Made by a program: the position numbers and the translations under genes | Assembly (NCBI GenBank): GCA_001411745.2 | Contig: LIQB01000002.1 | Location: 311,892-375,891, forward strand | Reading direction: 5' to 3' | From: Psychrobacter glacincola | GTDB taxonomy: Bacteria > Pseudomonadota > Gammaproteobacteria > Pseudomonadales > Moraxellaceae | Length of the DNA: 64,000 bases | Part shown: piece after piece, positions 1-64,000 of the stretch | Position numbering within the stretch: position 1 is the first letter of the stretch | How the letters are laid out: the number at the start of each line of letters is the position of its first letter | The notes under the pieces: model-generated | The model's database searches: none | What the model was told of the DNA's origin: nothing | What the model saw: only the letters and a program-made list of their open reading frames with translations

Positions 1-47
1 TTTTAGCCCATTTAGAAAGTAATCGATTGAATTGAGGACACGCCCTA
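1..47. mobile_element. Right end of a MITE-like element (cut by window edge)
   Basis: The stretch ends in GAGGACACGCCC followed by TA. It matches the right end of the full copies at 37529-37702 and 55826-55987, including the inner words TTTAGCCCATTTA and ATTGAATTGAGGA. The left part lies outside the window. It sits just downstream of nth, so it may lie in that transcript's 3' region. Confidence 0.75.
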
Positions 48-68
48 AAGCAGTTATCGTTCTAAAAA

Positions 69-764
69 TTATAGCTCCAAAAACTTGGCTTTGTCTTTAA
101 ACATACATTCGTCATAAACAGGACACGCCCCGCATTTGGGTGTACGGGCTTGGCAAGTATAGCGCCCGTGCAAAATAAGATAATGATGCGCATCCACGAT
201 GAAGTCATCTGGGATACGCTCGACCAACTTATTTTCAACGATCAAGACGTTCTTGCCAGTGGCAAGTCCTGTACGATTACCTACCCGAAAGATATGAGTA
301 TCAACTGCCATGGTTGGCTGACCAAAAGCGGTATTTAACACCACATTAGCGGTTTTACGCCCAACGCCAGCGAGAGACTCTAAGTCGTTGCGGTTATCAG
401 GGACGCTGCTGTCAAATTTCTCAATTAAGTCTCGGCAAGTTTTGATGACATTTTTGGCTTTGGCATTGTATAAGCCAATATTTTTGATATAAGATTTTAG
501 ACCGTCTTCACCTAATGCCAAGATTGCTTCAGGTGTATTTGCTACGGGATATAATTGCTTGGTGGCAATATTGACGCTCACATCCGTCGCCTGCGCAGAC
601 AAGATGACCGCGATCAGCAGCTCAAAATTACTCTTATAATTCAATTCCGTAACCGGCTCATCAATCGTCGCTGCCAGTTTCTCAAAAAATGGACGCACAT
701 TACGATTGGGCATTCGCCGCGATGGCGGGGTATCGGCAGTTTTGTGCTTGACGGTTTTACTCAT
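69..764 (-). CDS. nth: Endonuclease III (DNA glycosylase/AP lyase)
   Basis: Base-excision repair enzyme that removes oxidised pyrimidines and cuts the abasic site. At 231 residues it is about 20 longer than E. coli Nth, because of a basic N-terminal extension. The helix-hairpin-helix LAGVGRKTANVVL is at residues 131-143, with the catalytic lysine at K137 and the catalytic aspartate at D155. The C-terminal iron-sulfur loop has C204, C211, C214 and C220, the exact C-x6-C-x2-C-x5-C spacing. It lies 107 bp downstream of the RnfB-like gene on the same strand, which recalls the rnf/rsx-nth operon of enterics and pseudomonads. A later start at M18 is possible. Confidence 0.97.
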   Translation of the reverse strand: MSKTVKHKTADTPPSRRMPNRNVRPFFEKLAATIDEPVTELNYKSNFELLIAVILSAQATDVSVNIATKQLYPVANTPEAILALGEDGLKSYIKNIGLYNAKAKNVIKTCRDLIEKFDSSVPDNRNDLESLAGVGRKTANVVLNTAFGQPTMAVDTHIFRVGNRTGLATGKNVLIVENKLVERIPDDFIVDAHHYLILHGRYTCQARTPKCGACPVYDECMFKDKAKFLEL

Positions 765-871
765 AGTATTCTTACTATTTTTTGGCTATTGATAATTAAT
801 AACTGATACAAGATATCGGAATAAATTCATTTTAGCGATGTTGGACTGTCTAACAAATGATAATTACGCTA

Positions 872-1720
872 TTAAAGCTGACTTAACTCTACTTGCAACG
901 CGTCAAGCTCTACTTGTTTGCTCTCATTTGGACGGACACTTAGCTGTTTTTCTAGCTTTTTAATTTTACTACGAAGCTTCGCTGCGGCAATAGTATTTTT
1001 TGCCTGCGCTTCGCTGATATTCAACGATTGACTAGCGGCATTGTTCAGTTTTGCTTCAACCATGCTGACCACAGGTCTACTATTGCTACTATCAGCCAGC
1101 TGCTCGGTGACGCGTCTTAAATGAGTATGATAGCGCTGTCTTAAATCTTCTTGCTCTGTGGTACGTTCAGAGCTAGACAGCTCCCGTTCAACAGTGACCA
1201 AGTCGATACAGTCGACTGGACAAGGAGCGATGCAAAGCTCGCAGCCGGTGCATAAATCCGTAAAGATAGTATGCATGTGCTTACCAGTACCCACAATAGC
1301 ATCGACTGGGCAGGCAGGTATACATTTGGTGCAGCCGATACAATCATCTTCACGGATCACCGCACGTACCTCAGTCGGACGTTCAGAGGTCGCATCTATT
1401 GGCCACTGAGAAGGCGCAGCGCTAAGTATCGCTTCATGACTATCTATATTAATGATTTGAGCGATAGCATTGGTAACGGGTTGACCACCGGGTACACATT
1501 TATTGTATGGTTCATTGTCTAGCACGATAGCTGCGGCATAGGGCAAGCAGCCGTCTGGGTGCTCGCAAAGTCCACATTGTGTTTGCGGTAGACAAGCATC
1601 AATATATGAGATTTTCGCTTGTATGTCCGCAGGTAAGCGCTCTATATCCAACGTGTCGAACAAGATTGGCAAATTGGTGAGACGGATGTGGGTGCTATTT
1701 TTACTAGTGGTGCTTTGCAT
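872..1720 (-). CDS. rsxB: RnfB/RsxB-like iron-sulfur protein without membrane anchor
   Basis: Electron-transfer protein of the Rnf/Rsx subunit B family, 282 residues. An N-terminal FeS domain with C49, C52, C58 and C75 is followed by two ferredoxin motifs around residues 125-175, CIGCTKCIPACP and CTGCELCIAPCP. The C-terminal 100 residues are charged and probably helical or coiled. Classical RnfB starts with a hydrophobic membrane helix. This protein starts with a polar segment, and none of the other rnf genes (A, C, D, G, E) is nearby, so it is probably a soluble orphan derivative. It is followed by nth, as in intact rnf operons. The symbol follows family practice; membership of a full complex is not supported here. 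Confidence 0.85.
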   Translation of the reverse strand: MQSTTSKNSTHIRLTNLPILFDTLDIERLPADIQAKISYIDACLPQTQCGLCEHPDGCLPYAAAIVLDNEPYNKCVPGGQPVTNAIAQIINIDSHEAILSAAPSQWPIDATSERPTEVRAVIREDDCIGCTKCIPACPVDAIVGTGKHMHTIFTDLCTGCELCIAPCPVDCIDLVTVERELSSSERTTEQEDLRQRYHTHLRRVTEQLADSSNSRPVVSMVEAKLNNAASQSLNISEAQAKNTIAAAKLRSKIKKLEKQLSVRPNESKQVELDALQVELSQL

Positions 1721-1742
1721 ATGCTTTAAAACCTTAATATCA

Positions 1743-1763
1743 GTGCTAAGTGCTAAGTGCTAA
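1743..1763. repeat. Three tandem copies of GTGCTAA
   Basis: A heptamer repeated three times directly upstream of the RnfB-like gene (read TTAGCAC on the coding strand). This is a possible slippage-prone spacer; no function is claimed. Confidence 0.6.
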
Positions 1764-1836
1764 GTGTGCTCTGAGCGCTGACATTAGAATAATAGGATAA
1801 TAACGATATTGATAAATGCTGCATTGATATTATAGA

Positions 1837-2862
1837 TTAAAGCAAAATACCTTGCTCATTGGCAATTTGTGCAATCAGCGCGTAAGCAATGCTACCTTTT
1901 GAGGGTATTTTTGGCAAATTTGACAGATCAAAAAAATCGGCGTGCGACAGCTCATCTTCTTGGATAACAATTTCGCCAGCTGCATAAGAAGCACGAAAGC
2001 CTAGCATTAAATTAGACGGAAATGGCCATGGCTGACTGCTGACGTAACGAATATCTGATAGGCTGATATTCACCTCTTCTGCCACTTCGCGTACCACCGC
2101 GTGTTCTAGGCTTTCACCCACTTCTACAAAGCCTGCAATCAAACCGTATAGTAACGGTTGTGGCGACTGTAATAAATGAGGCGCTGTTTTTTGCTGTCCA
2201 TAACGATGATGATGGGCTAGCAAAATCTGCATTTCACCAGTTTGCGGATTCGGTCGAGTGATAGCCGTGATGACACAGGGTTGTACACGTGGGTATTGGA
2301 GCAATCGGCACACTGGACAGACCATCGCACGCTCATCTCGTTTGGCATGAATGGTTGGGGCAGCACAGCGACTACAAAACTGTGTATCTGTTTGCCAGCG
2401 CAATAACTGTATCGCTTGGCTAAGCTGATCGGACAAAGCCACGGGCAACTGAGTAATCAGCTGGCGGTAAGGAACAAACGCATTGCCACTGCCCTCAGCG
2501 ATGATAGGCAATGCAATATGATGTGCAATTGCATAGTCATAAGTAATAGCGCTAGCCGCTTGCGCAGTAAAGGTGTGGAGAGTATTAATCGAACGATCGG
2601 TACTTTCTAGAGTATCGGAACTTTCTAAAATATCGGCATACTTCAGAGCGTCTACACTCGCGCTAGTATGATTGACATCAGGCGACCAGTGACGCGGTGC
2701 TAGGCTTTCGAGTAGCGTGACATGACCAACTTGATAAGCAAGCTGGGTCTCCTCGTCTGAATGTGTAGCGGATGGGGGTAATTCAAGCTGCACCGGCCAC
2801 CATCCATTAGGTCGCTGGTGGCATAAAACAGTATCATCACTAAATACAAAAGCGCTGGTCAT
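1837..2862 (-). CDS. nudC: NAD(H) pyrophosphatase / NAD-cap hydrolase NudC
   Basis: Nudix hydrolase that splits NADH to NMNH and AMP and, in family members, removes NAD caps from RNA. The chosen start (M13 of the longest frame) has GGAA about 9 bases upstream and gives 341 residues; a frame opening at 2898 has no clear ribosome site. The middle holds a four-cysteine zinc ribbon (CSRCAAP and CPVC). It is followed by the Nudix box, GFVEVGESLEHAVVREVAEE, and then SQPWPFP, the signature that separates NudC from other Nudix proteins. The N-terminal third is long and variable. It stands alone, with a palindromic repeat upstream. Confidence 0.95.
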   Translation of the reverse strand: MTSAFVFSDDTVLCHQRPNGWWPVQLELPPSATHSDEETQLAYQVGHVTLLESLAPRHWSPDVNHTSASVDALKYADILESSDTLESTDRSINTLHTFTAQAASAITYDYAIAHHIALPIIAEGSGNAFVPYRQLITQLPVALSDQLSQAIQLLRWQTDTQFCSRCAAPTIHAKRDERAMVCPVCRLLQYPRVQPCVITAITRPNPQTGEMQILLAHHHRYGQQKTAPHLLQSPQPLLYGLIAGFVEVGESLEHAVVREVAEEVNISLSDIRYVSSQPWPFPSNLMLGFRASYAAGEIVIQEDELSHADFFDLSNLPKIPSKGSIAYALIAQIANEQGILL

Positions 2863-2933
2863 AGGTAAAATTCCAAACCGGTTACGGTCAGTACGCATCA
2901 GTGCTGATACAGACTTTTTTTTAATTGAATTAA

Positions 2934-3040
2934 AGTCAATCCTATATCATTCGGATACGGTGTCAGTCAGGCTCGCTCAGCACTACTATTCGTAGTGCTT
3001 TCACTCACCTTGCTTATATCCAGATTATATGGGATCGACT
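2934..3040. repeat. 107-bp imperfect palindromic intergenic repeat (REP-like)
   Basis: The outer arms pair as AGTC/GACT, ATCC/GGAT and ATAT/ATAT with single mismatches between them. Inner arms include GGATA/TATCC and GGTG/CACC, and the tip is AGCACTA-ctattcg-TAGTGCT (2979-2999). The whole unit could extrude as one long hairpin. It fills the gap between nudC and the FimL-like gene. I saw no second copy in this window. Confidence 0.6.
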
Positions 3041-3112
3041 ATATATAAATGAAGGGCTATGGCAGCAAAGCCGCCATTTAAATATCATTTTAGTGCTTAA
3101 GCGTGATAGAAA

Positions 3113-4795
3113 TTAGGCTGCGAGTAAATGACTCAAGCTCTGCTGTCCCACATCTAATGCTTGTTTGCTGACCGGACGATTGTGCTCAAAACCATCTAGA
3201 TGATGATCGACGGCCATAATGACATCAGCGATACAGGCAAGTGTACTGTCTTCAATGCGTTGCCCACCTTCGATACGTTGCTGAAGATAATTGGCCAATT
3301 GACTGAGCATGCTGGCAGGTGTTGGTAGCTGTAAGAAGCGTACAGCCCCTGCCACTTGGCGCATCATCTCAGGTATGTTCTGAATATTGAGCATATCGCG
3401 CTCTGGCTCAGCCAAATAATCGTTAATGGCTTGTTCTGCACTGGCAATAGCGGAACGACTTTCTTGTATTAAAGTATCATTAGCCGTATTGAGCTGATGT
3501 AAAGAGATATGCGGGTTATTCAGTGGCAAATAGATGGCCCCTGGTGTGTGCATTTCTGCCATTGCAATGGTGGCGTTTTCAGCATGCATTAATGCCAACA
3601 GCAAGTGATCGAAATCATCAGGCGAGGGCGTTTGCCAATGACTAACAGCTTCTGCTGCTACGCTGAGACTATTGGCTGCATTTGATAAACCAAGCAAGCG
3701 TAACGCTGAGCTCAATTCTGTTAGCTCTTCGATAATCTGTGCGGTTTGCATATCAACAGGGTTCAATGAATCACCACGTGCGTAGCTATCCACATTTTCT
3801 TTGATGGTATTAATTTGGGTCTGAATGATGGTGTTCAGCGTATCGGTCAGGGCGCGATTAGGACCGAATAAGAAACGTTTCATTTGCTCAAGTTGTGCGC
3901 TTTCCAAGTGGTTGCTGGCGTATTGCTCACGCAGTCGTTGCGCCGCATCACTGTCACGCTGGCAAGCAAAACTGACCAAATCCGCAAAACGTTTGTCCAT
4001 CACAGGCAAGTAGCTTTGGAATTGCTGCTCTAAATAAATCAGTGTGTGTTTTTGACTCAGATTTAGCGGTAATATCGTGGCAATGTCAGTGATAGCTGCG
4101 GTGGCCGCTTGCCAAAATAGACTGCTGGTGTTTGATGCTATCAAAGCACACGCTGCACTCATGGCATCAAGTTTTTGCTGATCGTCTGGGCTAACGTTGC
4201 TATCTTGATTGAGAAGAGCGACCCCAAGACCACTACGATAAGCATAAGTTAGTAGTTCAGTGTCTAGGTTAAGCTCGTCAAGTGGTTGGAAATTTTGTTC
4301 AGGGTTGGCAATGATGACACTACTGCTACCAAAAGCTGCAAAATAGTCTGCTGTGATAGGGGTTTCTTGCCCGTGAGCGTTGAGTTTATTGATAACAGGC
4401 AGTAACAAGGTTGGCTCTACCGACTCTGTCAAAAGCACAAACTCGATATAGCGATCCAGTGTCATAATGGCTTCTGATAAGTCCATAATCAAGCTGGTAT
4501 CGTTATTATCACCATTATCATAGAGGCGCTGTAAACCATTGACAATAGCGGTATTCAAAGCCTCTGCACCAACCAAAGATATCAGCTCAAAGATGCAAGA
4601 CAGCTGCTTTAGCACAGTGATAGAATCTAATAATAAAGGGGCTTGACTATTATCATCATTAAATTCACTCAGATGAATCTCAGTATCTTTTAAGGTTACG
4701 ATGATCTCATCATGCAACAAATGTAGCGATGGTAGATTGAAATCAGTAACACTAAGCGTTGGGGCCGTTAACTTCATTTGCGCAGACTGGTTCAT
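3113..4795 (-). CDS. fimL: FimL-like protein (degenerate ChpA N-terminal homologue)
   Basis: In pseudomonads and Acinetobacter, FimL resembles the N-terminal part of the chemosensory kinase ChpA. It lacks phosphotransfer histidines and acts as a scaffold linking the Pil-Chp response regulator PilG to type IV pilus and cAMP control. Here a helical protein of 560 residues, FimL's usual length, carries ChpA-like segments such as LPSLHLLHDEIIVTLKDTE near the N-terminus. No kinase, CheW or receiver domain follows. The start used (M22 of the longest frame) has GGAAAAACACC before the ATG. Regulation is not evident. The name rests on length and remembered similarity rather than on a decisive motif. 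Confidence 0.65.
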   Translation of the reverse strand: MNQSAQMKLTAPTLSVTDFNLPSLHLLHDEIIVTLKDTEIHLSEFNDDNSQAPLLLDSITVLKQLSCIFELISLVGAEALNTAIVNGLQRLYDNGDNNDTSLIMDLSEAIMTLDRYIEFVLLTESVEPTLLLPVINKLNAHGQETPITADYFAAFGSSSVIIANPEQNFQPLDELNLDTELLTYAYRSGLGVALLNQDSNVSPDDQQKLDAMSAACALIASNTSSLFWQAATAAITDIATILPLNLSQKHTLIYLEQQFQSYLPVMDKRFADLVSFACQRDSDAAQRLREQYASNHLESAQLEQMKRFLFGPNRALTDTLNTIIQTQINTIKENVDSYARGDSLNPVDMQTAQIIEELTELSSALRLLGLSNAANSLSVAAEAVSHWQTPSPDDFDHLLLALMHAENATIAMAEMHTPGAIYLPLNNPHISLHQLNTANDTLIQESRSAIASAEQAINDYLAEPERDMLNIQNIPEMMRQVAGAVRFLQLPTPASMLSQLANYLQQRIEGGQRIEDSTLACIADVIMAVDHHLDGFEHNRPVSKQALDVGQQSLSHLLAA

Positions 4796-4955
4796 AGGTG
4801 TTTTTCCATAATGTACTGATGAGAATGGCGATGGTTTAAATGATGATCGAAAAAGCACTTGCTGGTGATGTTTTAACGCTTAATATAACAATAATTAAGC
4901 CTATATTATACAAATGTTATTGTTCAAAGATTGATATCATCAGCTTATACGGCGA

Positions 4956-6572
4956 CTACATATTGGCTTTTAGCTCAGGATACGCTTCTGCGAGCGCGGC
5001 ATACCACTCTTGATTGGTATTTTCATCCGTAGATGACTCTAGCAACAAAGACGCTAAATTGGCAAAACTGGCGTGTGCTGTCTGCCCACCATCTGTTTGC
5101 GTGTCTTCTTCGATGGCGAGTGTAACCTGCCCACCTGTCATCGCTAGATAAACTTCTGCTAAAATCTCTGAATCAAGTAAGGCGCCGTGAAAAGTACGAT
5201 CTTGCTTTCCCACATTTAGGCGACGCACTAAAGCATCTAGGGTGTTTTTTTGCCCAGGATATTGCTGCTTTGCCATGACCAGCGAGTCAGTCACTTGTAC
5301 GCGCTCGGCAAAGTCGTTCATACCAACTTTGGCAAACTCCATGTTTAAGAAGTTCATATCAAAGGTGGCGTTATGAGCGATGATTTCTGCGCCGTCCATA
5401 AAATCATAGAGCGACTGAGCAACTTGATCAAAGGTAGGCTTGTCGGTCAAAAATGCCTCAGAAATACCATGGATACGAATGACCTCGTCATCCATGCCGC
5501 GCTGTGGATTGATATAAACGTGGAGCTTTTCACCCGTAAATTTACGCCCGATCATCTCCACGATACCGACTTCGATAATACGGTCGCCTTTTAACGGATC
5601 AAGGCCTGTGGTTTCAGTATCCATAATGAGCTGGCGATCAGACTCATGACGATGGATAGGTTTGGGTAGCAGCGGTATGAAATACGGATTGGCACGGCTG
5701 GTGTCGCCGTCAAATTTTGGTGTATTAGCTTCTTCTATGCCAGTAACGGTAGCAGGCACATGATCATTTATCGTTGCATCAGTCATAGACGTTTGGGTTT
5801 CCGGCATCTCTATTTTACTCATTGGTTTGCTAGCATTATGCTGATAGCGATCGGCTTCTATTACAGCATCTTTACTCATCATATCATCGGCAGGGTTTGT
5901 ATCGTTATCAGTGTCTATGACATCTTCGTCAAGCTCATCATCTGTCATGTCCAGACCCAGTGGATCGAAACTTAGCCAGTCATCGTGAGCAGCATTTTGC
6001 GCTGTATTAGGCATTATTTGCCCTTTTTTTTTAGCTGTGTCTTGCGGCTCTATGCTCGATAATTCTTTACTGCTGGACGTCACGCCCAAGTTTGCCAGCT
6101 CGTCCGCTTTTTCATTGCCTGCATGTCCTGCGTGACCTTTGACCCAATGCCAGTCAACATCGCGCTGCTGGCATAGCTTGTCTAATTGCTGCCAAAGGTC
6201 TTGATTGGCGACAGGTTTTTTACTTGCCGTTTTCCAGCCTCTTTTTTTCCAACCCTCTATCCATTCGGTGATGCCTTTTTTGACATAGCTTGAGTCTGTC
6301 CAAATCTCGAGGTTGTGCTCATGCGGGCTATGGGTTAGTGCTTGTATTGCGCCCATCAACTCCATGCGATTATTGGTCGTCTCTTTATCACCGCCGTACA
6401 AATCTTGTGTACGTCCATCACTAAAAATGAGATGTGCGCCCCAGCCACCAGCGCCCGGATTGCCTTTACAGGCACCATCCGTATAGGCCACGGTGGTGTT
6501 TGATTTGGCGGCCAACGGATTCATCGCGTTACTGGTGTTGAATGGCTGCGCTGAGGTGCGATTGTCTGACAT
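4956..6572 (-). CDS. rnhA-dnaQ: Fused ribonuclease HI / DNA polymerase III epsilon exonuclease
   Basis: A two-domain protein of 538 residues. Residues about 26-165 are RNase HI, with the acidic set D32 in YTDGACKGN, the Glu of NNRMELM, the Asp of WTDSSY and the final Asp after [13 protein letters not shown] linker of about 140 polar, Asp-rich residues follows. From about residue 310 comes the proofreading exonuclease, with [10 protein letters not shown] (Exo I), [10 protein letters not shown] (Exo II) and [11 protein letters not shown] (Exo III, DEDDh type). In E. coli the two genes are adjacent and divergent; here they are one frame, as known in Acinetobacter. The C-terminus has the extra tail that binds the polymerase subunit in other DnaQ proteins. 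Confidence 0.96.
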
Positions 6573-6995
6573 AAAAAATTATTGACCTAAAAATTGATAA
6601 ACATAGGGAGGGTTGGAGGGATTTTGCTCGCGTTGTTTTTACACCAGCGCTTCCGTTATATTTTGGGAATGAGTATAACAAATCTATCGTTGATGTGGGC
6701 AATCGTAATGCACAAAGTCGCCAAAAGCACAGATCATAATAGTAACCTTGCTATTTTCTGTTAAAATGAGCTGTGTTGCGACACAGTATCAAACGGTATT
6801 GACTACGCAGCAGAAAAAACAGCAGTTTGCTGGCGTCAATTAGTAGCGCAAATCATTCGACAGTGCCAATAGTTGATGAAAACATGCCCTAGAAAATCAC
6901 GTTAATATTAAGATTGTCGTCATCACTGTTTAAAGATAGTTTTTTTAAGACAATTTTCATAAAAGTTTAATGCATGAATGCAGGATAACCCTATT
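6573..6995. other. Divergent intergenic region with two small hairpins
   Basis: This region separates rnhA-dnaQ (minus) from a lipoprotein gene (plus) and must hold both promoters. I see no credible ORF. Two short inverted repeats stand out: CTGTG/CACAG (6771-6786), and ATTGAC/GTCAAT (6798-6840) with an inner CAGCA/TGCTG pair. No confident -35/-10 pair could be assigned. Confidence 0.4.
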
Positions 6996-7550
6996 ATGTC
7001 CTTACGCTCAAACATTTTTTATAAAAGGCTGATGCGCTTACCAGTCGGCATAGCGGTGAGCAGCGCACTATTTTTAAGTGCTTGCAACGATAGCAACATT
7101 CAAGCTGATACTGGAATGGTCGAAGCGGCGACAGACTTATCGATTTTTGAAGGTTGTTACACGGTTAGTCATGACGAGCCTGCCCAAATAAAAGTGAGTC
7201 AACAGGATGGCTCGTGGGTGATGCAGATGAAAGAGCCGGCAAGTGCGAAGCGCGTTTGGGATGACGCTGAGCCGCTAGAAGTGATTGAAAATAGCGAAAT
7301 TCCGCAGTTTTTCTCTATTGACCCTGACAATGTCGATGCGGTCATTGGGCGTCCTGATCGAGTGCTAGTACTGGCTCATGTGAAGCCTGCCTATGCCAAT
7401 ATCGATCCACTCTTAGATAGTGAATACTTATCCTATATTTATCGCGGTGCCAATACCATCTATCGTGTCGAGTGTGATGATGTTAATACCGATATTTTAG
7501 CCAATCCACATGCCAATATTGTGATTGATAATGTTAATGAGAGCCTCTAA
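6996..7550 (+). CDS. Small predicted lipoprotein, function unknown
   Basis: 184 residues starting at MSLRSNIF; AGGA lies about 11 bases upstream, while an earlier in-frame ATG at 6978 lacks a ribosome site. A basic N-region and hydrophobic stretch end in the lipobox LSAC, so it is probably lipidated and placed in the envelope by the Lol system. The mature part has no motif I recognise. The region EGCYTVSHDEPAQIKVSQQD looks like a compact beta-rich fold with cysteines at both ends. The next gene on the same strand encodes a small membrane protein 70 bp downstream. Confidence 0.7.
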   Translation: MSLRSNIFYKRLMRLPVGIAVSSALFLSACNDSNIQADTGMVEAATDLSIFEGCYTVSHDEPAQIKVSQQDGSWVMQMKEPASAKRVWDDAEPLEVIENSEIPQFFSIDPDNVDAVIGRPDRVLVLAHVKPAYANIDPLLDSEYLSYIYRGANTIYRVECDDVNTDILANPHANIVIDNVNESL

Positions 7551-7620
7551 ACAAGCACGGCTCATAAACAGAATTTATGATCGATAGTTTTGTTTTAAAC
7601 AGTGTTTTGCTATAAACCAT

Positions 7621-7947
7621 ATGTCATTAGAGTTAAGCAATATGAATTTTTTTAGTTACGTGGTATTGGGCGGATTTTCTTATGCGGCTGGTTGGGCAAT
7701 CAGAACCTATGTACTTGATAAGAAGCCTGAACCTGAGCAACCTTACAATCTAAAGCATCCTGCAATTTTGGCGTACTTAGGCGGTTTCTTTATTATTATG
7801 CTGATTGTTTCGTGGCTGATTGGTCGCTATGCGCTTGGGCATGCTGCTATCGATTTGCCGTTTATTATTATCAATAGCCTCGTTGCAACCTTTGTCTATT
7901 CGTTCGGTCTCAATCCAGAAAAAGCGCGTTATGATGTTCCAGATTAA
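7621..7947 (+). CDS. Small membrane protein, function unknown
   Basis: 108 residues with about three hydrophobic segments: residues 10-28, 48-70 (GGFFIIMLIVSWLIG) and 78-96. A short charged loop, DKKPEPEQP, lies between the first two. Start choice is uncertain: M1 has no clear ribosome site, and M8 (7642) is an alternative. The gene ends 28 bases before a bidirectional terminator shared with the convergent YkvA-family gene. I do not recognise a family. Confidence 0.6.
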   Translation: MSLELSNMNFFSYVVLGGFSYAAGWAIRTYVLDKKPEPEQPYNLKHPAILAYLGGFFIIMLIVSWLIGRYALGHAAIDLPFIIINSLVATFVYSFGLNPEKARYDVPD

Positions 7948-7974
7948 CTCACATAAATAATTGCTATTAATGAA

Positions 7975-8020
7975 TAAAAAAGCCACGGCTGATACATTGA
8001 TTGTTAGTCGTGGCTTTTTA
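7975..8020. terminator. Bidirectional rho-independent terminator
   Basis: AGCCACG (7981-7987) pairs with CGTGGCT (8009-8015), with an A-run on the left and a T-run on the right. It lies between two convergent genes and can serve both. Confidence 0.85.
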
Positions 8021-8054
8021 TAACGATCATTTTAGGATGATAGCTTGTACAAAG

Positions 8055-8465
8055 TTACCTGTTTTTCTTTAAGTCAGTAGCGGTTTTGATAGCGGTTTGT
8101 TTTTGCTTCCAAGTTTGATATTTTTGCAAATCTTTTTCGACCAACTTCAAGCAAAAGGTGAGGACTAGCGCATCGTCAATATGACCGATAAAAGGTATGA
8201 AATCTGGAATGATATCGATTGGATTGAGAGTATAGAGCAGTCCAACCACACCTGCTGAAATGGTTTTATAGGGAATATCGCGATAGTTTCCTTGATAATA
8301 GTCTTTAATCAAGCTCATGAATAGCATCAAATCTTTGGCAAAACGCTCAAGATGGCTACTGTCTTTTAGCTTTTCTTGCAGTTTTTCTTCTTCGTTAATG
8401 AGGTACTCTAAATCGGTGTCCAATATGTCCTCTTTTTTCTGTTTATCAATCGCTTTCTCAGCCAT
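8055..8465 (-). CDS. YkvA family protein (DUF1232)
   Basis: 136 residues. A charged helical N-terminal half, probably cytoplasmic, is followed by the DUF1232 hairpin GLLYTLNPIDIIPDFIPFIG-HIDDALVL. The defining DxxPDxIPxxGxxDD pattern is complete, and this segment is thought to sit in the membrane. The molecular function of the family is unknown. The gene stands alone and shares a terminator with the convergent gene. Confidence 0.85.
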   Translation of the reverse strand: MAEKAIDKQKKEDILDTDLEYLINEEEKLQEKLKDSSHLERFAKDLMLFMSLIKDYYQGNYRDIPYKTISAGVVGLLYTLNPIDIIPDFIPFIGHIDDALVLTFCLKLVEKDLQKYQTWKQKQTAIKTATDLKKNR

Positions 8466-8717
8466 TATTATTATCCTTATTTAACCTAAATCGGTATTCT
8501 CATACTACAACAAAGTCGCGGAATGTGCCAATAGGGCTAGGTTTTTGGTGTGTAGCATCGCGAAAAATTAAATAGTGGTAAGGGTTGGGCAACTATCATA
8601 GCCAAAAAAGTGTTTACAATATGCTGCTGTGCAGTTTAAGCAAGTAGCAAGTAGGCTGCAAAAATAAATATGATGCAAAAGTATATTAAAATAAAGATGA
8701 TAAGGTGGCAGAGAGAG

Positions 8718-9995
8718 ATGGTTTTTAAGAGTCAGTTATTAACAGATGATAGAAACAAAAATGAGCATACAGCGATTGAAACAACATCTGGGCTAAACCG
8801 TCGGCAGTTTTTGCGTCGAGTAGGTATCAGTGCGGGTACTGCTGCATTGGCGACGCAAGGTGTTTCTCAGGTATTTGCCGCCAGCCCTATCGACCCTAAT
8901 AATAGTCCGCAGCTCACCAAGGATGATTTGCCAACCGCGTTATTGGGTGAGCGTTCATCCTCACAGCCGTCACTCACGCAAACACACTGTATTACGCCAA
9001 CGATTGAAACGCGACTTTTTGCCAGCTCTAATGTGGGCGGTAGCGATGACCGCAATCAATTGGCATTGGAGCGTATGGCCTGTGCAGGTTTTAAAGTCAA
9101 TAACTCTACGATTACCAATCGGCAGTATCTACGTTTTGCTGGTACGGATTCGCAGCGAGCGAGTGACTTACAGAATATCGCTACGGGTGCAATTAAAGCG
9201 CCCAAATTATTGCTTGGTGTACGTGGTGGCTATGGCGCCATGCGAATATTGCCGATGGTTGATTGGTCGACGCTAGGACGTATTATGAAGGAGCAGGGCA
9301 CGATACTCGCAGGCTTTAGTGATGTGACCGCTATCCAATGTGCGCTACTGGCAAAGGGTGATATGAGCTCGCTTGCGGCACCGATGCTCTATAGTGAATT
9401 TGGCAAGACCAAGCCTGATGAGATCAGCTGTCGACAGTTTGTTGAAGCGCTCACTAATCCCAATCTAACTATCGACATATCAGACGCGTCCTTAACCAGT
9501 CAGCAACTCCCTAGCATTTTAGCAAGTACTGAGCCAAAAACCATAACTGGCACGATGTGGGGCGGTAATCTAAGTGTAGTATCAGCGCTGGCAGGTAGTG
9601 AGTATTTACCACGTATTGACGGCGGTATTGTGTTTTTAGAAGACGTGGGCGAGCAACCTTATCGTATCGAGCGCATGCTGTACGACTTGTATCTAGCAGG
9701 TATCTTTAAGTATCAACAAGCCATTGTATTTGGTGCATTATCGGGTACAGGGGAGGACAGTTATGACAAGCGTTATGATGTGGCTACGGTGATTCGTCAA
9801 TTGCATGAACTAACAGGATTGCCGATATATAGTGGCATGCGTTTTGGTCATATTGGACAAAAACACAGCTTTCCACTAGGCGCAAAGTGTCAAATTAGCT
9901 CCAATACCGATGGTGGCTATCAGCTAGCATTTACCAATTATCCAACAATTAAGGCTGATGCCATCCATGTCGAAGGGTTATGGCAAACGATTTAA
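8718..9995 (+). CDS. ldcA: LD-carboxypeptidase (peptidase S66) with Tat signal
   Basis: The family removes the terminal D-Ala from murein tetrapeptides during cell-wall recycling. The catalytic triad of E. coli LdcA has counterparts: Ser in GFSDVTAIQC, Glu in VFLEDVGEQPYRIERM and His in MRFGHIGQKHSFPLG; RGGYGAMRIL is the usual companion motif. Before the enzyme domain is a twin-arginine signal, NRRQFLRRVG, followed by a hydrophobic stretch ending near VFAASP, so a folded protein is predicted to be exported. E. coli LdcA is cytoplasmic, which makes this location unusual. The start is uncertain: ATG at 8718 has AAGGTGG upstream, and 8670 is a longer option. Confidence 0.88.
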   Translation: MVFKSQLLTDDRNKNEHTAIETTSGLNRRQFLRRVGISAGTAALATQGVSQVFAASPIDPNNSPQLTKDDLPTALLGERSSSQPSLTQTHCITPTIETRLFASSNVGGSDDRNQLALERMACAGFKVNNSTITNRQYLRFAGTDSQRASDLQNIATGAIKAPKLLLGVRGGYGAMRILPMVDWSTLGRIMKEQGTILAGFSDVTAIQCALLAKGDMSSLAAPMLYSEFGKTKPDEISCRQFVEALTNPNLTIDISDASLTSQQLPSILASTEPKTITGTMWGGNLSVVSALAGSEYLPRIDGGIVFLEDVGEQPYRIERMLYDLYLAGIFKYQQAIVFGALSGTGEDSYDKRYDVATVIRQLHELTGLPIYSGMRFGHIGQKHSFPLGAKCQISSNTDGGYQLAFTNYPTIKADAIHVEGLWQTI

Positions 9996-10037
9996 GTATT
10001 AGACAAAACTTAGAAAACTAGCCATTAAAGTACCGTG

Positions 10038-11060
10038 TTAAATCGCTAACCGCGAAAACTTATCTTGATATTCTTTAGGCGTCAGCTCTGTTGCACGCTT
10101 AAAGAGGCGTGTAAACGAGGAGATATCATCATAGCCAACTTGCTCGGCAAGCGATTTTATGGTCACATCTCCTAACTCTAGCAGGCGTTTTGCCTGCTCA
10201 ATTCTGACGGCCTGAATATACTCAATCGGGCGCATAGCAACAGCAGACTGAAAGCGTCTGTTTAAAGTACGCGGGGTGATATTGACCATGGCAGCCAATC
10301 TACTCACCTGAATAGTCTGATAAAAGTTTTCCTCAATGAATTCTTGTACTTGCTTGATTAGTTGGTCTGAATGCGGCTTATGCAAGGTCACATTGGTATA
10401 GCTGTTTTGACTGCCTCTCTTGCTATCTATAATTTGGGTTTTGGCTACTTGAGTAGAAATCTCACGTCCGCAGTAACGCTCTATCAATAACAGTCCTAAG
10501 TCATAAAAGGCGCTGCCACCTGCCGCACAAAATATATTACCGGATTGGCTGTCTGATTTACTCTTTGAGTGAGTGACAAACTGATTTTCTTGTAAGTCAA
10601 CGAGTGGAAAGTCCGCTTTGAATTTACTGGCGTAACCCCAGTGTGTGGTGGCGATTCTATTATCTAATAATCCTGCCTTTGCCAAAAAGAAAGCACCGCT
10701 ACAGTTGCTGGCTATATCCGAATTAGTGTCTGCCAACCGCGTTAGATGGGGTATCAACGCTGCATTTCGGCTCAGTACCTTATCGATTGAATCACCAATC
10801 GTCGGAATCAATAGCAAGTCGCATTCCGCCACGTCCTGAATATCACAATGTGCTTGCATGATTAAGCGGTTGCTACATCTGATATCTACGCCACCAACGC
10901 TTGCTATCTGCACATTGAACCGTGGTTCTACTGGCTCATCTAAAAATCGCTGCCAACTGACACCCGTAAATGAAAACAAATCTAACGCACCTGTCAATGC
11001 ACTGCCGAGCACACCATCGAATCCGATAATAATGACTTTAAAGGGTTTGAAATAAGGCAT
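10038..11060 (-). CDS. GlxA-type transcription regulator (DJ-1/PfpI-like + AraC)
   Basis: 340 residues in two parts. Residues 1-190 form a DJ-1/class I amidotransferase-like sensor with the nucleophile-elbow cysteine in SNCSGAFFLAKAGLL. Residues about 230-335 form an AraC-type double helix-turn-helix (VSRLAAMVNITPRTLNRRF, then IKSLAEQVGYDDISSFTRLF). Proteins of this type usually activate a neighbouring catabolic operon in response to a small molecule. It diverges from the acyl-CoA dehydrogenase cluster, and the 200-bp gap contains clear inverted repeats, so that cluster is the likely target (inference). AGGAG precedes the start. Confidence 0.88.
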   Translation of the reverse strand: MPYFKPFKVIIIGFDGVLGSALTGALDLFSFTGVSWQRFLDEPVEPRFNVQIASVGGVDIRCSNRLIMQAHCDIQDVAECDLLLIPTIGDSIDKVLSRNAALIPHLTRLADTNSDIASNCSGAFFLAKAGLLDNRIATTHWGYASKFKADFPLVDLQENQFVTHSKSKSDSQSGNIFCAAGGSAFYDLGLLLIERYCGREISTQVAKTQIIDSKRGSQNSYTNVTLHKPHSDQLIKQVQEFIEENFYQTIQVSRLAAMVNITPRTLNRRFQSAVAMRPIEYIQAVRIEQAKRLLELGDVTIKSLAEQVGYDDISSFTRLFKRATELTPKEYQDKFSRLAI

Positions 11061-11167
11061 GGATGTCTATTCTCCTGTTACTTCGTTGACTAAAATTTGA
11101 TTTTTTGACCAAAAATATCAATTTTTTATCTGAATTCTCGAAATATAAACGCTATTTATGTCGTATT

Positions 11168-11193
11168 TGACCATAATTATGTCATAAATGACA
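11168..11193. promoter_or_regulatory. Inverted repeats, candidate regulator operator
   Basis: TGTCA-TAAA-TGACA (11180-11193) is a perfect palindrome. It overlaps a second pair, TGAC (11168-11171) and GTCA (11181-11184). Both lie between the divergent GlxA-type gene and the acyl-CoA dehydrogenase gene, about 70-95 bp before the latter. Binding is inferred from position only. Confidence 0.45.
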
Positions 11194-11261
11194 ATACGGT
11201 AAGGGGTTAAATTAGATTAATATCGATTGATAAACAAATTTAATCAGTTAACGAGAATACT

Positions 11262-13067
11262 ATGGCAGCAGATACGCTAATCAATGACTTTGAGTTACCG
11301 TTCCAATTATATGATGTATTGGGCACTGAAAATTTAACCAAGCATGCTAAGTTTGCAGAGCATAGCCGCGAAACGTTTGATGCTGTATTAGATACGGCCA
11401 ATAAAATTGCGACTCAATTGTTTTTGCCGCATAACCACGTAGCAGACAAGAACGAGCCACAGTTTGATGGCAAAAAAGTCAGCATGATAAGCGATGTAAA
11501 GGTCGCTTTTGATGCTTTCCGTGAGTCGGGTTTTATCGCAGGTCGTTATAGTTTTGAAGACGGCGGCATGCAGCTGCCTGAAACAGTGATGACGGCCGTG
11601 GCTGGTTATTTTATGGCTGCCAATCCATCAACGACTGCTTATCCATTTTTGACCACTGCTGCAATCAATGTAATTTCACACTTTGCCAGTGACGAGATTA
11701 AAGCTGCCTTTATGCCGCGCATGCTGACAGGTGAATTCACTGGAACGATGGCATTGACAGAGCCACATGCAGGTTCATCACTTGCTGACATCAAAACCAC
11801 TGCAGTAAAACAAGATGATGGCTCTTACCGCGTCAAAGGCAGCAAAATTTATATCTCAGGCGGCGATCACGAATTGTCTGATAATATCGTCCATTTAGTG
11901 TTGGCCAAAGTGCCAGGTGGTCCAGGTGGCGTCAAAGGTATCTCCTTATTTGCTGTGCCCAAGTATCGCTTAAACGAAGATGCATCTGTCGGCGAGCGCA
12001 ACGACGTACATTTAACAGGACTCATTCATAAACTGGGCTATAGAGGCACGACGTCGACGGCATTGAGCTTCGGTGACGAAGGCGAGTGTTATGGTTATCT
12101 GATCGGTGAAGAGCATTTTGGCCTGCGCTATATGTTCAAAATGATGAACGAGGCACGCATCGCTGTTGGTTTTGGCGCATCGATGGTGGGATATCGTGGT
12201 TATCAGTACTCACTTGATTATGCCAAAGACAGAACGCAAGGCAGAATCGCTCCAAACAACAAACCTGAAGATGCGGCAACAGCTATCATCAATCATGGTG
12301 ATGTAAAGCGCATGCTATTGGCGCAAAAAGCTTACTCTGAAGGCGGCATCTCATTATGCCTATATGGCTCAAACCTGATTGACCGTATCAACACTTGTGA
12401 AGATGAAACGCTAAAAAATGAGTTAACAGAATTACTAGATTTGCTCACCCCAGTATTAAAAGCATGGCCATCTGAGTATGGGCCAAAAGCCAATGATTTG
12501 GGTATTCAAGTATTGGGCGGTGCAGGTTATACACGTGAGTATCAATCCGAGCAGTTCTGGCGTGACAATCGCCTGAATCCTATCCATGAAGGCACAAATG
12601 GTGTGCAGGCATTGGATTTGTCATTTCGTAAGTTATGGCAAAAAGGTGGTCTGGGTATTCAAATTCTAAAACGTGAAATTACCCAAGATTTAGAGAGTAT
12701 TAGTACACCAGAAACAACCAAACTCGCTGGTAAGCTCATGCCTTACATGAGTCATTTGCATGAAGTGTTGGTGCATTTAAGTAAAATCCTGCAAACAGAA
12801 AAAGCCATGACGTTGACTGGCAACGCGCAAGCATTGATGAATATTTTTGCCTCTATCGTGGTCAGTTGGATTTGGATTCGCCAAGCCAGTAAAGCTGAGC
12901 AGCTATTAAGCACCACGCAAGATGCTGAGCAACAGAATTTTTATAAAGGCAAGATACAAGCGGCTAAATACTTCATTGATTGGGAATTACCATTAGTTAA
13001 ACGCGACATCGAATTATTAACCAACACCAACTCTGTTTGCACTGATATGCAAGCGGACTGGTTCTAA
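11262..13067 (+). CDS. Acyl-CoA dehydrogenase, DmdC-like long form
   Basis: FAD enzyme making a 2,3-double bond in an acyl-CoA. At 601 residues it is about 200 longer than ordinary FadE-type monomers and matches the group that includes 3-methylmercaptopropionyl-CoA dehydrogenase, which has an added C-terminal domain. Motifs: TEPHAGSSLADIKTTA and KGSKIYISGGDHE (flavin/substrate region), GGAGYTREYQSEQFWRD, and IHEGTNGVQALDL, which carries the presumed catalytic Glu. It is the first gene of a plus-strand cluster with an MDR reductase 22 bp behind and two SDRs. The actual acyl substrate cannot be told from the sequence. Confidence 0.9.
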   Translation: MAADTLINDFELPFQLYDVLGTENLTKHAKFAEHSRETFDAVLDTANKIATQLFLPHNHVADKNEPQFDGKKVSMISDVKVAFDAFRESGFIAGRYSFEDGGMQLPETVMTAVAGYFMAANPSTTAYPFLTTAAINVISHFASDEIKAAFMPRMLTGEFTGTMALTEPHAGSSLADIKTTAVKQDDGSYRVKGSKIYISGGDHELSDNIVHLVLAKVPGGPGGVKGISLFAVPKYRLNEDASVGERNDVHLTGLIHKLGYRGTTSTALSFGDEGECYGYLIGEEHFGLRYMFKMMNEARIAVGFGASMVGYRGYQYSLDYAKDRTQGRIAPNNKPEDAATAIINHGDVKRMLLAQKAYSEGGISLCLYGSNLIDRINTCEDETLKNELTELLDLLTPVLKAWPSEYGPKANDLGIQVLGGAGYTREYQSEQFWRDNRLNPIHEGTNGVQALDLSFRKLWQKGGLGIQILKREITQDLESISTPETTKLAGKLMPYMSHLHEVLVHLSKILQTEKAMTLTGNAQALMNIFASIVVSWIWIRQASKAEQLLSTTQDAEQQNFYKGKIQAAKYFIDWELPLVKRDIELLTNTNSVCTDMQADWF

Positions 13068-13089
13068 GGACAACTCTAAGGAAAGAGAT

Positions 13090-14097
13090 ATGACAACGAT
13101 AAACAAACAATGGCGCCTAAAAGCAAGGCCAGTAGGCGAGCCAAGCGCTGAAACTTGGGATTATACCGAGACAGAAATACCGACTATTACCGATGGTCAG
13201 TTACTGATTAAGGTTGAATATATCTCTATCGATCCGGCGATGCGTGGTTGGTTGAACGATGCCAAATCCTATATCGCGCCGGTACAGATTGGTGAAGTCA
13301 TGCGCGCCGGTACTGTGGGCGAAGTGATAGAAAGTAAGCATGAGAAGTTTGCCGTTGGTGACTATGTCGCAGGTCATGATGGCGTGCAATCCTATGCTGT
13401 CAGTGATGGTGCTAATCTGTATAAAGTTGATCCAAAACTGGCACCATTGTCTTATTACTTGGGCGTGCTCGGTATGCCGGGTATGACAGGGTATTTTGGT
13501 CTGCTAAAAACAGGTCAGCCAAAAGCAGGCGAGACTGTAGTCGTCTCTGGCGCTGCTGGTGCCGTTGGTAGCTTGGTTGGTCAGATTGCCAAAATCAAAG
13601 GCTGCCGCGTCGTTGGTATCGCAGGCGGTGCTGAGAAATGTAAATTCTTAGTAAATGAGCTTGGGTTCGATGCAACGATTGACTACAAAAACGAAGATGT
13701 GAAAAAAGCATTGAAGAAAACCTGCCCAGATGGCGTCGATGTGTACTTTGACAACGTAGGCGGTGATATCTTAAATGATGTGCTCACACAAATAAACCTG
13801 CATGCGCGTATCGTTATTTGCGGTGCGATTAGTCAATATAACAACACCACAGAAGTCAAAGGCCCCTCGAACTATTTATCATTATTGGTCAATCGTGCTC
13901 GCATGGAAGGCATCGTGGTATTCGATAATATCAAAGAATATCCAGTCGCCATGAAAGATATCGCTGGCTGGATTCAGTCAGGTGAGATGAAAGTGAAAGA
14001 TCATATTGTTGAGGGCATCGAGACGTTCCCTGATACTTTGATGATGCTCTTCAAAGGTGAAAACTTCGGCAAACTGGTACTTAAGGTAGAGGGATAG
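13090..14097 (+). CDS. NADPH-dependent MDR reductase (CurA/prostaglandin-reductase-like)
   Basis: 335 residues of the zinc-free medium-chain reductase group that reduces activated C=C bonds (leukotriene/curcumin reductase type). It starts with WRLKARPVGEPSAETW and carries YISIDPAMRGWL, typical of this group. The NADPH site is VSGAAGAVGSLVGQIAKIKG near residues 150-169, and VDVYFDNVGGDILN follows. No zinc-binding cysteines are seen. It lies between the acyl-CoA dehydrogenase and an SDR (3 bases apart), so the four genes are probably co-transcribed and may act on one unusual fatty-acid or ketone substrate (inference). Confidence 0.88.
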   Translation: MTTINKQWRLKARPVGEPSAETWDYTETEIPTITDGQLLIKVEYISIDPAMRGWLNDAKSYIAPVQIGEVMRAGTVGEVIESKHEKFAVGDYVAGHDGVQSYAVSDGANLYKVDPKLAPLSYYLGVLGMPGMTGYFGLLKTGQPKAGETVVVSGAAGAVGSLVGQIAKIKGCRVVGIAGGAEKCKFLVNELGFDATIDYKNEDVKKALKKTCPDGVDVYFDNVGGDILNDVLTQINLHARIVICGAISQYNNTTEVKGPSNYLSLLVNRARMEGIVVFDNIKEYPVAMKDIAGWIQSGEMKVKDHIVEGIETFPDTLMMLFKGENFGKLVLKVEG

Positions 14098-14100
14098 ATC

Positions 14101-14883
14101 ATGACACTGAATACAAACGGAATTGCATCAGATGTAACGGGTAAACGAATTTTAATCACGGGCGGCGCCTCTGGCATCGGTGCGGCTAGCGCGCTATTAC
14201 TGGCCAGTCGCGGCGCAAAAGTCGTGATTGGGGATATGGCAGAAGAGATGGGCGCTGCGGTCGCCAAGCAAGCTCAAGATGCTGGTAACAATGTCGTCTT
14301 CAAAAAAGTAGACGTGACCAGTGGTGACGAAGTACGTGCGTTGTTCGACTTTGCAGTAGAAACGCTTGGTGGTCTAGATGTGGTGGTAAACAATGCTGGT
14401 ATCGACCATAAGCCTTCGCCAATGCATGAGCTAAGCGATGATGACTTTGATCGCAATATCGCCGTGAATTTAAAAGGCGTTTGGCACTGTATGCGCGCTG
14501 CCGTCAACTGTATGCTACCTAATGGTGGTGGTCATGTGATCAACGTAGCATCTATCGCAGGCCTGCGTTCAGCGCCGATGATCTCAGCTTATAGTGCTGC
14601 CAAACATGGTGTGATGGGTCTTACTAAATCTGCTGCCCATGAGTATGCTCGCGCCAATATTCGTTTCAACGCGGTATGCCCAAGCTTCATCGATACGCCA
14701 ATGGTACGCAATACCATGGCAACGATGGATGAGCGTACGCAGCAAGCAACGGTTAAGGCCAGTCCGATGCGCCGTTTGGGAGACGTTAACGAAGTGTCAG
14801 CCGCAATTGCATGGCTTGCAAGCGATGAGAGTACCTTTATGAACGGTCATGCCTTTACCCTAGATGGTGGTATGCTAGCGTAA
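14101..14883 (+). CDS. Short-chain dehydrogenase/reductase (SDR)
   Basis: Classical SDR of 260 residues: TGGASGIGAAS nucleotide site, D-M after the second strand (VIGDMAEE, suggesting NAD), NNAGIDH, the serine in NVASIAGL and the catalytic YSAAK. The C-terminal DGGML ending is usual for the family. It begins 3 bases after the MDR gene, so translation is probably coupled. The likely job is a hydroxyacyl/keto oxidation or reduction in the same pathway; the substrate is unknown. Confidence 0.9.
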   Translation: MTLNTNGIASDVTGKRILITGGASGIGAASALLLASRGAKVVIGDMAEEMGAAVAKQAQDAGNNVVFKKVDVTSGDEVRALFDFAVETLGGLDVVVNNAGIDHKPSPMHELSDDDFDRNIAVNLKGVWHCMRAAVNCMLPNGGGHVINVASIAGLRSAPMISAYSAAKHGVMGLTKSAAHEYARANIRFNAVCPSFIDTPMVRNTMATMDERTQQATVKASPMRRLGDVNEVSAAIAWLASDESTFMNGHAFTLDGGMLA

Positions 14884-15066
14884 CTGCGACTGTTGAGCGC
14901 TCATTATTAACTCGTTAGTGCTCGATAATCGCTGTTAGATATGACAGCGATTATCTGCGTTTAGTTATCCAATTTTAGACGCCTGTTCTAGATACCTGTT
15001 TTGGATAGATGAATTCAGCGCTCAAGAATGATGGAAAATATAACGTTTATAAAAATATAAGGAATC

Positions 15067-15831
15067 ATGATGAACGATTTATTTGATTTAACCGGTAAGG
15101 TCGCTTTGGTTACTGGCGCAAGCCGCGGTATTGGCGAATCTATTGCTCGTTTATTGGCATCAAGAGGCGCGCATGTGATCGTCTCAAGCCGCAAAATCGA
15201 TGCTTGCCAAGCAGTCGCTGATAGCATCATCGCTGATGGTCACAAAGCCAGTGCCTTTGCTTGTCACGTGGGCGAGATGGCGCAAATTGATACGATTTTT
15301 GAGCATATCAAAAGCGAGTTTGGCCAAATTGATATCTTGGTCAATAATGCCGCAGCCAACCCTTACTATGGCCATATCTTAGATACGGATTTAGCCGCCT
15401 TTGATAAGACGGTTGAGGTAAACATTCGCGGCTACTTCTTTATGTCGACTGCTGCTGGCAAAATGATGAAAGAACAAGGTGGCGGCGTCATCTTAAATAC
15501 CGCATCGGTCAATGGCTTAGTAGCAGGCGACAAGCAAGGCATCTACTCAATCACCAAAGCGGCGGTCATTAGCATGACTAAAGCTTTTGCTAAAGAGTGT
15601 GGCCCACTTAATATCCGCGTCAATGCTTTACTGCCAGGTCTAACTGATACCAAGTTTGCTTCTGCCTTGACGACCAATGATAAAGTCTTAAAAATGGCAC
15701 TACACTCGATTCCGCTAGGACGTGTGGCTGAGCCTGACGAGATGGCTGGCACGGTATTATATCTAGTGTCTGACGCATCAAGCTATACCACAGGCGCGAC
15801 TATCGTTGTCGATGGTGGTATGTTGGCTTAG
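15067..15831 (+). CDS. Short-chain dehydrogenase/reductase (SDR)
   Basis: Second SDR of the cluster, 254 residues. TGASRGIGESI is the cofactor site, and S-S-R-K after strand two suggests NADP. NNAAANP replaces the common NNAG. NTASVNG supplies the serine, and YSITK holds the catalytic Tyr and Lys. It is separated from the previous gene by 183 bp, so it may have its own promoter. It is followed by a strong terminator that ends the cluster. The substrate is not predictable. Confidence 0.9.
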   Translation: MMNDLFDLTGKVALVTGASRGIGESIARLLASRGAHVIVSSRKIDACQAVADSIIADGHKASAFACHVGEMAQIDTIFEHIKSEFGQIDILVNNAAANPYYGHILDTDLAAFDKTVEVNIRGYFFMSTAAGKMMKEQGGGVILNTASVNGLVAGDKQGIYSITKAAVISMTKAFAKECGPLNIRVNALLPGLTDTKFASALTTNDKVLKMALHSIPLGRVAEPDEMAGTVLYLVSDASSYTTGATIVVDGGMLA

Positions 15832-15883
15832 TTAGCCCCTCAGAAGACTTAGAATACCAGTAAAAGAAAGCATGACTATTAAG

Positions 15884-15920
15884 AACTGCATGAGATTTAT
15901 TTCCATGCAGTTTTTTTTGA
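15884..15920 (+). terminator. Rho-independent terminator
   Basis: AACTGCATG pairs with CATGCAGTT, followed by a run of eight or more T. It closes the acyl-CoA dehydrogenase/SDR cluster. Confidence 0.85.
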
Positions 15921-16051
15921 TTTTTTTTTGATCGAGTGTCTAGATCCTTTTAGTGTCATTGCATCGATAGATTAGAATTTGAAGTAAAAATAGGCTGTGT
16001 AATGGCATAATGAAGGTACTAACCGCTACTTGCATAATATGGAAATCAATC

Positions 16052-16891
16052 ATGGATTCAGTGACCAATCATAAAACAAATATAATTTCTCAAAATAAAA
16101 CATGGCTGTTCGTGCCAGCGACTCGCATTGATAGAGTAGCCAAAGCCTTTGCCAGTGATGCAGATGCTGTCATTTTAGATTTAGAAGATGCCGTTGCGCC
16201 AGAAGATAAAGCAGACGCCCGCAAAGCATTACAACAATATCATGACAGTGTAGATTATCAGTCGATTTGGGTGCGTATCAATAAGGCAGGTAGCGAAGAA
16301 TTTTTCAAAGATATAGTGCTCTGTCAAAAAATGCCAAATTTAGCTGGCGTGTTACTAGCTAAAGCTGAGCAAGTCGCCGACATAGAGAGCGTACATCAGC
16401 TTATCAATTTACCCGTGATTGCACTGATTGAGAGTGCTGTTGGATTATATCAAGTCGATAATATGGCAAAAGCAGTCGGCTTGGCCGCGTTTAGTTATGG
16501 TTTTTTAGATTTGTGCAATGACTTGCGGGTGCAAGTAGGTACGCCTGCTGCCGATATTATTGCTAACCAGATTCGCTATCAATTAATACTGACTTCAAAA
16601 GTGCACCAATTGTCCCCACCGATTGATACTGTTTATCCTGATTTTAATGATGAGATAGGATTAAGCGCCCGAGTAAGTTTATGGTCACAAATGGGTATGT
16701 CAGGAATGCTGTGTATTCATCCCAAACAAGTGGCTGTTGTGCAGCACGCCCTTAAGCCGACAGAGAGTGAGCTATCATTTGCTAAGCGTGTGGTCGAGGA
16801 GTATGAGCGAAGCGGGCAGGCAGTGTTTGAGATAGATGGTCAAATGGTAGACGCGCCAGTGATTGAGCGTTGTCGCCAGCTATTAGGTTAG
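16052..16891 (+). CDS. CitE-like CoA-ester lyase (HpcH/HpaI aldolase family)
   Basis: A TIM-barrel lyase of 279 residues resembling the beta subunit of citrate lyase and the malyl/citramalyl-CoA lyases. Visible are FVPATRIDRVAKAFASDADA, the acidic VILDLEDAVAPEDK, WVRIN, LIESAVG for the metal-binding Glu, and CIHPKQV near the C-terminus. There are no citrate lyase alpha/gamma genes nearby, so it is probably a stand-alone CoA-ester lyase. ATG at 16052 has GGAA 8 bases upstream; a longer frame begins at 16010. A terminator precedes it, so it is probably a separate unit. Confidence 0.85.
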   Translation: MDSVTNHKTNIISQNKTWLFVPATRIDRVAKAFASDADAVILDLEDAVAPEDKADARKALQQYHDSVDYQSIWVRINKAGSEEFFKDIVLCQKMPNLAGVLLAKAEQVADIESVHQLINLPVIALIESAVGLYQVDNMAKAVGLAAFSYGFLDLCNDLRVQVGTPAADIIANQIRYQLILTSKVHQLSPPIDTVYPDFNDEIGLSARVSLWSQMGMSGMLCIHPKQVAVVQHALKPTESELSFAKRVVEEYERSGQAVFEIDGQMVDAPVIERCRQLLG

Positions 16892-16966
16892 TTATTGACG
16901 AAGTAGCAGGGAAGCAAATAATGGTTTATTATGCATCATACTTATTTATGATTTAAAAAGAGCTCT

Positions 16967-17380
16967 ATGATTTTCATTAGCAATACCATTAGCCTGAATG
17001 ACAGTGATGTAGAGATTAGCGCGATACGTGCACAGGGCGCTGGCGGGCAAAATGTCAATAAAGTCTCATCTGCGATTCATCTGCGTTTTGATATTCATGC
17101 ATCAAGTTTAAGTGATATCCATAAGCAGCGTTTATTGGACAGTAAAGACAGTCGAATCACCAAAGAAGGCGTGTTTGTGCTCAAAGCGCAGCAGTTTCGT
17201 ACGCAAGAGCGCAATAAGATAGATGCCTTTGAGCGGCTGCAAAGCTTTATTATAAAAGCCACTTATGTCAATCAAACCAGAAAGCCAACTAAACCTAGCA
17301 GAAATGCTAAGCGCAAACGGGTGGATCAAAAGACCCAGCGCGGTAAAACAAAAGTGTTGCGCGGTAAGGTGGATTTCTAA
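16967..17380 (+). CDS. arfB: Alternative ribosome-rescue factor ArfB (YaeJ)
   Basis: A 137-residue peptidyl-tRNA hydrolase that releases peptides from ribosomes stalled on mRNAs lacking a stop codon. The GGQ motif is in GAGGQNVNKVSSAIHLRF. The C-terminal tail, rich in Lys and Arg, is the part that enters the empty mRNA channel in characterised ArfB. The length matches the family, and full-length RF1/RF2 is excluded by size. It is followed by a strong terminator. The basic tail and GGQ make the call firm. Confidence 0.95.
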   Translation: MIFISNTISLNDSDVEISAIRAQGAGGQNVNKVSSAIHLRFDIHASSLSDIHKQRLLDSKDSRITKEGVFVLKAQQFRTQERNKIDAFERLQSFIIKATYVNQTRKPTKPSRNAKRKRVDQKTQRGKTKVLRGKVDF

Positions 17381-17421
17381 TGGGTGGCTTATTTCCTATT
17401 TTTAAATGAACGAGAAAGCCA

Positions 17422-17455
17422 GATGCCAGCCCATTTAAGAGGCTGGCATTTTTTA
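17422..17455 (+). terminator. Rho-independent terminator
   Basis: ATGCCAGCC pairs with GGCTGGCAT, followed by six T. It ends arfB and lies before the convergent sotB-like gene. Confidence 0.85.
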
Positions 17456-17499
17456 TAGTCTTATTTACTATTAGGTCTTTAGCTATCCAAGTCTTTTGC

Positions 17500-18699
17500 T
17501 TAACCAAGTCTTCTACTTAACTCGGGAAAGCGCTTTATCATAAATAACATCAAGAGCAGTGCCACACTGGCGATAGCCGCGCCAACATAGCCCACACTCG
17601 ATATGGAAATATGCGTCACTGCATAACCACCAAACAGCGCACCGGCGCCAATGCCTAAGTTAATAATCCCTGAGAACATTGACATCAGCATGTCTTGGGC
17701 TGTGACATCAACCATGATGACTTTGGCTTGCATGGAGATAATCAGCAGCATAAGCGCTGCGCCCCAGAGTAACGCAATGAAACTCAGCGCCCATATTGAG
17801 GTCACGGCAAACAATAGCACCAGCATAGAGATTAACATTAATATTATCGATATCAGCATCAATCTGGTATTAAAACGATCACCCCAGCGACTGAATATCA
17901 CACTGCCCGCAATCCCAGCGACACCAAACAGTAGCAGGATAAAAGTAGCCGAATTTTCACTAATAGCACCAACCTGCCGCATAAAAGGTTCGATATAAGA
18001 GTAAGCGGTATAGTGAGCGGTAAAGACCAGTAAAATAAGCAGATACAAACAGACCAATAATGGGTTTTTAAGCAGTTCTGGAATTTTTCTAAACGAGCCT
18101 TCAAACATACTCGGCAATGTTGGCAATAGCCTTGCTTGCAAGAGAAACACGATAAAAGCAATCACCCCAATACCGCCAAAGGTTGCACGCCAGCCAAACC
18201 ATTGACCGACTAAGCGCCCTAGTGGCACGCCAAGCACCATCGCCAATGAAGTACCGGTCGTAAGTACACTAAGCGCCAGTGCTTTTTTGCCTTCTGGTGC
18301 TACGCGTATGGCAATCGCTGCGGTGATAGACCAAAATATCGCGTGTGATAGCGCAATACCCACTCGGCTAATCAGCAATACATCAAAGCTCCAAGCAAAT
18401 ACTGACAACACATGGCTGGCAATAAAAACCACAAACAAGCCCAAAAGTAAGCTTTTGCGCTCAAAGCGGCTGGTAAGTAGCATCAATGGCAATGACATCG
18501 CCGCGACAATCCACGCATACAGCGTCAACATCCAGCCAGTTTCTGCTGTAGTGATGGAAAAATCTTGGGCAATGTCACTTAATAGGGCAACGGGGACAAA
18601 TTCGGTGGTATTCATAATAAAGGCGCTGACGCCCATTAAGAATACTTGGAAATACTGAGTTCGGCGAGCATTTGCGCTCACCTCAAGGTTATGTTTCAT
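17500..18699 (-). CDS. sotB: SotB-like sugar efflux MFS transporter
   Basis: A 12-helix major facilitator of 399 residues. It shares long signature stretches with E. coli SotB, for example NTTEFVPVALLSDIAQDF, LFVVFIASHVLSVFAWSF, SHAIFWSITAAIAIR, HYTAYSYIEPF and FSGIINLGIGAGALFGG. SotB exports arabinose, IPTG and related sugars; the substrate here is inferred. The first in-frame codon at 18708 is TTG, so ATG at 18699 with GGA just upstream is preferred. The gene is monocistronic and convergent with arfB. Confidence 0.9.
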   Translation of the reverse strand: MKHNLEVSANARRTQYFQVFLMGVSAFIMNTTEFVPVALLSDIAQDFSITTAETGWMLTLYAWIVAAMSLPLMLLTSRFERKSLLLGLFVVFIASHVLSVFAWSFDVLLISRVGIALSHAIFWSITAAIAIRVAPEGKKALALSVLTTGTSLAMVLGVPLGRLVGQWFGWRATFGGIGVIAFIVFLLQARLLPTLPSMFEGSFRKIPELLKNPLLVCLYLLILLVFTAHYTAYSYIEPFMRQVGAISENSATFILLLFGVAGIAGSVIFSRWGDRFNTRLMLISIILMLISMLVLLFAVTSIWALSFIALLWGAALMLLIISMQAKVIMVDVTAQDMLMSMFSGIINLGIGAGALFGGYAVTHISISSVGYVGAAIASVALLLMLFMIKRFPELSRRLG

Positions 18700-19103
18700 A
18701 TGATCCAATACAAATAAAGAAGGCGCTAATAGTGCAAATTAGCTGAAAAATAATTCATGAGTTTAAGAATAACGGCGGCATAGGTCGTAATGATGAAAAA
18801 GAGGAGGGTAAGATAGCAAATCAGTTGCGGTATGTCAGAGTCTATCATCAGACCCTACCATTTTATCAGGAATCGACGGTGTTTTTTGTAGGAGAGTCTT
18901 TAAAATTAGTGACCGAATAATTGGTTGAATGCTTAAGTAAATCCGATGATGACATCAGTGTCAGTTACATAGTGCTTATAGTGAGGTATCGCTATTTACG
19001 CTTGAATATAGGTATGATGACGCCATCGGCTAGGGATGCCTGATAACGTGATTTTAAAGAGTTATTGATATTTTAATAAGATGGGATAAAAGAAAAACAA
19101 TCT
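18700..19103. other. Divergent intergenic region sotB / lysR
   Basis: About 400 bp with no credible ORF; it holds promoters for both flanking genes. A short palindrome, TGATG-A-CATCA (18947-18957), is the only symmetric word I would point to. It could be a LysR-type site or chance. Confidence 0.35.
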
Positions 19104-20051
19104 ATGAAAACAGACACCAATAAACCATTAGCCTTTAGACGATATCCTTCAACGACGGCGCTGCAATGTTTTGAGACCGCTGCCCGTCATTTAAGCTTTA
19201 CTAACGCGGCGCAAGAGATGCACATGACTCAAAGCGCCATCAGTAAGCAAGTGGCACAGCTGGAGGAGATGCTAAACCTGTCTTTATTTTATCGGACGCC
19301 GCACCGGATTTCATTGACCCCTGCTGGCAAGTCATATTATCTTGAAGTGTTAGAGATTTTAAAACATATTGAGGTGGCGACCACCAATTTGATGTCGCAT
19401 AGCAGTAATACTGAGCTGCTAAAAATCGTCTCGCATCCGACATTTTGTGCCCGTTGGTTGATTCCAGCACTCAGTGGCTTTAGTCAAGAGTATCCTCTTA
19501 TTAACTTAGATATTAAAGAGCTGGTAGGGCCGTTTTTTTCTGAAGACCAAAATGCCGATATTGCTTTTTTATATGGTGATGGCATGTGGAGCAATATGGA
19601 GGCCGTAAAGTTGTTCGATGAATACTGCGTTGCGGTCTGTCAGCCACAGTATTTGCGAGATAAAACACTGAGTACTGATTGTTTGAATGACTATGTATTA
19701 TTGCAAATAAGTTCGCGCTTAAGTGCGTGGTATGAGTACTTTAAGCAACAAGATATCAGCGTCGACGGCACCTTTGTAGGGCCACGTTTTGAGACTTTTC
19801 ATGCTTGCATCTCTGCCGCCTTACTGGGCTATGGTATAGCCTTGGTGCCGTTGCGTTTGGTTGAGCCTGAGCTACAATCAGGCGCTTTAGTCATGGCGTG
19901 GGATTATGCGGCAAAGGGTCGCGGCAGCTATTATGTGACTTATCCTGTTTCTTCGGGACAATCGCATAAGGTCAAAGCAGTTTTAGAATGGATTACAGCT
20001 TATTTAACAATCTCAGATCAGCGTGAAAAGGCGTTAGGGCTTGCTTTATAA
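19104..20051 (+). CDS. LysR-family regulator (GcvA-like), probable lysine/pipecolate operon regulator
   Basis: 315 residues. The N-terminal helix-turn-helix is ALQCFETAARHLSFTNAAQE with MTQSAISKQVAQLE, followed by a periplasmic-binding-like effector domain. The close relatives I can recall are GcvA-type regulators. In Pseudomonas putida a LysR gene sits between amaB and hglS; here one precedes the aminotransferase, hglS, amaB and amaA homologues on the same strand. Control of that operon is therefore likely (inference). A terminator-like inverted repeat follows the gene. Confidence 0.88.
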   Translation: MKTDTNKPLAFRRYPSTTALQCFETAARHLSFTNAAQEMHMTQSAISKQVAQLEEMLNLSLFYRTPHRISLTPAGKSYYLEVLEILKHIEVATTNLMSHSSNTELLKIVSHPTFCARWLIPALSGFSQEYPLINLDIKELVGPFFSEDQNADIAFLYGDGMWSNMEAVKLFDEYCVAVCQPQYLRDKTLSTDCLNDYVLLQISSRLSAWYEYFKQQDISVDGTFVGPRFETFHACISAALLGYGIALVPLRLVEPELQSGALVMAWDYAAKGRGSYYVTYPVSSGQSHKVKAVLEWITAYLTISDQREKALGLAL

Positions 20052-20107
20052 TTTATATCTTATTATTTTATTCTACAAAGTTATCTGCTGTAAGAATTTA
20101 ACAAGCT

Positions 20108-20149
20108 AAACCTAAAAAACTGCCTAATACGCAATTTTTTAGGTTTTAA
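20108..20149. terminator. Symmetric terminator hairpin after lysR
   Basis: AAACCTAAAAAA (20108-20119) is the exact reverse complement of TTTTTTAGGTTT (20135-20146). It is AT-rich and carries T-runs on both strands. Confidence 0.65.
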
Positions 20150-20278
20150 AGGATTCGTTTAGGAAGTTGATTCACTGGTAATGACAAAAAGGAATGCCAC
20201 CACAACTATTATTCGTTTGCTGCCGGAATGATGTTTTGTTGAAATGAGTCTAACTCAAGGAAGAGATAGAGATTCATC

Positions 20279-21550
20279 ATGGACAAGTTTTATAACGTGA
20301 CCGATGCCTTTACGATGGTGCATCCGCTCACGCTCGTCAAAGGCAAAAACGCCAGAGTTTGGGACGACAATGACCGCAGCTATATCGATTTTGTTGGCGG
20401 AATTGGTGTTTTAAACTTTGGTCATTGCCACCCCCACATCGTGAAAGCCATCATCCAGCAAGCCCAGTCGCTGATTCACTATGCCTACAATGCGGCAGCA
20501 CATCAGCCGTACCAAACCTTTATGCCGCGATTGTGTGAGCTTGTGCCTATTAGCGGTGAGCTGGCAGGGATGCTCACCAACTGCGGTGCAGAAGCAACTG
20601 AAAACGCCATCAAGATAGCACGCATGAAAACGGGTCGCACAGGCGTTATTGCTTTTGATGGCGGTTTTCATGGGCGTACGCTGGCTGCCGTCAATCTCAA
20701 TGGTAAGGTCGCGCCGTATAAGCGCGGGCTCGGTGCGTTGGCCAGCGGCGTTTATCATATTCCTTTCCCCAGCCCCGATAACAATATCAGCGACGAGCAA
20801 GCGATTGACGCGCTCCAGCGTTTATTTATGGTAGAAACTGATATCGACAATATCGGTGCCATCATCGTCGAACCTGTACAAGGGGAAGGCGGTTTTCAAT
20901 TGTTGTCGCCCACCTTTGCGCAGTATCTACGTAAGTTTTGTGATGAGCATGGCATGTTACTTATCATGGACGAAATCCAATCCGGTTATGGTCGTACGGG
21001 TACGCCGTTTGCTTTTACTCATTTAGGCATTGAACCTGATCTTATCTTGCTGGGCAAGAGTATTGCAGGCGGCTTGCCCTTAGGCGCAGTTATAGGCAAG
21101 GCTAGTGTGGTCAATGGTTTGCCTAAAGGCAGTTTGGGCGGTACTTATTCTGGTAACCCAGTTGCTTGCGCCGCTGCCAATGCTACGCTCGATATCATGC
21201 AAGCTAATGACGTTTGGCAGTCAGCCAAGTATTATGCCCAGACAATTGAGACGACCATCAGCCAATGGCAGCAAGAAGGTGTCTCGCCTTGGTTGTTTGG
21301 TCTTACCGGTATCGGTGCGATGCGCGGTATCGAGCTGCGCCATCCTGAGCATGATGTGCATCCAAGTGTCATGGCGCAGGTATTAACCAAAGCACGCAAG
21401 CGTGGATTGCTGCTGATGCCAAGTGGGCAATATCGCCATATCATTCGGTTATTGCCGCCACTAACCATAGAACCTGACACCCTAAAAGAAGGGCTAGATA
21501 TTCTAAAAGAGGTGCTAATTGCGCTTCCTGATGGATTGCCTGCCGCTTAA
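20279..21550 (+). CDS. Class III PLP aminotransferase (probable 2-aminoadipate transaminase)
   Basis: 423 residues of the ornithine/GABA aminotransferase fold. GGIGVLNFGHCHP lies at the N-terminus and NCGAEATENAIKIAR binds the cofactor phosphate. EPVQGEGGF and MDEIQSGYGRTG (pyridine-ring Asp) follow. The PLP lysine is K260 in LLGKSIAGGLPLGA. On sequence alone it would be called a GABA aminotransferase. Because HglS and AmaB homologues follow, I infer that it converts 2-aminoadipate to 2-oxoadipate; P. putida also uses a GabT-like class III enzyme for this step. A lysine 6-aminotransferase role is an alternative. Confidence 0.85.
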   Translation: MDKFYNVTDAFTMVHPLTLVKGKNARVWDDNDRSYIDFVGGIGVLNFGHCHPHIVKAIIQQAQSLIHYAYNAAAHQPYQTFMPRLCELVPISGELAGMLTNCGAEATENAIKIARMKTGRTGVIAFDGGFHGRTLAAVNLNGKVAPYKRGLGALASGVYHIPFPSPDNNISDEQAIDALQRLFMVETDIDNIGAIIVEPVQGEGGFQLLSPTFAQYLRKFCDEHGMLLIMDEIQSGYGRTGTPFAFTHLGIEPDLILLGKSIAGGLPLGAVIGKASVVNGLPKGSLGGTYSGNPVACAAANATLDIMQANDVWQSAKYYAQTIETTISQWQQEGVSPWLFGLTGIGAMRGIELRHPEHDVHPSVMAQVLTKARKRGLLLMPSGQYRHIIRLLPPLTIEPDTLKEGLDILKEVLIALPDGLPAA

Positions 21551-21656
21551 TGTTTAGGAGTGCTTAGGATAGATAGCGCACTGTCATAACCAAATGCTCA
21601 AAACCAAATATCGATTACTTAAAAATTTCTTAACCCTATTACAAGGATGTTTATTT

Positions 21657-23126
21657 GTGAAAAATAGTAGCGTCAGTCCAGATAAGGATTTTATCTGCAG
21701 CGATGATATCCGTCATCATTTTTCTATGGCGATGTCAGCCATGTATCAGAACGAGGTGCCGCTATACGGAGACTTGGTTGATTTGGTCAGTGATGTGAAT
21801 GCCGAGGTATTAACCACACATCCCGATATTAAATCACAACTGCTGCATACGGGCGAGATTGAGCGTCTGAGTATGGAGCGCCACGGGGCGATTCGGCTGG
21901 GTACCGCAGCAGAGCTGAGCATGATGCGCCGTCTCTTTGCCGTGATGGGTATGCACCCTGTCGGCTACTACGATTTAGCGCCTGCTGGCGTGCCGGTACA
22001 TTCAACAGCTTTTCGCGCGCTTGACTCGCATTCATTGCATAAAAGCCCCTTTCGCGTTTTTACCTCGTTATTGCGTTTAGATTTGATTGCTGATGAAACT
22101 TTAAAACAAGAAGCCAAGGCTACATTGGCGCAGCGTCAGATATTCACTACTGGCGTTATTGAGCTCATTGAGATTTTTGAGGTGCAAGGTGGTTTAACTT
22201 CTGAGCAAGCACAGCAGTTTGTCCAAGAAGCGCTAGAGACATTTCGCTGGCATGATAAAACGCCGGTGGCAAAAGCGCTCTATCAGCGCTTACTAGATCA
22301 GCATCCATTAGTCGCTGATGTGGTTGGCTTTAAGGGTCCACATATCAATCATTTAACGCCTAGAACCTTGGATATTGATGCTGTACAACAAGGCATGCAA
22401 GCCCGCGGCATACCATCAAAAGCCATCATCGAAGGACCGCCACGCAGAGCATGTCCTATCTTATTAAGGCAAACCAGTTTTAAAGCGCTACAAGAAGCGG
22501 TTGGCTTTAAAGTTGTCAATGCTTCAGATGGTGCCAAAGAAGAATACGAGCAAGGGTATCATACCGCGCGTTTCGGAGAGATTGAACAACGCGGTGTCGC
22601 ACTAACGCAAAAGGGCCGTGCGCTTTATGATGAACTACTGAGCGAAACTCGTCGCCAGCTTGGTGCTACCCCAAATGAGGATAATGCGGCTCAATACAAT
22701 CAAATTTTGACTGAGATATTTACCGCTTTTCCTGATAATTATCAAACTCTACACGATGAGGGGCTGGCGTATTTTTATTACCAGCTGACGGATAGCACCC
22801 TTGATTCTGAGGACGGTCAAGCATTATTGGCCGCGACCTTAACCAATGATGATTTGAATAAAATGCCTAATGCTAAGCTGAGCGCTCTGATTAATGATGA
22901 GGTCCTTCGCATTGAACCTATCGTTTATGAAGACTTTTTGCCTGTCAGTGCCGCCGGTATCTTTCAATCGAATCTGCAAGAGGCGCAGCCAAGCCAATAT
23001 GACGGTTATTCAAGCCAGCAAGAGTTTGAGCGTGATTTGGGGGCAGCCATTTATGATGAGATGGCATTGTATGAAGCGATGCAGGCGCAAAGCCTTGAGC
23101 AGTGCTTGTCCACCGTCAGTATTTAG
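21657..23126 (+). CDS. hglS: 2-oxoadipate dioxygenase/decarboxylase HglS (DUF1338)
   Basis: An iron enzyme turning 2-oxoadipate into 2-hydroxyglutarate and CO2 in lysine degradation. From the GTG start (AAGGA 9 bases upstream) it has 489 residues. An earlier ATG at 21594 has no ribosome site. The motif ERHGAIRLGT gives H76 and R80, with the same four-residue spacing as the metal His and substrate Arg described for P. putida HglS. GPHINHLTPRTLD gives H232 and FGEIEQRG a candidate metal Glu. It sits between the aminotransferase and amaB, as the pathway predicts. Confidence 0.9.
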   Translation: MKNSSVSPDKDFICSDDIRHHFSMAMSAMYQNEVPLYGDLVDLVSDVNAEVLTTHPDIKSQLLHTGEIERLSMERHGAIRLGTAAELSMMRRLFAVMGMHPVGYYDLAPAGVPVHSTAFRALDSHSLHKSPFRVFTSLLRLDLIADETLKQEAKATLAQRQIFTTGVIELIEIFEVQGGLTSEQAQQFVQEALETFRWHDKTPVAKALYQRLLDQHPLVADVVGFKGPHINHLTPRTLDIDAVQQGMQARGIPSKAIIEGPPRRACPILLRQTSFKALQEAVGFKVVNASDGAKEEYEQGYHTARFGEIEQRGVALTQKGRALYDELLSETRRQLGATPNEDNAAQYNQILTEIFTAFPDNYQTLHDEGLAYFYYQLTDSTLDSEDGQALLAATLTNDDLNKMPNAKLSALINDEVLRIEPIVYEDFLPVSAAGIFQSNLQEAQPSQYDGYSSQQEFERDLGAAIYDEMALYEAMQAQSLEQCLSTVSI

Positions 23127-23296
23127 TAAAATTTAGCCTAGAAATATCTAGCGTATAGCCGACTTATTAGCACGTCATTCCAAAAAGGAATGGCTGCAAG
23201 AAATTTATTATTTTGCAACTTAGTAGGTAGCAGGGTAATTTTATAAGTCAGTCAAGGACGTAGTAAACCATTATACCAATATGCAAGGGATTGATT

Positions 23297-24787
23297 ATGA
23301 TTAAGCAATATATGTCTGCAATGGGCGTAGAAGAAGCACACTATCAAAATGGCGACTTTGAAGTCACCACCCCAATTGATGGCTCAGTCATCGGTAAAGT
23401 CACGTTAGATACAGTGGCTGACGTCGATACTAAAATCCAAAATGCCAAACAAGCCTTTCAAGAATGGCGTGTCGTTCCTGCCCCTAAACGTGGTGAGTTG
23501 ATTCGTCTTTTGGGTGAAGTCCTGCGTGAGCACAAAGAAGATTTAGGTATCTTAGTATCGCTAGAAGCCGGAAAAATCAAAGAAGAAGGCCTTGGCGAAG
23601 TACAAGAAATGATTGATATTTGCGACTTTGCCGTGGGCGTATCGCGTCAGCTTTATGGTCTAACCATCGCCTCAGAACGCCCAGGTCACCACATGCGTGA
23701 GACATGGCATCCACTTGGTGTCATCGGCGTCATCTCTGCCTTTAACTTCCCCGTTGCCGTTTGGTCTTGGAATACGGCGCTGGCCATTGTCTGTGGCAAC
23801 CCTGTCATCTGGAAACCTTCAGAAAAAACCCCACTTGTCGCCTTAGCGTGCCAAGCATTATTTGAAAAAGCCTTGGCAAAATTTGGTGAAGCACCAGCAC
23901 ATTTATCGCAAATCATATTGGGCAAAACCGATATCGGTAATGCGTTGGTTGAAAACAAAGATATCTCTTTAGTTAGTGCCACCGGCAGTACGCGCATGGG
24001 CCGAGAAGTAGGACCCAAAGTCGCTGAGCGTTTTGGTAAATGTTTGCTTGAGCTTGGTGGTAATAACGCCATGATTTTGGCACCAACGGCGGACTTGGAT
24101 TTGGCGCTACGTGGCATTCTATTCTCTGCAGTGGGAACGGCAGGTCAGCGCTGCACCACCTTACGCCGTCTGTTCGTTCATGAGTCGGTCAAAGACGATA
24201 TCTTACCGCGCGTTAAGTCTGCTTACGAGACGGTGAGCATCGGTCATCCGCTTGAAGGCAATTTGGTCGGTCCACTGATTGATGAAGACAGCTTTAATAA
24301 CATGCAAGCGGCGTTAGAAAAGGCTCGTAAGACTGGCGGTAAAGTCACAGGCGGCGACCGAGTTCTGATGGATAAGTTCCCAGATGCTTATTATGTGACC
24401 CCTGCGATTGTTGAGCTTGATGAGCAAAATGACGTAGCACGTAGTGAGACGTTTGCGCCGATTTTATATGTCATGCCTTATAAAGAGTTTGACGACGCGC
24501 TAGCGATGCAAAACGATGTGCCACAAGGGCTGTCATCTTGTATCTTTACCAATGACTTACGTGAAGCTGAAACTTTCCTGAGCGACCGAGGTAGTGATTG
24601 CGGTATCGCTAACGTCAACATCGGCACCAGTGGCGCTGAGATTGGCGGCGCATTTGGCGGCGAAAAAGAAACCGGCGGTGGTCGTGAATCAGGTTCGGAC
24701 GCATGGAAAGCTTATATGCGCCGTCAAACCAATACGGTCAACTACTCAACCGAGCTACCACTGGCGCAAGGCATCAACTTTGGCTAA
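23297..24787 (+). CDS. amaB: Piperideine-6-carboxylate / aminoadipate-semialdehyde dehydrogenase (ALDH7)
   Basis: 496 residues. The active-site cysteine is C286 in GTAGQRCTTLRRLF and the general base E252 in CLLELGGNNAMI; their 34-residue spacing is standard for aldehyde dehydrogenases. AFNFPVAVWSWN and NIGTSGAEIGGAFGGEKETG are typical of the antiquitin (ALDH7A1)/AmaB branch. The product oxidises the semialdehyde in equilibrium with piperideine-6-carboxylate to 2-aminoadipate. ATG 23297 follows AAGGGA; the frame also has a TTG 6 bases earlier. A hairpin terminator follows the gene. Confidence 0.92.
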   Translation: MIKQYMSAMGVEEAHYQNGDFEVTTPIDGSVIGKVTLDTVADVDTKIQNAKQAFQEWRVVPAPKRGELIRLLGEVLREHKEDLGILVSLEAGKIKEEGLGEVQEMIDICDFAVGVSRQLYGLTIASERPGHHMRETWHPLGVIGVISAFNFPVAVWSWNTALAIVCGNPVIWKPSEKTPLVALACQALFEKALAKFGEAPAHLSQIILGKTDIGNALVENKDISLVSATGSTRMGREVGPKVAERFGKCLLELGGNNAMILAPTADLDLALRGILFSAVGTAGQRCTTLRRLFVHESVKDDILPRVKSAYETVSIGHPLEGNLVGPLIDEDSFNNMQAALEKARKTGGKVTGGDRVLMDKFPDAYYVTPAIVELDEQNDVARSETFAPILYVMPYKEFDDALAMQNDVPQGLSSCIFTNDLREAETFLSDRGSDCGIANVNIGTSGAEIGGAFGGEKETGGGRESGSDAWKAYMRRQTNTVNYSTELPLAQGINFG

Positions 24788-24897
24788 TAACAATGTGACG
24801 TGATGTGATGCTTGTTAAGTAGGCTCAGCGCTTATTTAGCAAGCCAATTATTAGCTATTTTGGTCGCCAATTATTAAGTATTTATTGTTTTAGTATG

Positions 24898-24953
24898 AAA
24901 GCCTGCGGAAGTGATGAATAACTATTCATGATTTCAAAAACAGGCTTTTTTAC
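24898..24953 (+). terminator. Terminator-like hairpin after amaB
   Basis: AAAGCCTG (24898-24905) pairs with CAGGCTTT, followed by T-rich sequence; the loop is long (35 nt). It suggests that the antiporter gene can be transcribed separately. Confidence 0.55.
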
Positions 24954-25073
24954 TCCCTTTTCAGTACTCTTTTTAGCAATTTTTTTAGCATTATCAGCAG
25001 CCATGGATTGGTTGTTTCCACTACTGTTATATCTATGACAGCAGTATCCACTACTAAGGAAGGTAGGTATCTT

Positions 25074-26534
25074 ATGATGGATGATAAACCTTATGACGAA
25101 GCTAAAGAGGGCTACGGTCCGTCTTCTAGTTTTTTATTAGATATTGCACCTCTGGTGTTGACTGCCATTATTCTAATGGTGCAGTTTTTTGTATTCAAAG
25201 ATTTTACCCCTCATATTCCTTTAGCTTGCGGTATTTTAATCACCGGCTTGTTTATGAAGCTGCGTGGCCGTGACTGGGATGGCATGGAACAACGCTTTTT
25301 AAAGGTTGTTAAAATTGGTCTACCAGCGATGATTATCCTAATGGGTGTGGGTATGCTCATTGGTGCTTGGATTATCGCTGGTACCGTTCCCACGATTTTA
25401 TACTACGGTTTTAGCGTTTTTTCTCCTTCATCATTCCTAGTCTCTGTCTGTATCATCTGTGCCATTATTTCTGTCGCAACCGGTACCTCTTGGGGCACGG
25501 TTGGGACGGTTGGTCTTGCCATGATGGGTATTGGGCTAGGCTTGGGCATCCCGCCGTCACTAACGGGCGGTGCTATTGTTTCTGGCGCTTTTTTCGGTGA
25601 CAAAATGTCTCCATTATCTGACACCACCAACTTAACACCAGCCGCTGCCGGTGTTGACCTTTGGGAGCACATCCGCGGCATGTTGCCAACGACTGTACCT
25701 GCTATGGTGACTGCATTGATTATCTATGCTTGGATTGGTATGGGTTACGGCGCAGAAAATGTCGATTTAACCTCAATTAAAGAAATTCAAACTTCGCTAG
25801 CGGCCAATTATAACCTCAGTATTATTACGTTATTACCGGCTGTTGTCGTTGTCATTGCAGCGGTGATGAAAATGCCTGCTATTCCAACGGTATTGTCTGG
25901 TGTGGTGGTCGCAGGATTGGTCGCCTTCTTTATGCAAGGCGTGGGTGTGCATGACATTTTTACGGTCTTACAAAATGGCTTTGTCAGTGAAACGGGCTTT
26001 GCTGTCGTGGATCAACTGCTGTCTAAAGGCGGCATTATGTCGATGACGTGGGTCGTGACCTTAACCATCTTTGCTTTAGCATTCGTCGGCTCAATTGAGC
26101 ATTACGGTACGCTAAAAGCCATCATGGCAAAAATTAATAAGATGGTGAAATCGAGATTTGGTTTAGTAATGACCACTTATGCAAGCACGCTTGGTGTCGG
26201 TACGCTCATCGGTGACGTCTATACCACACTGGTATTGCCAGGCCGTTTATTAAAAGACAAATATCAAGAAATGGGCTACAAGCGCACGACACTCACACGC
26301 TCTATTGAAGATTCCGGAACCCTGTTATCTCCGCTTATTCCTTGGAACATGGGTGGTAGTTTCGTCGCGGCAACCTTAGGTATTGCGACCCTCACTTATG
26401 CACCATTTGCTTTTGCCTGTTGGTTATCACCGCTATTTGGTTTGTTATGGGTGTTCTTAGACAAATTTATCCCACGTGAAGAACCTATTGTTAATAACGA
26501 CACAAACACGCTCTCCACTGTAGACAACGTGTAA
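25074..26534 (+). CDS. NhaC-family Na+/H+ antiporter (possible substrate transporter)
   Basis: A membrane protein of 486 residues with about 11-12 helices. ATSTG-like ATGTSWGTVGTVG, GAFFGDKMSPLSDTTNL and the later IEDSGTLLSPLIPWNMGG are hallmarks of the NhaC family, which includes Na+/H+ and malate/lactate-type exchangers. A TTG at 25008 opens the frame, but ATG 25074 follows a strong AGGAAGG site. It lies between amaB and amaA, 18 bp before the latter, so it may move an organic substrate or product of lysine/pipecolate breakdown and not only sodium (inference). Confidence 0.87.
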   Translation: MMDDKPYDEAKEGYGPSSSFLLDIAPLVLTAIILMVQFFVFKDFTPHIPLACGILITGLFMKLRGRDWDGMEQRFLKVVKIGLPAMIILMGVGMLIGAWIIAGTVPTILYYGFSVFSPSSFLVSVCIICAIISVATGTSWGTVGTVGLAMMGIGLGLGIPPSLTGGAIVSGAFFGDKMSPLSDTTNLTPAAAGVDLWEHIRGMLPTTVPAMVTALIIYAWIGMGYGAENVDLTSIKEIQTSLAANYNLSIITLLPAVVVVIAAVMKMPAIPTVLSGVVVAGLVAFFMQGVGVHDIFTVLQNGFVSETGFAVVDQLLSKGGIMSMTWVVTLTIFALAFVGSIEHYGTLKAIMAKINKMVKSRFGLVMTTYASTLGVGTLIGDVYTTLVLPGRLLKDKYQEMGYKRTTLTRSIEDSGTLLSPLIPWNMGGSFVAATLGIATLTYAPFAFACWLSPLFGLLWVFLDKFIPREEPIVNNDTNTLSTVDNV

Positions 26535-26551
26535 TTTAGAAGGAGTATGAG

Positions 26552-27838
26552 ATGTTGCAAGAGCAATGTTTGTGGAATATGACTGCACCTATTATTGATA
26601 CTTACAGCCAGATGAATAGCGATACTGAAGCGACTATTTGTATCATAGGCGGCGGTTATACAGGGTTATCGGCGGCGATTCATTTGGCCGAAAAAGGCGT
26701 CAAGGTTATTTTGCTTGAGAGTCAAACGATTGGTAGTGGCGGCTCAGGAAAAAGCGTCGGATTGGTCAATGCAGGTACTTGGGCGCGCCCTGATGATTTG
26801 AATATTGCGCTAGGCGAAGCGGCAGGTGAGCGTCTGACAGAAGCCCTTGGACAAGCGCCAAGCTTAGTGTTTGATTTAATCAAGCGTTATAATATCGATG
26901 CGCAGGCTACTCAAGCTGGTAATATTCATATGGCACATAACGCTAAAGGTGAAGTCGATGTCGATATTAGATACGAGCAGCTTAGCCGCCGCGGTGCGAA
27001 TGTTGAGGTATTAACCGGCAGTAAATGCCATGAGTATTGCGGTACCAAAAGTATCAATAAAGCACTACTCGATCATCGGGCTGGTACGATAAACCCACTG
27101 GCTTATGTCAGAGGACTCGCAAAAGTAGCAACCAGTCTTGGTGTCACTATTTATGAGCATTCCGTTGTTGAAGCACTAGAAAAAGTAGACGGTCATTGGT
27201 ATACAAGAACCGCTAAAGCTCGCGTCAAGTCCGATCGCGTCATTATTGCAACCAACGCTTATACCGAAGGCGAGTGGACAGAAATTACAAAGACATTTTA
27301 TTTGGTTTATTACTATCAGATTGCATCTGAGCCGCTCAGCGGAGAGGCGGCAGATCGTATCTTACCTTACAAAACAGGGGCATGGGATACACGCTTGGCC
27401 TTGTCTAGCTTTCGCCGTGATGACGACGATCGCCTATTATTGGGAACGGTGGGTGGTACACAGCTTAAACCAAAATCCTTTTATCAATCATGGGCCAATG
27501 CGGTGCAAAAGAGCTATTATCCAGATTTGCCAGCATTTAAGTGGCAGTATGAGTGGACTGGTAGTTTTGGCTTCACGCAAGATCATATTTTTCGAGTCAT
27601 GGAGCCCGACGAGGGCTTGCTGACCGCAACGGCTTATAACGGTCGCGGCATTACCACAGGCACGCTAATGGGTAAATGCTTTGCAGATTATATAATGACG
27701 GGTAATAGAGACAGTATTCCCTTACCATTTAAGACCTTAGAAGAGGCAAAAGTTTCTTTTGGCGGGATGAAATCTGGCATTACTGAGTTGGGACTGACTT
27801 TATATCATGCAGGTCAATGTCTAAAAATAATTAGATAG
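26552..27838 (+). CDS. amaA: FAD-dependent oxidoreductase, probable L-pipecolate oxidase
   Basis: 428 residues of the DAO/glycine-oxidase superfamily. The FAD site is CIIGGGYTGLSAAIHLAEKG near residue 30, followed by GSGGSGKSVGLVNAGTW. A DAO-type C-terminus has GRGITTGTLMGK. AmaA of P. putida oxidises L-pipecolate to piperideine-6-carboxylate, which is AmaB's substrate. The pairing with amaB and hglS here supports that role, though gamma-glutamylputrescine oxidase-like relatives share the fold. AGAAGGAG precedes the ATG. It is the last gene of the run. Confidence 0.82.
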   Translation: MLQEQCLWNMTAPIIDTYSQMNSDTEATICIIGGGYTGLSAAIHLAEKGVKVILLESQTIGSGGSGKSVGLVNAGTWARPDDLNIALGEAAGERLTEALGQAPSLVFDLIKRYNIDAQATQAGNIHMAHNAKGEVDVDIRYEQLSRRGANVEVLTGSKCHEYCGTKSINKALLDHRAGTINPLAYVRGLAKVATSLGVTIYEHSVVEALEKVDGHWYTRTAKARVKSDRVIIATNAYTEGEWTEITKTFYLVYYYQIASEPLSGEAADRILPYKTGAWDTRLALSSFRRDDDDRLLLGTVGGTQLKPKSFYQSWANAVQKSYYPDLPAFKWQYEWTGSFGFTQDHIFRVMEPDEGLLTATAYNGRGITTGTLMGKCFADYIMTGNRDSIPLPFKTLEEAKVSFGGMKSGITELGLTLYHAGQCLKIIR

Positions 27839-27998
27839 CTTTGCTGAGTCATCGTCTGATTTTTTCTACCGTTTTTAAATATAAAGGTATTCAGACTTTA
27901 ACGGCGATAGAGAGGCCGTAACAATCGTGTGATTACCAAAGCGTATTAATATCAGTATTTATTTTCTATTATCTGATATGCTATCATCTTTAAGTCAT

Positions 27999-28199
27999 TA
28001 TCGTGGGTTTAACAGTTTTGTTATCGCCAGCCATTATCGTTATAAATGGTGGCGTACAAACCTTGCAACTTCCAGCACGATATAAAATAATTCTGGTAAA
28101 GCGCATGAGCCTGTACTCCGACATCCTCATTTGTGCCTGATTTTATTTGCCTATTTGGGCGTATTTCACCATTTTTCGTCGGAGTTACAGGAGTCTAAG
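27999..28199 (+). ncRNA. Structured 5' leader, copy A (candidate cis-regulatory RNA)
   Basis: About 200 nt before an unknown gene, matched by copy B at 53092-53278. Shared stems: TATCGTG (27999-28005) with CACGATA (28076-28082), and ACTCCGAC (28115-28122) with GTCGGAGT (28178-28185), which lies next to the ribosome site AGGAG. Between the arms of the first stem is a hairpin (TTTGT..CGCCA..CCATT / AATGG..TGGCG..ACAAA). Its sequence is unrelated to that in copy B, but its position is the same. I match it to no known riboswitch class. Confidence 0.6.
28105..28140 (+). CDS. Possible leader peptide (11 codons), copy A
   Basis: ATG AGC CTG TAC TCC GAC begins an 11-codon frame, MSLYSDILICA, ending at TGA. 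Copy B has the same start, first six codons, length and stop position. The first arm of the ACTCCGAC stem lies inside it, so ribosome passage could alter the fold. The upstream ribosome site is weak (GGTAAAG), and the last codons differ between copies. Confidence 0.35.
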   Translation: MSLYSDILICA

Positions 28200-28667
28200 G
28201 TGTTCAATATCATGAGCCACATTGCTAACCAATCCAAATATACCCGTCATTACCACCCACGTCATCTTCTCGCCCAGTATGCGATCAATCAGATAGCGAC
28301 ACTTGAGCTGCGTTCGCAAGATATTGTCAAAGCCATGGGTTATCCTATTAAGCATACCATCCCTGCTTGTGAGCGCCTACGTCATGTATTATCGAATAAA
28401 TACCTTGGGCTTGATGGCAGCTATATGGATAAATATTTTACCGCTGAAGAATTTCTAGCCGCGCTATTTTCTGTGCTGGATATCCCTTATACGCCGTTTG
28501 CAGAAGACATTGCCCAGATCAAAGATGCTGCTGTGCACGCTCAGCATGATAATAAAAATTCATCCTATGGCAGTGTGAGCAATGGCTATCAGCAGATGAG
28601 TGAACAAGATTATGAAATGGTTGATAGAGTAGAAGAATATAAGCTAAAAAAATCTAAGGAATGTTGA
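28200..28667 (+). CDS. Unknown protein, short paralogue of the 53279-53920 gene
   Basis: 155 residues from a GTG start. AGGAG lies 6 bases upstream, exactly as before the ATG of the paralogue. An inner ATG at 28212 is an alternative. Residues about 13-110 resemble the paralogue closely (for example RSQDIVKAMGYPIKH, RLRHVLSNKYLGLDG, FAEDIAQIKDA). The paralogue's central stretch of roughly 65 residues is missing, and the C-termini match again (NGYQQMSEQDYEMVD). The shared part is helical and could hold a helix-turn-helix, but I recognise no family. It carries the conserved structured leader and ends at a good terminator. Confidence 0.65.
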   Translation: MFNIMSHIANQSKYTRHYHPRHLLAQYAINQIATLELRSQDIVKAMGYPIKHTIPACERLRHVLSNKYLGLDGSYMDKYFTAEEFLAALFSVLDIPYTPFAEDIAQIKDAAVHAQHDNKNSSYGSVSNGYQQMSEQDYEMVDRVEEYKLKKSKEC

Positions 28668-28698
28668 TTTTTAAGCATTAGTTTTTAAGTATTAAGTA

Positions 28699-28727
28699 AA
28701 GCCTCACTGCAAAGTGAGGCTTTTTTC
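28699..28727 (+). terminator. Rho-independent terminator
   Basis: GCCTCACT (28701-28708) pairs with AGTGAGGC (28713-28720) and is followed by six T. It ends the unknown gene with the structured leader. Confidence 0.85.
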
Positions 28728-28810
28728 GTTGTGAACTTTTATGGTGAAATTGAAAGTTGGCTGGTATGAATATTTCATAATATTGTACAAGTTATTGTAT
28801 ATCGAACTGA

Positions 28811-29449
28811 TTATATGTCAGGCTTGGATATGGCTCGCCATAAAATCACGAATAACGCATCAAACTCTGCATTAATGGGCGTGTCAGTCTGGCGAATGAT
28901 ATGCATCAAGCCAAGACGACTGATAAAACCCATAAACACATCAAAAAGTATATAAAGGGGCACGGTGTCATTTAGTACTCCGCGGTTTTGACCATCTTCT
29001 AATACATTCAAAAATGCGCCAATCAGCTCTTTATTTTCGTAAATCGCAATATTACGTATACGTGATGCCGATACCGAAGACAGTACCATCACGGCATCAG
29101 GATGCGAGTCTACAAAGTCAAAACAAACCCATAATGTCTTGCGCAGCCGATCTTGTACGCTATCGATGCCTTGCAAATGATCCATGATGCGCGCCGCCAA
29201 CCTGCCCAATACAATATCCATGATGGTATAAAACAGCGTTTGCTTATCACCAAAATATTTATACAGCGTCTGTAGTGAGACATTGGCAGACTTTGCAATT
29301 TGTGCCATGGTCACCTCATTAGAGTCAAAACCTGCAAACACTTTACGAACGGCTTTTTCAATTTTTTCTAAAGTAGCAGGGCGCATATCGGATAAGGGTG
29401 CCAAAGCTCGGGCTGTATTCATACTAGATATCTGATTGGTAGATTGCAT
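28811..29449 (-). CDS. TetR-family repressor of the beta-oxidation operon
   Basis: 212 residues. The N-terminal DNA-binding part has VTMAQIAKSANVSLQTLYKYFGDKQTLFYTIMD, the standard TetR helix-turn-helix. The C-terminal ligand domain is variable, as usual. It diverges from a fatty-acid degradation operon, and the gap between them contains two similar palindromes (29533-29548 and 29642-29657). I infer that it represses that operon and itself, and probably responds to an acyl-CoA. Confidence 0.88.
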   Translation of the reverse strand: MQSTNQISSMNTARALAPLSDMRPATLEKIEKAVRKVFAGFDSNEVTMAQIAKSANVSLQTLYKYFGDKQTLFYTIMDIVLGRLAARIMDHLQGIDSVQDRLRKTLWVCFDFVDSHPDAVMVLSSVSASRIRNIAIYENKELIGAFLNVLEDGQNRGVLNDTVPLYILFDVFMGFISRLGLMHIIRQTDTPINAEFDALFVILWRAISKPDI

Positions 29450-29532
29450 GCTTGATGATTCCTGTGCGGTGAGAATTTTTAGACTGTGCTACAGCGTCTT
29501 ATTTAACGGCTTGATAAGCTAGAGTTGAAATA

Positions 29533-29548
29533 GGTAATATAAATTACT
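29533..29548. promoter_or_regulatory. Candidate TetR operator 1
   Basis: GGTAATATAAATTACT is an imperfect palindrome close to operator 2. It lies about 85 bp before the TetR start, so it is placed for autoregulation. Confidence 0.45.
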
Positions 29549-29641
29549 ATTGTTTGTTAATAGGTTGCGCATTGTCTTTTACTGTCCTAGTATAAGTTTT
29601 GCATGATATTAAATATAAAGAATGCTTAGATTGTATATAAC

Positions 29642-29657
29642 GGTAATTAAAATTACC
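29642..29657. promoter_or_regulatory. Candidate TetR operator 2
   Basis: GGTAATT-AA-AATTACC is a perfect 7+2+7 palindrome, about 110 bp before the acyl-CoA dehydrogenase start. It shares GGTAAT..AATTAC with operator 1. Confidence 0.5.
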
Positions 29658-29693
29658 ATAAATAATATGTTTACACTCAATAGTATTTTATAT

Positions 29694-29730
29694 TAGGGCG
29701 TGTCCTCGTTTGAATTGAGGACACGCCCTA
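29694..29730. mobile_element. Minimal MITE remnant (two ends only)
   Basis: TA, GGGCGTGTCCTC, nine bases, GAGGACACGCCC, TA. The two terminal inverted repeats of the window's MITE-like element are joined with the interior lost, leaving a near-perfect hairpin. It lies in the promoter region of the beta-oxidation operon, about 37 bp before the start codon, so it forms part of the 5' leader or blocks it. Confidence 0.7.
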
Positions 29731-29766
29731 GCCATTATCAACTTCCCCTTGTCAAGGATAGACAAT

Positions 29767-30918
29767 ATGAGTATTGAAAAATTCACCCCGAACTGGATGA
29801 CCGAAGAGCACCAGATGGTGCATGATAGCGCGCTTAAAATGTTTCAATCGTGGGAGCCAAAGGACGAGCAGTGGCGCAAAAACGGCATGATTGACCGCGC
29901 TGCGTGGGAAGAGGCAGGCGCTATGGGCTTTTTATGCGCATCGATTCCAGAGGAATATGGCGGCGGCGGTGGTGACTTTGGTCATGAAGCAGCGCTTCTT
30001 TATGCGCAAGCGGAGGCCAATCAATCAGGATTTGGCGGCATGGTGCATTCAGGTATTGTCGCGCCTTATATCTTGAGTCATGGTACGGAAGCACAGAAAA
30101 AAGAATGGCTACCTAAGATGGCGACCGGTGAGTATGTGGCTGCGATAGCCATGACCGAACCAGGCACAGGCTCAGACCTACAAAACATCAAAACCTATGC
30201 CGTAAAAGATGGTGATGATTACATTATTAATGGCTCAAAAACCTTTATTACCAATGGTCAGCATGCCAACCTGATTTTGCTCGCCTGCAAAACCGATCGT
30301 GAAAAAGGTGCGCAAGGCGTTTCGCTTATCGTGGTAGAAACGGACAAAGTAGAAGGGTTTGAGCGTGGTCGTAATCTCGATAAGATTGGTCTGACCTCAC
30401 AAGATACTTCAGAGTTATTTTTCAGCAATGTACGTGTGCCGCAAAAGAATTTGCTTGGCACAGTAGAGGGCATGGGTTTTATTCAAATGATGCAAGAGCT
30501 GCCACGTGAGCGTCTAATCATTGCTTTAACGGGCGTTGGTGCGATGAAGCTGGCGATTAATTTGACCCTAGAGTATGTCAAAGGTCGTGAAGCCTTTGGC
30601 AAACCGATTTGGAAATTTCAAAATACGCGCTTTAAAATGGCAGAGTGCTACGCTGATTATCTCGCTGCTAGCACAATGTGTGATGCCGCTGTCGATGCCA
30701 TGTTAGAAGGCAAGTTGACGGTACCACAGGCGTCTTTGATTAAATATTGGGTAACCCAAAAGCAGTGTGACGTGATCGACGAATGCGTCCAGCTATTTGG
30801 CGGTTATGGTTATATGACAGAATACCCGATTGCTCGCCTATATGCTGATGCGCGAGTACAAAAAATCTACGGCGGCACCAATGAAATCATGAAAGAGCTG
30901 GCGTCACGCTTTATGTAA
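29767..30918 (+). CDS. Acyl-CoA dehydrogenase (long-chain type)
   Basis: First enzyme of the beta-oxidation operon, 383 residues. MTEPGTGSDLQNIKTYA and FITNGQHANLIL form the flavin/substrate region, and QLFGGYGYMTEYPIARLYAD the C-terminal domain. The usual catalytic Glu position near the C-terminus is Gly (IYGGTNEIM). This is as in long-chain and isovaleryl dehydrogenases, whose base sits earlier; a Glu is present there in ELPRERLI. The frame opens with TTG at 29749, but ATG 29767 with AAGGATAG before it is the likely start. Confidence 0.92.
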   Translation: MSIEKFTPNWMTEEHQMVHDSALKMFQSWEPKDEQWRKNGMIDRAAWEEAGAMGFLCASIPEEYGGGGGDFGHEAALLYAQAEANQSGFGGMVHSGIVAPYILSHGTEAQKKEWLPKMATGEYVAAIAMTEPGTGSDLQNIKTYAVKDGDDYIINGSKTFITNGQHANLILLACKTDREKGAQGVSLIVVETDKVEGFERGRNLDKIGLTSQDTSELFFSNVRVPQKNLLGTVEGMGFIQMMQELPRERLIIALTGVGAMKLAINLTLEYVKGREAFGKPIWKFQNTRFKMAECYADYLAASTMCDAAVDAMLEGKLTVPQASLIKYWVTQKQCDVIDECVQLFGGYGYMTEYPIARLYADARVQKIYGGTNEIMKELASRFM

Positions 30919-31020
30919 TTGTCTATTTTAATTGTTAGTTCTAGTTCTTGATTCTAACATGGCGATTATATTGCCATCATCCATCATGGTTATTTATTCA
31001 AAAAATAAAAAGGGATTTTT

Positions 31021-32229
31021 ATGACTGAGACTGCTTACATTTATGACGCCATCCGTACCCCGCGTGGTAAAGGCAAAAAGGATGGCTCTTTGTATCAGGC
31101 GTCACCGATTTGGCTTGCTCGTACCTTGTTAAAGGAAATGCAACAGCGCCACCATTTGGATACCAGTTTGGTCGATGATGTGGTGCTTGGTTGCGTGACG
31201 CCCGTTGGCGAACAGGGCTCTGATATTGCCCGTATTGCGGTCATTGACGCTGGCTGGGCGCAAAGTGTCGCGGGTGTCACTTTATCTCGATTTTGTGCCT
31301 CAGGTCTGGAGTCTATCAACTTAGCTGCTGCCAAAATCATGTCAGGTATGGAGGACATGGTGGTTGCAGGTGGCGTAGAATCGATGAGCCGCGTGCCGAT
31401 GGGCTCTGATGGCGGTGCATGGTATATGGATCCACGGGTTAATGAAGCGACGCATTTTGTCCCGCAAGGCGTTGGCGCGGATACCATAGCGACGCTAAAA
31501 GGCTTTAGTCGCACCGATGTCGACGAGTTTGCTACCGAGTCACATCGCCGCGCCGCGCATGCTTGGGAGCAGGGCTATTATGATAAATCGGTCGTACCCG
31601 TCACGGATATCAATGGCATGACGTTATTGGATAAAGACGAAACCATCCGTCCCAATACCAATGTCGAAACTTTAGCTGGTCTCAATCCTTCTTTTATTAT
31701 GCCGGGTAAGATGGGCTTTGATAGCGTTATCTTGGATAGATATACCACCATTGAAAAAGTAAATCACGTGCATCATGCGGGTAATTCATCAGGCATCGTC
31801 GATGGTGCCGCAATTTGCTTAGTCGGTAGTGCAGTTGCTGGTCAAAAAGCAGGTCTGAAACCACGTGCTAAAATTACGATGGCTGCAGTCATTGGCTCAG
31901 AACCCGCTATTATGCTGACAGGGCCAACGCCTGCCTGCCAAAAAGCGCTCAAAAAAGCAGGCATGCAAGCTTCAGATATAGACCTATGGGAAATCAACGA
32001 AGCCTTTGCTGCCGTTCCACTGAATACTGCCGATGACTTCGGACTCTCGCTTGATATCGTCAACGTCAATGGTGGTGCCATCGCTATGGGTCATCCACTT
32101 GGTGCCACGGGCGCGATGCTCATGACCACAGTCCTTGACGAGTTAGAACGTCGCGATCTAAAAACCGCGATGATTACGCTGTGTGTGGGTGGCGGTATGG
32201 GTATTGCCACTATCATTGAGCGCGTATAG
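31021..32229 (+). CDS. Acetyl-CoA C-acyltransferase (thiolase)
   Basis: 402 residues. The thiolase residues are all present: C92 in [15 protein letters not shown] (acyl carrier), H358 in [15 protein letters not shown] and C388 in TLCVGGGMG. It catalyses the last step of each beta-oxidation round, releasing acetyl-CoA. It lies 100 bp after the dehydrogenase and 76 bp before the hydratase/dehydrogenase gene, all on the plus strand. A biosynthetic acetoacetyl-CoA thiolase is possible by sequence, but the operon argues for degradation. Confidence 0.93.
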
Positions 32230-32305
32230 CGCTAATAGATTTTAGTGATTGTCATTAGTTTCTAGTGACTGATATCGATATAGAATAATATAAAAAGGAT
32301 TTGAA

Positions 32306-34480
32306 ATGAGCACAAACAGCGTAGACGCCATCAATGCATTGAACCACTTTTCTGCCCATCGTGATAATGATGGCATTATCACCGTCACGATTGACCAAAG
32401 CAGCCGCAAAATGAATGTCATCGGCGACGGTTTCACTGATGCTTTTGCAGTGATGACCGATAGCTTTATTAACGATGCGTCTGCCAAAGGTTTGATTTTA
32501 ACCTCTGGCAAAGAGACCTTTTTGGTCGGTGCTGATATTGATCAGTTGGCTAATATTAAAACCGCTGAACAAGCGTTTGAGCTGGTCGAAGACCTGAAAG
32601 CTAGCTTACGCAAGCTAGAAACCTCAGGTAAACCTGTCGTCGCTGCTATGACTGGAACTGCACTTGGCGGTGGTTTGGAGTTGGCATTGGCCTGTCATTA
32701 TCGTATCGCGATTGATTCGCCTAAGACTAAATTGGGTTTACCTGAAGTCAAATTGGGCTTGCTGCCGGGCGGCGGAGGTACTCAGCGTTTACCGCGATTG
32801 GTTGGTATTCAATCAGCTTTAGAGCTGATGACCCAAGGTAAAGAGCTGCGTCCAACTGCTGCTAAAGACATGGGTCTAATTAATGCCGTTGCCACTGACA
32901 AAGCAGATATGCTCAAGCAGGCAAAAGACTGGATCAAAGCTAATCCCGATGCCCAGCAGCCATGGGATAGAAAGGGCTTTAAAATTCCCGGCGGTGATAG
33001 TAAACATCCTAGTATTGTACCGATATTTTCTATTGCACCAGCCATGGCCAATCAAAAGTCACACGGCAATTATCCAGCCATTACTCACATCATGTCTTGT
33101 GTGTTCGAGGGCTGCTTAGTGGATATCGATACGGGACTTGAGCTTGAGTCGCGTTATTTCGCCGCTTGTGTGCTGTCTGCTGAATCTAGAAATATGATCA
33201 ACACGCTATGGACGCAGCTGAATAGTATTAAAAAAGGTCAATCTCGTCCAAATGGCTTTGAGCGCTATAAAACTAAAAAGGTTGGTGTTTTAGGTGCAGG
33301 CATGATGGGTGCGGGTATTGCTTATGTCACCGCAAAGGCGGGGATCAACGTTGTATTACTCGACACTGACATAGTAGGCGCTGAAAAAGGCAAAGCGTAT
33401 TCTGCCACCATTTTGGACAAAGCCATTAGCCGTAAACGCTCCACTGAAGAGAAAAAGCAAGCGTTACTCAATCGCATCAAGCCAACAGTGTTTTATGAGG
33501 ATTTGGCAGACTGTGACCTTATCATTGAAGCGGTGTTTGAAAATCGTGAGATTAAAGCCAAGTGTACTCAGCAATCTGAGGCGGTGATTCCTAACACGGC
33601 TGTCTATGCATCTAATACTTCGACACTTCCTATCACTGGATTGGCAAAAGCCAGCACCCGTCCCAATCAATTTATCGGGCTGCATTTCTTCTCGCCAGTC
33701 GATAAGATGCCGTTGGTTGAAATTATCATGGGTGAGCAAACGGATGACGCCACTTTAGCAAAAGCGTTTGATTATGTGCTACAGATCGGTAAAACACCTA
33801 TCGTTGTCAATGACAGTCGGGGTTTTTATACCTCACGAGTATTTGGCACTTATGTGTCAGAAGGGGTGGCGATGTTAGGTGAGGGCGTCCATCCGCGCGG
33901 CATCGAAGTTGCTGGCATGAAAACGGGCATGCCCATGCCGCCACTGGCATTGCAAGATGAGGTGTCATTAAGTTTGGCGTTACACGTGAGCGAACAGCAG
34001 CAGTTGGATATGCAAGCTGAAGGTAAACCCATTGCTGTGCGTCCCTCGTACGAGATACTTAAAACGCTGGTCAAAGAACACAATCGCGAGGGCAAAAAGA
34101 ACGGTAAAGGCTTTTATGAGTATGCCAATAATGGCGACAAATACTTGTGGCCTGAGCTGATGAATTTATATCCAGTAAAATTAGAGCAGCCATCACAGCA
34201 AGATTTAATCGATCGTTTGATGTTTATCCAAGCCAACGAATCTGCTAAATGCTATCAAGAAAACGTCGTGCGCTCTGTCGCTGATACCAATATCGGCTCT
34301 ATTTTTGGCTGGGGCTTTGCGCCACATCAAGGTGGTACGCTACAGTTCATCAATGCTATGGGATTAGAGGCGTTCATCACCCGTAGCCGTGAACTCGCGG
34401 CTCAATACGGTGAGCGTTTTGAGCCAGCGCAAATTCTGCTAGATATGGCAGATAAAGGTGAGGTGTTTTCTGATGACTGA
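32306..34480 (+). CDS. Bifunctional enoyl-CoA hydratase / 3-hydroxyacyl-CoA dehydrogenase (FadB/FadJ-like)
   Basis: 724 residues. Residues 1-200 are an enoyl-CoA hydratase (GTALGGGLELALACHYRIA, LPEVKLGLLPGGGGTQRLPR, with the catalytic Glu residues in these motifs). From about residue 325 comes the NAD-binding dehydrogenase (VGVLGAGMMGAGIAYVTAKA, then FIGLHFFSPVDKMPLVEII with the catalytic His). A C-terminal helical domain follows. AAAAAGGATTTG precedes the start. It works with the neighbouring thiolase, probably as a complex. The FadB versus FadJ type was not resolved. Confidence 0.94.
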   Translation: MSTNSVDAINALNHFSAHRDNDGIITVTIDQSSRKMNVIGDGFTDAFAVMTDSFINDASAKGLILTSGKETFLVGADIDQLANIKTAEQAFELVEDLKASLRKLETSGKPVVAAMTGTALGGGLELALACHYRIAIDSPKTKLGLPEVKLGLLPGGGGTQRLPRLVGIQSALELMTQGKELRPTAAKDMGLINAVATDKADMLKQAKDWIKANPDAQQPWDRKGFKIPGGDSKHPSIVPIFSIAPAMANQKSHGNYPAITHIMSCVFEGCLVDIDTGLELESRYFAACVLSAESRNMINTLWTQLNSIKKGQSRPNGFERYKTKKVGVLGAGMMGAGIAYVTAKAGINVVLLDTDIVGAEKGKAYSATILDKAISRKRSTEEKKQALLNRIKPTVFYEDLADCDLIIEAVFENREIKAKCTQQSEAVIPNTAVYASNTSTLPITGLAKASTRPNQFIGLHFFSPVDKMPLVEIIMGEQTDDATLAKAFDYVLQIGKTPIVVNDSRGFYTSRVFGTYVSEGVAMLGEGVHPRGIEVAGMKTGMPMPPLALQDEVSLSLALHVSEQQQLDMQAEGKPIAVRPSYEILKTLVKEHNREGKKNGKGFYEYANNGDKYLWPELMNLYPVKLEQPSQQDLIDRLMFIQANESAKCYQENVVRSVADTNIGSIFGWGFAPHQGGTLQFINAMGLEAFITRSRELAAQYGERFEPAQILLDMADKGEVFSDD

Positions 34481-35612
34481 GCTGATGGTTAATTCTACGA
34501 TTCATTCTATGCTTGATTCTGTGACTAATACGAGCACTGGTTTAATGATAGATTTAATGGCAGACTGCTTACAAGGGCTGCGCGTCGTTGATTTGACTCG
34601 TAATTTACCGGGACCCTTTGCCACACGTTTGCTTGCAGATTTAGGCGCAGAAATCATTAAGATTGAACCTAAAAATGGTGATCCTGCCAGAGCCTTTGGC
34701 GAATTGTTTAAAGCACTAAATCATGGTAAAACTACTGAAAGTCATGATTTCCGTGATCCTCAAGGTATTGCTGCTATCAAAGCGCACCTCAAAGATGCTG
34801 ATGTTATGTTGGACAGCTTTCGCCCCGGCGTCCTAAAAGGCATGGGACTAGATGCCAAAACGCTGCATGCGATTAATCCAAAGCTAGTCATGGTATCGAT
34901 TACTGGTTATGGTTTGGCATCTAGCGATTCGAAAACTGAGATTAATCATGACTGGGCTGATAAAGCCGGTCATGATATTAACTTTATGGCGATGAGCGGT
35001 GTTTTAGACCAATTAAAGACGGCGAGTGGTGAGCAGGCAATGCCTAACGTTCAATTTGCGGATTTGGCAGGCGGCAGTGATACCGCTGTGATTGCACTGC
35101 TTGCTGCCGTATTCACCGCCCAGCGGACGGGCAAAGGTCGTCATGTTGCCGTTAGTATGACGCACAGCTTGTATCAGCATATGGTCATGCCAAAGGCAAC
35201 GGGAACACTGGTGAAAAGCTTTTCAGGACAACAACCAGAACCGCAGCATGATTTTTTGGGTGGGTTATTGCCTTGCTATCGCTTATACAAAACCTCAGAT
35301 GCACGCTATATGGCCATTGGCTCGCTAGAGCTGAAATTCTGGCAAGGATTGTGTGAGGCGTTAGCGTTGCCAGAGCTCAAAAATAGCCATTGGCAACTTG
35401 GGGTTATGCCAAATACCTCTGAAAGCCAAGCGGTGGCTAAGACTGTAAGCGATAAATTTGCCAGTCAAACACTTGAGCATTGGCAACAAGTTTTTGCGCT
35501 CGTTGATGTCTGTGTCACCCCTGTGCTTAGCCTCAGTGAAGCAAAAGCACATCCCTTATTTGCCCATCAAGATGCGTATGATGCAACGTCAGGATGGCAG
35601 CAGGTTCAGTAG
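34473..35612 (+). CDS. CaiB/BaiF family CoA-transferase or acyl-CoA racemase
   Basis: 379 residues, overlapping the previous stop by 8 bases with AAAGGTGAGG upstream, so translation is probably coupled. QGLRVVDLTRNLPGPFATRLLADLGAEIIKIEP is split over residues 30-65 and is the standard N-terminus; SVMVSITGYG-like and NVQFADLAGGSDTAV follow. The family includes alpha-methylacyl-CoA racemase and formyl/carnitine CoA-transferases. Within a beta-oxidation operon, a racemase for 2-methyl-branched acyl-CoAs is a reasonable guess, not shown by the sequence. A start at 34557 is also possible. Confidence 0.85.
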   Translation: MTELMVNSTIHSMLDSVTNTSTGLMIDLMADCLQGLRVVDLTRNLPGPFATRLLADLGAEIIKIEPKNGDPARAFGELFKALNHGKTTESHDFRDPQGIAAIKAHLKDADVMLDSFRPGVLKGMGLDAKTLHAINPKLVMVSITGYGLASSDSKTEINHDWADKAGHDINFMAMSGVLDQLKTASGEQAMPNVQFADLAGGSDTAVIALLAAVFTAQRTGKGRHVAVSMTHSLYQHMVMPKATGTLVKSFSGQQPEPQHDFLGGLLPCYRLYKTSDARYMAIGSLELKFWQGLCEALALPELKNSHWQLGVMPNTSESQAVAKTVSDKFASQTLEHWQQVFALVDVCVTPVLSLSEAKAHPLFAHQDAYDATSGWQQVQ

Positions 35613-35683
35613 CTAGGTTTTTTATGAGAAATGCTTCAAAGCCATTGAGTTTTTCATAAGTTAATTACCAAGGAAGGTAAGTT

Positions 35684-37369
35684 ATGGATCAGTTTTGGAC
35701 GCAGCATTATCCTAAAGGGATAAATGCACAGATAGCGCCGCCACATAATACATTGATTGACATGTTTGATGACAAATTAACAGAATATGCCAGCCATGAA
35801 TTTATCACCAACATGGGTGTTACTTATTCTTATGGGCAAGTTGATAGCATGTCATTGGCTATTGCGGCTTGGATTCAAAGTCTGGGTCTAGCAAAGGGTT
35901 CGGTCATAGGCATCATGATGCCCAATGTCAACCAGTACCTGCCTATCGTCATAGGGGCAATTCGCGCTGGTATGGTCACAACGCTCATCAATCCGCTATA
36001 TAGTCCTCGTGAATTGAGACATCAATTGGCTGACTCAGATACTGCTGTATTATTTATATTAGAACCATTTTGCAAAACGTTAGAGAAAATTATCAAAGAC
36101 ACCCCTGTCAAAAACGTGGTCATCAGCAAGATTGGCGATATGTTAGGAGTAGTCAAAGGTGCGCTTGTTAATATCGCTGCCAAATATGTCAAAAAAGCCA
36201 TTCCCCGTTATCAGTTGAAATCAAATTCTCGTTATACCGTGACTCGCTATAAAGCGGTTTTAAAACGCGCCAAAAAATTAAGCTATTCTCGTCCTACCAT
36301 TCAAGCGGACGACTTATTAATGCTGCAATATACTGGCGGTACGACAGGTGTTGCCAAAGGTATTTTGATTACCAATCAAAATGTTGTGACCGCCACTTAC
36401 CAGTTTGTCGAATGGTTCAAGCCAGTCTATGACGCCATGTCTGATAGTACTCAAATAAATACCATTGTCGCTTTACCGTTGTATCATATTTATGCGTTTA
36501 TCTGCTCAATAGTTGGGTTGAGTGTGGGTCAGCATCTCACACTGGTTACCAATCCACGTGATATTGAAGGGTTTATCAGGATATTGCGCAAGCGTCCTTT
36601 TCATCTATTGCCTGGTGTTAATACTTTGTTCCAAGCACTGCTGATGAATCCCAAATTTAAGGAGTTGGATTTTTCTGCATGCAAGTTAACCCTAGTCGGT
36701 GGTATGGCAGCGACCCCTGAAACCGCTAAGCGCTGGCGTGAAGTCACAGGTCTGCCTATCCTCGAAGGCTGGGGTATGTCTGAGACGCTAGGCGTGGGTA
36801 CTGCCAATCCATTTAATGGCACTGAATATAGTGGCAACGTAGGGTTACCACTGCCTAGTGTCGATATCAATATCCGTGATGAAGATGAAAATATTCTCGC
36901 CATAAATGAAGTTGGTGAGATGTGTATCAAAGGTGAAAACGTCATTACTCATTATCATAATATTGACAATACGACGTTTTTTACCGCTGATGGTTACTTA
37001 AAGACAGGTGATATTGCGTCTATGAACGAGCAGGGTGCTATTAAGATATATGACCGTAAAAAAGATATGATTATCGTCAGTGGCTTCAACGTTTATCCTA
37101 ACGAAGTAGAAAACGTCATTGAGGAACACCCTAAGGTTGCCGAATGTTCAGTGGTTGGTATCGATGATAAGTTACAGGGTCAGTCGATTAAAGCCTACGT
37201 TGTAAAATCTGATGACAGCTTAAATGAAGATGATATCAAAGTGCTGTGCCAAGCAAATCTGGCCGCCTATAAATGCCCGCGCCATATTGAATTCATAGAC
37301 GAGTTACCCAAATCAACTGTCGGAAAAATACTGCGTCACAAGCTGAGAAAATTGGCTCATGAAGCCTAA
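35684..37369 (+). CDS. fadD: Long-chain acyl-CoA synthetase
   Basis: 561 residues of the AMP-forming ligase family. The P-loop-like LQYTGGTTGVAKGILIT, the aryl/acyl-binding GWGMSETLG, the hinge motif GYLKTGDIA and the C-terminal catalytic lysine in KSTVGKILRHKLRKL are all present. It activates free fatty acids to acyl-CoA at the membrane, feeding the enzymes encoded just upstream. AAGGAAGG precedes the start. It closes the operon; a hairpin follows about 85 bp later. Confidence 0.93.
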   Translation: MDQFWTQHYPKGINAQIAPPHNTLIDMFDDKLTEYASHEFITNMGVTYSYGQVDSMSLAIAAWIQSLGLAKGSVIGIMMPNVNQYLPIVIGAIRAGMVTTLINPLYSPRELRHQLADSDTAVLFILEPFCKTLEKIIKDTPVKNVVISKIGDMLGVVKGALVNIAAKYVKKAIPRYQLKSNSRYTVTRYKAVLKRAKKLSYSRPTIQADDLLMLQYTGGTTGVAKGILITNQNVVTATYQFVEWFKPVYDAMSDSTQINTIVALPLYHIYAFICSIVGLSVGQHLTLVTNPRDIEGFIRILRKRPFHLLPGVNTLFQALLMNPKFKELDFSACKLTLVGGMAATPETAKRWREVTGLPILEGWGMSETLGVGTANPFNGTEYSGNVGLPLPSVDINIRDEDENILAINEVGEMCIKGENVITHYHNIDNTTFFTADGYLKTGDIASMNEQGAIKIYDRKKDMIIVSGFNVYPNEVENVIEEHPKVAECSVVGIDDKLQGQSIKAYVVKSDDSLNEDDIKVLCQANLAAYKCPRHIEFIDELPKSTVGKILRHKLRKLAHEA

Positions 37370-37452
37370 CGACTACTCAACAGACTCTCATCAATAACAT
37401 CTACGTTTAACGCATTTTGTCTGTCATCTATTGGCAGGCTTTCTGTTTTTAG

Positions 37453-37490
37453 AAGACCTCATTTAATGGTATTAAATGGGGTCTTATATT
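37453..37490 (+). terminator. Terminator-like hairpin after fadD
   Basis: AAGACCTCATTTA pairs with TAAATGGGGTCTT (one G-T pair), then TATATTTT. It probably ends the beta-oxidation operon. Confidence 0.6.
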
Positions 37491-37528
37491 TTGACAAATG
37501 CTCATGGGATTGTTTTCGATACTTTATC

Positions 37529-37702
37529 TAGGGCGTGTCCTCATTTTAAAAATGGTGATAAAAATGAGATAAATTGCCGTCAAATAAGGAAGATAGCGCC
37601 GTTAATATCGAGATATTGATAAGCTATTTGACGATGTTTAACAAAATTTAGCCATGTTTAGCCCATTTATAGAGTAATTGATTGAATTGAGGACACGCCC
37701 TA
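37529..37702. mobile_element. Full MITE-like element, copy 2
   Basis: 174 bp including flanking TA on both sides. The ends are inverted repeats GGGCGTGTCCTCA and TTGAGGACACGCCC, and the interior has no ORF. About 160 bp are shared with the copy at 55826-55987, including GATAAAAATGAGATAAATTG and ATATCGAGATATT. TA duplication and short size point to a non-autonomous element mobilised by a transposase encoded elsewhere (inference). Confidence 0.8.
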
Positions 37703-37812
37703 ATGTTGTTTGATGTCATCGTATTGTCATGGCTCTTTAACCAAAATGTCACAACTACTGGCTACACTGCTGACCTAGGCAACACAAATAATAAATGATC
37801 AGGTTGGTTGAT

Positions 37813-38736
37813 ATGTTAGAGCTTAGAGGTGTGACGAAGAAGTATGAGAATAAAGTCATCTTTGAAGATATTTCCCTCAAAATTAATAAGGGCGAAATTG
37901 TCTCAATCTTAGGGCCTTCTGGCTGTGGTAAAACGACTTTATTGCATATTATCTTAGGTTTGACAGGTATCAATGGCGGTCGTCTTGCTTATAACGGCGA
38001 AGACATTACACGAGTGCCGATGAAAAAAAGAGGCTTCAATATTGTCTTTCAAGACTATGCACTGTTTCCCAATCTAAATGTCAAACAAAATATCGAATAC
38101 GGTTTACGCAATAATCCCCATATTAGCACGCAAGCAGAAGTCGATGAACTGGTCGACTTACTCGATATCGAAGCCCACCTAAATAAACGCATCAGCCAAC
38201 TGTCTGGTGGTCAAAAGCAACGCGTGGCACTCGCACGCACTTTGGTGATGAAGCCTAAAATACTGCTATTAGATGAGCCTTTATCTGCGCTAGATGGTGT
38301 CATCAAAGAAACCATCAAAGCACGTATTCGCGAGATTTCCGTTCGTTATCAGTTGACGACGTTAATAGTCACTCATGATCCAGAAGAAGCCATGACGTTA
38401 TCTGATCGTATTTTGCTGCTATCAGATGGCAAAGTGGCACAGTTCGCGACACCAACGGAAATCATTCGCAACCCAGCCAATGATTTTGTCAAAAACTTCA
38501 TTCTCAATCAGCTCAATATCAAGCGTCGCAATATCTTAAGTTTATTCGCGGATGATGGCGCAACTATCGACCCTTTAAGCAAATATACCCAGCGCCAACA
38601 TTATGGTCAGGATGACAGTGTGGTGACTCATCGTTATGACGATATCGATGATATGGACATTATCGACAATACCGACGATTTTAACGTTATCAAAGACAGT
38701 CATCAGCAAAAACGAAAAGATGCCACCATCAATTAA
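37813..38736 (+). CDS. ABC transporter ATP-binding protein (aminophosphonate/iron-type importer)
   Basis: 307 residues. Walker A GPSGCGKTT, Q-loop VFQDYALFPN, signature LSGGQKQRVALARTL, Walker B ILLLDEP and the switch His in VTHDPEEAM are intact. After the ATPase core come about 60 residues rich in Asp, with DDIDDMDIIDNTDD, that are not part of the usual regulatory domain. It energises the permease and binding protein encoded next. The set resembles 2-aminoethylphosphonate and Fe(III) importers; the enzymes downstream favour a phosphonate. The start could also be at 37795. Confidence 0.85.
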   Translation: MLELRGVTKKYENKVIFEDISLKINKGEIVSILGPSGCGKTTLLHIILGLTGINGGRLAYNGEDITRVPMKKRGFNIVFQDYALFPNLNVKQNIEYGLRNNPHISTQAEVDELVDLLDIEAHLNKRISQLSGGQKQRVALARTLVMKPKILLLDEPLSALDGVIKETIKARIREISVRYQLTTLIVTHDPEEAMTLSDRILLLSDGKVAQFATPTEIIRNPANDFVKNFILNQLNIKRRNILSLFADDGATIDPLSKYTQRQHYGQDDSVVTHRYDDIDDMDIIDNTDDFNVIKDSHQQKRKDATIN

Positions 38737-38800
38737 TATTAATTAAAAATAAAAATGTTGTGAATGAACGTATTTGACCATTTGATCGTCTTGGATATTT

Positions 38801-40495
38801 ATGAAATTGAGCAATTCACCCCTCGTAAAAGCAACTTGGCTATTCGTTGCTGTTTTATTCGTCATGTTTATGTTTGTGCCACTAGTCAAACTGCTGGCAC
38901 TGTCTTTGAATGTCGGTGATGCATTAGGGTTAGAAAACTACACCAGTATTTTGAGCAGTGATGGCTTTTTGCAGACCATGAAAAACAGCTTTTTTGTGGC
39001 GACGATGAGTGCGCTTAGCGCGACGTTTTTGGGCTTTATTTTGGCTTATACCGTGCATTGGAGCAATTTGCCCAAAGGTTTTAAACAGTTTATTAAGCTG
39101 GCGGCATTATTTCCTATGTTGTTGCCAACCGTAACTTACGGCTTTGCCATTATTTATACCTTTGGCAAACAAGGCTTGCTGACTCAGATTATAGGCTTTC
39201 AGCTGTTTGAGGACATATATGGCTTTTATGGCATGTGGCTTGGTTATACCATTTATACCTTGCCCATTGCTTTTTTATTATTGAACAATACGTTCCAGTA
39301 TTTGGACAAAAAGTTTGTCGTTGTATCAGAGTTGATGGGAGACTCTCCTTATCGCCAGTTTGATATGACTGTGGTGCGCCCTCTAATCGTCACCTTTGCA
39401 GCAGCGATGATTCAATGTTTCTTTTTAGCCTTTACAGACTTTGGTATTCCAGCGTCGATTGGGGGGCAATATAGCGTCATCGCCACTGAGCTTTATACCC
39501 AAATCTTAGGCGCGTCACCTTCATTCGAAAAAGGGGCAGTGGTTGCGTTATTTATGCTGGTGCCATCGATCCTAAGCATCGCCATACTATGGTACGTGGC
39601 ACGCTTCAATGTGCGCTATGACTCAGTTGAAATGATTGATCTGCCCACCTCAAAAATCAAAGACCGTGTTTTGGCGGTGTTATCGAGTGTGATTTTAGCC
39701 TCACTGTTACTGGTATTCGCCGTGATATTCATCATCCCATGGATTAAATCATGGCCTTATCAGATGGTCTTCACCACCGAGATTGTCAGCGAGGCTTTAG
39801 AGTCTGCCAATCTGATGCGGGTCTATAAAAACTCATTACTTGTGGCGGTATTAACGGCGGTGTTTGGCACCTTGATTACGTATTTTTCAGCCCTGTTATA
39901 CGAGCGCTCAAGCCTGTTTAAACTGGGTAAATTCAGTATTGAAAGCTCGGCATTGGTGACCAATACGGTGCCTGGAATGGTCGTCGGTATTGCCTATTTG
40001 ATGGTGTTTTCGGGGTCGGCGGTCGCCAATACTATTTTTATCATCGTGATTAGCAACATCATTCATTACTTTGCCACGCCTTATTTAATGAGTAAAAACG
40101 CGCTATCTAAAATGAATTTGGGTTGGGAGACGACGGCTGGTTTATTGGGCGATTCATGGTTTACATCGTTACGCCGCATCGTCGTGCCCAATTCGTTTTT
40201 TACGCTGATTGAAGTCGCTTCATTCTATTTTATCAGTGCCATGGTGACGATTAGCGCGGTTATCTTTATTTCAGGTGCCAAAACCATGGTACTCACCACC
40301 AAGATAGTCGAGCTACAGCACTTTGCGCGCTTCGATGAGATTTTTATCTTGTCGCTGATGATATTGCTGACCAATATTGGCGCACTGATGTTGTTTGCTA
40401 TTGTCCGTCATATTTATAGCAAACGGCTCTCTGGTAGAGCGGCAATAAAAACCAAGAAAAAACCTAAGTCAATGGTGATATCAACGTCTTCTTAG
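38801..40495 (+). CDS. ABC transporter permease, two fused membrane domains
   Basis: 564 residues with about 12 membrane helices in two six-helix halves, as in FbpB- and PhnV-type permeases. Each half has an EAA-like loop touching the ATPase (SELMGDSPYRQFDMTVVRPL and AGLLGDSWFTSLRRIVVP). A basic tail ends the protein. It is encoded between the ATPase and binding-protein genes and forms the channel of that importer in the inner membrane. Confidence 0.88.
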   Translation: MKLSNSPLVKATWLFVAVLFVMFMFVPLVKLLALSLNVGDALGLENYTSILSSDGFLQTMKNSFFVATMSALSATFLGFILAYTVHWSNLPKGFKQFIKLAALFPMLLPTVTYGFAIIYTFGKQGLLTQIIGFQLFEDIYGFYGMWLGYTIYTLPIAFLLLNNTFQYLDKKFVVVSELMGDSPYRQFDMTVVRPLIVTFAAAMIQCFFLAFTDFGIPASIGGQYSVIATELYTQILGASPSFEKGAVVALFMLVPSILSIAILWYVARFNVRYDSVEMIDLPTSKIKDRVLAVLSSVILASLLLVFAVIFIIPWIKSWPYQMVFTTEIVSEALESANLMRVYKNSLLVAVLTAVFGTLITYFSALLYERSSLFKLGKFSIESSALVTNTVPGMVVGIAYLMVFSGSAVANTIFIIVISNIIHYFATPYLMSKNALSKMNLGWETTAGLLGDSWFTSLRRIVVPNSFFTLIEVASFYFISAMVTISAVIFISGAKTMVLTTKIVELQHFARFDEIFILSLMILLTNIGALMLFAIVRHIYSKRLSGRAAIKTKKKPKSMVISTSS

Positions 40496-40597
40496 TCTTA
40501 CCCATCGGTCAAGCGCATTGATAAGATTTATTTTCGTTTTATATTTTAAGCAACAACTTTTTCATTATTAAAACATCAACAAATAATAGGACAAATA

Positions 40598-41602
40598 ATG
40601 TTTTTATTTAAAACGTTAGTGGCAAGTTTCGCGTGTGGAATCGTCTTAGTAGGTTGTAGTTCACCTGAGTCGGAAGGAGGTGCTTCTAGCAACGTCGAAG
40701 AAGTGGTCATTTATAGCAATGCCGACGAAGAAGCGGTCGAGGTCATCCAAGAGGTTTTAGACGAAGCAGGCTATGAAGGCAAGTATGTCTTTCAGTCTTT
40801 TGGGACAGGGGAGTTGGGTGGGCGTTTGCTGGCAGAAGGCGATAATACAGAGGCTGATATGGTGACGATGAGCTCGTTCTACTTAGAAAGTGCCCAAGCC
40901 AAGCATCCTATGTTTAAAGAATTGACCTTTGACGTTGACCCGCAAGTGGCGGTCCCAAATTACTATGCACCAATACTGGGCTTTACGGGCGCTATTATTT
41001 TAAACATAAAAGAGATGGCGGCACAAAATCTGCCCAGACCAACCAGTGCCAAGGATTTATCAAACCCGATCTACAAAAATAAAATTGCGATGGTGGATCC
41101 TAATGGCTCATCGACAGGTTGGCTCTTTATTCAAGACGTCACCGCTACGTATGGAATGGGCGCTGAAGGGCAGAAAATTATGAACGATATCCGCATCAAT
41201 GCGGGTCCAAACTTGGAGTTGTCAGGCTCAGGTCCGATCAAAAAAGTGATGGCAGGTGAGGTGCCGATTGGTTTTGGCTTGCGTCATCAAGCAATCGCAA
41301 ACAAAGCACAAGGCTTGCCTATTGATTATGTTGACCCAAGTGAAGGAAGTTATACGCTAACGGAATCGGTAGCCGTTATTGATAAAGGCGAGAACACCAA
41401 TCCAAATGCGATGAAAATGGCTGAAATCATTGTTAAAAATGCGCGTCCAAAATTATTGACGATATACCCAAATGTGATTTATGACGGTGAAACAGTCGCC
41501 CCTGAAAATCAAATAAAAAACAGCAAAGCGTACGGCGAGCCACTGACGGCTGAGCTGTTAGATAAGCACAGAGCGTTTTTCCATGGACAAACTGAATCGT
41601 AA
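40598..41602 (+). CDS. Substrate-binding lipoprotein of the ABC importer
   Basis: 334 residues. The signal peptide ends in the lipobox LVGC, so it is a lipid-anchored periplasmic protein. The mature protein begins EEVVIYSNADEEAVEVIQEV, typical of the extracellular solute-binding proteins that include Fe(III) and 2-aminoethylphosphonate binders. YSNADEE differs from the iron proteins' tyrosine pair, in agreement with an organic ligand. The ligand is inferred from the downstream enzymes. Confidence 0.86.
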   Translation: MFLFKTLVASFACGIVLVGCSSPESEGGASSNVEEVVIYSNADEEAVEVIQEVLDEAGYEGKYVFQSFGTGELGGRLLAEGDNTEADMVTMSSFYLESAQAKHPMFKELTFDVDPQVAVPNYYAPILGFTGAIILNIKEMAAQNLPRPTSAKDLSNPIYKNKIAMVDPNGSSTGWLFIQDVTATYGMGAEGQKIMNDIRINAGPNLELSGSGPIKKVMAGEVPIGFGLRHQAIANKAQGLPIDYVDPSEGSYTLTESVAVIDKGENTNPNAMKMAEIIVKNARPKLLTIYPNVIYDGETVAPENQIKNSKAYGEPLTAELLDKHRAFFHGQTES

Positions 41603-41743
41603 ATGAATCCATAAAAACCGTGATGAGTAGTCATTGTTCAAATGCACTATTTCATCGGCTAGTGAAATCCTTAAAACAAGGATTGAGCCGCTAAAACATA
41701 AATTGAGTATCATTTGTAATCAATCATAAAGAAGAAAAAAGCT

Positions 41744-42886
41744 ATGACAGGGACAAATAAATTATCAGATAAACAGTATGATGTGGTCGTCGTTGGGGGC
41801 GGTATCGTTGGTCTTGCCAGCGCTTATGCTGCCGTAAAAAAAGGGCTGAAAGTGGCACTGGTAGAACGAGAAGCACAGAACAAAGATGCCTCGATTCGTA
41901 ACTTTGGCTTTGTGACGGTTAGTGGTCAGCGTAGCGGTGAGCATTGGCAACGTGCCATGCACTCACGCAATATCTGGGCGGACATCGCGCCAAAAGCCGG
42001 TATCAAGGTTGAGCATACCGGTCTGCACATGCTGGTTCAGCGCCCTGAAGCGATGAGCGTTGCCGATGCGTTTTTGAAGACTGAAATGGGCGAGTCCTGT
42101 CGCTTATTGAGCCAATCAGAAATACAGGAGCAGACGCCTTATCTTAAAACAGGTTTGGGCGTTTTATATAGCCCGCATGAGCTAAGAGTTGAGTCAAATA
42201 CGGCGATTGGCAAATTGGCGGACTGGTTAGCACAAGTGCATGGCGTGGATTTTTATAACAAAACCACGGTTCAGGTGGTTGACTTGCCCACTGTTCATAC
42301 CAGTCGAGGGGCGCTACAGACAGCGCATTGTGTGATCTGTCCTGGGGCAAATTTACATGGCTTATATCCTGATACTTTAGCGCAGTCTGATGCCAAACTC
42401 TGTACCCTCAATATGATGCGCGTGATGCCAAGACAAGCGTTCAAACTAAATGCTGCTGTCATGTCAGATCTGAGTTTTGCTCGTTATGATGGGTTTGCCC
42501 AGCTACCAGAAGCCCGTGCGCTTATCAGCTTACTTGATAACACCCAAGCTGCTGAACGAAAGGCTGGCGTACATTTAATCGTTGTTCAATCAGCGGATGG
42601 CTCACTTATCATTGGTGACAGTCATAATTACTGTGATAAAGAGCTGCCCTTTAGAGACACTTATCAAGATAACTTAATCATCAACGAGTTCAAAAAAGTC
42701 ATGGATATCGGTGAGGTAGACATCACTCAGCACTGGTTAGGGGTCTATCCAAGTGCCGACAATGTCGTGTTTAAAGCATCACCAGAATCAGGAGTTGCCA
42801 TCGGTACCATCACAAGCGGCACAGGCGCATCAACGGGATTTGCCTTTGGTGAAGAGTTAATTAATTTAGTATTGGAGTCAAAATAA
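41744..42886 (+). CDS. FAD-dependent oxidoreductase of aminophosphonate clusters (TIGR03364-like)
   Basis: 380 residues of the DAO superfamily. VVVVGGGIVGLASAYAAVKK is the FAD site, NKDASIRNFGFVTVSGQ follows, and the C-terminal GTITSGTGASTGFAFGEE closes the flavin pocket. It overlaps the phosphonatase-like gene by one base (TAATG) and follows the importer genes. Enzymes of this branch are found beside phosphonatase-like hydrolases. I infer oxidation of an aminophosphonate (aminoethylphosphonate or an N-methyl form) to phosphonoacetaldehyde, taking the place of the transaminase PhnW, which is absent here. Confidence 0.82.
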   Translation: MTGTNKLSDKQYDVVVVGGGIVGLASAYAAVKKGLKVALVEREAQNKDASIRNFGFVTVSGQRSGEHWQRAMHSRNIWADIAPKAGIKVEHTGLHMLVQRPEAMSVADAFLKTEMGESCRLLSQSEIQEQTPYLKTGLGVLYSPHELRVESNTAIGKLADWLAQVHGVDFYNKTTVQVVDLPTVHTSRGALQTAHCVICPGANLHGLYPDTLAQSDAKLCTLNMMRVMPRQAFKLNAAVMSDLSFARYDGFAQLPEARALISLLDNTQAAERKAGVHLIVVQSADGSLIIGDSHNYCDKELPFRDTYQDNLIINEFKKVMDIGEVDITQHWLGVYPSADNVVFKASPESGVAIGTITSGTGASTGFAFGEELINLVLESK

Positions 42887-43632
42887 TGAATACAGATATT
42901 CATCGTATCAAAGCGCCATTCGACGCGATCAAACTGTGTGTCTTTGATATGGCAGGCACGACCGTCAATGAAAACAATTTGGTTTATAAGACCGTATGTG
43001 ATGCGATCAATCACACCCTACAACAGGTTGGTCAAACAGACATTCAGGTTAATCTAGAGGTGTGTTTAGAGTTTGGGGCTGGCAAAGAAAAGCGACAAGC
43101 CATTAGCGATATACTCAATGAAGTATGCAAACATGACAATACCGCGACCGCTGATAGTGAAAAATGGACGGATGCTGCCTTTAATACGTTTAAATCAGCG
43201 TTGGCATCAGCCTATACCAAGGACACGGTAGCAACCTTCGATGGCATGCTAGATTTTTTCAATCAGTTAAAGCAGTCGGGTAGAAAAGTCGTGCTAAATA
43301 CGGGCTACGATATTCAGACAGCCAATAAAATATTAACTATTTTAGGATGGTCAGTGGGTCGTGATATTGATGCTTTGATTACAGCGGATGATGTGCATAA
43401 TGGTCGTCCTGCGCCAGATATGATTACCCTTGCTATGGACAAGTGTGGGATTAAGTATTCGCAACAGGTATTGAAAGCAGGGGACAGCGGCATCGATATC
43501 GAAGAAGGCAGAAACGCCCATTGTGGTCTATGTGTTGGGGTGCTGACTGGTGCTCAAACCCATGTACAACTGGAGAAATATTCACCAGATATCGTGCTTG
43601 ATAAGCTCACAGATCTAGCGGCATTGATCTAG
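42886..43632 (+). CDS. Phosphonatase-like HAD hydrolase (PhnX-like)
   Basis: 248 residues. The HAD nucleophile is D21 in VFDMAGTTVNE, matching the FD-x-AGTTV pattern of phosphonoacetaldehyde hydrolase. K67 in FGAGKEKRQAI lies in the cap domain where PhnX forms its Schiff base. TGYD, NGRPAPDM and KAGDSGIDIEEG complete the HAD motifs. It would cleave the C-P bond of phosphonoacetaldehyde, giving acetaldehyde and phosphate. It belongs to the divergent phosphonatase-like branch rather than classical PhnX, so the exact substrate is unproven. Confidence 0.83.
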   Translation: MNTDIHRIKAPFDAIKLCVFDMAGTTVNENNLVYKTVCDAINHTLQQVGQTDIQVNLEVCLEFGAGKEKRQAISDILNEVCKHDNTATADSEKWTDAAFNTFKSALASAYTKDTVATFDGMLDFFNQLKQSGRKVVLNTGYDIQTANKILTILGWSVGRDIDALITADDVHNGRPAPDMITLAMDKCGIKYSQQVLKAGDSGIDIEEGRNAHCGLCVGVLTGAQTHVQLEKYSPDIVLDKLTDLAALI

Positions 43633-43659
43633 AGTATGTCCTCAATTTAATTGAGGCAT
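43630..43659. repeat. Possible decayed MITE end / hairpin at operon end
   Basis: TAGAGTATGTCCTCAATTTAATTGAGG resembles the MITE end, and CCTCAA/TTGAGG can pair. It overlaps the stop codon of the phosphonatase-like gene, and GGGCTAAAAATGGCTA follows nearby. It is either a degenerate copy or chance. Confidence 0.35.
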
Positions 43660-43715
43660 CTATATGGGCTAAAAATGGCTAGATTAAGACATGGGCTACT
43701 TTAATGGCGCATTTC

Positions 43716-43758
43716 AGAAGGAGAGAAATCATTAGATGGTTTCTCTCCTTCTGCTTTT
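43716..43758 (+). terminator. Strong hairpin terminator of the phosphonate operon
   Basis: AGAAGGAGAGAAA pairs perfectly with TTTCTCTCCTTCT around an 11-nt loop, followed by GCTTTT. It also lies before the convergent cyanate operon end. Confidence 0.75.
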
Positions 43759-43850
43759 ATAGAAGTAACGATAAACATAAGGACAGGCAGGCTTATCAAT
43801 TTTCAAACAGCCTAATATGTGGAATATTTGTCTTAAAACTTTAGCCCGCG

Positions 43851-44396
43851 CTAATGCTGCTCTAATGCTTTTAGACCTGCTTTGGCGATGTGTACATCTT
43901 CGCTGCCATGTGCGCCGCCCACCCCGATACCACCGACTACGATACCATCGATATAAATGGGTACGCCGCCATCTAAGATAAGGATGTTTTCATCCAGATA
44001 GCGTAGGTCTTCAGGAATCGTGCCGTCTTTGATGCCTTTGGCGATGACCGCCGTTTCTCTTTTTTGTGAGTTTGCGGTATAGGCTTTTTTATAACTGGCA
44101 CGCACGGTATGCACGCCTGCGCGGTGATCTCTGAGCACTGCTAAGGTTTGTCCAGAGGCATCAACGACGGTCACAGATACCATCAAATTGTTGTTTTTGG
44201 CTTCTAATGCAGCGGCATTCACCATGTTTTGTGCCATCTCGCCAGTCAATAATGGAATGGTTGCCATCTCTGCTCCTTGAGTTATTACGTTTGGTTTAAT
44301 TGCTTGAACTTGATACTGTGAGTGTGAGGTGTTGGCACACGCGGAGATGGACAACAGTGAAGTTGCAAGCGCGGCATAGATAACGAGTTCTTTCAT
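43851..44396 (-). CDS. GlcG/HbpS-family (DUF336) predicted lipoprotein
   Basis: 181 residues. A hydrophobic leader ends in the lipobox SISAC, so it is probably a lipoprotein. The mature part is a complete GlcG/HbpS domain with [20 protein letters not shown], the helix of [16 protein letters not shown] and the glycine-rich [20 protein letters not shown]. Some members bind haem or are encoded beside catabolic operons, with no settled enzyme activity. It is the last gene after cynX, 70 bp downstream on the same strand. Two in-frame starts (44411, 44396) both have AAGGA upstream. Confidence 0.85.
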
Positions 44397-44466
44397 AATC
44401 AGTCCTTTCATAGTTAATCCTTGAGGTTGTTTTGAATATCGTATGACGTGACTCAATACGCCTTAA

Positions 44467-45678
44467 TCAAAGCTTAGACAAGCTAATTGCCTGATGATAA
44501 CTTGCTGGGGCAAACTTGATGGTGACAAACAGCATACCGATAAGGCTGATTAATAGCATCCACCAAACCGCTTGAAAACTGCCAGTCGACTCGCGTAGCA
44601 CACCTGCGATATAAGGCGCGATGGCAGTAATAATAAAGCCAATGCCTTGGACAAATGCTGCCAGTGCCCCAGCGAGTTTGGGTTTGGACAAATGATCTAA
44701 CGCGACGGTCAATGTCAATGAAAAGCAGGCACCAAGACCACAGCCAATCAAGGCAATCCATAAGATGAGCAAAGCTGTCGGCATGGTAATCAAACCTATA
44801 AATCCAGCGATTTGTATCCCTACGGCAAAAAACAACCAAGGTCGGCGGTCGAGGCGATGGGCGGATAACATTGGAATAACCAGCGCACCAATGACCTGAA
44901 AAATCGTCATGATACCGATCAGCTCGCCACTACTTTGCGCGCTCCAGCCCAAAGTCTGCGCATAGCTTGGCAACCATGCAATCATACAAGCATATCCAGC
45001 ATTTGCCAGACCAAAATAACTTGCCAGCAGCCAAGCACGGCGATTGCCAAAAAAGTTGATTTTTACCCCGTCGTCTCGATTTTCCATCTGCTCGGAGGGG
45101 CGTCGCCACCACAGCACGAGGGCAAAAACTGGCACTATCAGCCAAATACCCAAACCAGATTGCCAACTGCCGTAATGTTGAGCGACCACGGGACTCAAGA
45201 TAGCGGCAACCCCGCCACCAGTCATCAGTGCAGCAGAGTAAACGCCCATAGCAAGTGGTACGCGTTCAGGATACCAGCGTTTGACCACACCAGGTGCCAT
45301 TGCTTGCACGATGGCGATACCCGTGCCGCCTACTAAGGCACTGGCTATCAGCGTCCCTCCAGTATCTAACCAAAAGCGCCATACACCCGCGAAGGCAATT
45401 GCAAACAGACCGCCTGTGATCCACGCGCTTTCACTAAATCGTCGCCCAATCCAAGGCAACAGTAGCGGAAATATACCCATACACAGCATCGGCAGCACCA
45501 CCAATAAAGAGGCGGCTTGCAAACCCATCGCTGTGCTTAGGCGAATTTCTGTCAGCAACGGACCAGTAGAAGTGATCGTTGGGCGCAGCGTCATCGCCAA
45601 CCCAGCAATTACCAGCATAGGAAACAACAAGGTCAGTATCGACGAACGCGCCGTGGAGGAGATATGATCGGTACTCAT
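44467..45678 (-). CDS. cynX: CynX/NimT-family MFS transporter (probable cyanate transporter)
   Basis: 403 residues, 12 predicted membrane helices. The first helix is followed by TLRPTITSTGPLLTEIR, the R..T...GPLL pattern of the CynX branch. It lies 152 bp downstream of cynS on the same strand, so the order cynT-cynS-cynX is as in E. coli. The role in cyanate movement is inferred from the operon; 2-nitroimidazole transporters are close relatives. Confidence 0.85.
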   Translation of the reverse strand: MSTDHISSTARSSILTLLFPMLVIAGLAMTLRPTITSTGPLLTEIRLSTAMGLQAASLLVVLPMLCMGIFPLLLPWIGRRFSESAWITGGLFAIAFAGVWRFWLDTGGTLIASALVGGTGIAIVQAMAPGVVKRWYPERVPLAMGVYSAALMTGGGVAAILSPVVAQHYGSWQSGLGIWLIVPVFALVLWWRRPSEQMENRDDGVKINFFGNRRAWLLASYFGLANAGYACMIAWLPSYAQTLGWSAQSSGELIGIMTIFQVIGALVIPMLSAHRLDRRPWLFFAVGIQIAGFIGLITMPTALLILWIALIGCGLGACFSLTLTVALDHLSKPKLAGALAAFVQGIGFIITAIAPYIAGVLRESTGSFQAVWWMLLISLIGMLFVTIKFAPASYHQAISLSKL

Positions 45679-45830
45679 GAGTAATATAAAATCCGTATTA
45701 AGAAAGGCAGTATCAAAAAATCACCGCCTGAGTCGCCAAAAAAGCCGACGTCACTATATGCCGAACGCCGACTTTTTCAATAAGTACTACTTTTACAAAC
45801 CGCTGATAAAACTGCTGTTTAAAGCGTCAT

Positions 45831-46301
45831 TTAAAAAGGTTTGAACGGTAGGAACTTACCATCTAGAGTAATTACTGCGCGATCACCACCTTCAGGATCA
45901 GCCACTTTTTTGATATCCATTTTGAAATTAATGGCACTGATGATACCATCACCAAATTGCTCATGAACCAAGGCTTTTAGCGTGGTGCCATATACCTGCA
46001 TCATCTCATAAAAACGGTAGATTGTCGGGTCAGTAGGAATCTCACTACCAACGCTGCCTCGTGATGGAATGCATTGTAGTAACGCGATGGCGTCCTCATC
46101 AAGTCCTAAAGTTTCACCAACTTTTTGGGCGGCATCAGCAGGTAGCGGATGCTGACCTAGTAAAGCGGCAGTGACAAAGACATCACTCAGATTAGTGCCT
46201 GAGGCGATTTGCTCGAATGATAGGTTCTTTGCCGCTTTGGCAGCAATGATGGTGTCCGTTAATGTTTGACGTGCGGTGTTGCTTACTTGAGACTGAATCA
46301 T
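45831..46301 (-). CDS. cynS: Cyanase (cyanate hydratase)
   Basis: A 156-residue enzyme that turns cyanate and bicarbonate into ammonia and CO2 as a decamer. The catalytic residues fall at the same numbers as in E. coli: R96 and E99 in [11 protein letters not shown], and S122 in [13 protein letters not shown]. The C-terminus, [15 protein letters not shown], is typical. An N-terminal helical DNA-binding-like domain precedes it, as in the family. AAGG lies 8 bases before the ATG. It follows cynT by 113 bp. Confidence 0.98.
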
Positions 46302-46414
46302 AATAATACCTTTTGAGGTTGGTGGTGGTTATTGGATTAATGATGCTTATGAATTATTTGGGTTAATTGATTTTTTGATTATGCATAGTCATTGATAATG
46401 ACAGTTATGTAACG

Positions 46415-47077
46415 CTAAACGGCGACTGCCAGTGGCGCTAGCGGATAAGCGCGAACCTCAGTGTGCGTTGCCAATGAGACAAATTCATTGGTCACGCCAT
46501 CTAAGGCATCGATGTCACCGGACTCGATATCGTAAACCCAGCCATGTAGTGCCAAACGATTTTCTCTTAGCGCTAAACGTATAGACGGATGGGTTTTGAT
46601 ATTTTCGATTTGGGCGATGACATTTTCACGAACCATAGAGGCGACCCGCTCGCTATCACTGCCGTGTTCACGGGCTTCATTGACCACCCGTGCTGAGTCA
46701 GCGTAGCGTAGCCAGCTGCCTACCGCTGGCATATGATCCATGCAGGTGCAGTTGGCAATCGCAGTCATCGCGCCGCAGTCTGAGTGCCCGCAAATCACCA
46801 CATCCGTGACCTTTAAAGCAGTAATAGCGTACTCAACTGACGCCGATACACCGCCAGGCTCAGGACCATAAGATGGGACGATATTACCCGCATTGCGAAT
46901 CACAAACAGACCACCGGGTTCGTGTTGAGTAACAAGCTCTGGCACTAAGCGGCTGTCTGAACAAGAAATAAACAGTGTGCGCGGGTTTTGTTTGGTCGCC
47001 AAATTTTTGAATAAATCGGCGCGCTTAGGATAGGCGTCACTGTGAAATTTTAGAAAACCTTCAATAATATCTTTCAT
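46415..47077 (-). CDS. cynT: Beta-carbonic anhydrase of the cyanate operon
   Basis: 220 residues. The zinc ligands C39, H98 and C101 have the same positions as in E. coli CynT, and D41/R43 form the active-site dyad ([22 protein letters not shown]). It replaces the bicarbonate used up by cyanase. It is the first gene of the operon, divergent from cynR with a 138-bp gap that must hold both promoters. Confidence 0.96.
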
Positions 47078-47215
47078 CGCTTTGGTCTCTGTGTAGTTGA
47101 TGAAAGGAATGATACGCCGCTATTGTTATAAGGTAAAATACTAGTATATTATGATGTAGATAATAATTACTTATGACTAAACCTTGATCAATCCCTAATC
47201 CACACGAGATGACCC

Positions 47216-48124
47216 ATGATTCTTCGGCACATTAAGTATTTTTTGGCAGTGGCAGAGTACCAAAGCTTTACCCAAGCAGCAGCGTCTTTGTACGTCTCAC
47301 AGCCAGCGTTATCGCAGCAGATTAAGCAGTTGGAAGAAGGTCTAGGCGCGACTTTATTTGATCGCTCTGGTCGCCGTGTCACATTGACCGATGCCGGTGA
47401 CGTCTATGCGCGCTATGCCCATAGAGCCTTGCAGGATTTGGAGGAAGGACGGCGCGCCATTCACGATGTGCAGGATCTTAGTCGCGGTGCGTTGCGGATT
47501 GCGATTACGCCTACCTTTACCACGTATTTGCTTGGACCTTTAATCAAAGCGTTTCATACTCGTTATCCGAGTCTCACGCTAAGCGTGCAGGAGATGTCAC
47601 AGGAGCAGATGGAAAAGCAAATACTCGATGATGAGTTTGATGTGGGTATTGCTTTTGAAGATGTGCAGTCTGCCGATATCGATACACAAACCTTGCTGAT
47701 AGAGACGCTCGCACTGGTTGTTAGTAAACATAACCCTCTTGCTAAGCAAGCGGCGATTGACTTGCCAACGCTAAACGCGCAGTCACTGGTATTGCTGAGC
47801 CGAGAATTTGCCACGCGCGAACAGATTGAGCATTATTGTCGCCAGCATGACATTGCGCCAAACGTACTGATGGAGGCAAACTCGCTCAGCGCAGTGATCG
47901 AAATGGTTCGCCATACCCAACTGACCACCTTATTACCTTCCAACATCGCTCATAATTATGATGAGCTGGTGGCGATTACCTTAGCGCCGTCTTTGCTCCA
48001 GCGTATAGCGGTATTACTACAACGAAAAGGTGCGTATCAGAGCGCTGCTACCAAGGCATTTGTTGCGTTGGCACATGAGGTCTGTTCGAACACGGTTGAA
48101 TCCAATGCACTGTTTTTCAAATAG
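47216..48124 (+). CDS. cynR: LysR-family activator of the cyanate operon
   Basis: 302 residues. It begins MILRHIKYFLAVAEYQSFT with helix-turn-helix AAASLYVSQPALSQQIKQLE, followed by an effector-binding domain. The gene is divergent from cynT, the E. coli arrangement, and so probably activates cynTSX when cyanate or azide binds. The intervening AT-rich stretch near 47130-47175 has partial symmetry (ATAAGG and ACTTAT) but no clear LysR box could be fixed. Confidence 0.9.
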   Translation: MILRHIKYFLAVAEYQSFTQAAASLYVSQPALSQQIKQLEEGLGATLFDRSGRRVTLTDAGDVYARYAHRALQDLEEGRRAIHDVQDLSRGALRIAITPTFTTYLLGPLIKAFHTRYPSLTLSVQEMSQEQMEKQILDDEFDVGIAFEDVQSADIDTQTLLIETLALVVSKHNPLAKQAAIDLPTLNAQSLVLLSREFATREQIEHYCRQHDIAPNVLMEANSLSAVIEMVRHTQLTTLLPSNIAHNYDELVAITLAPSLLQRIAVLLQRKGAYQSAATKAFVALAHEVCSNTVESNALFFK

Positions 48125-48171
48125 AATAAACTTAGAAAACGAACGGTCACGATGAGATAGGCAAAAGGCCA

Positions 48172-48558
48172 ATGATGCAAACCTTAATTCACTATTTTTT
48201 TCACTTCGGCATGCCTTTAATTGTGGCTTATGTGTTTTTCCGCAATGATTATAAAAGGGTTTATCTGATACTGCTCGCCACTATGCTGGTCGATTTGGAT
48301 CATCTGCTAGCAACGCCTATTTTCTCGCCCAATCGCTGTAGTATTAACTTTCACCCGCTGCACAGTTATTATGCAATGGCAGTATATGCGGCTATGTTAG
48401 TGCTGCCTAAGCCATACAGAGTCATAGGTTTGGGCTTACTGTTGCATATGCTGACGGATTTAAATGACTGCGTTATGACGTATGCCCAAATCCCCCAAGC
48501 GTTGAATGATGCGCCAGCTCGTGAGCTGGTCATATGGCTAGCAAATAGGTTTAAGTAG
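48172..48558 (+). CDS. DUF6122-like small membrane protein
   Basis: 128 residues with about four hydrophobic helices and conserved-looking polar residues within them (IHYFFHFGMPL, MLVDLDHLLATPIF, FHPLHSYY, LLLHMLTDLNDC). The histidine/aspartate pattern resembles DUF6122 and LexA-inducible-type metal-dependent membrane hydrolases, but no function is known. It lies 47 bp after cynR and could be co-transcribed. Confidence 0.7.
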   Translation: MMQTLIHYFFHFGMPLIVAYVFFRNDYKRVYLILLATMLVDLDHLLATPIFSPNRCSINFHPLHSYYAMAVYAAMLVLPKPYRVIGLGLLLHMLTDLNDCVMTYAQIPQALNDAPARELVIWLANRFK

Positions 48559-48699
48559 TATTTTTTAACTTTTCATCGCATGTTCATTAATCCCGTATTT
48601 ATTATGGGCATATTATATTTTCTAAAGAATCGGATTATTTACTGAGAATTTAGTTCTGCGCTAAGCCTAAATTCAGTATTCAGACAATAAATATAGACA

Positions 48700-48736
48700 A
48701 AAAAAGCCTCACTATTAATAAGTGAGGCTTTTTTAT
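48700..48736. terminator. Bidirectional terminator
   Basis: GCCTCACT (48706-48713) pairs with AGTGAGGC (48721-48728), with six A on the left and six T on the right. It lies between two convergent genes. Confidence 0.85.
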
Positions 48737-48770
48737 TGAATGGCTAGTTTAGTGCTCTATACGACAATAA

Positions 48771-49259
48771 TTATTTAGCAACCGCTTTAAAATTCGCTAC
48801 TTGGTTCGCATTGGTAATGGTCAAGACAGGCACGTTATTGGCATTTTTGCTCATGCTATATTTACCATTTACGGTTGCTAGTGCGGCACTATCAAAGCTG
48901 GCTTGTGGGGCAGGGCAAGCCATTCTTGTGCTTCTTACTGGACCCAAGGTTACCTCGCCATTTGCTACCTTGTATTCAGCACTCATATTGTTACAAGTAT
49001 TCATCAAAGTAACGATATTGCTCCCATTCGCCGTCACAAAATCGAGGGTTAATGGTTCGGCTGGATTAAAGAATAATGGAGTAATGGTCTCGCCCTTGGT
49101 GTTTTTGGCATCCACGAGTTGCCAATGATAGGCTTGCAAGGCATCCGAGGTAATAGGCTGGGTAACGGGTGCACTTGGCGTAGATGTGGTTTGACAACCT
49201 GCTGCCAATGTTCCCACTGCTAAAACGCTTACCATCATTACCTTAGTCATATTTTTCAT
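48771..49259 (-). CDS. META-domain lipoprotein (HslJ-like)
   Basis: 162 residues. The signal peptide ends in the lipobox LAAGC. The META domain follows: AYHWQLVDAKNTKG, VTLMNTCNNMSAEYKVANGEVTLG and the later TRMACPAP, with the cysteine pair typical of HslJ. HslJ-type proteins are linked to novobiocin and heat tolerance in E. coli, but their biochemical role is unknown. It is monocistronic, ending at a shared terminator. Confidence 0.88.
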   Translation of the reverse strand: MKNMTKVMMVSVLAVGTLAAGCQTTSTPSAPVTQPITSDALQAYHWQLVDAKNTKGETITPLFFNPAEPLTLDFVTANGSNIVTLMNTCNNMSAEYKVANGEVTLGPVRSTRMACPAPQASFDSAALATVNGKYSMSKNANNVPVLTITNANQVANFKAVAK

Positions 49260-49457
49260 ATAAAGTCCTTTATTGCTTCAATTATTATATAGAGACATTT
49301 ATCTCAAAATTATTGTGCTTGCTGCCCCAATAACTGACATGAGACGCTAGTAGATGCAGGCATTATTACAAAGCAATGATAGCGATACAAGCGCCAGTAA
49401 CCATTCAAATACCAAGTTGTTTTTATGTTGATAAATCTTTAGCACGGCTCATTGCTA

Positions 49458-49907
49458 TTAGGCGACCACGTCATTACGTTGAGATAGCAGATGGTTTGCT
49501 GGAATAGGAAACACATTGTCATAAATCCAGTTATAAACAAAAGCATGTACCAAGTAGAAAGTAGCCATTGTAATATCCATGAGAAAGGCTTGCCAGAGGC
49601 TGATGCCTAAGTGCCACGCAATTATTGGTAGGAATAATAACAGCAGACCACCTTCAAATAAAAACGCGTGCAACATCCGTAGTGGAACCGTCTTATGTAC
49701 ATTGCCACGTAGCTTCAGCATACTGTGGTCAAATAACAGGTTATAAAAATAGTTCCACAACGTCGCGATAATCGAAGCAGCCACGGCGATAAGACCTATC
49801 GACTGAATATCAAAGCCAAATAACCAGCTTGCCAACGGTACAAATATAATTAAACCTATTATCTCAAAACCCAAAGTATGACGAATACGATCTTTCACGG
49901 TGCGCAT
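49458..49907 (-). CDS. PACE-family multidrug efflux protein (AceI-like)
   Basis: 149 residues with four membrane helices in two repeated halves. E15 in RHTLGFEIIGL corresponds to the conserved glutamate of Acinetobacter AceI needed for proton coupling. LWNYFYNLLFDHSMLKL and TFYLVHAFVYNWIYDNVFP end the two repeats as the family requires. AceI exports chlorhexidine and, as a natural substrate, short diamines. It is divergent from a LysR gene 90 bp away, the usual arrangement for AceI and its regulator. Confidence 0.92.
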   Translation of the reverse strand: MRTVKDRIRHTLGFEIIGLIIFVPLASWLFGFDIQSIGLIAVAASIIATLWNYFYNLLFDHSMLKLRGNVHKTVPLRMLHAFLFEGGLLLLFLPIIAWHLGISLWQAFLMDITMATFYLVHAFVYNWIYDNVFPIPANHLLSQRNDVVA

Positions 49908-49997
49908 GAAGCTTCCTAGTTGAATCAGTTATTTTCGCGCCTATTGTATCTGTTAAACTATTATAACCAAGTTAGAACCTATAGGATTTTTAGATAG

Positions 49998-50876
49998 ATG
50001 AGCCTTTCATTAGAGCAATTGCAAGCCTTTGTCGCCACGGTAGAGACCGGTTCTTTCTCAGCCGCCGCCCGTTATCTAGGCAAGGCGCAGTCTGCTATTA
50101 GCACGGCGGTATCAAATTTAGAAATTGATTTGGACAACAGCTTATTTGTCCGCAGTGGCCGCTATCCAGTCGTAACGCCAGCTGGAGAGCGCTTACTGGT
50201 AGAGGCGCGAGTGATATTAGAGCGTTGTGAGCATTTTCGCGGGGTGGCTAAAAGTCTGGGCGAAGGAGTAGAGAGCCGATTGGTACTGGCGGTTGATGAG
50301 CTGTATCCCGAAGCAACGTTGGGCGGTTTGATGGAAGAGTTTTCACGCCGATTTCCTAGTGTGGAGCTGGAACTATTGTTTCCGCTGATGGAAGATGTCA
50401 GCCGCTTGGTGTTAGAAGATCGCGCCGATTTAGGCATTATGTGGCGTCAAGAGATACTACCTTCAGCGCTGAATTTTCATGGGCTTGGTTGGGTGTCGAT
50501 GAAAATGGTGTGCGCGCCGAACCATGAGCTAGCCCGTCAGCCAGTAGGGTGGGAGGAGTTGAAACGCTATCGGCAATTGATGGTGGCAACACGCAATCAT
50601 AGCGAAGAAAAAGCACGGTTGCGAATAGCATCTGATGTCTGGTGGGTCGAGAGCCAGTGGGTCATTGTTGAGCTGGTACAGCGCAATCTAGGCTGGGCAT
50701 TCGTGCCTGAACATGTGGTAGCCAGTGCCTTGGATAATGGTTTTTTAGTCGAGCCAATATTGGACTTTAACGATCATGATTGGCCAGTGGCTTTAGAAAT
50801 CGTATGGCACAAGCAGCGTCCTCTAGGTAAAGCAGCTGCTTGGTTGAAGTCGGCTGCGATTGCGCTAAATAAGTAA
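49998..50876 (+). CDS. LysR-family regulator, probable activator of the PACE pump
   Basis: 292 residues. N-terminal MSLSLEQLQAFVATVETGSF and helix-turn-helix AARYLGKAQSAISTAVSNLE, then a typical effector domain. It is divergent from the PACE gene, as AceR is from AceI in Acinetobacter, so that gene is its likely target (inference). No terminator is obvious directly after it; a hairpin occurs 215 bp downstream. Confidence 0.87.
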   Translation: MSLSLEQLQAFVATVETGSFSAAARYLGKAQSAISTAVSNLEIDLDNSLFVRSGRYPVVTPAGERLLVEARVILERCEHFRGVAKSLGEGVESRLVLAVDELYPEATLGGLMEEFSRRFPSVELELLFPLMEDVSRLVLEDRADLGIMWRQEILPSALNFHGLGWVSMKMVCAPNHELARQPVGWEELKRYRQLMVATRNHSEEKARLRIASDVWWVESQWVIVELVQRNLGWAFVPEHVVASALDNGFLVEPILDFNDHDWPVALEIVWHKQRPLGKAAAWLKSAAIALNK

Positions 50877-51091
50877 TATTAAGCGGTCAATAATAGCGAG
50901 TTTTAAAGGGTCGTCCATTTATTGCGGGTGTACTATCTATAAAGTTCATAATTTGCCGATAGATTTTAATAGGCTATAAGTTTGAGTAGGTTATAAATTT
51001 AAACGGTTTTTAATATATAAGCGCTTTAGTGATCAAGTTATACTCTGCTTCAATCCAAATTATGTTTTTAACTTAAGTATTCGATACCGCT

Positions 51092-51120
51092 GAGCGACAG
51101 CAGTTGTCGCTCGCTTTAAT
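51092..51120 (+). terminator. Hairpin, possible terminator of the LysR gene
   Basis: GAGCGACA pairs with TGTCGCTC around a five-base loop; only a weak T-stretch (CTTTAATT) follows. Confidence 0.45.
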
Positions 51121-51186
51121 TAGACGCTTTATCTTTCTCAATTTTTATATTATAGTTACTGAGTTAGGACGTTATTCAGTCAGGAA

Positions 51187-51250
51187 AACAGCAACATAGA
51201 GTTAACCCTCGAGGCGCAACGCTTCACCCTATAACTTCGCTATTGCTGTT
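51187..51250 (+). other. 64-nt three-step hairpin, possible structured RNA
   Basis: Three nested pairings: AACAGCAA-c-ATAG with CTATTGCTGTT, AGTTA with TAACT, and GAGGCG with CGCTTC (one G-T pair) around CAA. No T-run follows, so it is not a simple terminator. It lies 288 bp before the unknown 295-residue gene. Confidence 0.45.
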
Positions 51251-51538
51251 AAATATCAATACTCTGGCTGGCATTAATCATTATTTTTCTAATCAACTAA
51301 ACCCAAGCCACTCATAAATCATAGGCTGTCATATCAATGATGGCACAGATTTATATTGTTAAAAATAAGTTTAAATAACTTCTAAAATAATCATTGAAAC
51401 ACTCATTTTACTTTTTAACGTTGCTCTAAAAGCGGCGGACAAGCTCGTCTGACTTAAATTTGATCTGAGAATTAAAAAAAATTAAAAATACTACAAGCTA
51501 CTGATATTCAAAATAAATTAAAAAATAAGGACAATATT

Positions 51539-52426
51539 ATGACAAACACAACTAACACTTTTGAGCAAAAACGTATCGATAATTTAAATTGGTCAAGTGG
51601 ATCAAAACTGCCTAAATCCATTCAAGATAAGGTACAAACTAAACCAAAGATACCGTTGTTTTATCTGCATAACGAGTCTATCAATAACTATGAAGATGAT
51701 ATCTACTTTGTGAATAATAGCGATGAGACATTGAGCTTTGTTGCTCCCTATGAGCTGATGAAGAGAGATTCAGATTGCTCTGAGGTAGTGGTTGCTGCCG
51801 AACCAAGTGAACGTGATATATCCCTCACTTATACCGATGTTTTGCCCAAGCAAGGCGTGAGAATTGATCGTCAACATATCATCTATGATAGTGATTATCT
51901 CAATCAGATTATTGTGTATACCATGAGTCGTGCTAGCAAGGAGATGTGGGGAATATGGCGTTTGAATGTGTGCGAAAAAGGCATGTTTTCGTCTTGTCCC
52001 TTGCTATGGGAAGGTGGCGCCAAACCCTTATCTGTTGTGAGTGCAGACAAACGAAATGATCCCAAAGATCGTCCTATTTTACCTTGTGTATTGCCCATAC
52101 GTCAGCAGTTATACCAGCAATGGGCGAAACATTATGACCACGCGAGTGCAAGCTTGATGAGGTCTATCACAGATATGATCTATCGCTATGACTTTGGTAT
52201 TGTGGGATGTTATTACAATGATACTTGGGATGAGTACAGCAGTGAGGCAGAGCAAATCGCTAACATGCTGATTGAGGAGGGTGCTGATAGCGCCGATGAG
52301 GTTCTCGCGATGATGACTGCGGTCTATGACGTGTCATTTGGTGCTGGATATACGAGGATTCCTATGGATGTCGCTGAGCGCATTTATGGTCTATGGTTGA
52401 AGTATAAAAGTAATGCTAATAAATAA
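51539..52426 (+). CDS. Unknown protein, 295 residues
   Basis: AAGGACA precedes the ATG. No signal peptide or membrane helix is seen, so it is probably cytoplasmic. The N-terminal half looks beta-rich (IPLFYLHNESINNYEDDIYF, ETLSFVAPYELM). The C-terminal half is helical and acidic (EEGADSADEVLAMMTAVYD). It contains several cysteines (for example VCEKGMFSSCPLLW). I recognise no family. It is followed after 23 bp by a hydrolase gene, and the two are probably co-transcribed. Confidence 0.6.
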   Translation: MTNTTNTFEQKRIDNLNWSSGSKLPKSIQDKVQTKPKIPLFYLHNESINNYEDDIYFVNNSDETLSFVAPYELMKRDSDCSEVVVAAEPSERDISLTYTDVLPKQGVRIDRQHIIYDSDYLNQIIVYTMSRASKEMWGIWRLNVCEKGMFSSCPLLWEGGAKPLSVVSADKRNDPKDRPILPCVLPIRQQLYQQWAKHYDHASASLMRSITDMIYRYDFGIVGCYYNDTWDEYSSEAEQIANMLIEEGADSADEVLAMMTAVYDVSFGAGYTRIPMDVAERIYGLWLKYKSNANK

Positions 52427-52449
52427 AAAATCCTTAAAAGGAGAGCACT

Positions 52450-53034
52450 ATGATGTTTCCTATTGAAAATAATGACACGTTTTTACTGTTCTTTCACGGT
52501 CTTGATTCGAGTAATGAAACCACTAAATATACTTGTATTAGCCGTGAGCCTAAAACCTGCCAAACCGTTAATTATCGAGAGAATTTCAACGAGATTTTCG
52601 ATATTTATGAGGCGTTAATTTTAGAAAAAATGAAGCAGTATCCGCGAGTCGTCTTGGCAGGGCATTCACTGGGTGGCTGGTTTGCCAATTATTTTGCCCA
52701 CAAATACAATTTACGTGCGCTATTAATAGCACCTTGCATTTATCCCAGTGAGGTTTTAGCCGATCGCATACCAGACGTGGCTGATATGAAACTGTCATTT
52801 CCGACCTCGAATACTGAGATGGTAAGAGTCATGGTTGAGGTTGATGATGAATGCTTAGATGTGGCAATCGCCAGACGTACGCTCGTCAACTTACCTGACA
52901 GCTGGGAAGTGGAGTATTTTGAGCGTGGTCATCACCGTATCGCCCGTAGCGAAGATATTTGGTATCACTTGGTTCATCTGTGCGAAGACCCCATTGTTTG
53001 GATGGATGACGCGACATATCATGGGGAAGATTAA
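52450..53034 (+). CDS. YqiA-like alpha/beta-hydrolase
   Basis: 194 residues, the size of E. coli YqiA (UPF0227 esterase). FFHGLDSSNETTKY lies at the N-terminus, and the nucleophile elbow is LAGHSLGGWFANYFA. The acid is probably the first Asp of MVEVDDECLD, and the histidine lies in ERGHHRI. A small cytoplasmic esterase or thioesterase is likely; the substrate is unknown. It lies 23 bp after the unknown 295-residue gene with AAAAGGAG as ribosome site. Confidence 0.8.
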   Translation: MMFPIENNDTFLLFFHGLDSSNETTKYTCISREPKTCQTVNYRENFNEIFDIYEALILEKMKQYPRVVLAGHSLGGWFANYFAHKYNLRALLIAPCIYPSEVLADRIPDVADMKLSFPTSNTEMVRVMVEVDDECLDVAIARRTLVNLPDSWEVEYFERGHHRIARSEDIWYHLVHLCEDPIVWMDDATYHGED

Positions 53035-53091
53035 ATACAATCTGCCTTGCAGTAAGACCTTATTAATTACTATTATAAAGAACTAAAAAAC

Positions 53092-53278
53092 TATCGTGGG
53101 TTTAACGGTTTGCCAAGTTTTTCAATAATCACTTAGCAAACATTGCAACTTCCAGCACGATATAAAACTACTCTGGTAAAGCGCATGAGCCTGTACTCCG
53201 ACAAGGCTACCCATGCCTGATTTGACTTGCCTATTTGGGCTTATTTTATTTATTATTGTCGGAGTTCAGGAGTCACCG
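53092..53278 (+). ncRNA. Structured 5' leader, copy B (candidate cis-regulatory RNA)
   Basis: The counterpart of 27999-28199. TATCGTG (53092-53098) pairs with CACGATA (53156-53162), and ACTCCGAC (53195-53202) with GTCGGAGT (53258-53265), just before AGGAG. The internal hairpin is TTTGC-c-AAGT / ACTT-a-GCAAA, different in sequence from copy A. The blocks TTGCAACTTCCAGCACGATA and GGTAAAGCGCATGAGCCTGT are identical in both copies. Confidence 0.6.
53185..53220 (+). CDS. Possible leader peptide (11 codons), copy B
   Basis: The frame MSLYSDKATHA ends at TGA. The start, first six codons, alanine last codon and stop position equal those of copy A. A shared length with diverged codons 7-10 may mean that the peptide's position matters more than its sequence, or that the identity is a by-product of RNA structure. 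Confidence 0.35.
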   Translation: MSLYSDKATHA

Positions 53279-53920
53279 ATGTCTCATATCAATAGCCAAA
53301 ATCTCACGCCTTCCAAATATACTCATCGTTATACGCCGCGGCATCCTTTGGCAAAAGAGGCGGTTAGCCAAATAGAGAAATGTGAACGACGTTCGCAAGA
53401 TATTGTCCAAGCCATGGGTTATCCGCCAAAACACATCATATCCGCCTGTGATCGTCTGCGTCATGTATTGTCTAGCGACATACTAGGACTTAATGCGACA
53501 GATATTGATAGTTACTTTACTGCTCATGAATTCTTAAAAACACTATTATCCGTGCTCGATATAAAGTACGACACCTTTGCAGAGGATATTGCGCAAATCC
53601 AATATGACTTGGCGCATTATCCTTATCCGCTACCGCAATATCACTTGCGAGCGGTCATCGACTTTATATGGAGTGAGGGCGCTAACTTGATGTCGCGCGG
53701 CGTGGCTAGCAGTAAGGCTGTTGCGTATTTACCGCAAAATATTGCCAAAATGAATGCGGCAAAGCGTGAGTTGGTGATTCAACAATGTCTGGCTGCGCAT
53801 TATGCAGAATATAACGGTCACTTGCCGTATAATGGCGTGATTAACGGTTATCAACTTATCATTGAACAGCGTCATGAGATGGTTGATAGCATCGAGTATG
53901 ATCTGCCGCAGTGTGAGTAG
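53279..53920 (+). CDS. Unknown protein, long paralogue of the 28200-28667 gene
   Basis: 213 residues from ATG 53279 (AGGAG 6 bases upstream). An apparent hydrophobic N-terminal extension from 53213 is rejected, because its frame is not kept in copy A. The first 110 residues match the paralogue (RSQDIVQAMGYPPKH, RLRHVLSSDILGLNA, FAEDIAQIQ). A middle part unique to this copy follows (FIWSEGANLMSRG, KRELVIQQCLAAHYAE), then NGVINGYQLIIEQRHEMVD. It is helical, soluble and without a known motif. A role linked to the conserved leader is plausible but unknown. Confidence 0.65.
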   Translation: MSHINSQNLTPSKYTHRYTPRHPLAKEAVSQIEKCERRSQDIVQAMGYPPKHIISACDRLRHVLSSDILGLNATDIDSYFTAHEFLKTLLSVLDIKYDTFAEDIAQIQYDLAHYPYPLPQYHLRAVIDFIWSEGANLMSRGVASSKAVAYLPQNIAKMNAAKRELVIQQCLAAHYAEYNGHLPYNGVINGYQLIIEQRHEMVDSIEYDLPQCE

Positions 53921-53994
53921 GATGTGATACATCACTCATCAATTGGTAGCATTAACATTTAACACAGCATACCCAAATAAAAAGGCCGTCCCCA

Positions 53995-54723
53995 ATGACC
54001 GATACTAATCCTTATAACTCGTATAATTTTGCACCTTTGCAGCCAACTGGTAGAAACGAGACCAATACTGCCAATACCTATGCGCCTGAAGACATGATTA
54101 AAATATATGAGCAGCAGTTTCTTATTCCAGTGCCTGAAGAAAAGCTGACCGAATTTTTACCCGCGCTAAAAAGCTTCTATGATATTGACGATCATACGTT
54201 AGATGTGAGTGCCATTATTTTCGACGCAATCGCAGACGCCTCTATCATTTACAACCATAAAATCAAAGTGGGCGACTATCAAATACTAGGTGGATTGATA
54301 GAGGAAGCGATTGAATATGATGAAGACAATAAAGATGACCAAGCCACTGAAGACCTATCCGTTGAAGACAAAGACATTCAAGCCTATACACTAGAATGTA
54401 AGCGTACTTTTTTCATTAATGAGGTAGAGATATCTTATCATTTTAACTTGTTTATTTATGGTGACGGTTATTCTACTTTAACCAAAAAAGAAACCGTGCT
54501 AGAAAAAATGTACTGGTTCGTTAGAGGAAGATTTGAAGAGAATCTATTAGACGAGACTGAAGATAATGACAGTTTAGACTCGATCAATGAGCAGCTAGCC
54601 AGTTTGGGTATTCGGGAAATGGATTTGACAACCATAGACGAAGTAATAAGCTATGTGGAAGACAGTATCATAGATGATGCCATGGTAGAGGCGCTTAACA
54701 AGTTATTAGATGCGGCTGAGTAG
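53995..54723 (+). CDS. Acidic unknown protein, 242 residues
   Basis: Strongly acidic (EEAIEYDEDNKDDQATEDLS in the middle, DETEDNDSLDS near the end). A polar N-terminus is followed by helical stretches and a beta-like core, YTLECKRTFFINEVEISYHF. No signal, membrane helix or nucleotide motif is seen. High acidity could mean a DNA mimic or a binding partner for a basic protein, which is speculation. It sits between the leader gene and the NADAR gene and ends in a hairpin terminator. Confidence 0.55.
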   Translation: MTDTNPYNSYNFAPLQPTGRNETNTANTYAPEDMIKIYEQQFLIPVPEEKLTEFLPALKSFYDIDDHTLDVSAIIFDAIADASIIYNHKIKVGDYQILGGLIEEAIEYDEDNKDDQATEDLSVEDKDIQAYTLECKRTFFINEVEISYHFNLFIYGDGYSTLTKKETVLEKMYWFVRGRFEENLLDETEDNDSLDSINEQLASLGIREMDLTTIDEVISYVEDSIIDDAMVEALNKLLDAAE

Positions 54724-54735
54724 GTAGCTATCCGT

Positions 54736-54776
54736 AAAATTGATGTCAGGACAACACGTTTTAACGTCAATTTTTA
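54736..54776 (+). terminator. Terminator-like hairpin
   Basis: AAAATTGATG pairs with CGTCAATTTT (one G-T pair), followed by T. It ends the acidic unknown gene. Confidence 0.6.
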
Positions 54777-54846
54777 TAAGAGCCGTTGTAAAAGAATATT
54801 TATATAAGACTAGCTATAAAAGACTATTGATATAGGGCACATTGCT

Positions 54847-55581
54847 ATGCAACAAACACAGAATTCTGTGGATCAAAGACAAGATGCTGTAGAACACAGA
54901 CCCGTATTTATGCCGAGAACCAACAGTGACAATCTGGTAAAAACAGACATGGTTAGGTTTGAGCGGCATGTGGGGTTTGCCAGTCGCCAAAAGAAAAAAT
55001 CCATCAATGATATGCATCAAGTTATTCGCAAAAAGTATGGCTTTAGTCATGTCCTTGAGCTATCGAGCAAGTCTGGCAATAAATTGAGTTTTCCGCTGAG
55101 TCCATTGAGCTTGAAGCTAACAAATGAACAAGATGGGCAGCAGTACAGTGTCGAAAATGCCTTTCAAAGCAGTATGGTTTTTGAAGATGGTGGCCCCTAT
55201 ACTGACTTGTTAAGTGCGCCGCCAAGACAAGTCAGAAAGGACGAGCGCTTAATGACCTCGGGTGAACTGATTGGCTATAATTATTTTGGCATGGAGTGGA
55301 GCGTAGAGCCATTAACCACATTTTATGATTGGCTCTATGTGAATGCCCTAAAGCAAAACCCGCATTTGCATGAAGAAGTTATGCAATATCAAGCCTTTAC
55401 GGATCGTGAGTTTAATCCTAAAAAGTCTATCCATTGTGCGGCTTATGCACTGGCGATGTTTGTGGCGCTCAATAAACGCGAGTTGCTCGATAACATTGAA
55501 GACCCCGCAGTATTTTTTAATCTATATCATGAATTCAAAATAAGTAATACTGAGCAGCTTTTGGAAGCGGGTTGGGTTTGA
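54847..55581 (+). CDS. DarT1-associated NADAR-family protein (DUF6977-like), orphan
   Basis: 244 residues. Segments typical of the NADAR antitoxins that remove ADP-ribose from DNA: FERHVGFASRQKKKSINDMH, HVLELSSKSG, YSVENAFQSSMVFEDGGPYT, LTTFYDWLYVNALKQNP and AFTDREFNPKKSIHCAAYAL. Such proteins usually sit beside the DNA ADP-ribosyltransferase DarT1. No DarT-like gene is found on either side here, so this is an orphan: a decayed toxin pair, an anti-toxin defence, or a general DNA-repair glycohydrolase. The family call is from memory of conserved segments. Confidence 0.7.
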   Translation: MQQTQNSVDQRQDAVEHRPVFMPRTNSDNLVKTDMVRFERHVGFASRQKKKSINDMHQVIRKKYGFSHVLELSSKSGNKLSFPLSPLSLKLTNEQDGQQYSVENAFQSSMVFEDGGPYTDLLSAPPRQVRKDERLMTSGELIGYNYFGMEWSVEPLTTFYDWLYVNALKQNPHLHEEVMQYQAFTDREFNPKKSIHCAAYALAMFVALNKRELLDNIEDPAVFFNLYHEFKISNTEQLLEAGWV

Positions 55582-55661
55582 TCGTTAGAGCGGTAATTTA
55601 TGTAGTAAAAATTATCAAGATAAACTTATGCTAACCAAGTGACTTTATGATATATGAGAAT

Positions 55662-55685
55662 AGCCAAGCTTGTCTTGGCTTTTTC
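55662..55685 (+). terminator. Rho-independent terminator
   Basis: AGCCAAG (55662-55668) pairs with CTTGGCT (55674-55680), followed by TTTTC. It ends the NADAR gene. Confidence 0.8.
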
Positions 55686-55825
55686 ATGCCTAAAAACTTT
55701 TGATATCTAAAAACTTTTCATGCCTAAAAAATAAGCACCTTAGTCTGGTTGATTTTAGCGTTATATATTTCAACAGAACGCTTATTACTCTTAATTATGT
55801 AGATGTGATATAAACTTACGAATAC

Positions 55826-55987
55826 TAGGGCATGTCCTCATTTTAAAAGTGACGATAAAAATGAGATAAATTGCAGTCAAACAAGGATAATATCGAGATA
55901 TTAGTCAGCTATTTGACACCGTTTGGCAAGATTTAGCCATTTTTAAACCATTTATATAACTATCGATTGAATTGAGGACACGCCCTA
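55826..55987. mobile_element. Full MITE-like element, copy 3
   Basis: 162 bp with TA at both sides. The ends are GGGCATGTCCTCA and TTGAGGACACGCCC; the interior is closely similar to copy 2 (37529-37702) but has small deletions. It lies just outside the mobile-island boundary, in the chromosomal flank of the tRNA-Gly site. Confidence 0.8.
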
Positions 55988-56016
55988 AGTATGACTATAA
56001 TCCTAGAAAATTAGAC

Positions 56017-56056
56017 AAAAAAAATCCCCACTTCTTATTTAAGAAGTGAGGATTTT
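56017..56056 (-). terminator. Terminator of the displaced tRNA-Gly gene
   Basis: AAAATCCCCACTTCTTA pairs with TAAGAAGTGAGGATTTT, and the minus-strand reading ends in eight T. It lies 22 bp beyond the CCA end of the tRNA-Gly remnant, as expected for the original tRNA transcript. Confidence 0.75.
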
Positions 56057-56077
56057 AGTGCTTTTATAAGCCATATT

Positions 56078-56122
56078 TGGAGCGGGAAAAGAGATTCGAA
56101 CTCTCGACCCCAACCTTGGCAA
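56078..56122 (-). tRNA. tRNA-Gly(GCC) 3' remnant, probable attachment site
   Basis: 45 bp that read, on the minus strand, from the anticodon loop TTGCCAA through the variable region and T-arm GAGAGTTCGAATCTC to the acceptor TTCCCGCTCCA. This matches the 3' part of bacterial tRNA-Gly(GCC). The 5' half is missing; upstream on that strand lies unrelated sequence. It is therefore not a working gene but the att copy left when an island inserted. The intact tRNA is expected at the far end of the island, outside the window. Confidence 0.85.
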
Positions 56123-56368
56123 TGGTGTCAAACTATTTTGCTTAATGGTATCTAATATATAAGTATATGATATAAACATACTTATTGATTATAATTTATA
56201 GGATCATTTTATCATATTAGTGTAATTCGTAATAGTGTTTTTATATTTTAGGCACTGTGAAAAAGCATGTATTGACACCTAACTATTATTGAGATAGTCT
56301 GGAAATACTCCTACCCTATCGTCATTATTTCTAGGACGGTTTATTATCCTAGCTATTAGAGGTGTTCA

Positions 56369-56920
56369 ATGGCAAAAAAGCCTTCAGCTCGTAATCATTT
56401 TTTTACACCCAGTCATACTATGTTGACCGTCCATCCTAAAGCGTCAATAGCCTATAAAACTTGGCTGAAGTGTCATCCCAAAACATCACGCATTCATCTT
56501 GCTGATATCAATAAATATCTTAAGCCGCCGATAAGAATTATTTCTAGTGATAAAGAAGGCTACCTATATTTTGACAACTTTGAGCGTATGGCAGATATTT
56601 TTCATTACGAGGCTGATATAAGCCAGCCATTTATAATCATTACAGGTAATGATCAGCAAATTACTAAGATGGCTTGGGCAGAAGTATTGAGGCTTTGCCG
56701 CTATCAGAATATTGACCATGTTTCTTTATGGCAGCACTTACGAGATGACTGTGCAGCGACAACACTGAAGCAGCTAATGGGGTGTGATAGTTTGTTCAAT
56801 GAGGATTACTGTGATTTTGCAGGCATCAATATCGATCGATACTTCTACAGGCAAAGGTCTTTAAAGCAAGTTGAAGAAACGTTTGATTTAGCACAGAATA
56901 CGGACTGGATCAATGTATGA
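56369..56920 (+). CDS. Small first protein of a recombinase trio
   Basis: 183 residues. AGAGGTG precedes the ATG. It has no catalytic motif I recognise; the basic N-terminus (MAKKPSARNHFFTPS) and several Trp/His residues could suit DNA or partner binding. Its stop overlaps the next gene's start by 8 bases, so it is co-translated with two tyrosine recombinases. Small accessory proteins occur in other three-gene modules (Tn554, RIT, gamma-mobile-trio), and membership of one of these is possible but not shown. Confidence 0.75.
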   Translation: MAKKPSARNHFFTPSHTMLTVHPKASIAYKTWLKCHPKTSRIHLADINKYLKPPIRIISSDKEGYLYFDNFERMADIFHYEADISQPFIIITGNDQQITKMAWAEVLRLCRYQNIDHVSLWQHLRDDCAATTLKQLMGCDSLFNEDYCDFAGINIDRYFYRQRSLKQVEETFDLAQNTDWINV

Positions 56921-59333
56921 AGTAAAAGAATGGACTGTTAGGACTATGGAGGCCGAAACGGTTCATGATTTGATCAGACGGATTGTGCCATATAATTCAC
57001 CATTGTCAGCTCAAGTACACAGACTTGTTTTTGAGCTGATAAAGCTATCTCCAAAATACTTGATGAAAACTAATGATCAGAGTGCCGATACTAGTTTGAC
57101 GAAGCTAACGTATGACGAATGCAATATCATTATAAGTACAGTCAAAGCTGATAAAAGCTCGGATGTCTGGTCTGTTTCATATATGTTAGCTGCATTTACT
57201 GACTACTATAGACAAAAACCATTTACTGATGAATCTTGGCTTTTTATAAGCAAGTATTTACAATTTATATTACTAATAGCAGAGCGTGAGGATAAGCATT
57301 TTAATAAGATTAACAATCTTGGTGTTCGAATAAGAATGGCGCTCAAAAAGAACTCATCTCAGACTGCGATTATTGATGAGTTAATCAACATACATGGATC
57401 ATCTGCTAATGTTTACGAGAACTTCGCCGATATTGAATCGTATGAACAAGATATGCAGTATAGCGAGCAGACAGGCTTAGTCAAAAATACGAATCTAGCT
57501 AAGAAAGTAGGTGAGATAAGACTTGCTTATGAAGTCGTTATTGAGAATAAGGGTTATATCGAAAGGCAATTTAGCAGAAAGGGGCAGTCTGTATTCATAA
57601 AAAAGGCGAGAAATGAACAGGCTTTACTTTTCACAAATGAAGTAACCCGACGAATACGCTTTCCTAAACCATTCTCAGATAACAACGTTGCCAAACCAGA
57701 AGACCTAGCAGACGATAATCCACCAGCGCTTTTAGACAATAGATACAATCCCAGTAAGAAAGCAGCTAAATCATCACAATTACAGCAGTATCAAGTCAAA
57801 ACCAGCTACTTACACAATAAACGTAATCAATTTATGTTTCCCAGTAATACTAGGTTATTAACGGTATCTGATTATCAGTCGGTTTTTGTAAAACTGTGGT
57901 CCATAGTATCTGATGATGAACAATGTGTTAGGCGAGTCGCTGCTGTATTGTTACTATCAATGATAAGCGGCAGGTCAATTCAAAACGTGATTAAAGAGGT
58001 GGCTAATAACAAAAGCCAAAGACAGTTTTTGGTGGAAGAAGAGAGTGGCGTAACTGTGATTCGGAATACGATTAATGTCACAGTCAATCGGCGCGATAAA
58101 ATAAAGCCAATCACCAAAAGTCATAGCAATAACTTTAGTCTGCCGCTGCCATTATCCTTAAGTGTCATATTACAGTATAAATTTGAAGTAGAGCCAATCG
58201 AGATCAATCAGCTCCTAAAGGCACTTAGAGAATCCTTATCATTACCTCTATTATCAAATCAACATATTGAATCAGCGCTAGCGTTTATTATTACCCATCG
58301 TATTGGCGAACCATTACACTCAGACATTATTACGGGTGTAGAGGTAGAGCACTCATCACCGCTGTACTATACCAGTATAAAAACATCTACACTGCTTCAT
58401 ACCTATCAAGCTGCAATCAATATACTAAGTGGTCGCTACCTTAAAGATCTGAGAGCTGTCCACTACTACAGCGTAAATTACGATCAAGTATTCTCCGGTT
58501 ATTTAGGCCTAAGACACTATCAATTATGGCAAGCTCACAGATATTCTTATTTTTTGGATACGCCAATTGTCGCTAGTAATATTAACAAAACCTACATTGG
58601 TAGTGAAATGGCACTGACTGATAAGGTGTGCGGTAATTTTTTCGCTTTACTTGCTAGAAAGGTACAAGGTGATAGGCAACAATTAAGTCATGGTACAAAT
58701 GCCAGTGAAGATGAATATATCAAACAATTTAATGCTTATGGCCTATGGCTATGGCACGTTATTCAGATTCAAACTGGTATAAGACCCGTCAATGACGCAC
58801 CTGGGTTTTTAAATCAATTCAATTTTATTCATGACATGTATTGGGTTTCAGATAAATCAATACGCCAAGGCAAAGACTACGGTCGCCTCATCCCTGTAAG
58901 TGGTTTTTTAAAAAAGGCGCTAAAAAACTACATCAGTTATATTAAATATTTTGCTAGTGTGCACAATCCTTTATATGCAGACCACATACTTAAGATTAAT
59001 AAGATTTTGCAATCAGAAGAACCTTTTTTACAGATATTTAGCTTAAATCCAAAAAAGTTTATGCCTATCACACCAAAACGCATTAGAAATACGGTGGGTA
59101 AAGCTTTGCCTCATCAAGATAACTGGTTACGACATCAATTACGCTCGATGCTGACCAACGAAGTAGACGAGGTATACGTTTGCGCCTTATTAGGTCATGA
59201 ACACGCTGATCAAGAGATATTTCATCCGATGTCCTCATTATCAATCAATCAATATAGGACAGAGCTATTGCCCCAGCTAGATCTTGTGGCGCAAAAGCTT
59301 GATCTTAAGCAAGTGGAGATCAAGCATGGCTAA
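56913..59333 (+). CDS. Large tyrosine recombinase A of the trio
   Basis: 806 residues. The C-terminal catalytic domain keeps the expected residues: Arg near position 624 in TGIRPVND, H741 and R744 in RHQLRSML, H762 in LLGHEHAD and the nucleophile Y781 in INQYRTEL. The first 600 residues are far longer than in phage integrases and match nothing I know; they are helical and basic. It overlaps its neighbours by 8 bases on both sides. It is expected to join with the second recombinase to excise and integrate the island at tRNA-Gly. Confidence 0.85.
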   Translation: MYEVKEWTVRTMEAETVHDLIRRIVPYNSPLSAQVHRLVFELIKLSPKYLMKTNDQSADTSLTKLTYDECNIIISTVKADKSSDVWSVSYMLAAFTDYYRQKPFTDESWLFISKYLQFILLIAEREDKHFNKINNLGVRIRMALKKNSSQTAIIDELINIHGSSANVYENFADIESYEQDMQYSEQTGLVKNTNLAKKVGEIRLAYEVVIENKGYIERQFSRKGQSVFIKKARNEQALLFTNEVTRRIRFPKPFSDNNVAKPEDLADDNPPALLDNRYNPSKKAAKSSQLQQYQVKTSYLHNKRNQFMFPSNTRLLTVSDYQSVFVKLWSIVSDDEQCVRRVAAVLLLSMISGRSIQNVIKEVANNKSQRQFLVEEESGVTVIRNTINVTVNRRDKIKPITKSHSNNFSLPLPLSLSVILQYKFEVEPIEINQLLKALRESLSLPLLSNQHIESALAFIITHRIGEPLHSDIITGVEVEHSSPLYYTSIKTSTLLHTYQAAINILSGRYLKDLRAVHYYSVNYDQVFSGYLGLRHYQLWQAHRYSYFLDTPIVASNINKTYIGSEMALTDKVCGNFFALLARKVQGDRQQLSHGTNASEDEYIKQFNAYGLWLWHVIQIQTGIRPVNDAPGFLNQFNFIHDMYWVSDKSIRQGKDYGRLIPVSGFLKKALKNYISYIKYFASVHNPLYADHILKINKILQSEEPFLQIFSLNPKKFMPITPKRIRNTVGKALPHQDNWLRHQLRSMLTNEVDEVYVCALLGHEHADQEIFHPMSSLSINQYRTELLPQLDLVAQKLDLKQVEIKHG

Positions 59334-62300
59334 GTCATCAGAGTTATCGTCTCATGAGAAAAGAGCTGCTAATTTACAGCGTCAAAAACAAGTATTAATC
59401 AGTAAAGCGGAGGAGGTGGCTGCTGATTATTTATACAGACATCAGCCTTTTAATGAATCTAATATGGAAGAGCATTATCATGCTATCGATAATGAACTAT
59501 CAAATTCATTCACGACATTCAATCAATACCGCTGTGCAAGGCAAGGGTTTTTGCAAGCAGTCAGAACTTATAATAAAGATAAACACTGTTCATTAGATGA
59601 GCCAGTCGTTCCTATTGTGGCTGAACGAGATAAGCTCACCATTAGCTATGAGTGGTTTGTTGAAGGTTCAAAGGTTTCAAGTACTTGGGAGGCGATGCAA
59701 CTATTTTGGCAGAATAAGCGCAAGTTTAGTGCCAATGACTATGTGACTTACTTTTTATATAGCAGTATTATATTCGGTGGTCTAAATGATTTACCTGCAC
59801 TAAAAGCATTATATCAGTGGGTCTTTAGCGATCGAAAATTACATCTTGTTGATTTAGAAAAACAGAATGAACATCATAAGAAGTTAGATGCTAATAAAAT
59901 TTTGCTCGTGATTCCTTTAGAGACCAGAGATGACAAATATGGTTGCAGAGTTGATGGCAATGATGACGCATTGATTCGCTATGTGTCTTATATTCCTGAT
60001 GACCTAAGTCTTATGTTTCTATACGCCTTAAGTGATACTGATGTAAATAAGCATAAAATACAGCAGTTTGAGACGATTATCAAAGGATTGAACAATACGT
60101 TTGAACTTACTTGCAGAGACCCAGAAAAAATCCATTTATCACATCTTATCAAATACGCTAATTTTCATTGGCGCCATTGGCCTGGTAGTGCTATCGATGG
60201 CGCTGGCAGTCTTGTCATGCAAGGACAGCTTAAAAGTACATCACTACCTACTGAGCAATTATTTAGTTATAACCAAGAAGTTATTCAAAGTACCCAACCA
60301 GCTATTACTTGGCAACAGCTGTTTATTCAAAGCACATCATCGAACGTTACTTCTAAGCCAAGTAACAGCTATCCCGCTTTCAGTAAAAACATCATTCAGC
60401 TCATTCAAGAAGGATTGAAAGGGACTCGAGCATCTGCTAAAGATACTATTAACAACGTAAAAAATGACTTTCCTCAGCCTAATGCCATACGTCTGATCGG
60501 TTGGGTGCTGTCTTTATTAGAAGGCAATCAAACCAACCTAAACTCAGTTAGTAAGTACGTCGGTTGTATTGGACGTGAATGGCTTATGTTGACGATGGAT
60601 GAAGATTTAGAAGAATGGGGTACCAATGATTATGAAGAAATATATGAGCAAATCATCTTAAGTAAAGTCAAAGACGCTCGTAAAAAAGATGTTTTGCACA
60701 AAGACTCGATCGATGATCGAGATGATATTGAGCTTGATTATGACGATGTCAAGAATAGTGGAGGTGACGATTTAGAGGAACCAATATCTGATTTAGAGCA
60801 AGCGCTAGACCAAAATGTTGACTCAAAAGATGAAGGCAAACAATCCACGAGCTTAGATGAGCTTAAAAACACCCAGTCTTATACCTATGGACGATTACGC
60901 GCTTTTCATCGATATCAGATGCAGTATTTCGATGCTCCTGATGTGGTTTTTGCATGGGGAGAAAACAAACAGATCGTCAAAGCAAGCATGGTCTCACCTC
61001 GGGTGTATAAGGCTATGCATGAGATGCTACAAGCATCTGAATTAAACAAGAGTCAAACGCTTTTATGCCAGACGATATTAATTTTAGCGTATCGTACTGG
61101 CATGCGCATTAATGAGCTTGCAGGTATAAAACTCAAAAATATAAAAGATCTTTCGGATATTAGCATTGTACTGACGCCAAACCCTTATCTACGTCTTAAA
61201 AGCAGCAGTGCTAAAAGAAGAGTGTTGTTGGAGGCACTTTTAAAGAAAGATGAGCTAAGGATAGTTACGTTGTTTATTGCTCAGCAAGAAAGAATGGGGG
61301 CGTCCTATTTGTTCTCTCAAGGCGTGGGTAAGCAGCCTCTACCAACGTATTTTTTTAGCAATTTGATGAGAATACTATGGGATAGAGTGCTTGGACAAGA
61401 TAATCATAATTATACTTTTCATAGCCTTAGGCATACGGCAATCAGTCAATTAGCGCTAGCTATTAACGGTTCGGCATTAGCAGAGGTGATGACCGACTAT
61501 AGCCAAGATGAATGTCAAAACATCGCTGATAGCTTGGCAGGTTATCATCAAAATCAAGGTGCTTGGTTTGGATTAGCAAGTTTCGTAGGTCATCTCACTT
61601 GTGACACTACCTTTGAGCATTATATCCATACCGCACATTTATTAGCAGGGTGGCAGCTGAGCAACGCTAAAATCGAAATACCTTTTACTGTACTGAAAAG
61701 TATAACTGGTATAGATTACCAAACTGTCAATTATCACGATAAAACCGCCTATGACAAATCTACTAAAGCGGTAGCGTTGAAGAAATTAAGACCTTACTTT
61801 GCTAAAAAGCTAAAAGCACATCACACCCCTTTATTTACAGCACCCGATGTGAGCACCCAACTTATCCAGCGGAGTGCTGAAGGTGAGGGGATACATCGCT
61901 CTATTTTTATTGATGTCAGGTATGATGCTGTTATAAGTTTTATAAGAGAGGTAGATAACCTTAAACCTGAGCTGCGTGAAAAAGAGTTGGAAAACATAGC
62001 GATAAAACACGGTATTCATTTACTCAATGCACGCGAGCTATACAAAAATGCGAGTAACTTAAATAATAACGACAAGCTCATCACTCAAGTAAAAGGTCAA
62101 ACTGCTCAAGCCATTATTACCACGGCATTAGATAAAGCTTATAACATGTCCGTACATAAACCTGATACATTGCGACAGTTTGTCAGAACCTATCAAAAAA
62201 AGCATATTACCTCTCGGTCTTACTTAAAGTTTGGCATTAAAAAGTCACAACATGATTTGTTGGCTGAATTTTTGAAGATAGGCTGTGAAATTATTGCTCC

Positions 62301-62538
62301 TCACCATTGGCAGCTGAATTCTAGTAGTATAAAAGAGGTTAGGGACTTTAAGAGAAAGCATAAAATTGATAGTGCTGTTAGGGTAGAAGCCAACCAACAC
62401 TGTGTAGGCTTTGAAGTTAGAGTTGTCAGAAAAATGAACGCCAAATCTGAAAAACAAGCTACTTATGAGTCGTCCGGCGTCTTGAAATTTTTTGGAGAAA
62501 TGTTAGCAATACTGCTTGAACAGGATAGTGAAGAATAA
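59326..62538 (+). CDS. Very large tyrosine recombinase B of the trio
   Basis: 1070 residues from ATG 59326 (GGAG 8 bases upstream, 8-base overlap with gene A). Catalytic residues: R594 in YRTGMRINELAG, H699 and R702 with H703 in FHSLRHTAI, H756 in FVGHLTCD, and Y766 in FEHYIHT. A stretch with many Asp/Glu (residues about 450-520) precedes the catalytic domain. About 300 residues follow the tyrosine, unusual for recombinases, and may bind DNA or partner proteins. Both large recombinases appear intact, so the module may be active. Confidence 0.87.
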   Translation: MAKSSELSSHEKRAANLQRQKQVLISKAEEVAADYLYRHQPFNESNMEEHYHAIDNELSNSFTTFNQYRCARQGFLQAVRTYNKDKHCSLDEPVVPIVAERDKLTISYEWFVEGSKVSSTWEAMQLFWQNKRKFSANDYVTYFLYSSIIFGGLNDLPALKALYQWVFSDRKLHLVDLEKQNEHHKKLDANKILLVIPLETRDDKYGCRVDGNDDALIRYVSYIPDDLSLMFLYALSDTDVNKHKIQQFETIIKGLNNTFELTCRDPEKIHLSHLIKYANFHWRHWPGSAIDGAGSLVMQGQLKSTSLPTEQLFSYNQEVIQSTQPAITWQQLFIQSTSSNVTSKPSNSYPAFSKNIIQLIQEGLKGTRASAKDTINNVKNDFPQPNAIRLIGWVLSLLEGNQTNLNSVSKYVGCIGREWLMLTMDEDLEEWGTNDYEEIYEQIILSKVKDARKKDVLHKDSIDDRDDIELDYDDVKNSGGDDLEEPISDLEQALDQNVDSKDEGKQSTSLDELKNTQSYTYGRLRAFHRYQMQYFDAPDVVFAWGENKQIVKASMVSPRVYKAMHEMLQASELNKSQTLLCQTILILAYRTGMRINELAGIKLKNIKDLSDISIVLTPNPYLRLKSSSAKRRVLLEALLKKDELRIVTLFIAQQERMGASYLFSQGVGKQPLPTYFFSNLMRILWDRVLGQDNHNYTFHSLRHTAISQLALAINGSALAEVMTDYSQDECQNIADSLAGYHQNQGAWFGLASFVGHLTCDTTFEHYIHTAHLLAGWQLSNAKIEIPFTVLKSITGIDYQTVNYHDKTAYDKSTKAVALKKLRPYFAKKLKAHHTPLFTAPDVSTQLIQRSAEGEGIHRSIFIDVRYDAVISFIREVDNLKPELREKELENIAIKHGIHLLNARELYKNASNLNNNDKLITQVKGQTAQAIITTALDKAYNMSVHKPDTLRQFVRTYQKKHITSRSYLKFGIKKSQHDLLAEFLKIGCEIIAPHHWQLNSSSIKEVRDFKRKHKIDSAVRVEANQHCVGFEVRVVRKMNAKSEKQATYESSGVLKFFGEMLAILLEQDSEE

Positions 62539-62646
62539 GTCTGATACAGCCAGCATTGTAAATTTAGGTTGCCTAACTAAAGTCTCCCAATTTAATGCCT
62601 ACGGATTTGATGGCATAGCTCATAGCTCAATACTCCGAGGTGTATC

Positions 62647-63090
62647 CTAGAACGGAATGTCATCATCGATAGGATAATCTGGCATCACAGTCGGTTTTGG
62701 TAGCTTAGTATGCTGAGATATAGGTTTAACAATTTCTGGCTTTTGCGTATCAGTTCTGCTGGCATACCCAAGCATCTGCATGCTACTCGCATAAATTTCG
62801 GTAATGTAGCGGTCTACACCATTGTTATCTGTCCATTTCCGAGTACGTAGACTACCTTCGATATATACTTTGCTGGCTTTATTCAAGTATTCAGCAGCCA
62901 CTTCTCCTAGGCGGTTGAACAGCTTGATTTTATGCCATTCTGTTGATTCCTTTGATTGACCAGCTGCATCTGTCCACTGGCTTGAAGTAGCGACAGAGAT
63001 GGTAGTGACACGATTACCATTAGCAAACTGATGAACTTCTGGCTCAGTACCTAGATGACCGATAATGATTACTTTGTTGATTCCTCTCAT
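62647..63090 (-). CDS. ssb: Single-stranded DNA-binding protein of the island
   Basis: 147 residues. The OB-fold begins [20 protein letters not shown], contains [18 protein letters not shown] and [11 protein letters not shown], and the acidic tip ends DDDIPF, which recruits repair proteins in E. coli SSB. It is shorter than chromosomal SSB (about 178 residues) with a short linker. Its place inside the island behind an integrase module suggests a mobile-element copy, possibly linked to conjugative transfer or replication. It is on the minus strand, convergent with the recombinases, and probably read together with the methyltransferase gene upstream of it. Confidence 0.93.
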
Positions 63091-63153
63091 GGCTGTCCCC
63101 TTATTAAGATTTGATGATGCAATTTGGTTTTAATACAGTCAGGCAGACAGTAT

Positions 63154-63978
63154 TTAGCTACTAATCCATGACATCATGGCCATACGCTGGGTAGAGGTAT
63201 GTTGGTTCCAACAGGCTTGTGTGACACGGTACATCTGATAAGTCATATCCCAGCACTCATCATAAAAGTTGTCAGCAAAGTCCATTTCTTGACGCAGTAT
63301 GCGAAAACCCGTTTGCGCGTTGGCATATCTTGGGCAGGTGGCAAATAGGAAGTTCTTGCCTGTACAAGACATAATTTGCTTCGCTAGACTCGGTAAGGTC
63401 TCCTGCACTGTCTCTATATCTATGACATTAGACAACAGGTGAAAGGTCTCTTTGCATTCACTATTTAGTGGGATTAGCGCATTATCGAGTGTGCGCTCCT
63501 GACAATGTATAGACACTTGCATGCCATATGCTTTTGCTAATCGCTCAATTAAGAGTTTAGCGATGTCCAAACTGACTTTAGAAGGCTCAATGAGATGCAC
63601 TTCAAGTGAGCTTTGTTGTGCAACCCCTTTTTGTGACAAATAATCCATAAATGCCAATGTCGCTACGCCTTGACCACAGCCATAATCCACCACGCGTATA
63701 TTTTCTTGTGGCTCACTGGTAACGTCGATCGTTTGAGACAATAAATACTGCATACTTTGATGATGCTGCCAGCCATAGGCCACGATATAAAATATGGCTT
63801 CTTTTTCAGAGACAAGCGCATTCGTTGCTCTATTAGTGCGATTAGAAAAAGCACTATAGCTTAGGTTGTGATCAGGGTTTTGATGAAAGTAGTTCACCAT
63901 GTTTTGATAGTAATCGGAAAATCCACCATCCATAGTTTCGCTGGCTTTATCGATTTGGATCTGAAGTTGGTTTGACAT
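63154..63978 (-). CDS. SAM-dependent methyltransferase-like protein
   Basis: 274 residues. Motif I is VVDYGCGQGVATLAFMDYL and an acidic end of strand two is HLIEPSKVSLDIAKLL, both fitting a class I SAM-binding fold. There is no DPPY/NPPY motif, so a DNA adenine or N4-cytosine methyltransferase is not supported; a small-molecule, protein or RNA target is more likely. AAGGATAA precedes the start. It is followed by ssb on the same strand, inside the mobile island. Confidence 0.7.
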   Translation of the reverse strand: MSNQLQIQIDKASETMDGGFSDYYQNMVNYFHQNPDHNLSYSAFSNRTNRATNALVSEKEAIFYIVAYGWQHHQSMQYLLSQTIDVTSEPQENIRVVDYGCGQGVATLAFMDYLSQKGVAQQSSLEVHLIEPSKVSLDIAKLLIERLAKAYGMQVSIHCQERTLDNALIPLNSECKETFHLLSNVIDIETVQETLPSLAKQIMSCTGKNFLFATCPRYANAQTGFRILRQEMDFADNFYDECWDMTYQMYRVTQACWNQHTSTQRMAMMSWISS

Positions 63979-64000
63979 AGTTATTATCCTTATGGCGGTT

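Follow-up and report, generated by a model that had tools for sequence, protein, structure and literature searches.

Why should two paralogous genes of Psychrobacter glacincola, standing far apart on one contig, be preceded by such similar leaders? A sequence-only reading of the window, i.e., the whole 64,000-nucleotide stretch of DNA that was analysed, had proposed that leaders A (27999-28199) and B (53092-53278) are copies of one functional, structured RNA. Both were found at these positions, and a conserved leader common to two paralogous genes is borne out by the comparison: two blocks, of 67 and 53 nt, are common to A and B at 94% and 81% identity, the complementary words TATCGTG/CACGATA and ACTCCGAC/GTCGGAGT are present in both, and over 108 aa the proteins encoded downstream have 63% identity. 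Convincing leader copies in this genome number two. Their features are given below, with the helices called P1 to P4, the CCAG/CUGG pairing PK1 and the Shine-Dalgarno sequence SD; A2 is an alignment of 44 leaders, which omits L099, a decayed copy, and L124, an orphan leader in which no P3 was found.

27982..27987, +: predicted -10 box of the leader A promoter, TATCAT with a TG extension, from sequence and group statistics
28000..28005, +: leader A, P1 5' strand AUCGUG, partner 28076-28081; nearly invariant across 44 leaders
28072..28075, +: leader A, PK1 5' strand CCAG, complementary to CUGG at 28093-28096; invariant in 44 of 44 A2 rows
28076..28081, +: leader A, P1 3' strand CACGAU
28093..28096, +: leader A, PK1 3' strand CUGG, then UAAA
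28101..28109, +: leader A, P4 5' strand GCGCAUGAG, complementary to CUCA at 28126-28129 and UGUGC at 28132-28136
28110..28122, +: leader A, P3 5' strand (anti-SD) CCUGUACUCCGAC
28126..28136, +: leader A, P4 3' strand (CUCA..UGUGC)
28178..28191, +: leader A, P3 3' strand GUCGGAGUUACAGG, ending inside the SD
28189..28193, +: leader A, SD AGGAG; in the predicted fold, CCU 28110-28112 covers its AGG
28200..28667, +: gene A, GTG start, 155 aa, a shortened copy of the B family
53071..53079, +: predicted -10 region of the leader B promoter (TATTATAAA), from sequence and group statistics
53093..53098, +: leader B, P1 5' strand AUCGUG
53108..53141, +: leader B, optional hairpin P2, GTTTGC/GCAAAC, p=0.03 for B itself
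53152..53161, +: leader B, CCAG (PK1 5' strand), then CACGAU (P1 3' strand)
53173..53176, +: leader B, PK1 3' strand CUGG
53183..53192, +: leader B, P4 5' strand GCAUGAGCCU, its CCU common to P3
53190..53204, +: leader B, P3 5' strand CCUGUACUCCGACAA
53204..53216, +: leader B, P4 3' strand AGGCU-ACC-CAUGC
53256..53270, +: leader B, P3 3' strand UUGUCGGAGUUCAGG, ending inside the SD
53268..53272, +: leader B, SD AGGAG
53279..53920, +: gene B, 213 aa, a two-domain protein with a weakly XRE/Cro-like N-terminal part

BLAST found the leader in 84 of 105 Psychrobacter genomes at E<=0.001, and a covariance model, R1, searched over 348 genomes of the family, found it at E<=0.01 in 86 of the 105 from the genus and in 0 of the 243 others. 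Most copies precede a gene of a two-domain protein family (class-1/2), which was itself detected, among 299 family genomes at E<=1e-3, in 84 genomes of the genus and, as one distant relative, in another genus. Leader and class-1/2 gene occur together in 83 of the 105 Psychrobacter genomes, the leader alone in three (G015, G072 and G103) and the protein gene alone in one (G102); neither was found in 18, the protein result being read for all genomes but G062. Over 341 genomes of the order, a second model, R2, gave ten weak matches outside the genus (E 0.02-0.91), seven inspected with their surroundings and three (L245, L246 and L247) as alignments only. Those in G855, G118 and G130 were rejected as homologues, being located in or across open frames, and those in G897, G913, G729 and G777 because no family gene lies downstream and the P1 pairing or CUGGUAAA is missing (G729 has a good P1 and CUUCCAGCGCGAUGAAAAAUA, without CUGGUAAA); all ten are, in our judgement, probably chance matches. 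A pattern search of 274 genomes of the class returned the genome itself only, viral contigs held no match (17 pattern stretches in one search, none a relative), leader B matched none of 72,556 plasmid records at E<=0.01, and phages gave no match.

The copies fall into subtypes. Subtype 1, to which A, B and most others belong, has the inner hairpin P2; subtype 2 (e.g., L084, L126 and L127) and subtype 3 (15 loci, L171-L185) are without P2 and retain the core, AUCGUG GGUUUA ... ACUU CCAG CRCGAU nnAAAA ... CUGG UAAA RCGCA. Subtype 2 is found upstream of a diverged paralogue of the same protein family, and the compact subtype 3 precedes a leucine-rich-repeat (LRR) gene in 13 of the 15 fetched loci, with no LRR gene at L171, where the contig ends, or at L174, which is genome G015. 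At L172 the LRR gene comes directly after the SD, and at most other subtype-3 loci a frame of 70-77 aa lies in between. G072 and G015 both have a subtype-3 leader, followed by an LRR gene in G072 and by none in G015; neither has a class-1/2 protein at E<=1e-3. The 5' core is retained even in leaders whose proteins share only about 30% identity and, as judged from this comparison of sequences, A and B are members of one structured RNA family.

Departures from the common arrangement were also seen. L175 has a second, weaker leader match (4413-4503, 43.3 bits) just 3' of the LRR gene at the same locus, and L186 (3001-3083) has a degraded leader 5' of a gene for a UPF0227-type hydrolase, a family that also precedes leader B in the window. 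The orphan leader of G103 (L124, around 2467-2608, minus strand) keeps the core, has no P3 that we could find and no family protein, and is followed on its 3' side by a hairpin with 14-bp arms; the gene after it is, we presume from its looks, MgtC-like.

To the sequence-only reading these words belonged to no known riboswitch class, and the comparison with Rfam agrees: across the window and nine loci, no family matched a leader at the gathering threshold. At E<=10, leader B had no match, leader A two that lay far below threshold and a subtype-3 leader five. The sole match at gathering level, ALIL (RF01497; L185, 4582-4702), was rejected as the identity of the leader, its site being well away from it; this pseudoknot lies beside the LRR gene and is, we assume, perhaps part of an IS3-type element. 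No description of the leader RNA was recognised among the titles and abstract beginnings listed in literature searches.

The longest helix of the leader bears on the ribosome site. The second stem had been read as ending just before that site, and a drawing of it as a short pseudoknot stopping before the SD was replaced once folding showed its continuation: in A and B, CCUGUACUCCGAC pairs with GUCGGAGU(U)ACAGG. In leader B the arms form an inverted repeat of 15 nt, CCTGTACTCCGACAA (53190-53204) with TTGTCGGAGTTCAGG (53256-53270), 93% complementary, and take in the AGG of the SD AGGAG; leader A does likewise. The anti-SD strand is CCUNNACUCCGAC in most leaders. The earlier boundary was materially wrong: P3 enters the SD in all 26 non-redundant arm pairs, with both SD G's paired in the best duplex in 25 and one G in L121; this reach is not independent evidence, however, because the CC and GG are conserved letters anyway, the GG due to the SD.

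Pairing itself was assessed by swapping partners among leaders, with 57 distinct arm pairs reduced to 26 by removal of near-duplicates and leaders without a placeable SD skipped. A leader's own P3 arms pair better than the mean of swapped ones in 23 of the 26 (mean -19.7 vs -16.0 kcal/mol; 0 of 10,000 permutations), the duplex energies ranging from -8.9 to -31.0 kcal/mol. On A2, 93.0% of the cells of a 12-pair P3 helix are paired vs 30-43% when the helix is slid, 16 cells are double-changed (4.0 in shuffles, 0/500; 4-13 in slid versions), and the covariation score is 0.162 vs 0.027-0.117 when slid; the counts for P3 and for the whole structure are lowered by partial misalignment, in the loop, of five subtype-2-like rows of A2. 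The pair adjoining the SD is G-C in 19 leaders, G-U in 11, A-U in four and U-A in three, and is unpaired in seven. Since relatedness inflates permutation counts, a count on the protein tree is safer: among 61 leaders, seven two-sided changes keep a P3 pair, six one-sided changes keep it and 12 break it. That tree was built with FastTree from the first 115 residues of 61 proteins and read by one parsimonious reconstruction; from 115 distinct products, those below 105 aa and two of other families were taken out, leaving 92 parsed and 61 kept (L133 fell below the length limit, and L096 and L121 are not among the rows listed).

A second helix, P4, would compete for the same region. It joins GCGCAUGAG with CUCA..UGUGC in A and GCAUGAGCCU with AGGCU..CAUGC in B, and can be drawn, with several different sets of letters, in 29 of 29 non-redundant leaders (kept from 56 distinct; L124 was unreadable). 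A duplex search always returns something, so the swap comparison alone counts: own partners beat the swap mean in 21 of the 29, by a small margin (-10.8 vs -9.7 kcal/mol; 0 of 10,000 permutations), and P4, too, covaries, less strongly than P3. Of its two strands, the 3' one falls within the loop closed by P3 and the 5' one beyond it; on grounds of topology, full-length P3 and P4 should therefore exclude each other. P4 also takes up the SD-masking CCU in B-like leaders and in subtypes 2 and 3. Inspection by eye of subtypes 2 and 3 also suggests a hairpin nested in the P3 loop and overlapping the P4 3' strand (e.g., CUGUGCUU/AAGCACAG in L126).

The expectation of a functional structured RNA was well founded, given the double-changed cells of P3 and the permutation results of both helices. 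Comparison among the leaders shows an RNA family with two helices, P3 and P4, that covary, the former reaching into the SD. Covariation had been named as the sign to look for in three stems, the first and second among them; the second shows it (the 16 double-changed cells vs 4.0), and the inner pairs of the first are near-invariant.

That first stem belongs to the 5' core, where P1 (AUCGUG/CACGAU) encloses P2, and CCAG inside P1 is complementary to CUGG outside. PK1 is invariant in all 44 leaders of A2, and each of the six inner P1 pairs deviates in two leaders at most; because these pairs hardly vary, they yield no covariation. The outermost P1 pair is U-A in 24 leaders, C-G in eight and U-G in one, unpaired in nine and gapped in two. 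Taken together, P1 and PK1 have 97.5% of their cells paired vs 19-49% when slid, with 4 further pair types vs 5.0 in shuffles, i.e., below the shuffles, and a covariation score of 0.048, one slid version scoring higher (0.081). Among the rare changes, subtype 3 has CGCGAU, keeping a U-G pair, and L057 and L058, outside A2, have UUGG, keeping a G-U pair. The core probably folds, we infer, into an H-type pseudoknot whose third loop is rich in A; as PK1 and the inner P1 pairs hardly vary, this fold rests on complementarity and invariance, and is plausible, not proven. An earlier form of the whole structure, with P1, PK1, P4 and a short second stem, was 87.8% paired vs 86.2% in shuffles (0/500) and 28-45% when slid, with 24 double-changed cells vs 9.7 in shuffles (0/500) and a covariation score of 0.080, 0.085 in one slid version.

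The hairpin inside the first stem had been singled out for arms that change and stay complementary. For A and B this holds, P2 being GTTTGC/GCAAAC in B and of other letters, still paired, in A; as a general feature of the family it does not, the hairpin being optional. It is missing from five of 45 representatives and from the 15 subtype-3 leaders, and it folds better than shuffles at p<=0.05 in only 13 of the 40 leaders that bear it. Just upstream of P1, 35 of 45 non-redundant leaders have a -10-like hexamer (five or six of six matches), often TGCTATNAT, starting 10-22 nt before the helix, vs 9 of 45 in a background window; therefore, transcripts probably begin just before P1.

How might such parts work together? 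We consider it fairly probable, with appreciable doubt, that the leader is a cis-acting RNA switch of translation initiation of the riboswitch type, in which the core senses, P4 links and P3 masks the SD. The near-invariant 5' core of P1 and PK1 would be the sensing part; P4, whose 5' strand directly follows the core, would be the link; and P3, with its anti-SD strand pairing up to and into the SD, would be the output. Formation of P4 would leave room for no more than the short ACUCCGAC/GUCGGAGU pairing, and the SD would be free (ON); without P4, P3 would reach its full length and mask the SD (OFF). Most likely, we infer, a small ligand or ion bound by the core would stabilise P4 and turn translation on. 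As in a riboswitch, the aptamer-like 5' core is conserved independently of gene identity, standing before both class-1/2 and LRR genes, and there are alternative conserved helices, P3 and P4, of which one masks the SD and which by their topology would exclude each other. The natural deletion in G102 fits this favoured switch, as a single case: the leader is lost, the gene kept, and the leftover P3 arm has drifted (TTGTCGAAGTTCAGG). At that locus (L134, upstream of 3139, minus strand) all that is left, immediately 3' of a UPF0227-like gene, is the 3' arm of P3, in which one base has drifted. On the other hand, Vienna calculations in which the short pairing was withdrawn did not free the SD, its probability of being unpaired going from 0.31 to 0.24 at 10 C and from 0.32 to 0.26 at 20 C and rising in 16 of 42 leaders at 10 C and in 14 of 42 at 20 C; within the model, this counts against a simple version of the ON state.

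The signal could instead be a protein. An RNA-binding protein acting in trans may recognise the core and repress or activate translation; it may be the class-1/2 protein, using its HTH-like domain, which would make the control autogenous. We regard this as unlikely, while several observations speak for it: of the 105 genus genomes, 83 have leader and class-1/2 gene together and in 18 neither was found, the N-terminal domain has weak Foldseek matches to XRE/Cro-type proteins, and an invariant RNA core would suit a protein site as well. XRE domains usually bind DNA, however, none of the Foldseek matches reaches E<=0.001, and the leader does not always travel with the supposed regulator gene: G015 and G072 have intact-looking leaders without a class-1/2 protein at E<=1e-3 (a paralogue diverged past detection is possible), and G103 has its orphan leader. 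Two observations tilt our choice from autogenous control towards a ligand: unrelated LRR genes follow the same RNA, and G015 and G072 retain it without a detectable class-1/2 protein.

Other readings dispense with a bound ligand in different ways. The leader may be a static element, tuning translation or stability constitutively with no input signal, or a small RNA may act on it in trans; a structure adjoining the SD would be enough to tune translation, and the accessibility calculation showed no freed SD, but two helices that should be exclusive both covary, for which a static element has no need, and we hold this improbable. A temperature or cold sensor, in which the SD-masking helix or the pseudoknot changes with temperature, would suit a helix that masks the SD in Psychrobacter, which is cold-adapted. 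Yet the P3 duplexes, at a mean of -19.7 and a weakest value of -8.9 kcal/mol, are in most leaders stable for simple melting, which leans against it, and a thermometer needs no invariant 5' core; a sensor of this kind is, in our view, very improbable. Least of all do we expect control by CsrA or attenuation by a leader peptide, both of which had been raised on the sequence-only reading from GGA words near the ribosome site and a small upstream ORF. A GGA does lie near the SD and leader A has a 21-aa frame, but CsrA is not supported because the stem GGA is lost in subtypes 2 and 3 and in L125 and L123, nor is the upstream ORF, because its region is missing from at least nine of the 44 A2 rows (L067:1298, L097, L101, L104, L107, L110, L113, L116 and L118); by eye, the SD and start codon come directly after P3, without the U run of a terminator.

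The favoured switch has parallels among known systems. The SAM-II and preQ1-II riboswitches use an H-type pseudoknot in translation control, and the leader resembles them in having near its 5' end a compact putative H-type pseudoknot, one loop of it rich in A, and in its predicted action at the SD; it differs in leaving the masking of the SD to a long, separate helix, P3, competing with a hairpin, P4, in its other invariant letters, in the lack of an Rfam match and in a pseudoknot without covariation support. The E. coli thiM (TPP) and Vibrio add (adenine) riboswitches control translation by masking the SD and, like the leader, have alternative helices of which one pairs an anti-SD strand with the SD, whereas the putative aptamer of the leader is a different one. 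Autogenous leaders of ribosomal proteins may also contain pseudoknots, as in the alpha operon (S4) and S15; these share with the leader the 5' position, the pseudoknot (here putative) near the ribosome site and the tie, mostly, to one gene family, but the Psychrobacter leader is not found before ribosomal-protein genes and occurs also before unrelated LRR genes. In the repZ leader pseudoknot of ColIb-P9/IncB, a loop pairs with the strand just upstream of the SD; here, too, a loop sequence pairs with the strand just 5' of the SD, but the Psychrobacter leader is chromosomal and does not precede a replication gene.

No known function of the downstream proteins points to a ligand, which speaks against the switch. 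The gene A product has lost most of its C-terminal domain (155 vs about 213 aa) and leader A is intact. For the gene B product (213 aa), AlphaFold2 gave a model with a mean pLDDT of 90; searches returned no Pfam family at E<=0.001, no NCBIfam or PADLOC match at E<=1, no PDB sequence match at E<=1 and, with the model, no Foldseek match at E<=0.001. Many XRE/Cro-type HTH entries stand among the weak Foldseek matches, so that the N-terminal part may be called weakly XRE/Cro-like. A Pfam scan of 13 relatives gave five stray single-member matches (best E 0.0019) and PHROGs two weak ones (E 0.0045 and 0.12). The 70-77 aa frame after subtype-3 leaders has a non/syn value of 2.38 (12 copies), where class-1/2 genes (the first 40) have 0.63 and LRR genes (11) 0.71, and is not counted as a regulated protein because it has no amino-acid constraint; in L174-L185 (about 3134-3355 in leader orientation) it remains open.

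Around the genes, in 43 Psychrobacter loci collected with a single peptide pattern, the recurrent neighbours are a UPF0227 hydrolase family (31 loci) and another uncharacterised family (20 loci). Near leader B, the window holds at 54847-55581 a gene matching PF22397 (DarT1-associated NADAR antitoxin; E 5.9e-84), and the neighbour family F9 (11 of 43 loci) looks like the same gene, a resemblance by look only. The window also contains MITE-like repeats with inverted CTAGGGCGTGTCCTC / GAGGACACGCCCTAA ends (2-55, 29693-29730, 37528-37710 and 55825-55995), of which the copies at 37.5 kb and 55.8 kb are about 170-180 nt long and match at 83-87% over the reported stretches.

Overall, if the switch is real, the leader is a candidate cis-regulatory RNA family that Rfam does not contain and that most sampled species of one genus carry; its output, the masking of the SD, would be clear and its input an orphan. 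As it lies outside all tested Rfam families and its ligand binding is by prediction only, we call it a candidate riboswitch. Tentatively, and with less confidence than we place in the switch as such, we suggest a new riboswitch class confined to Psychrobacter, in which tandem pseudoknots would sense a small ligand or ion and switch the translation of HTH-like and LRR proteins. An RNA limited to one genus can be worked out from about a hundred of its genomes. The identity of the ligand or partner would show what the downstream proteins respond to and, should the new class be real, finding the ligand would give these genes their function.
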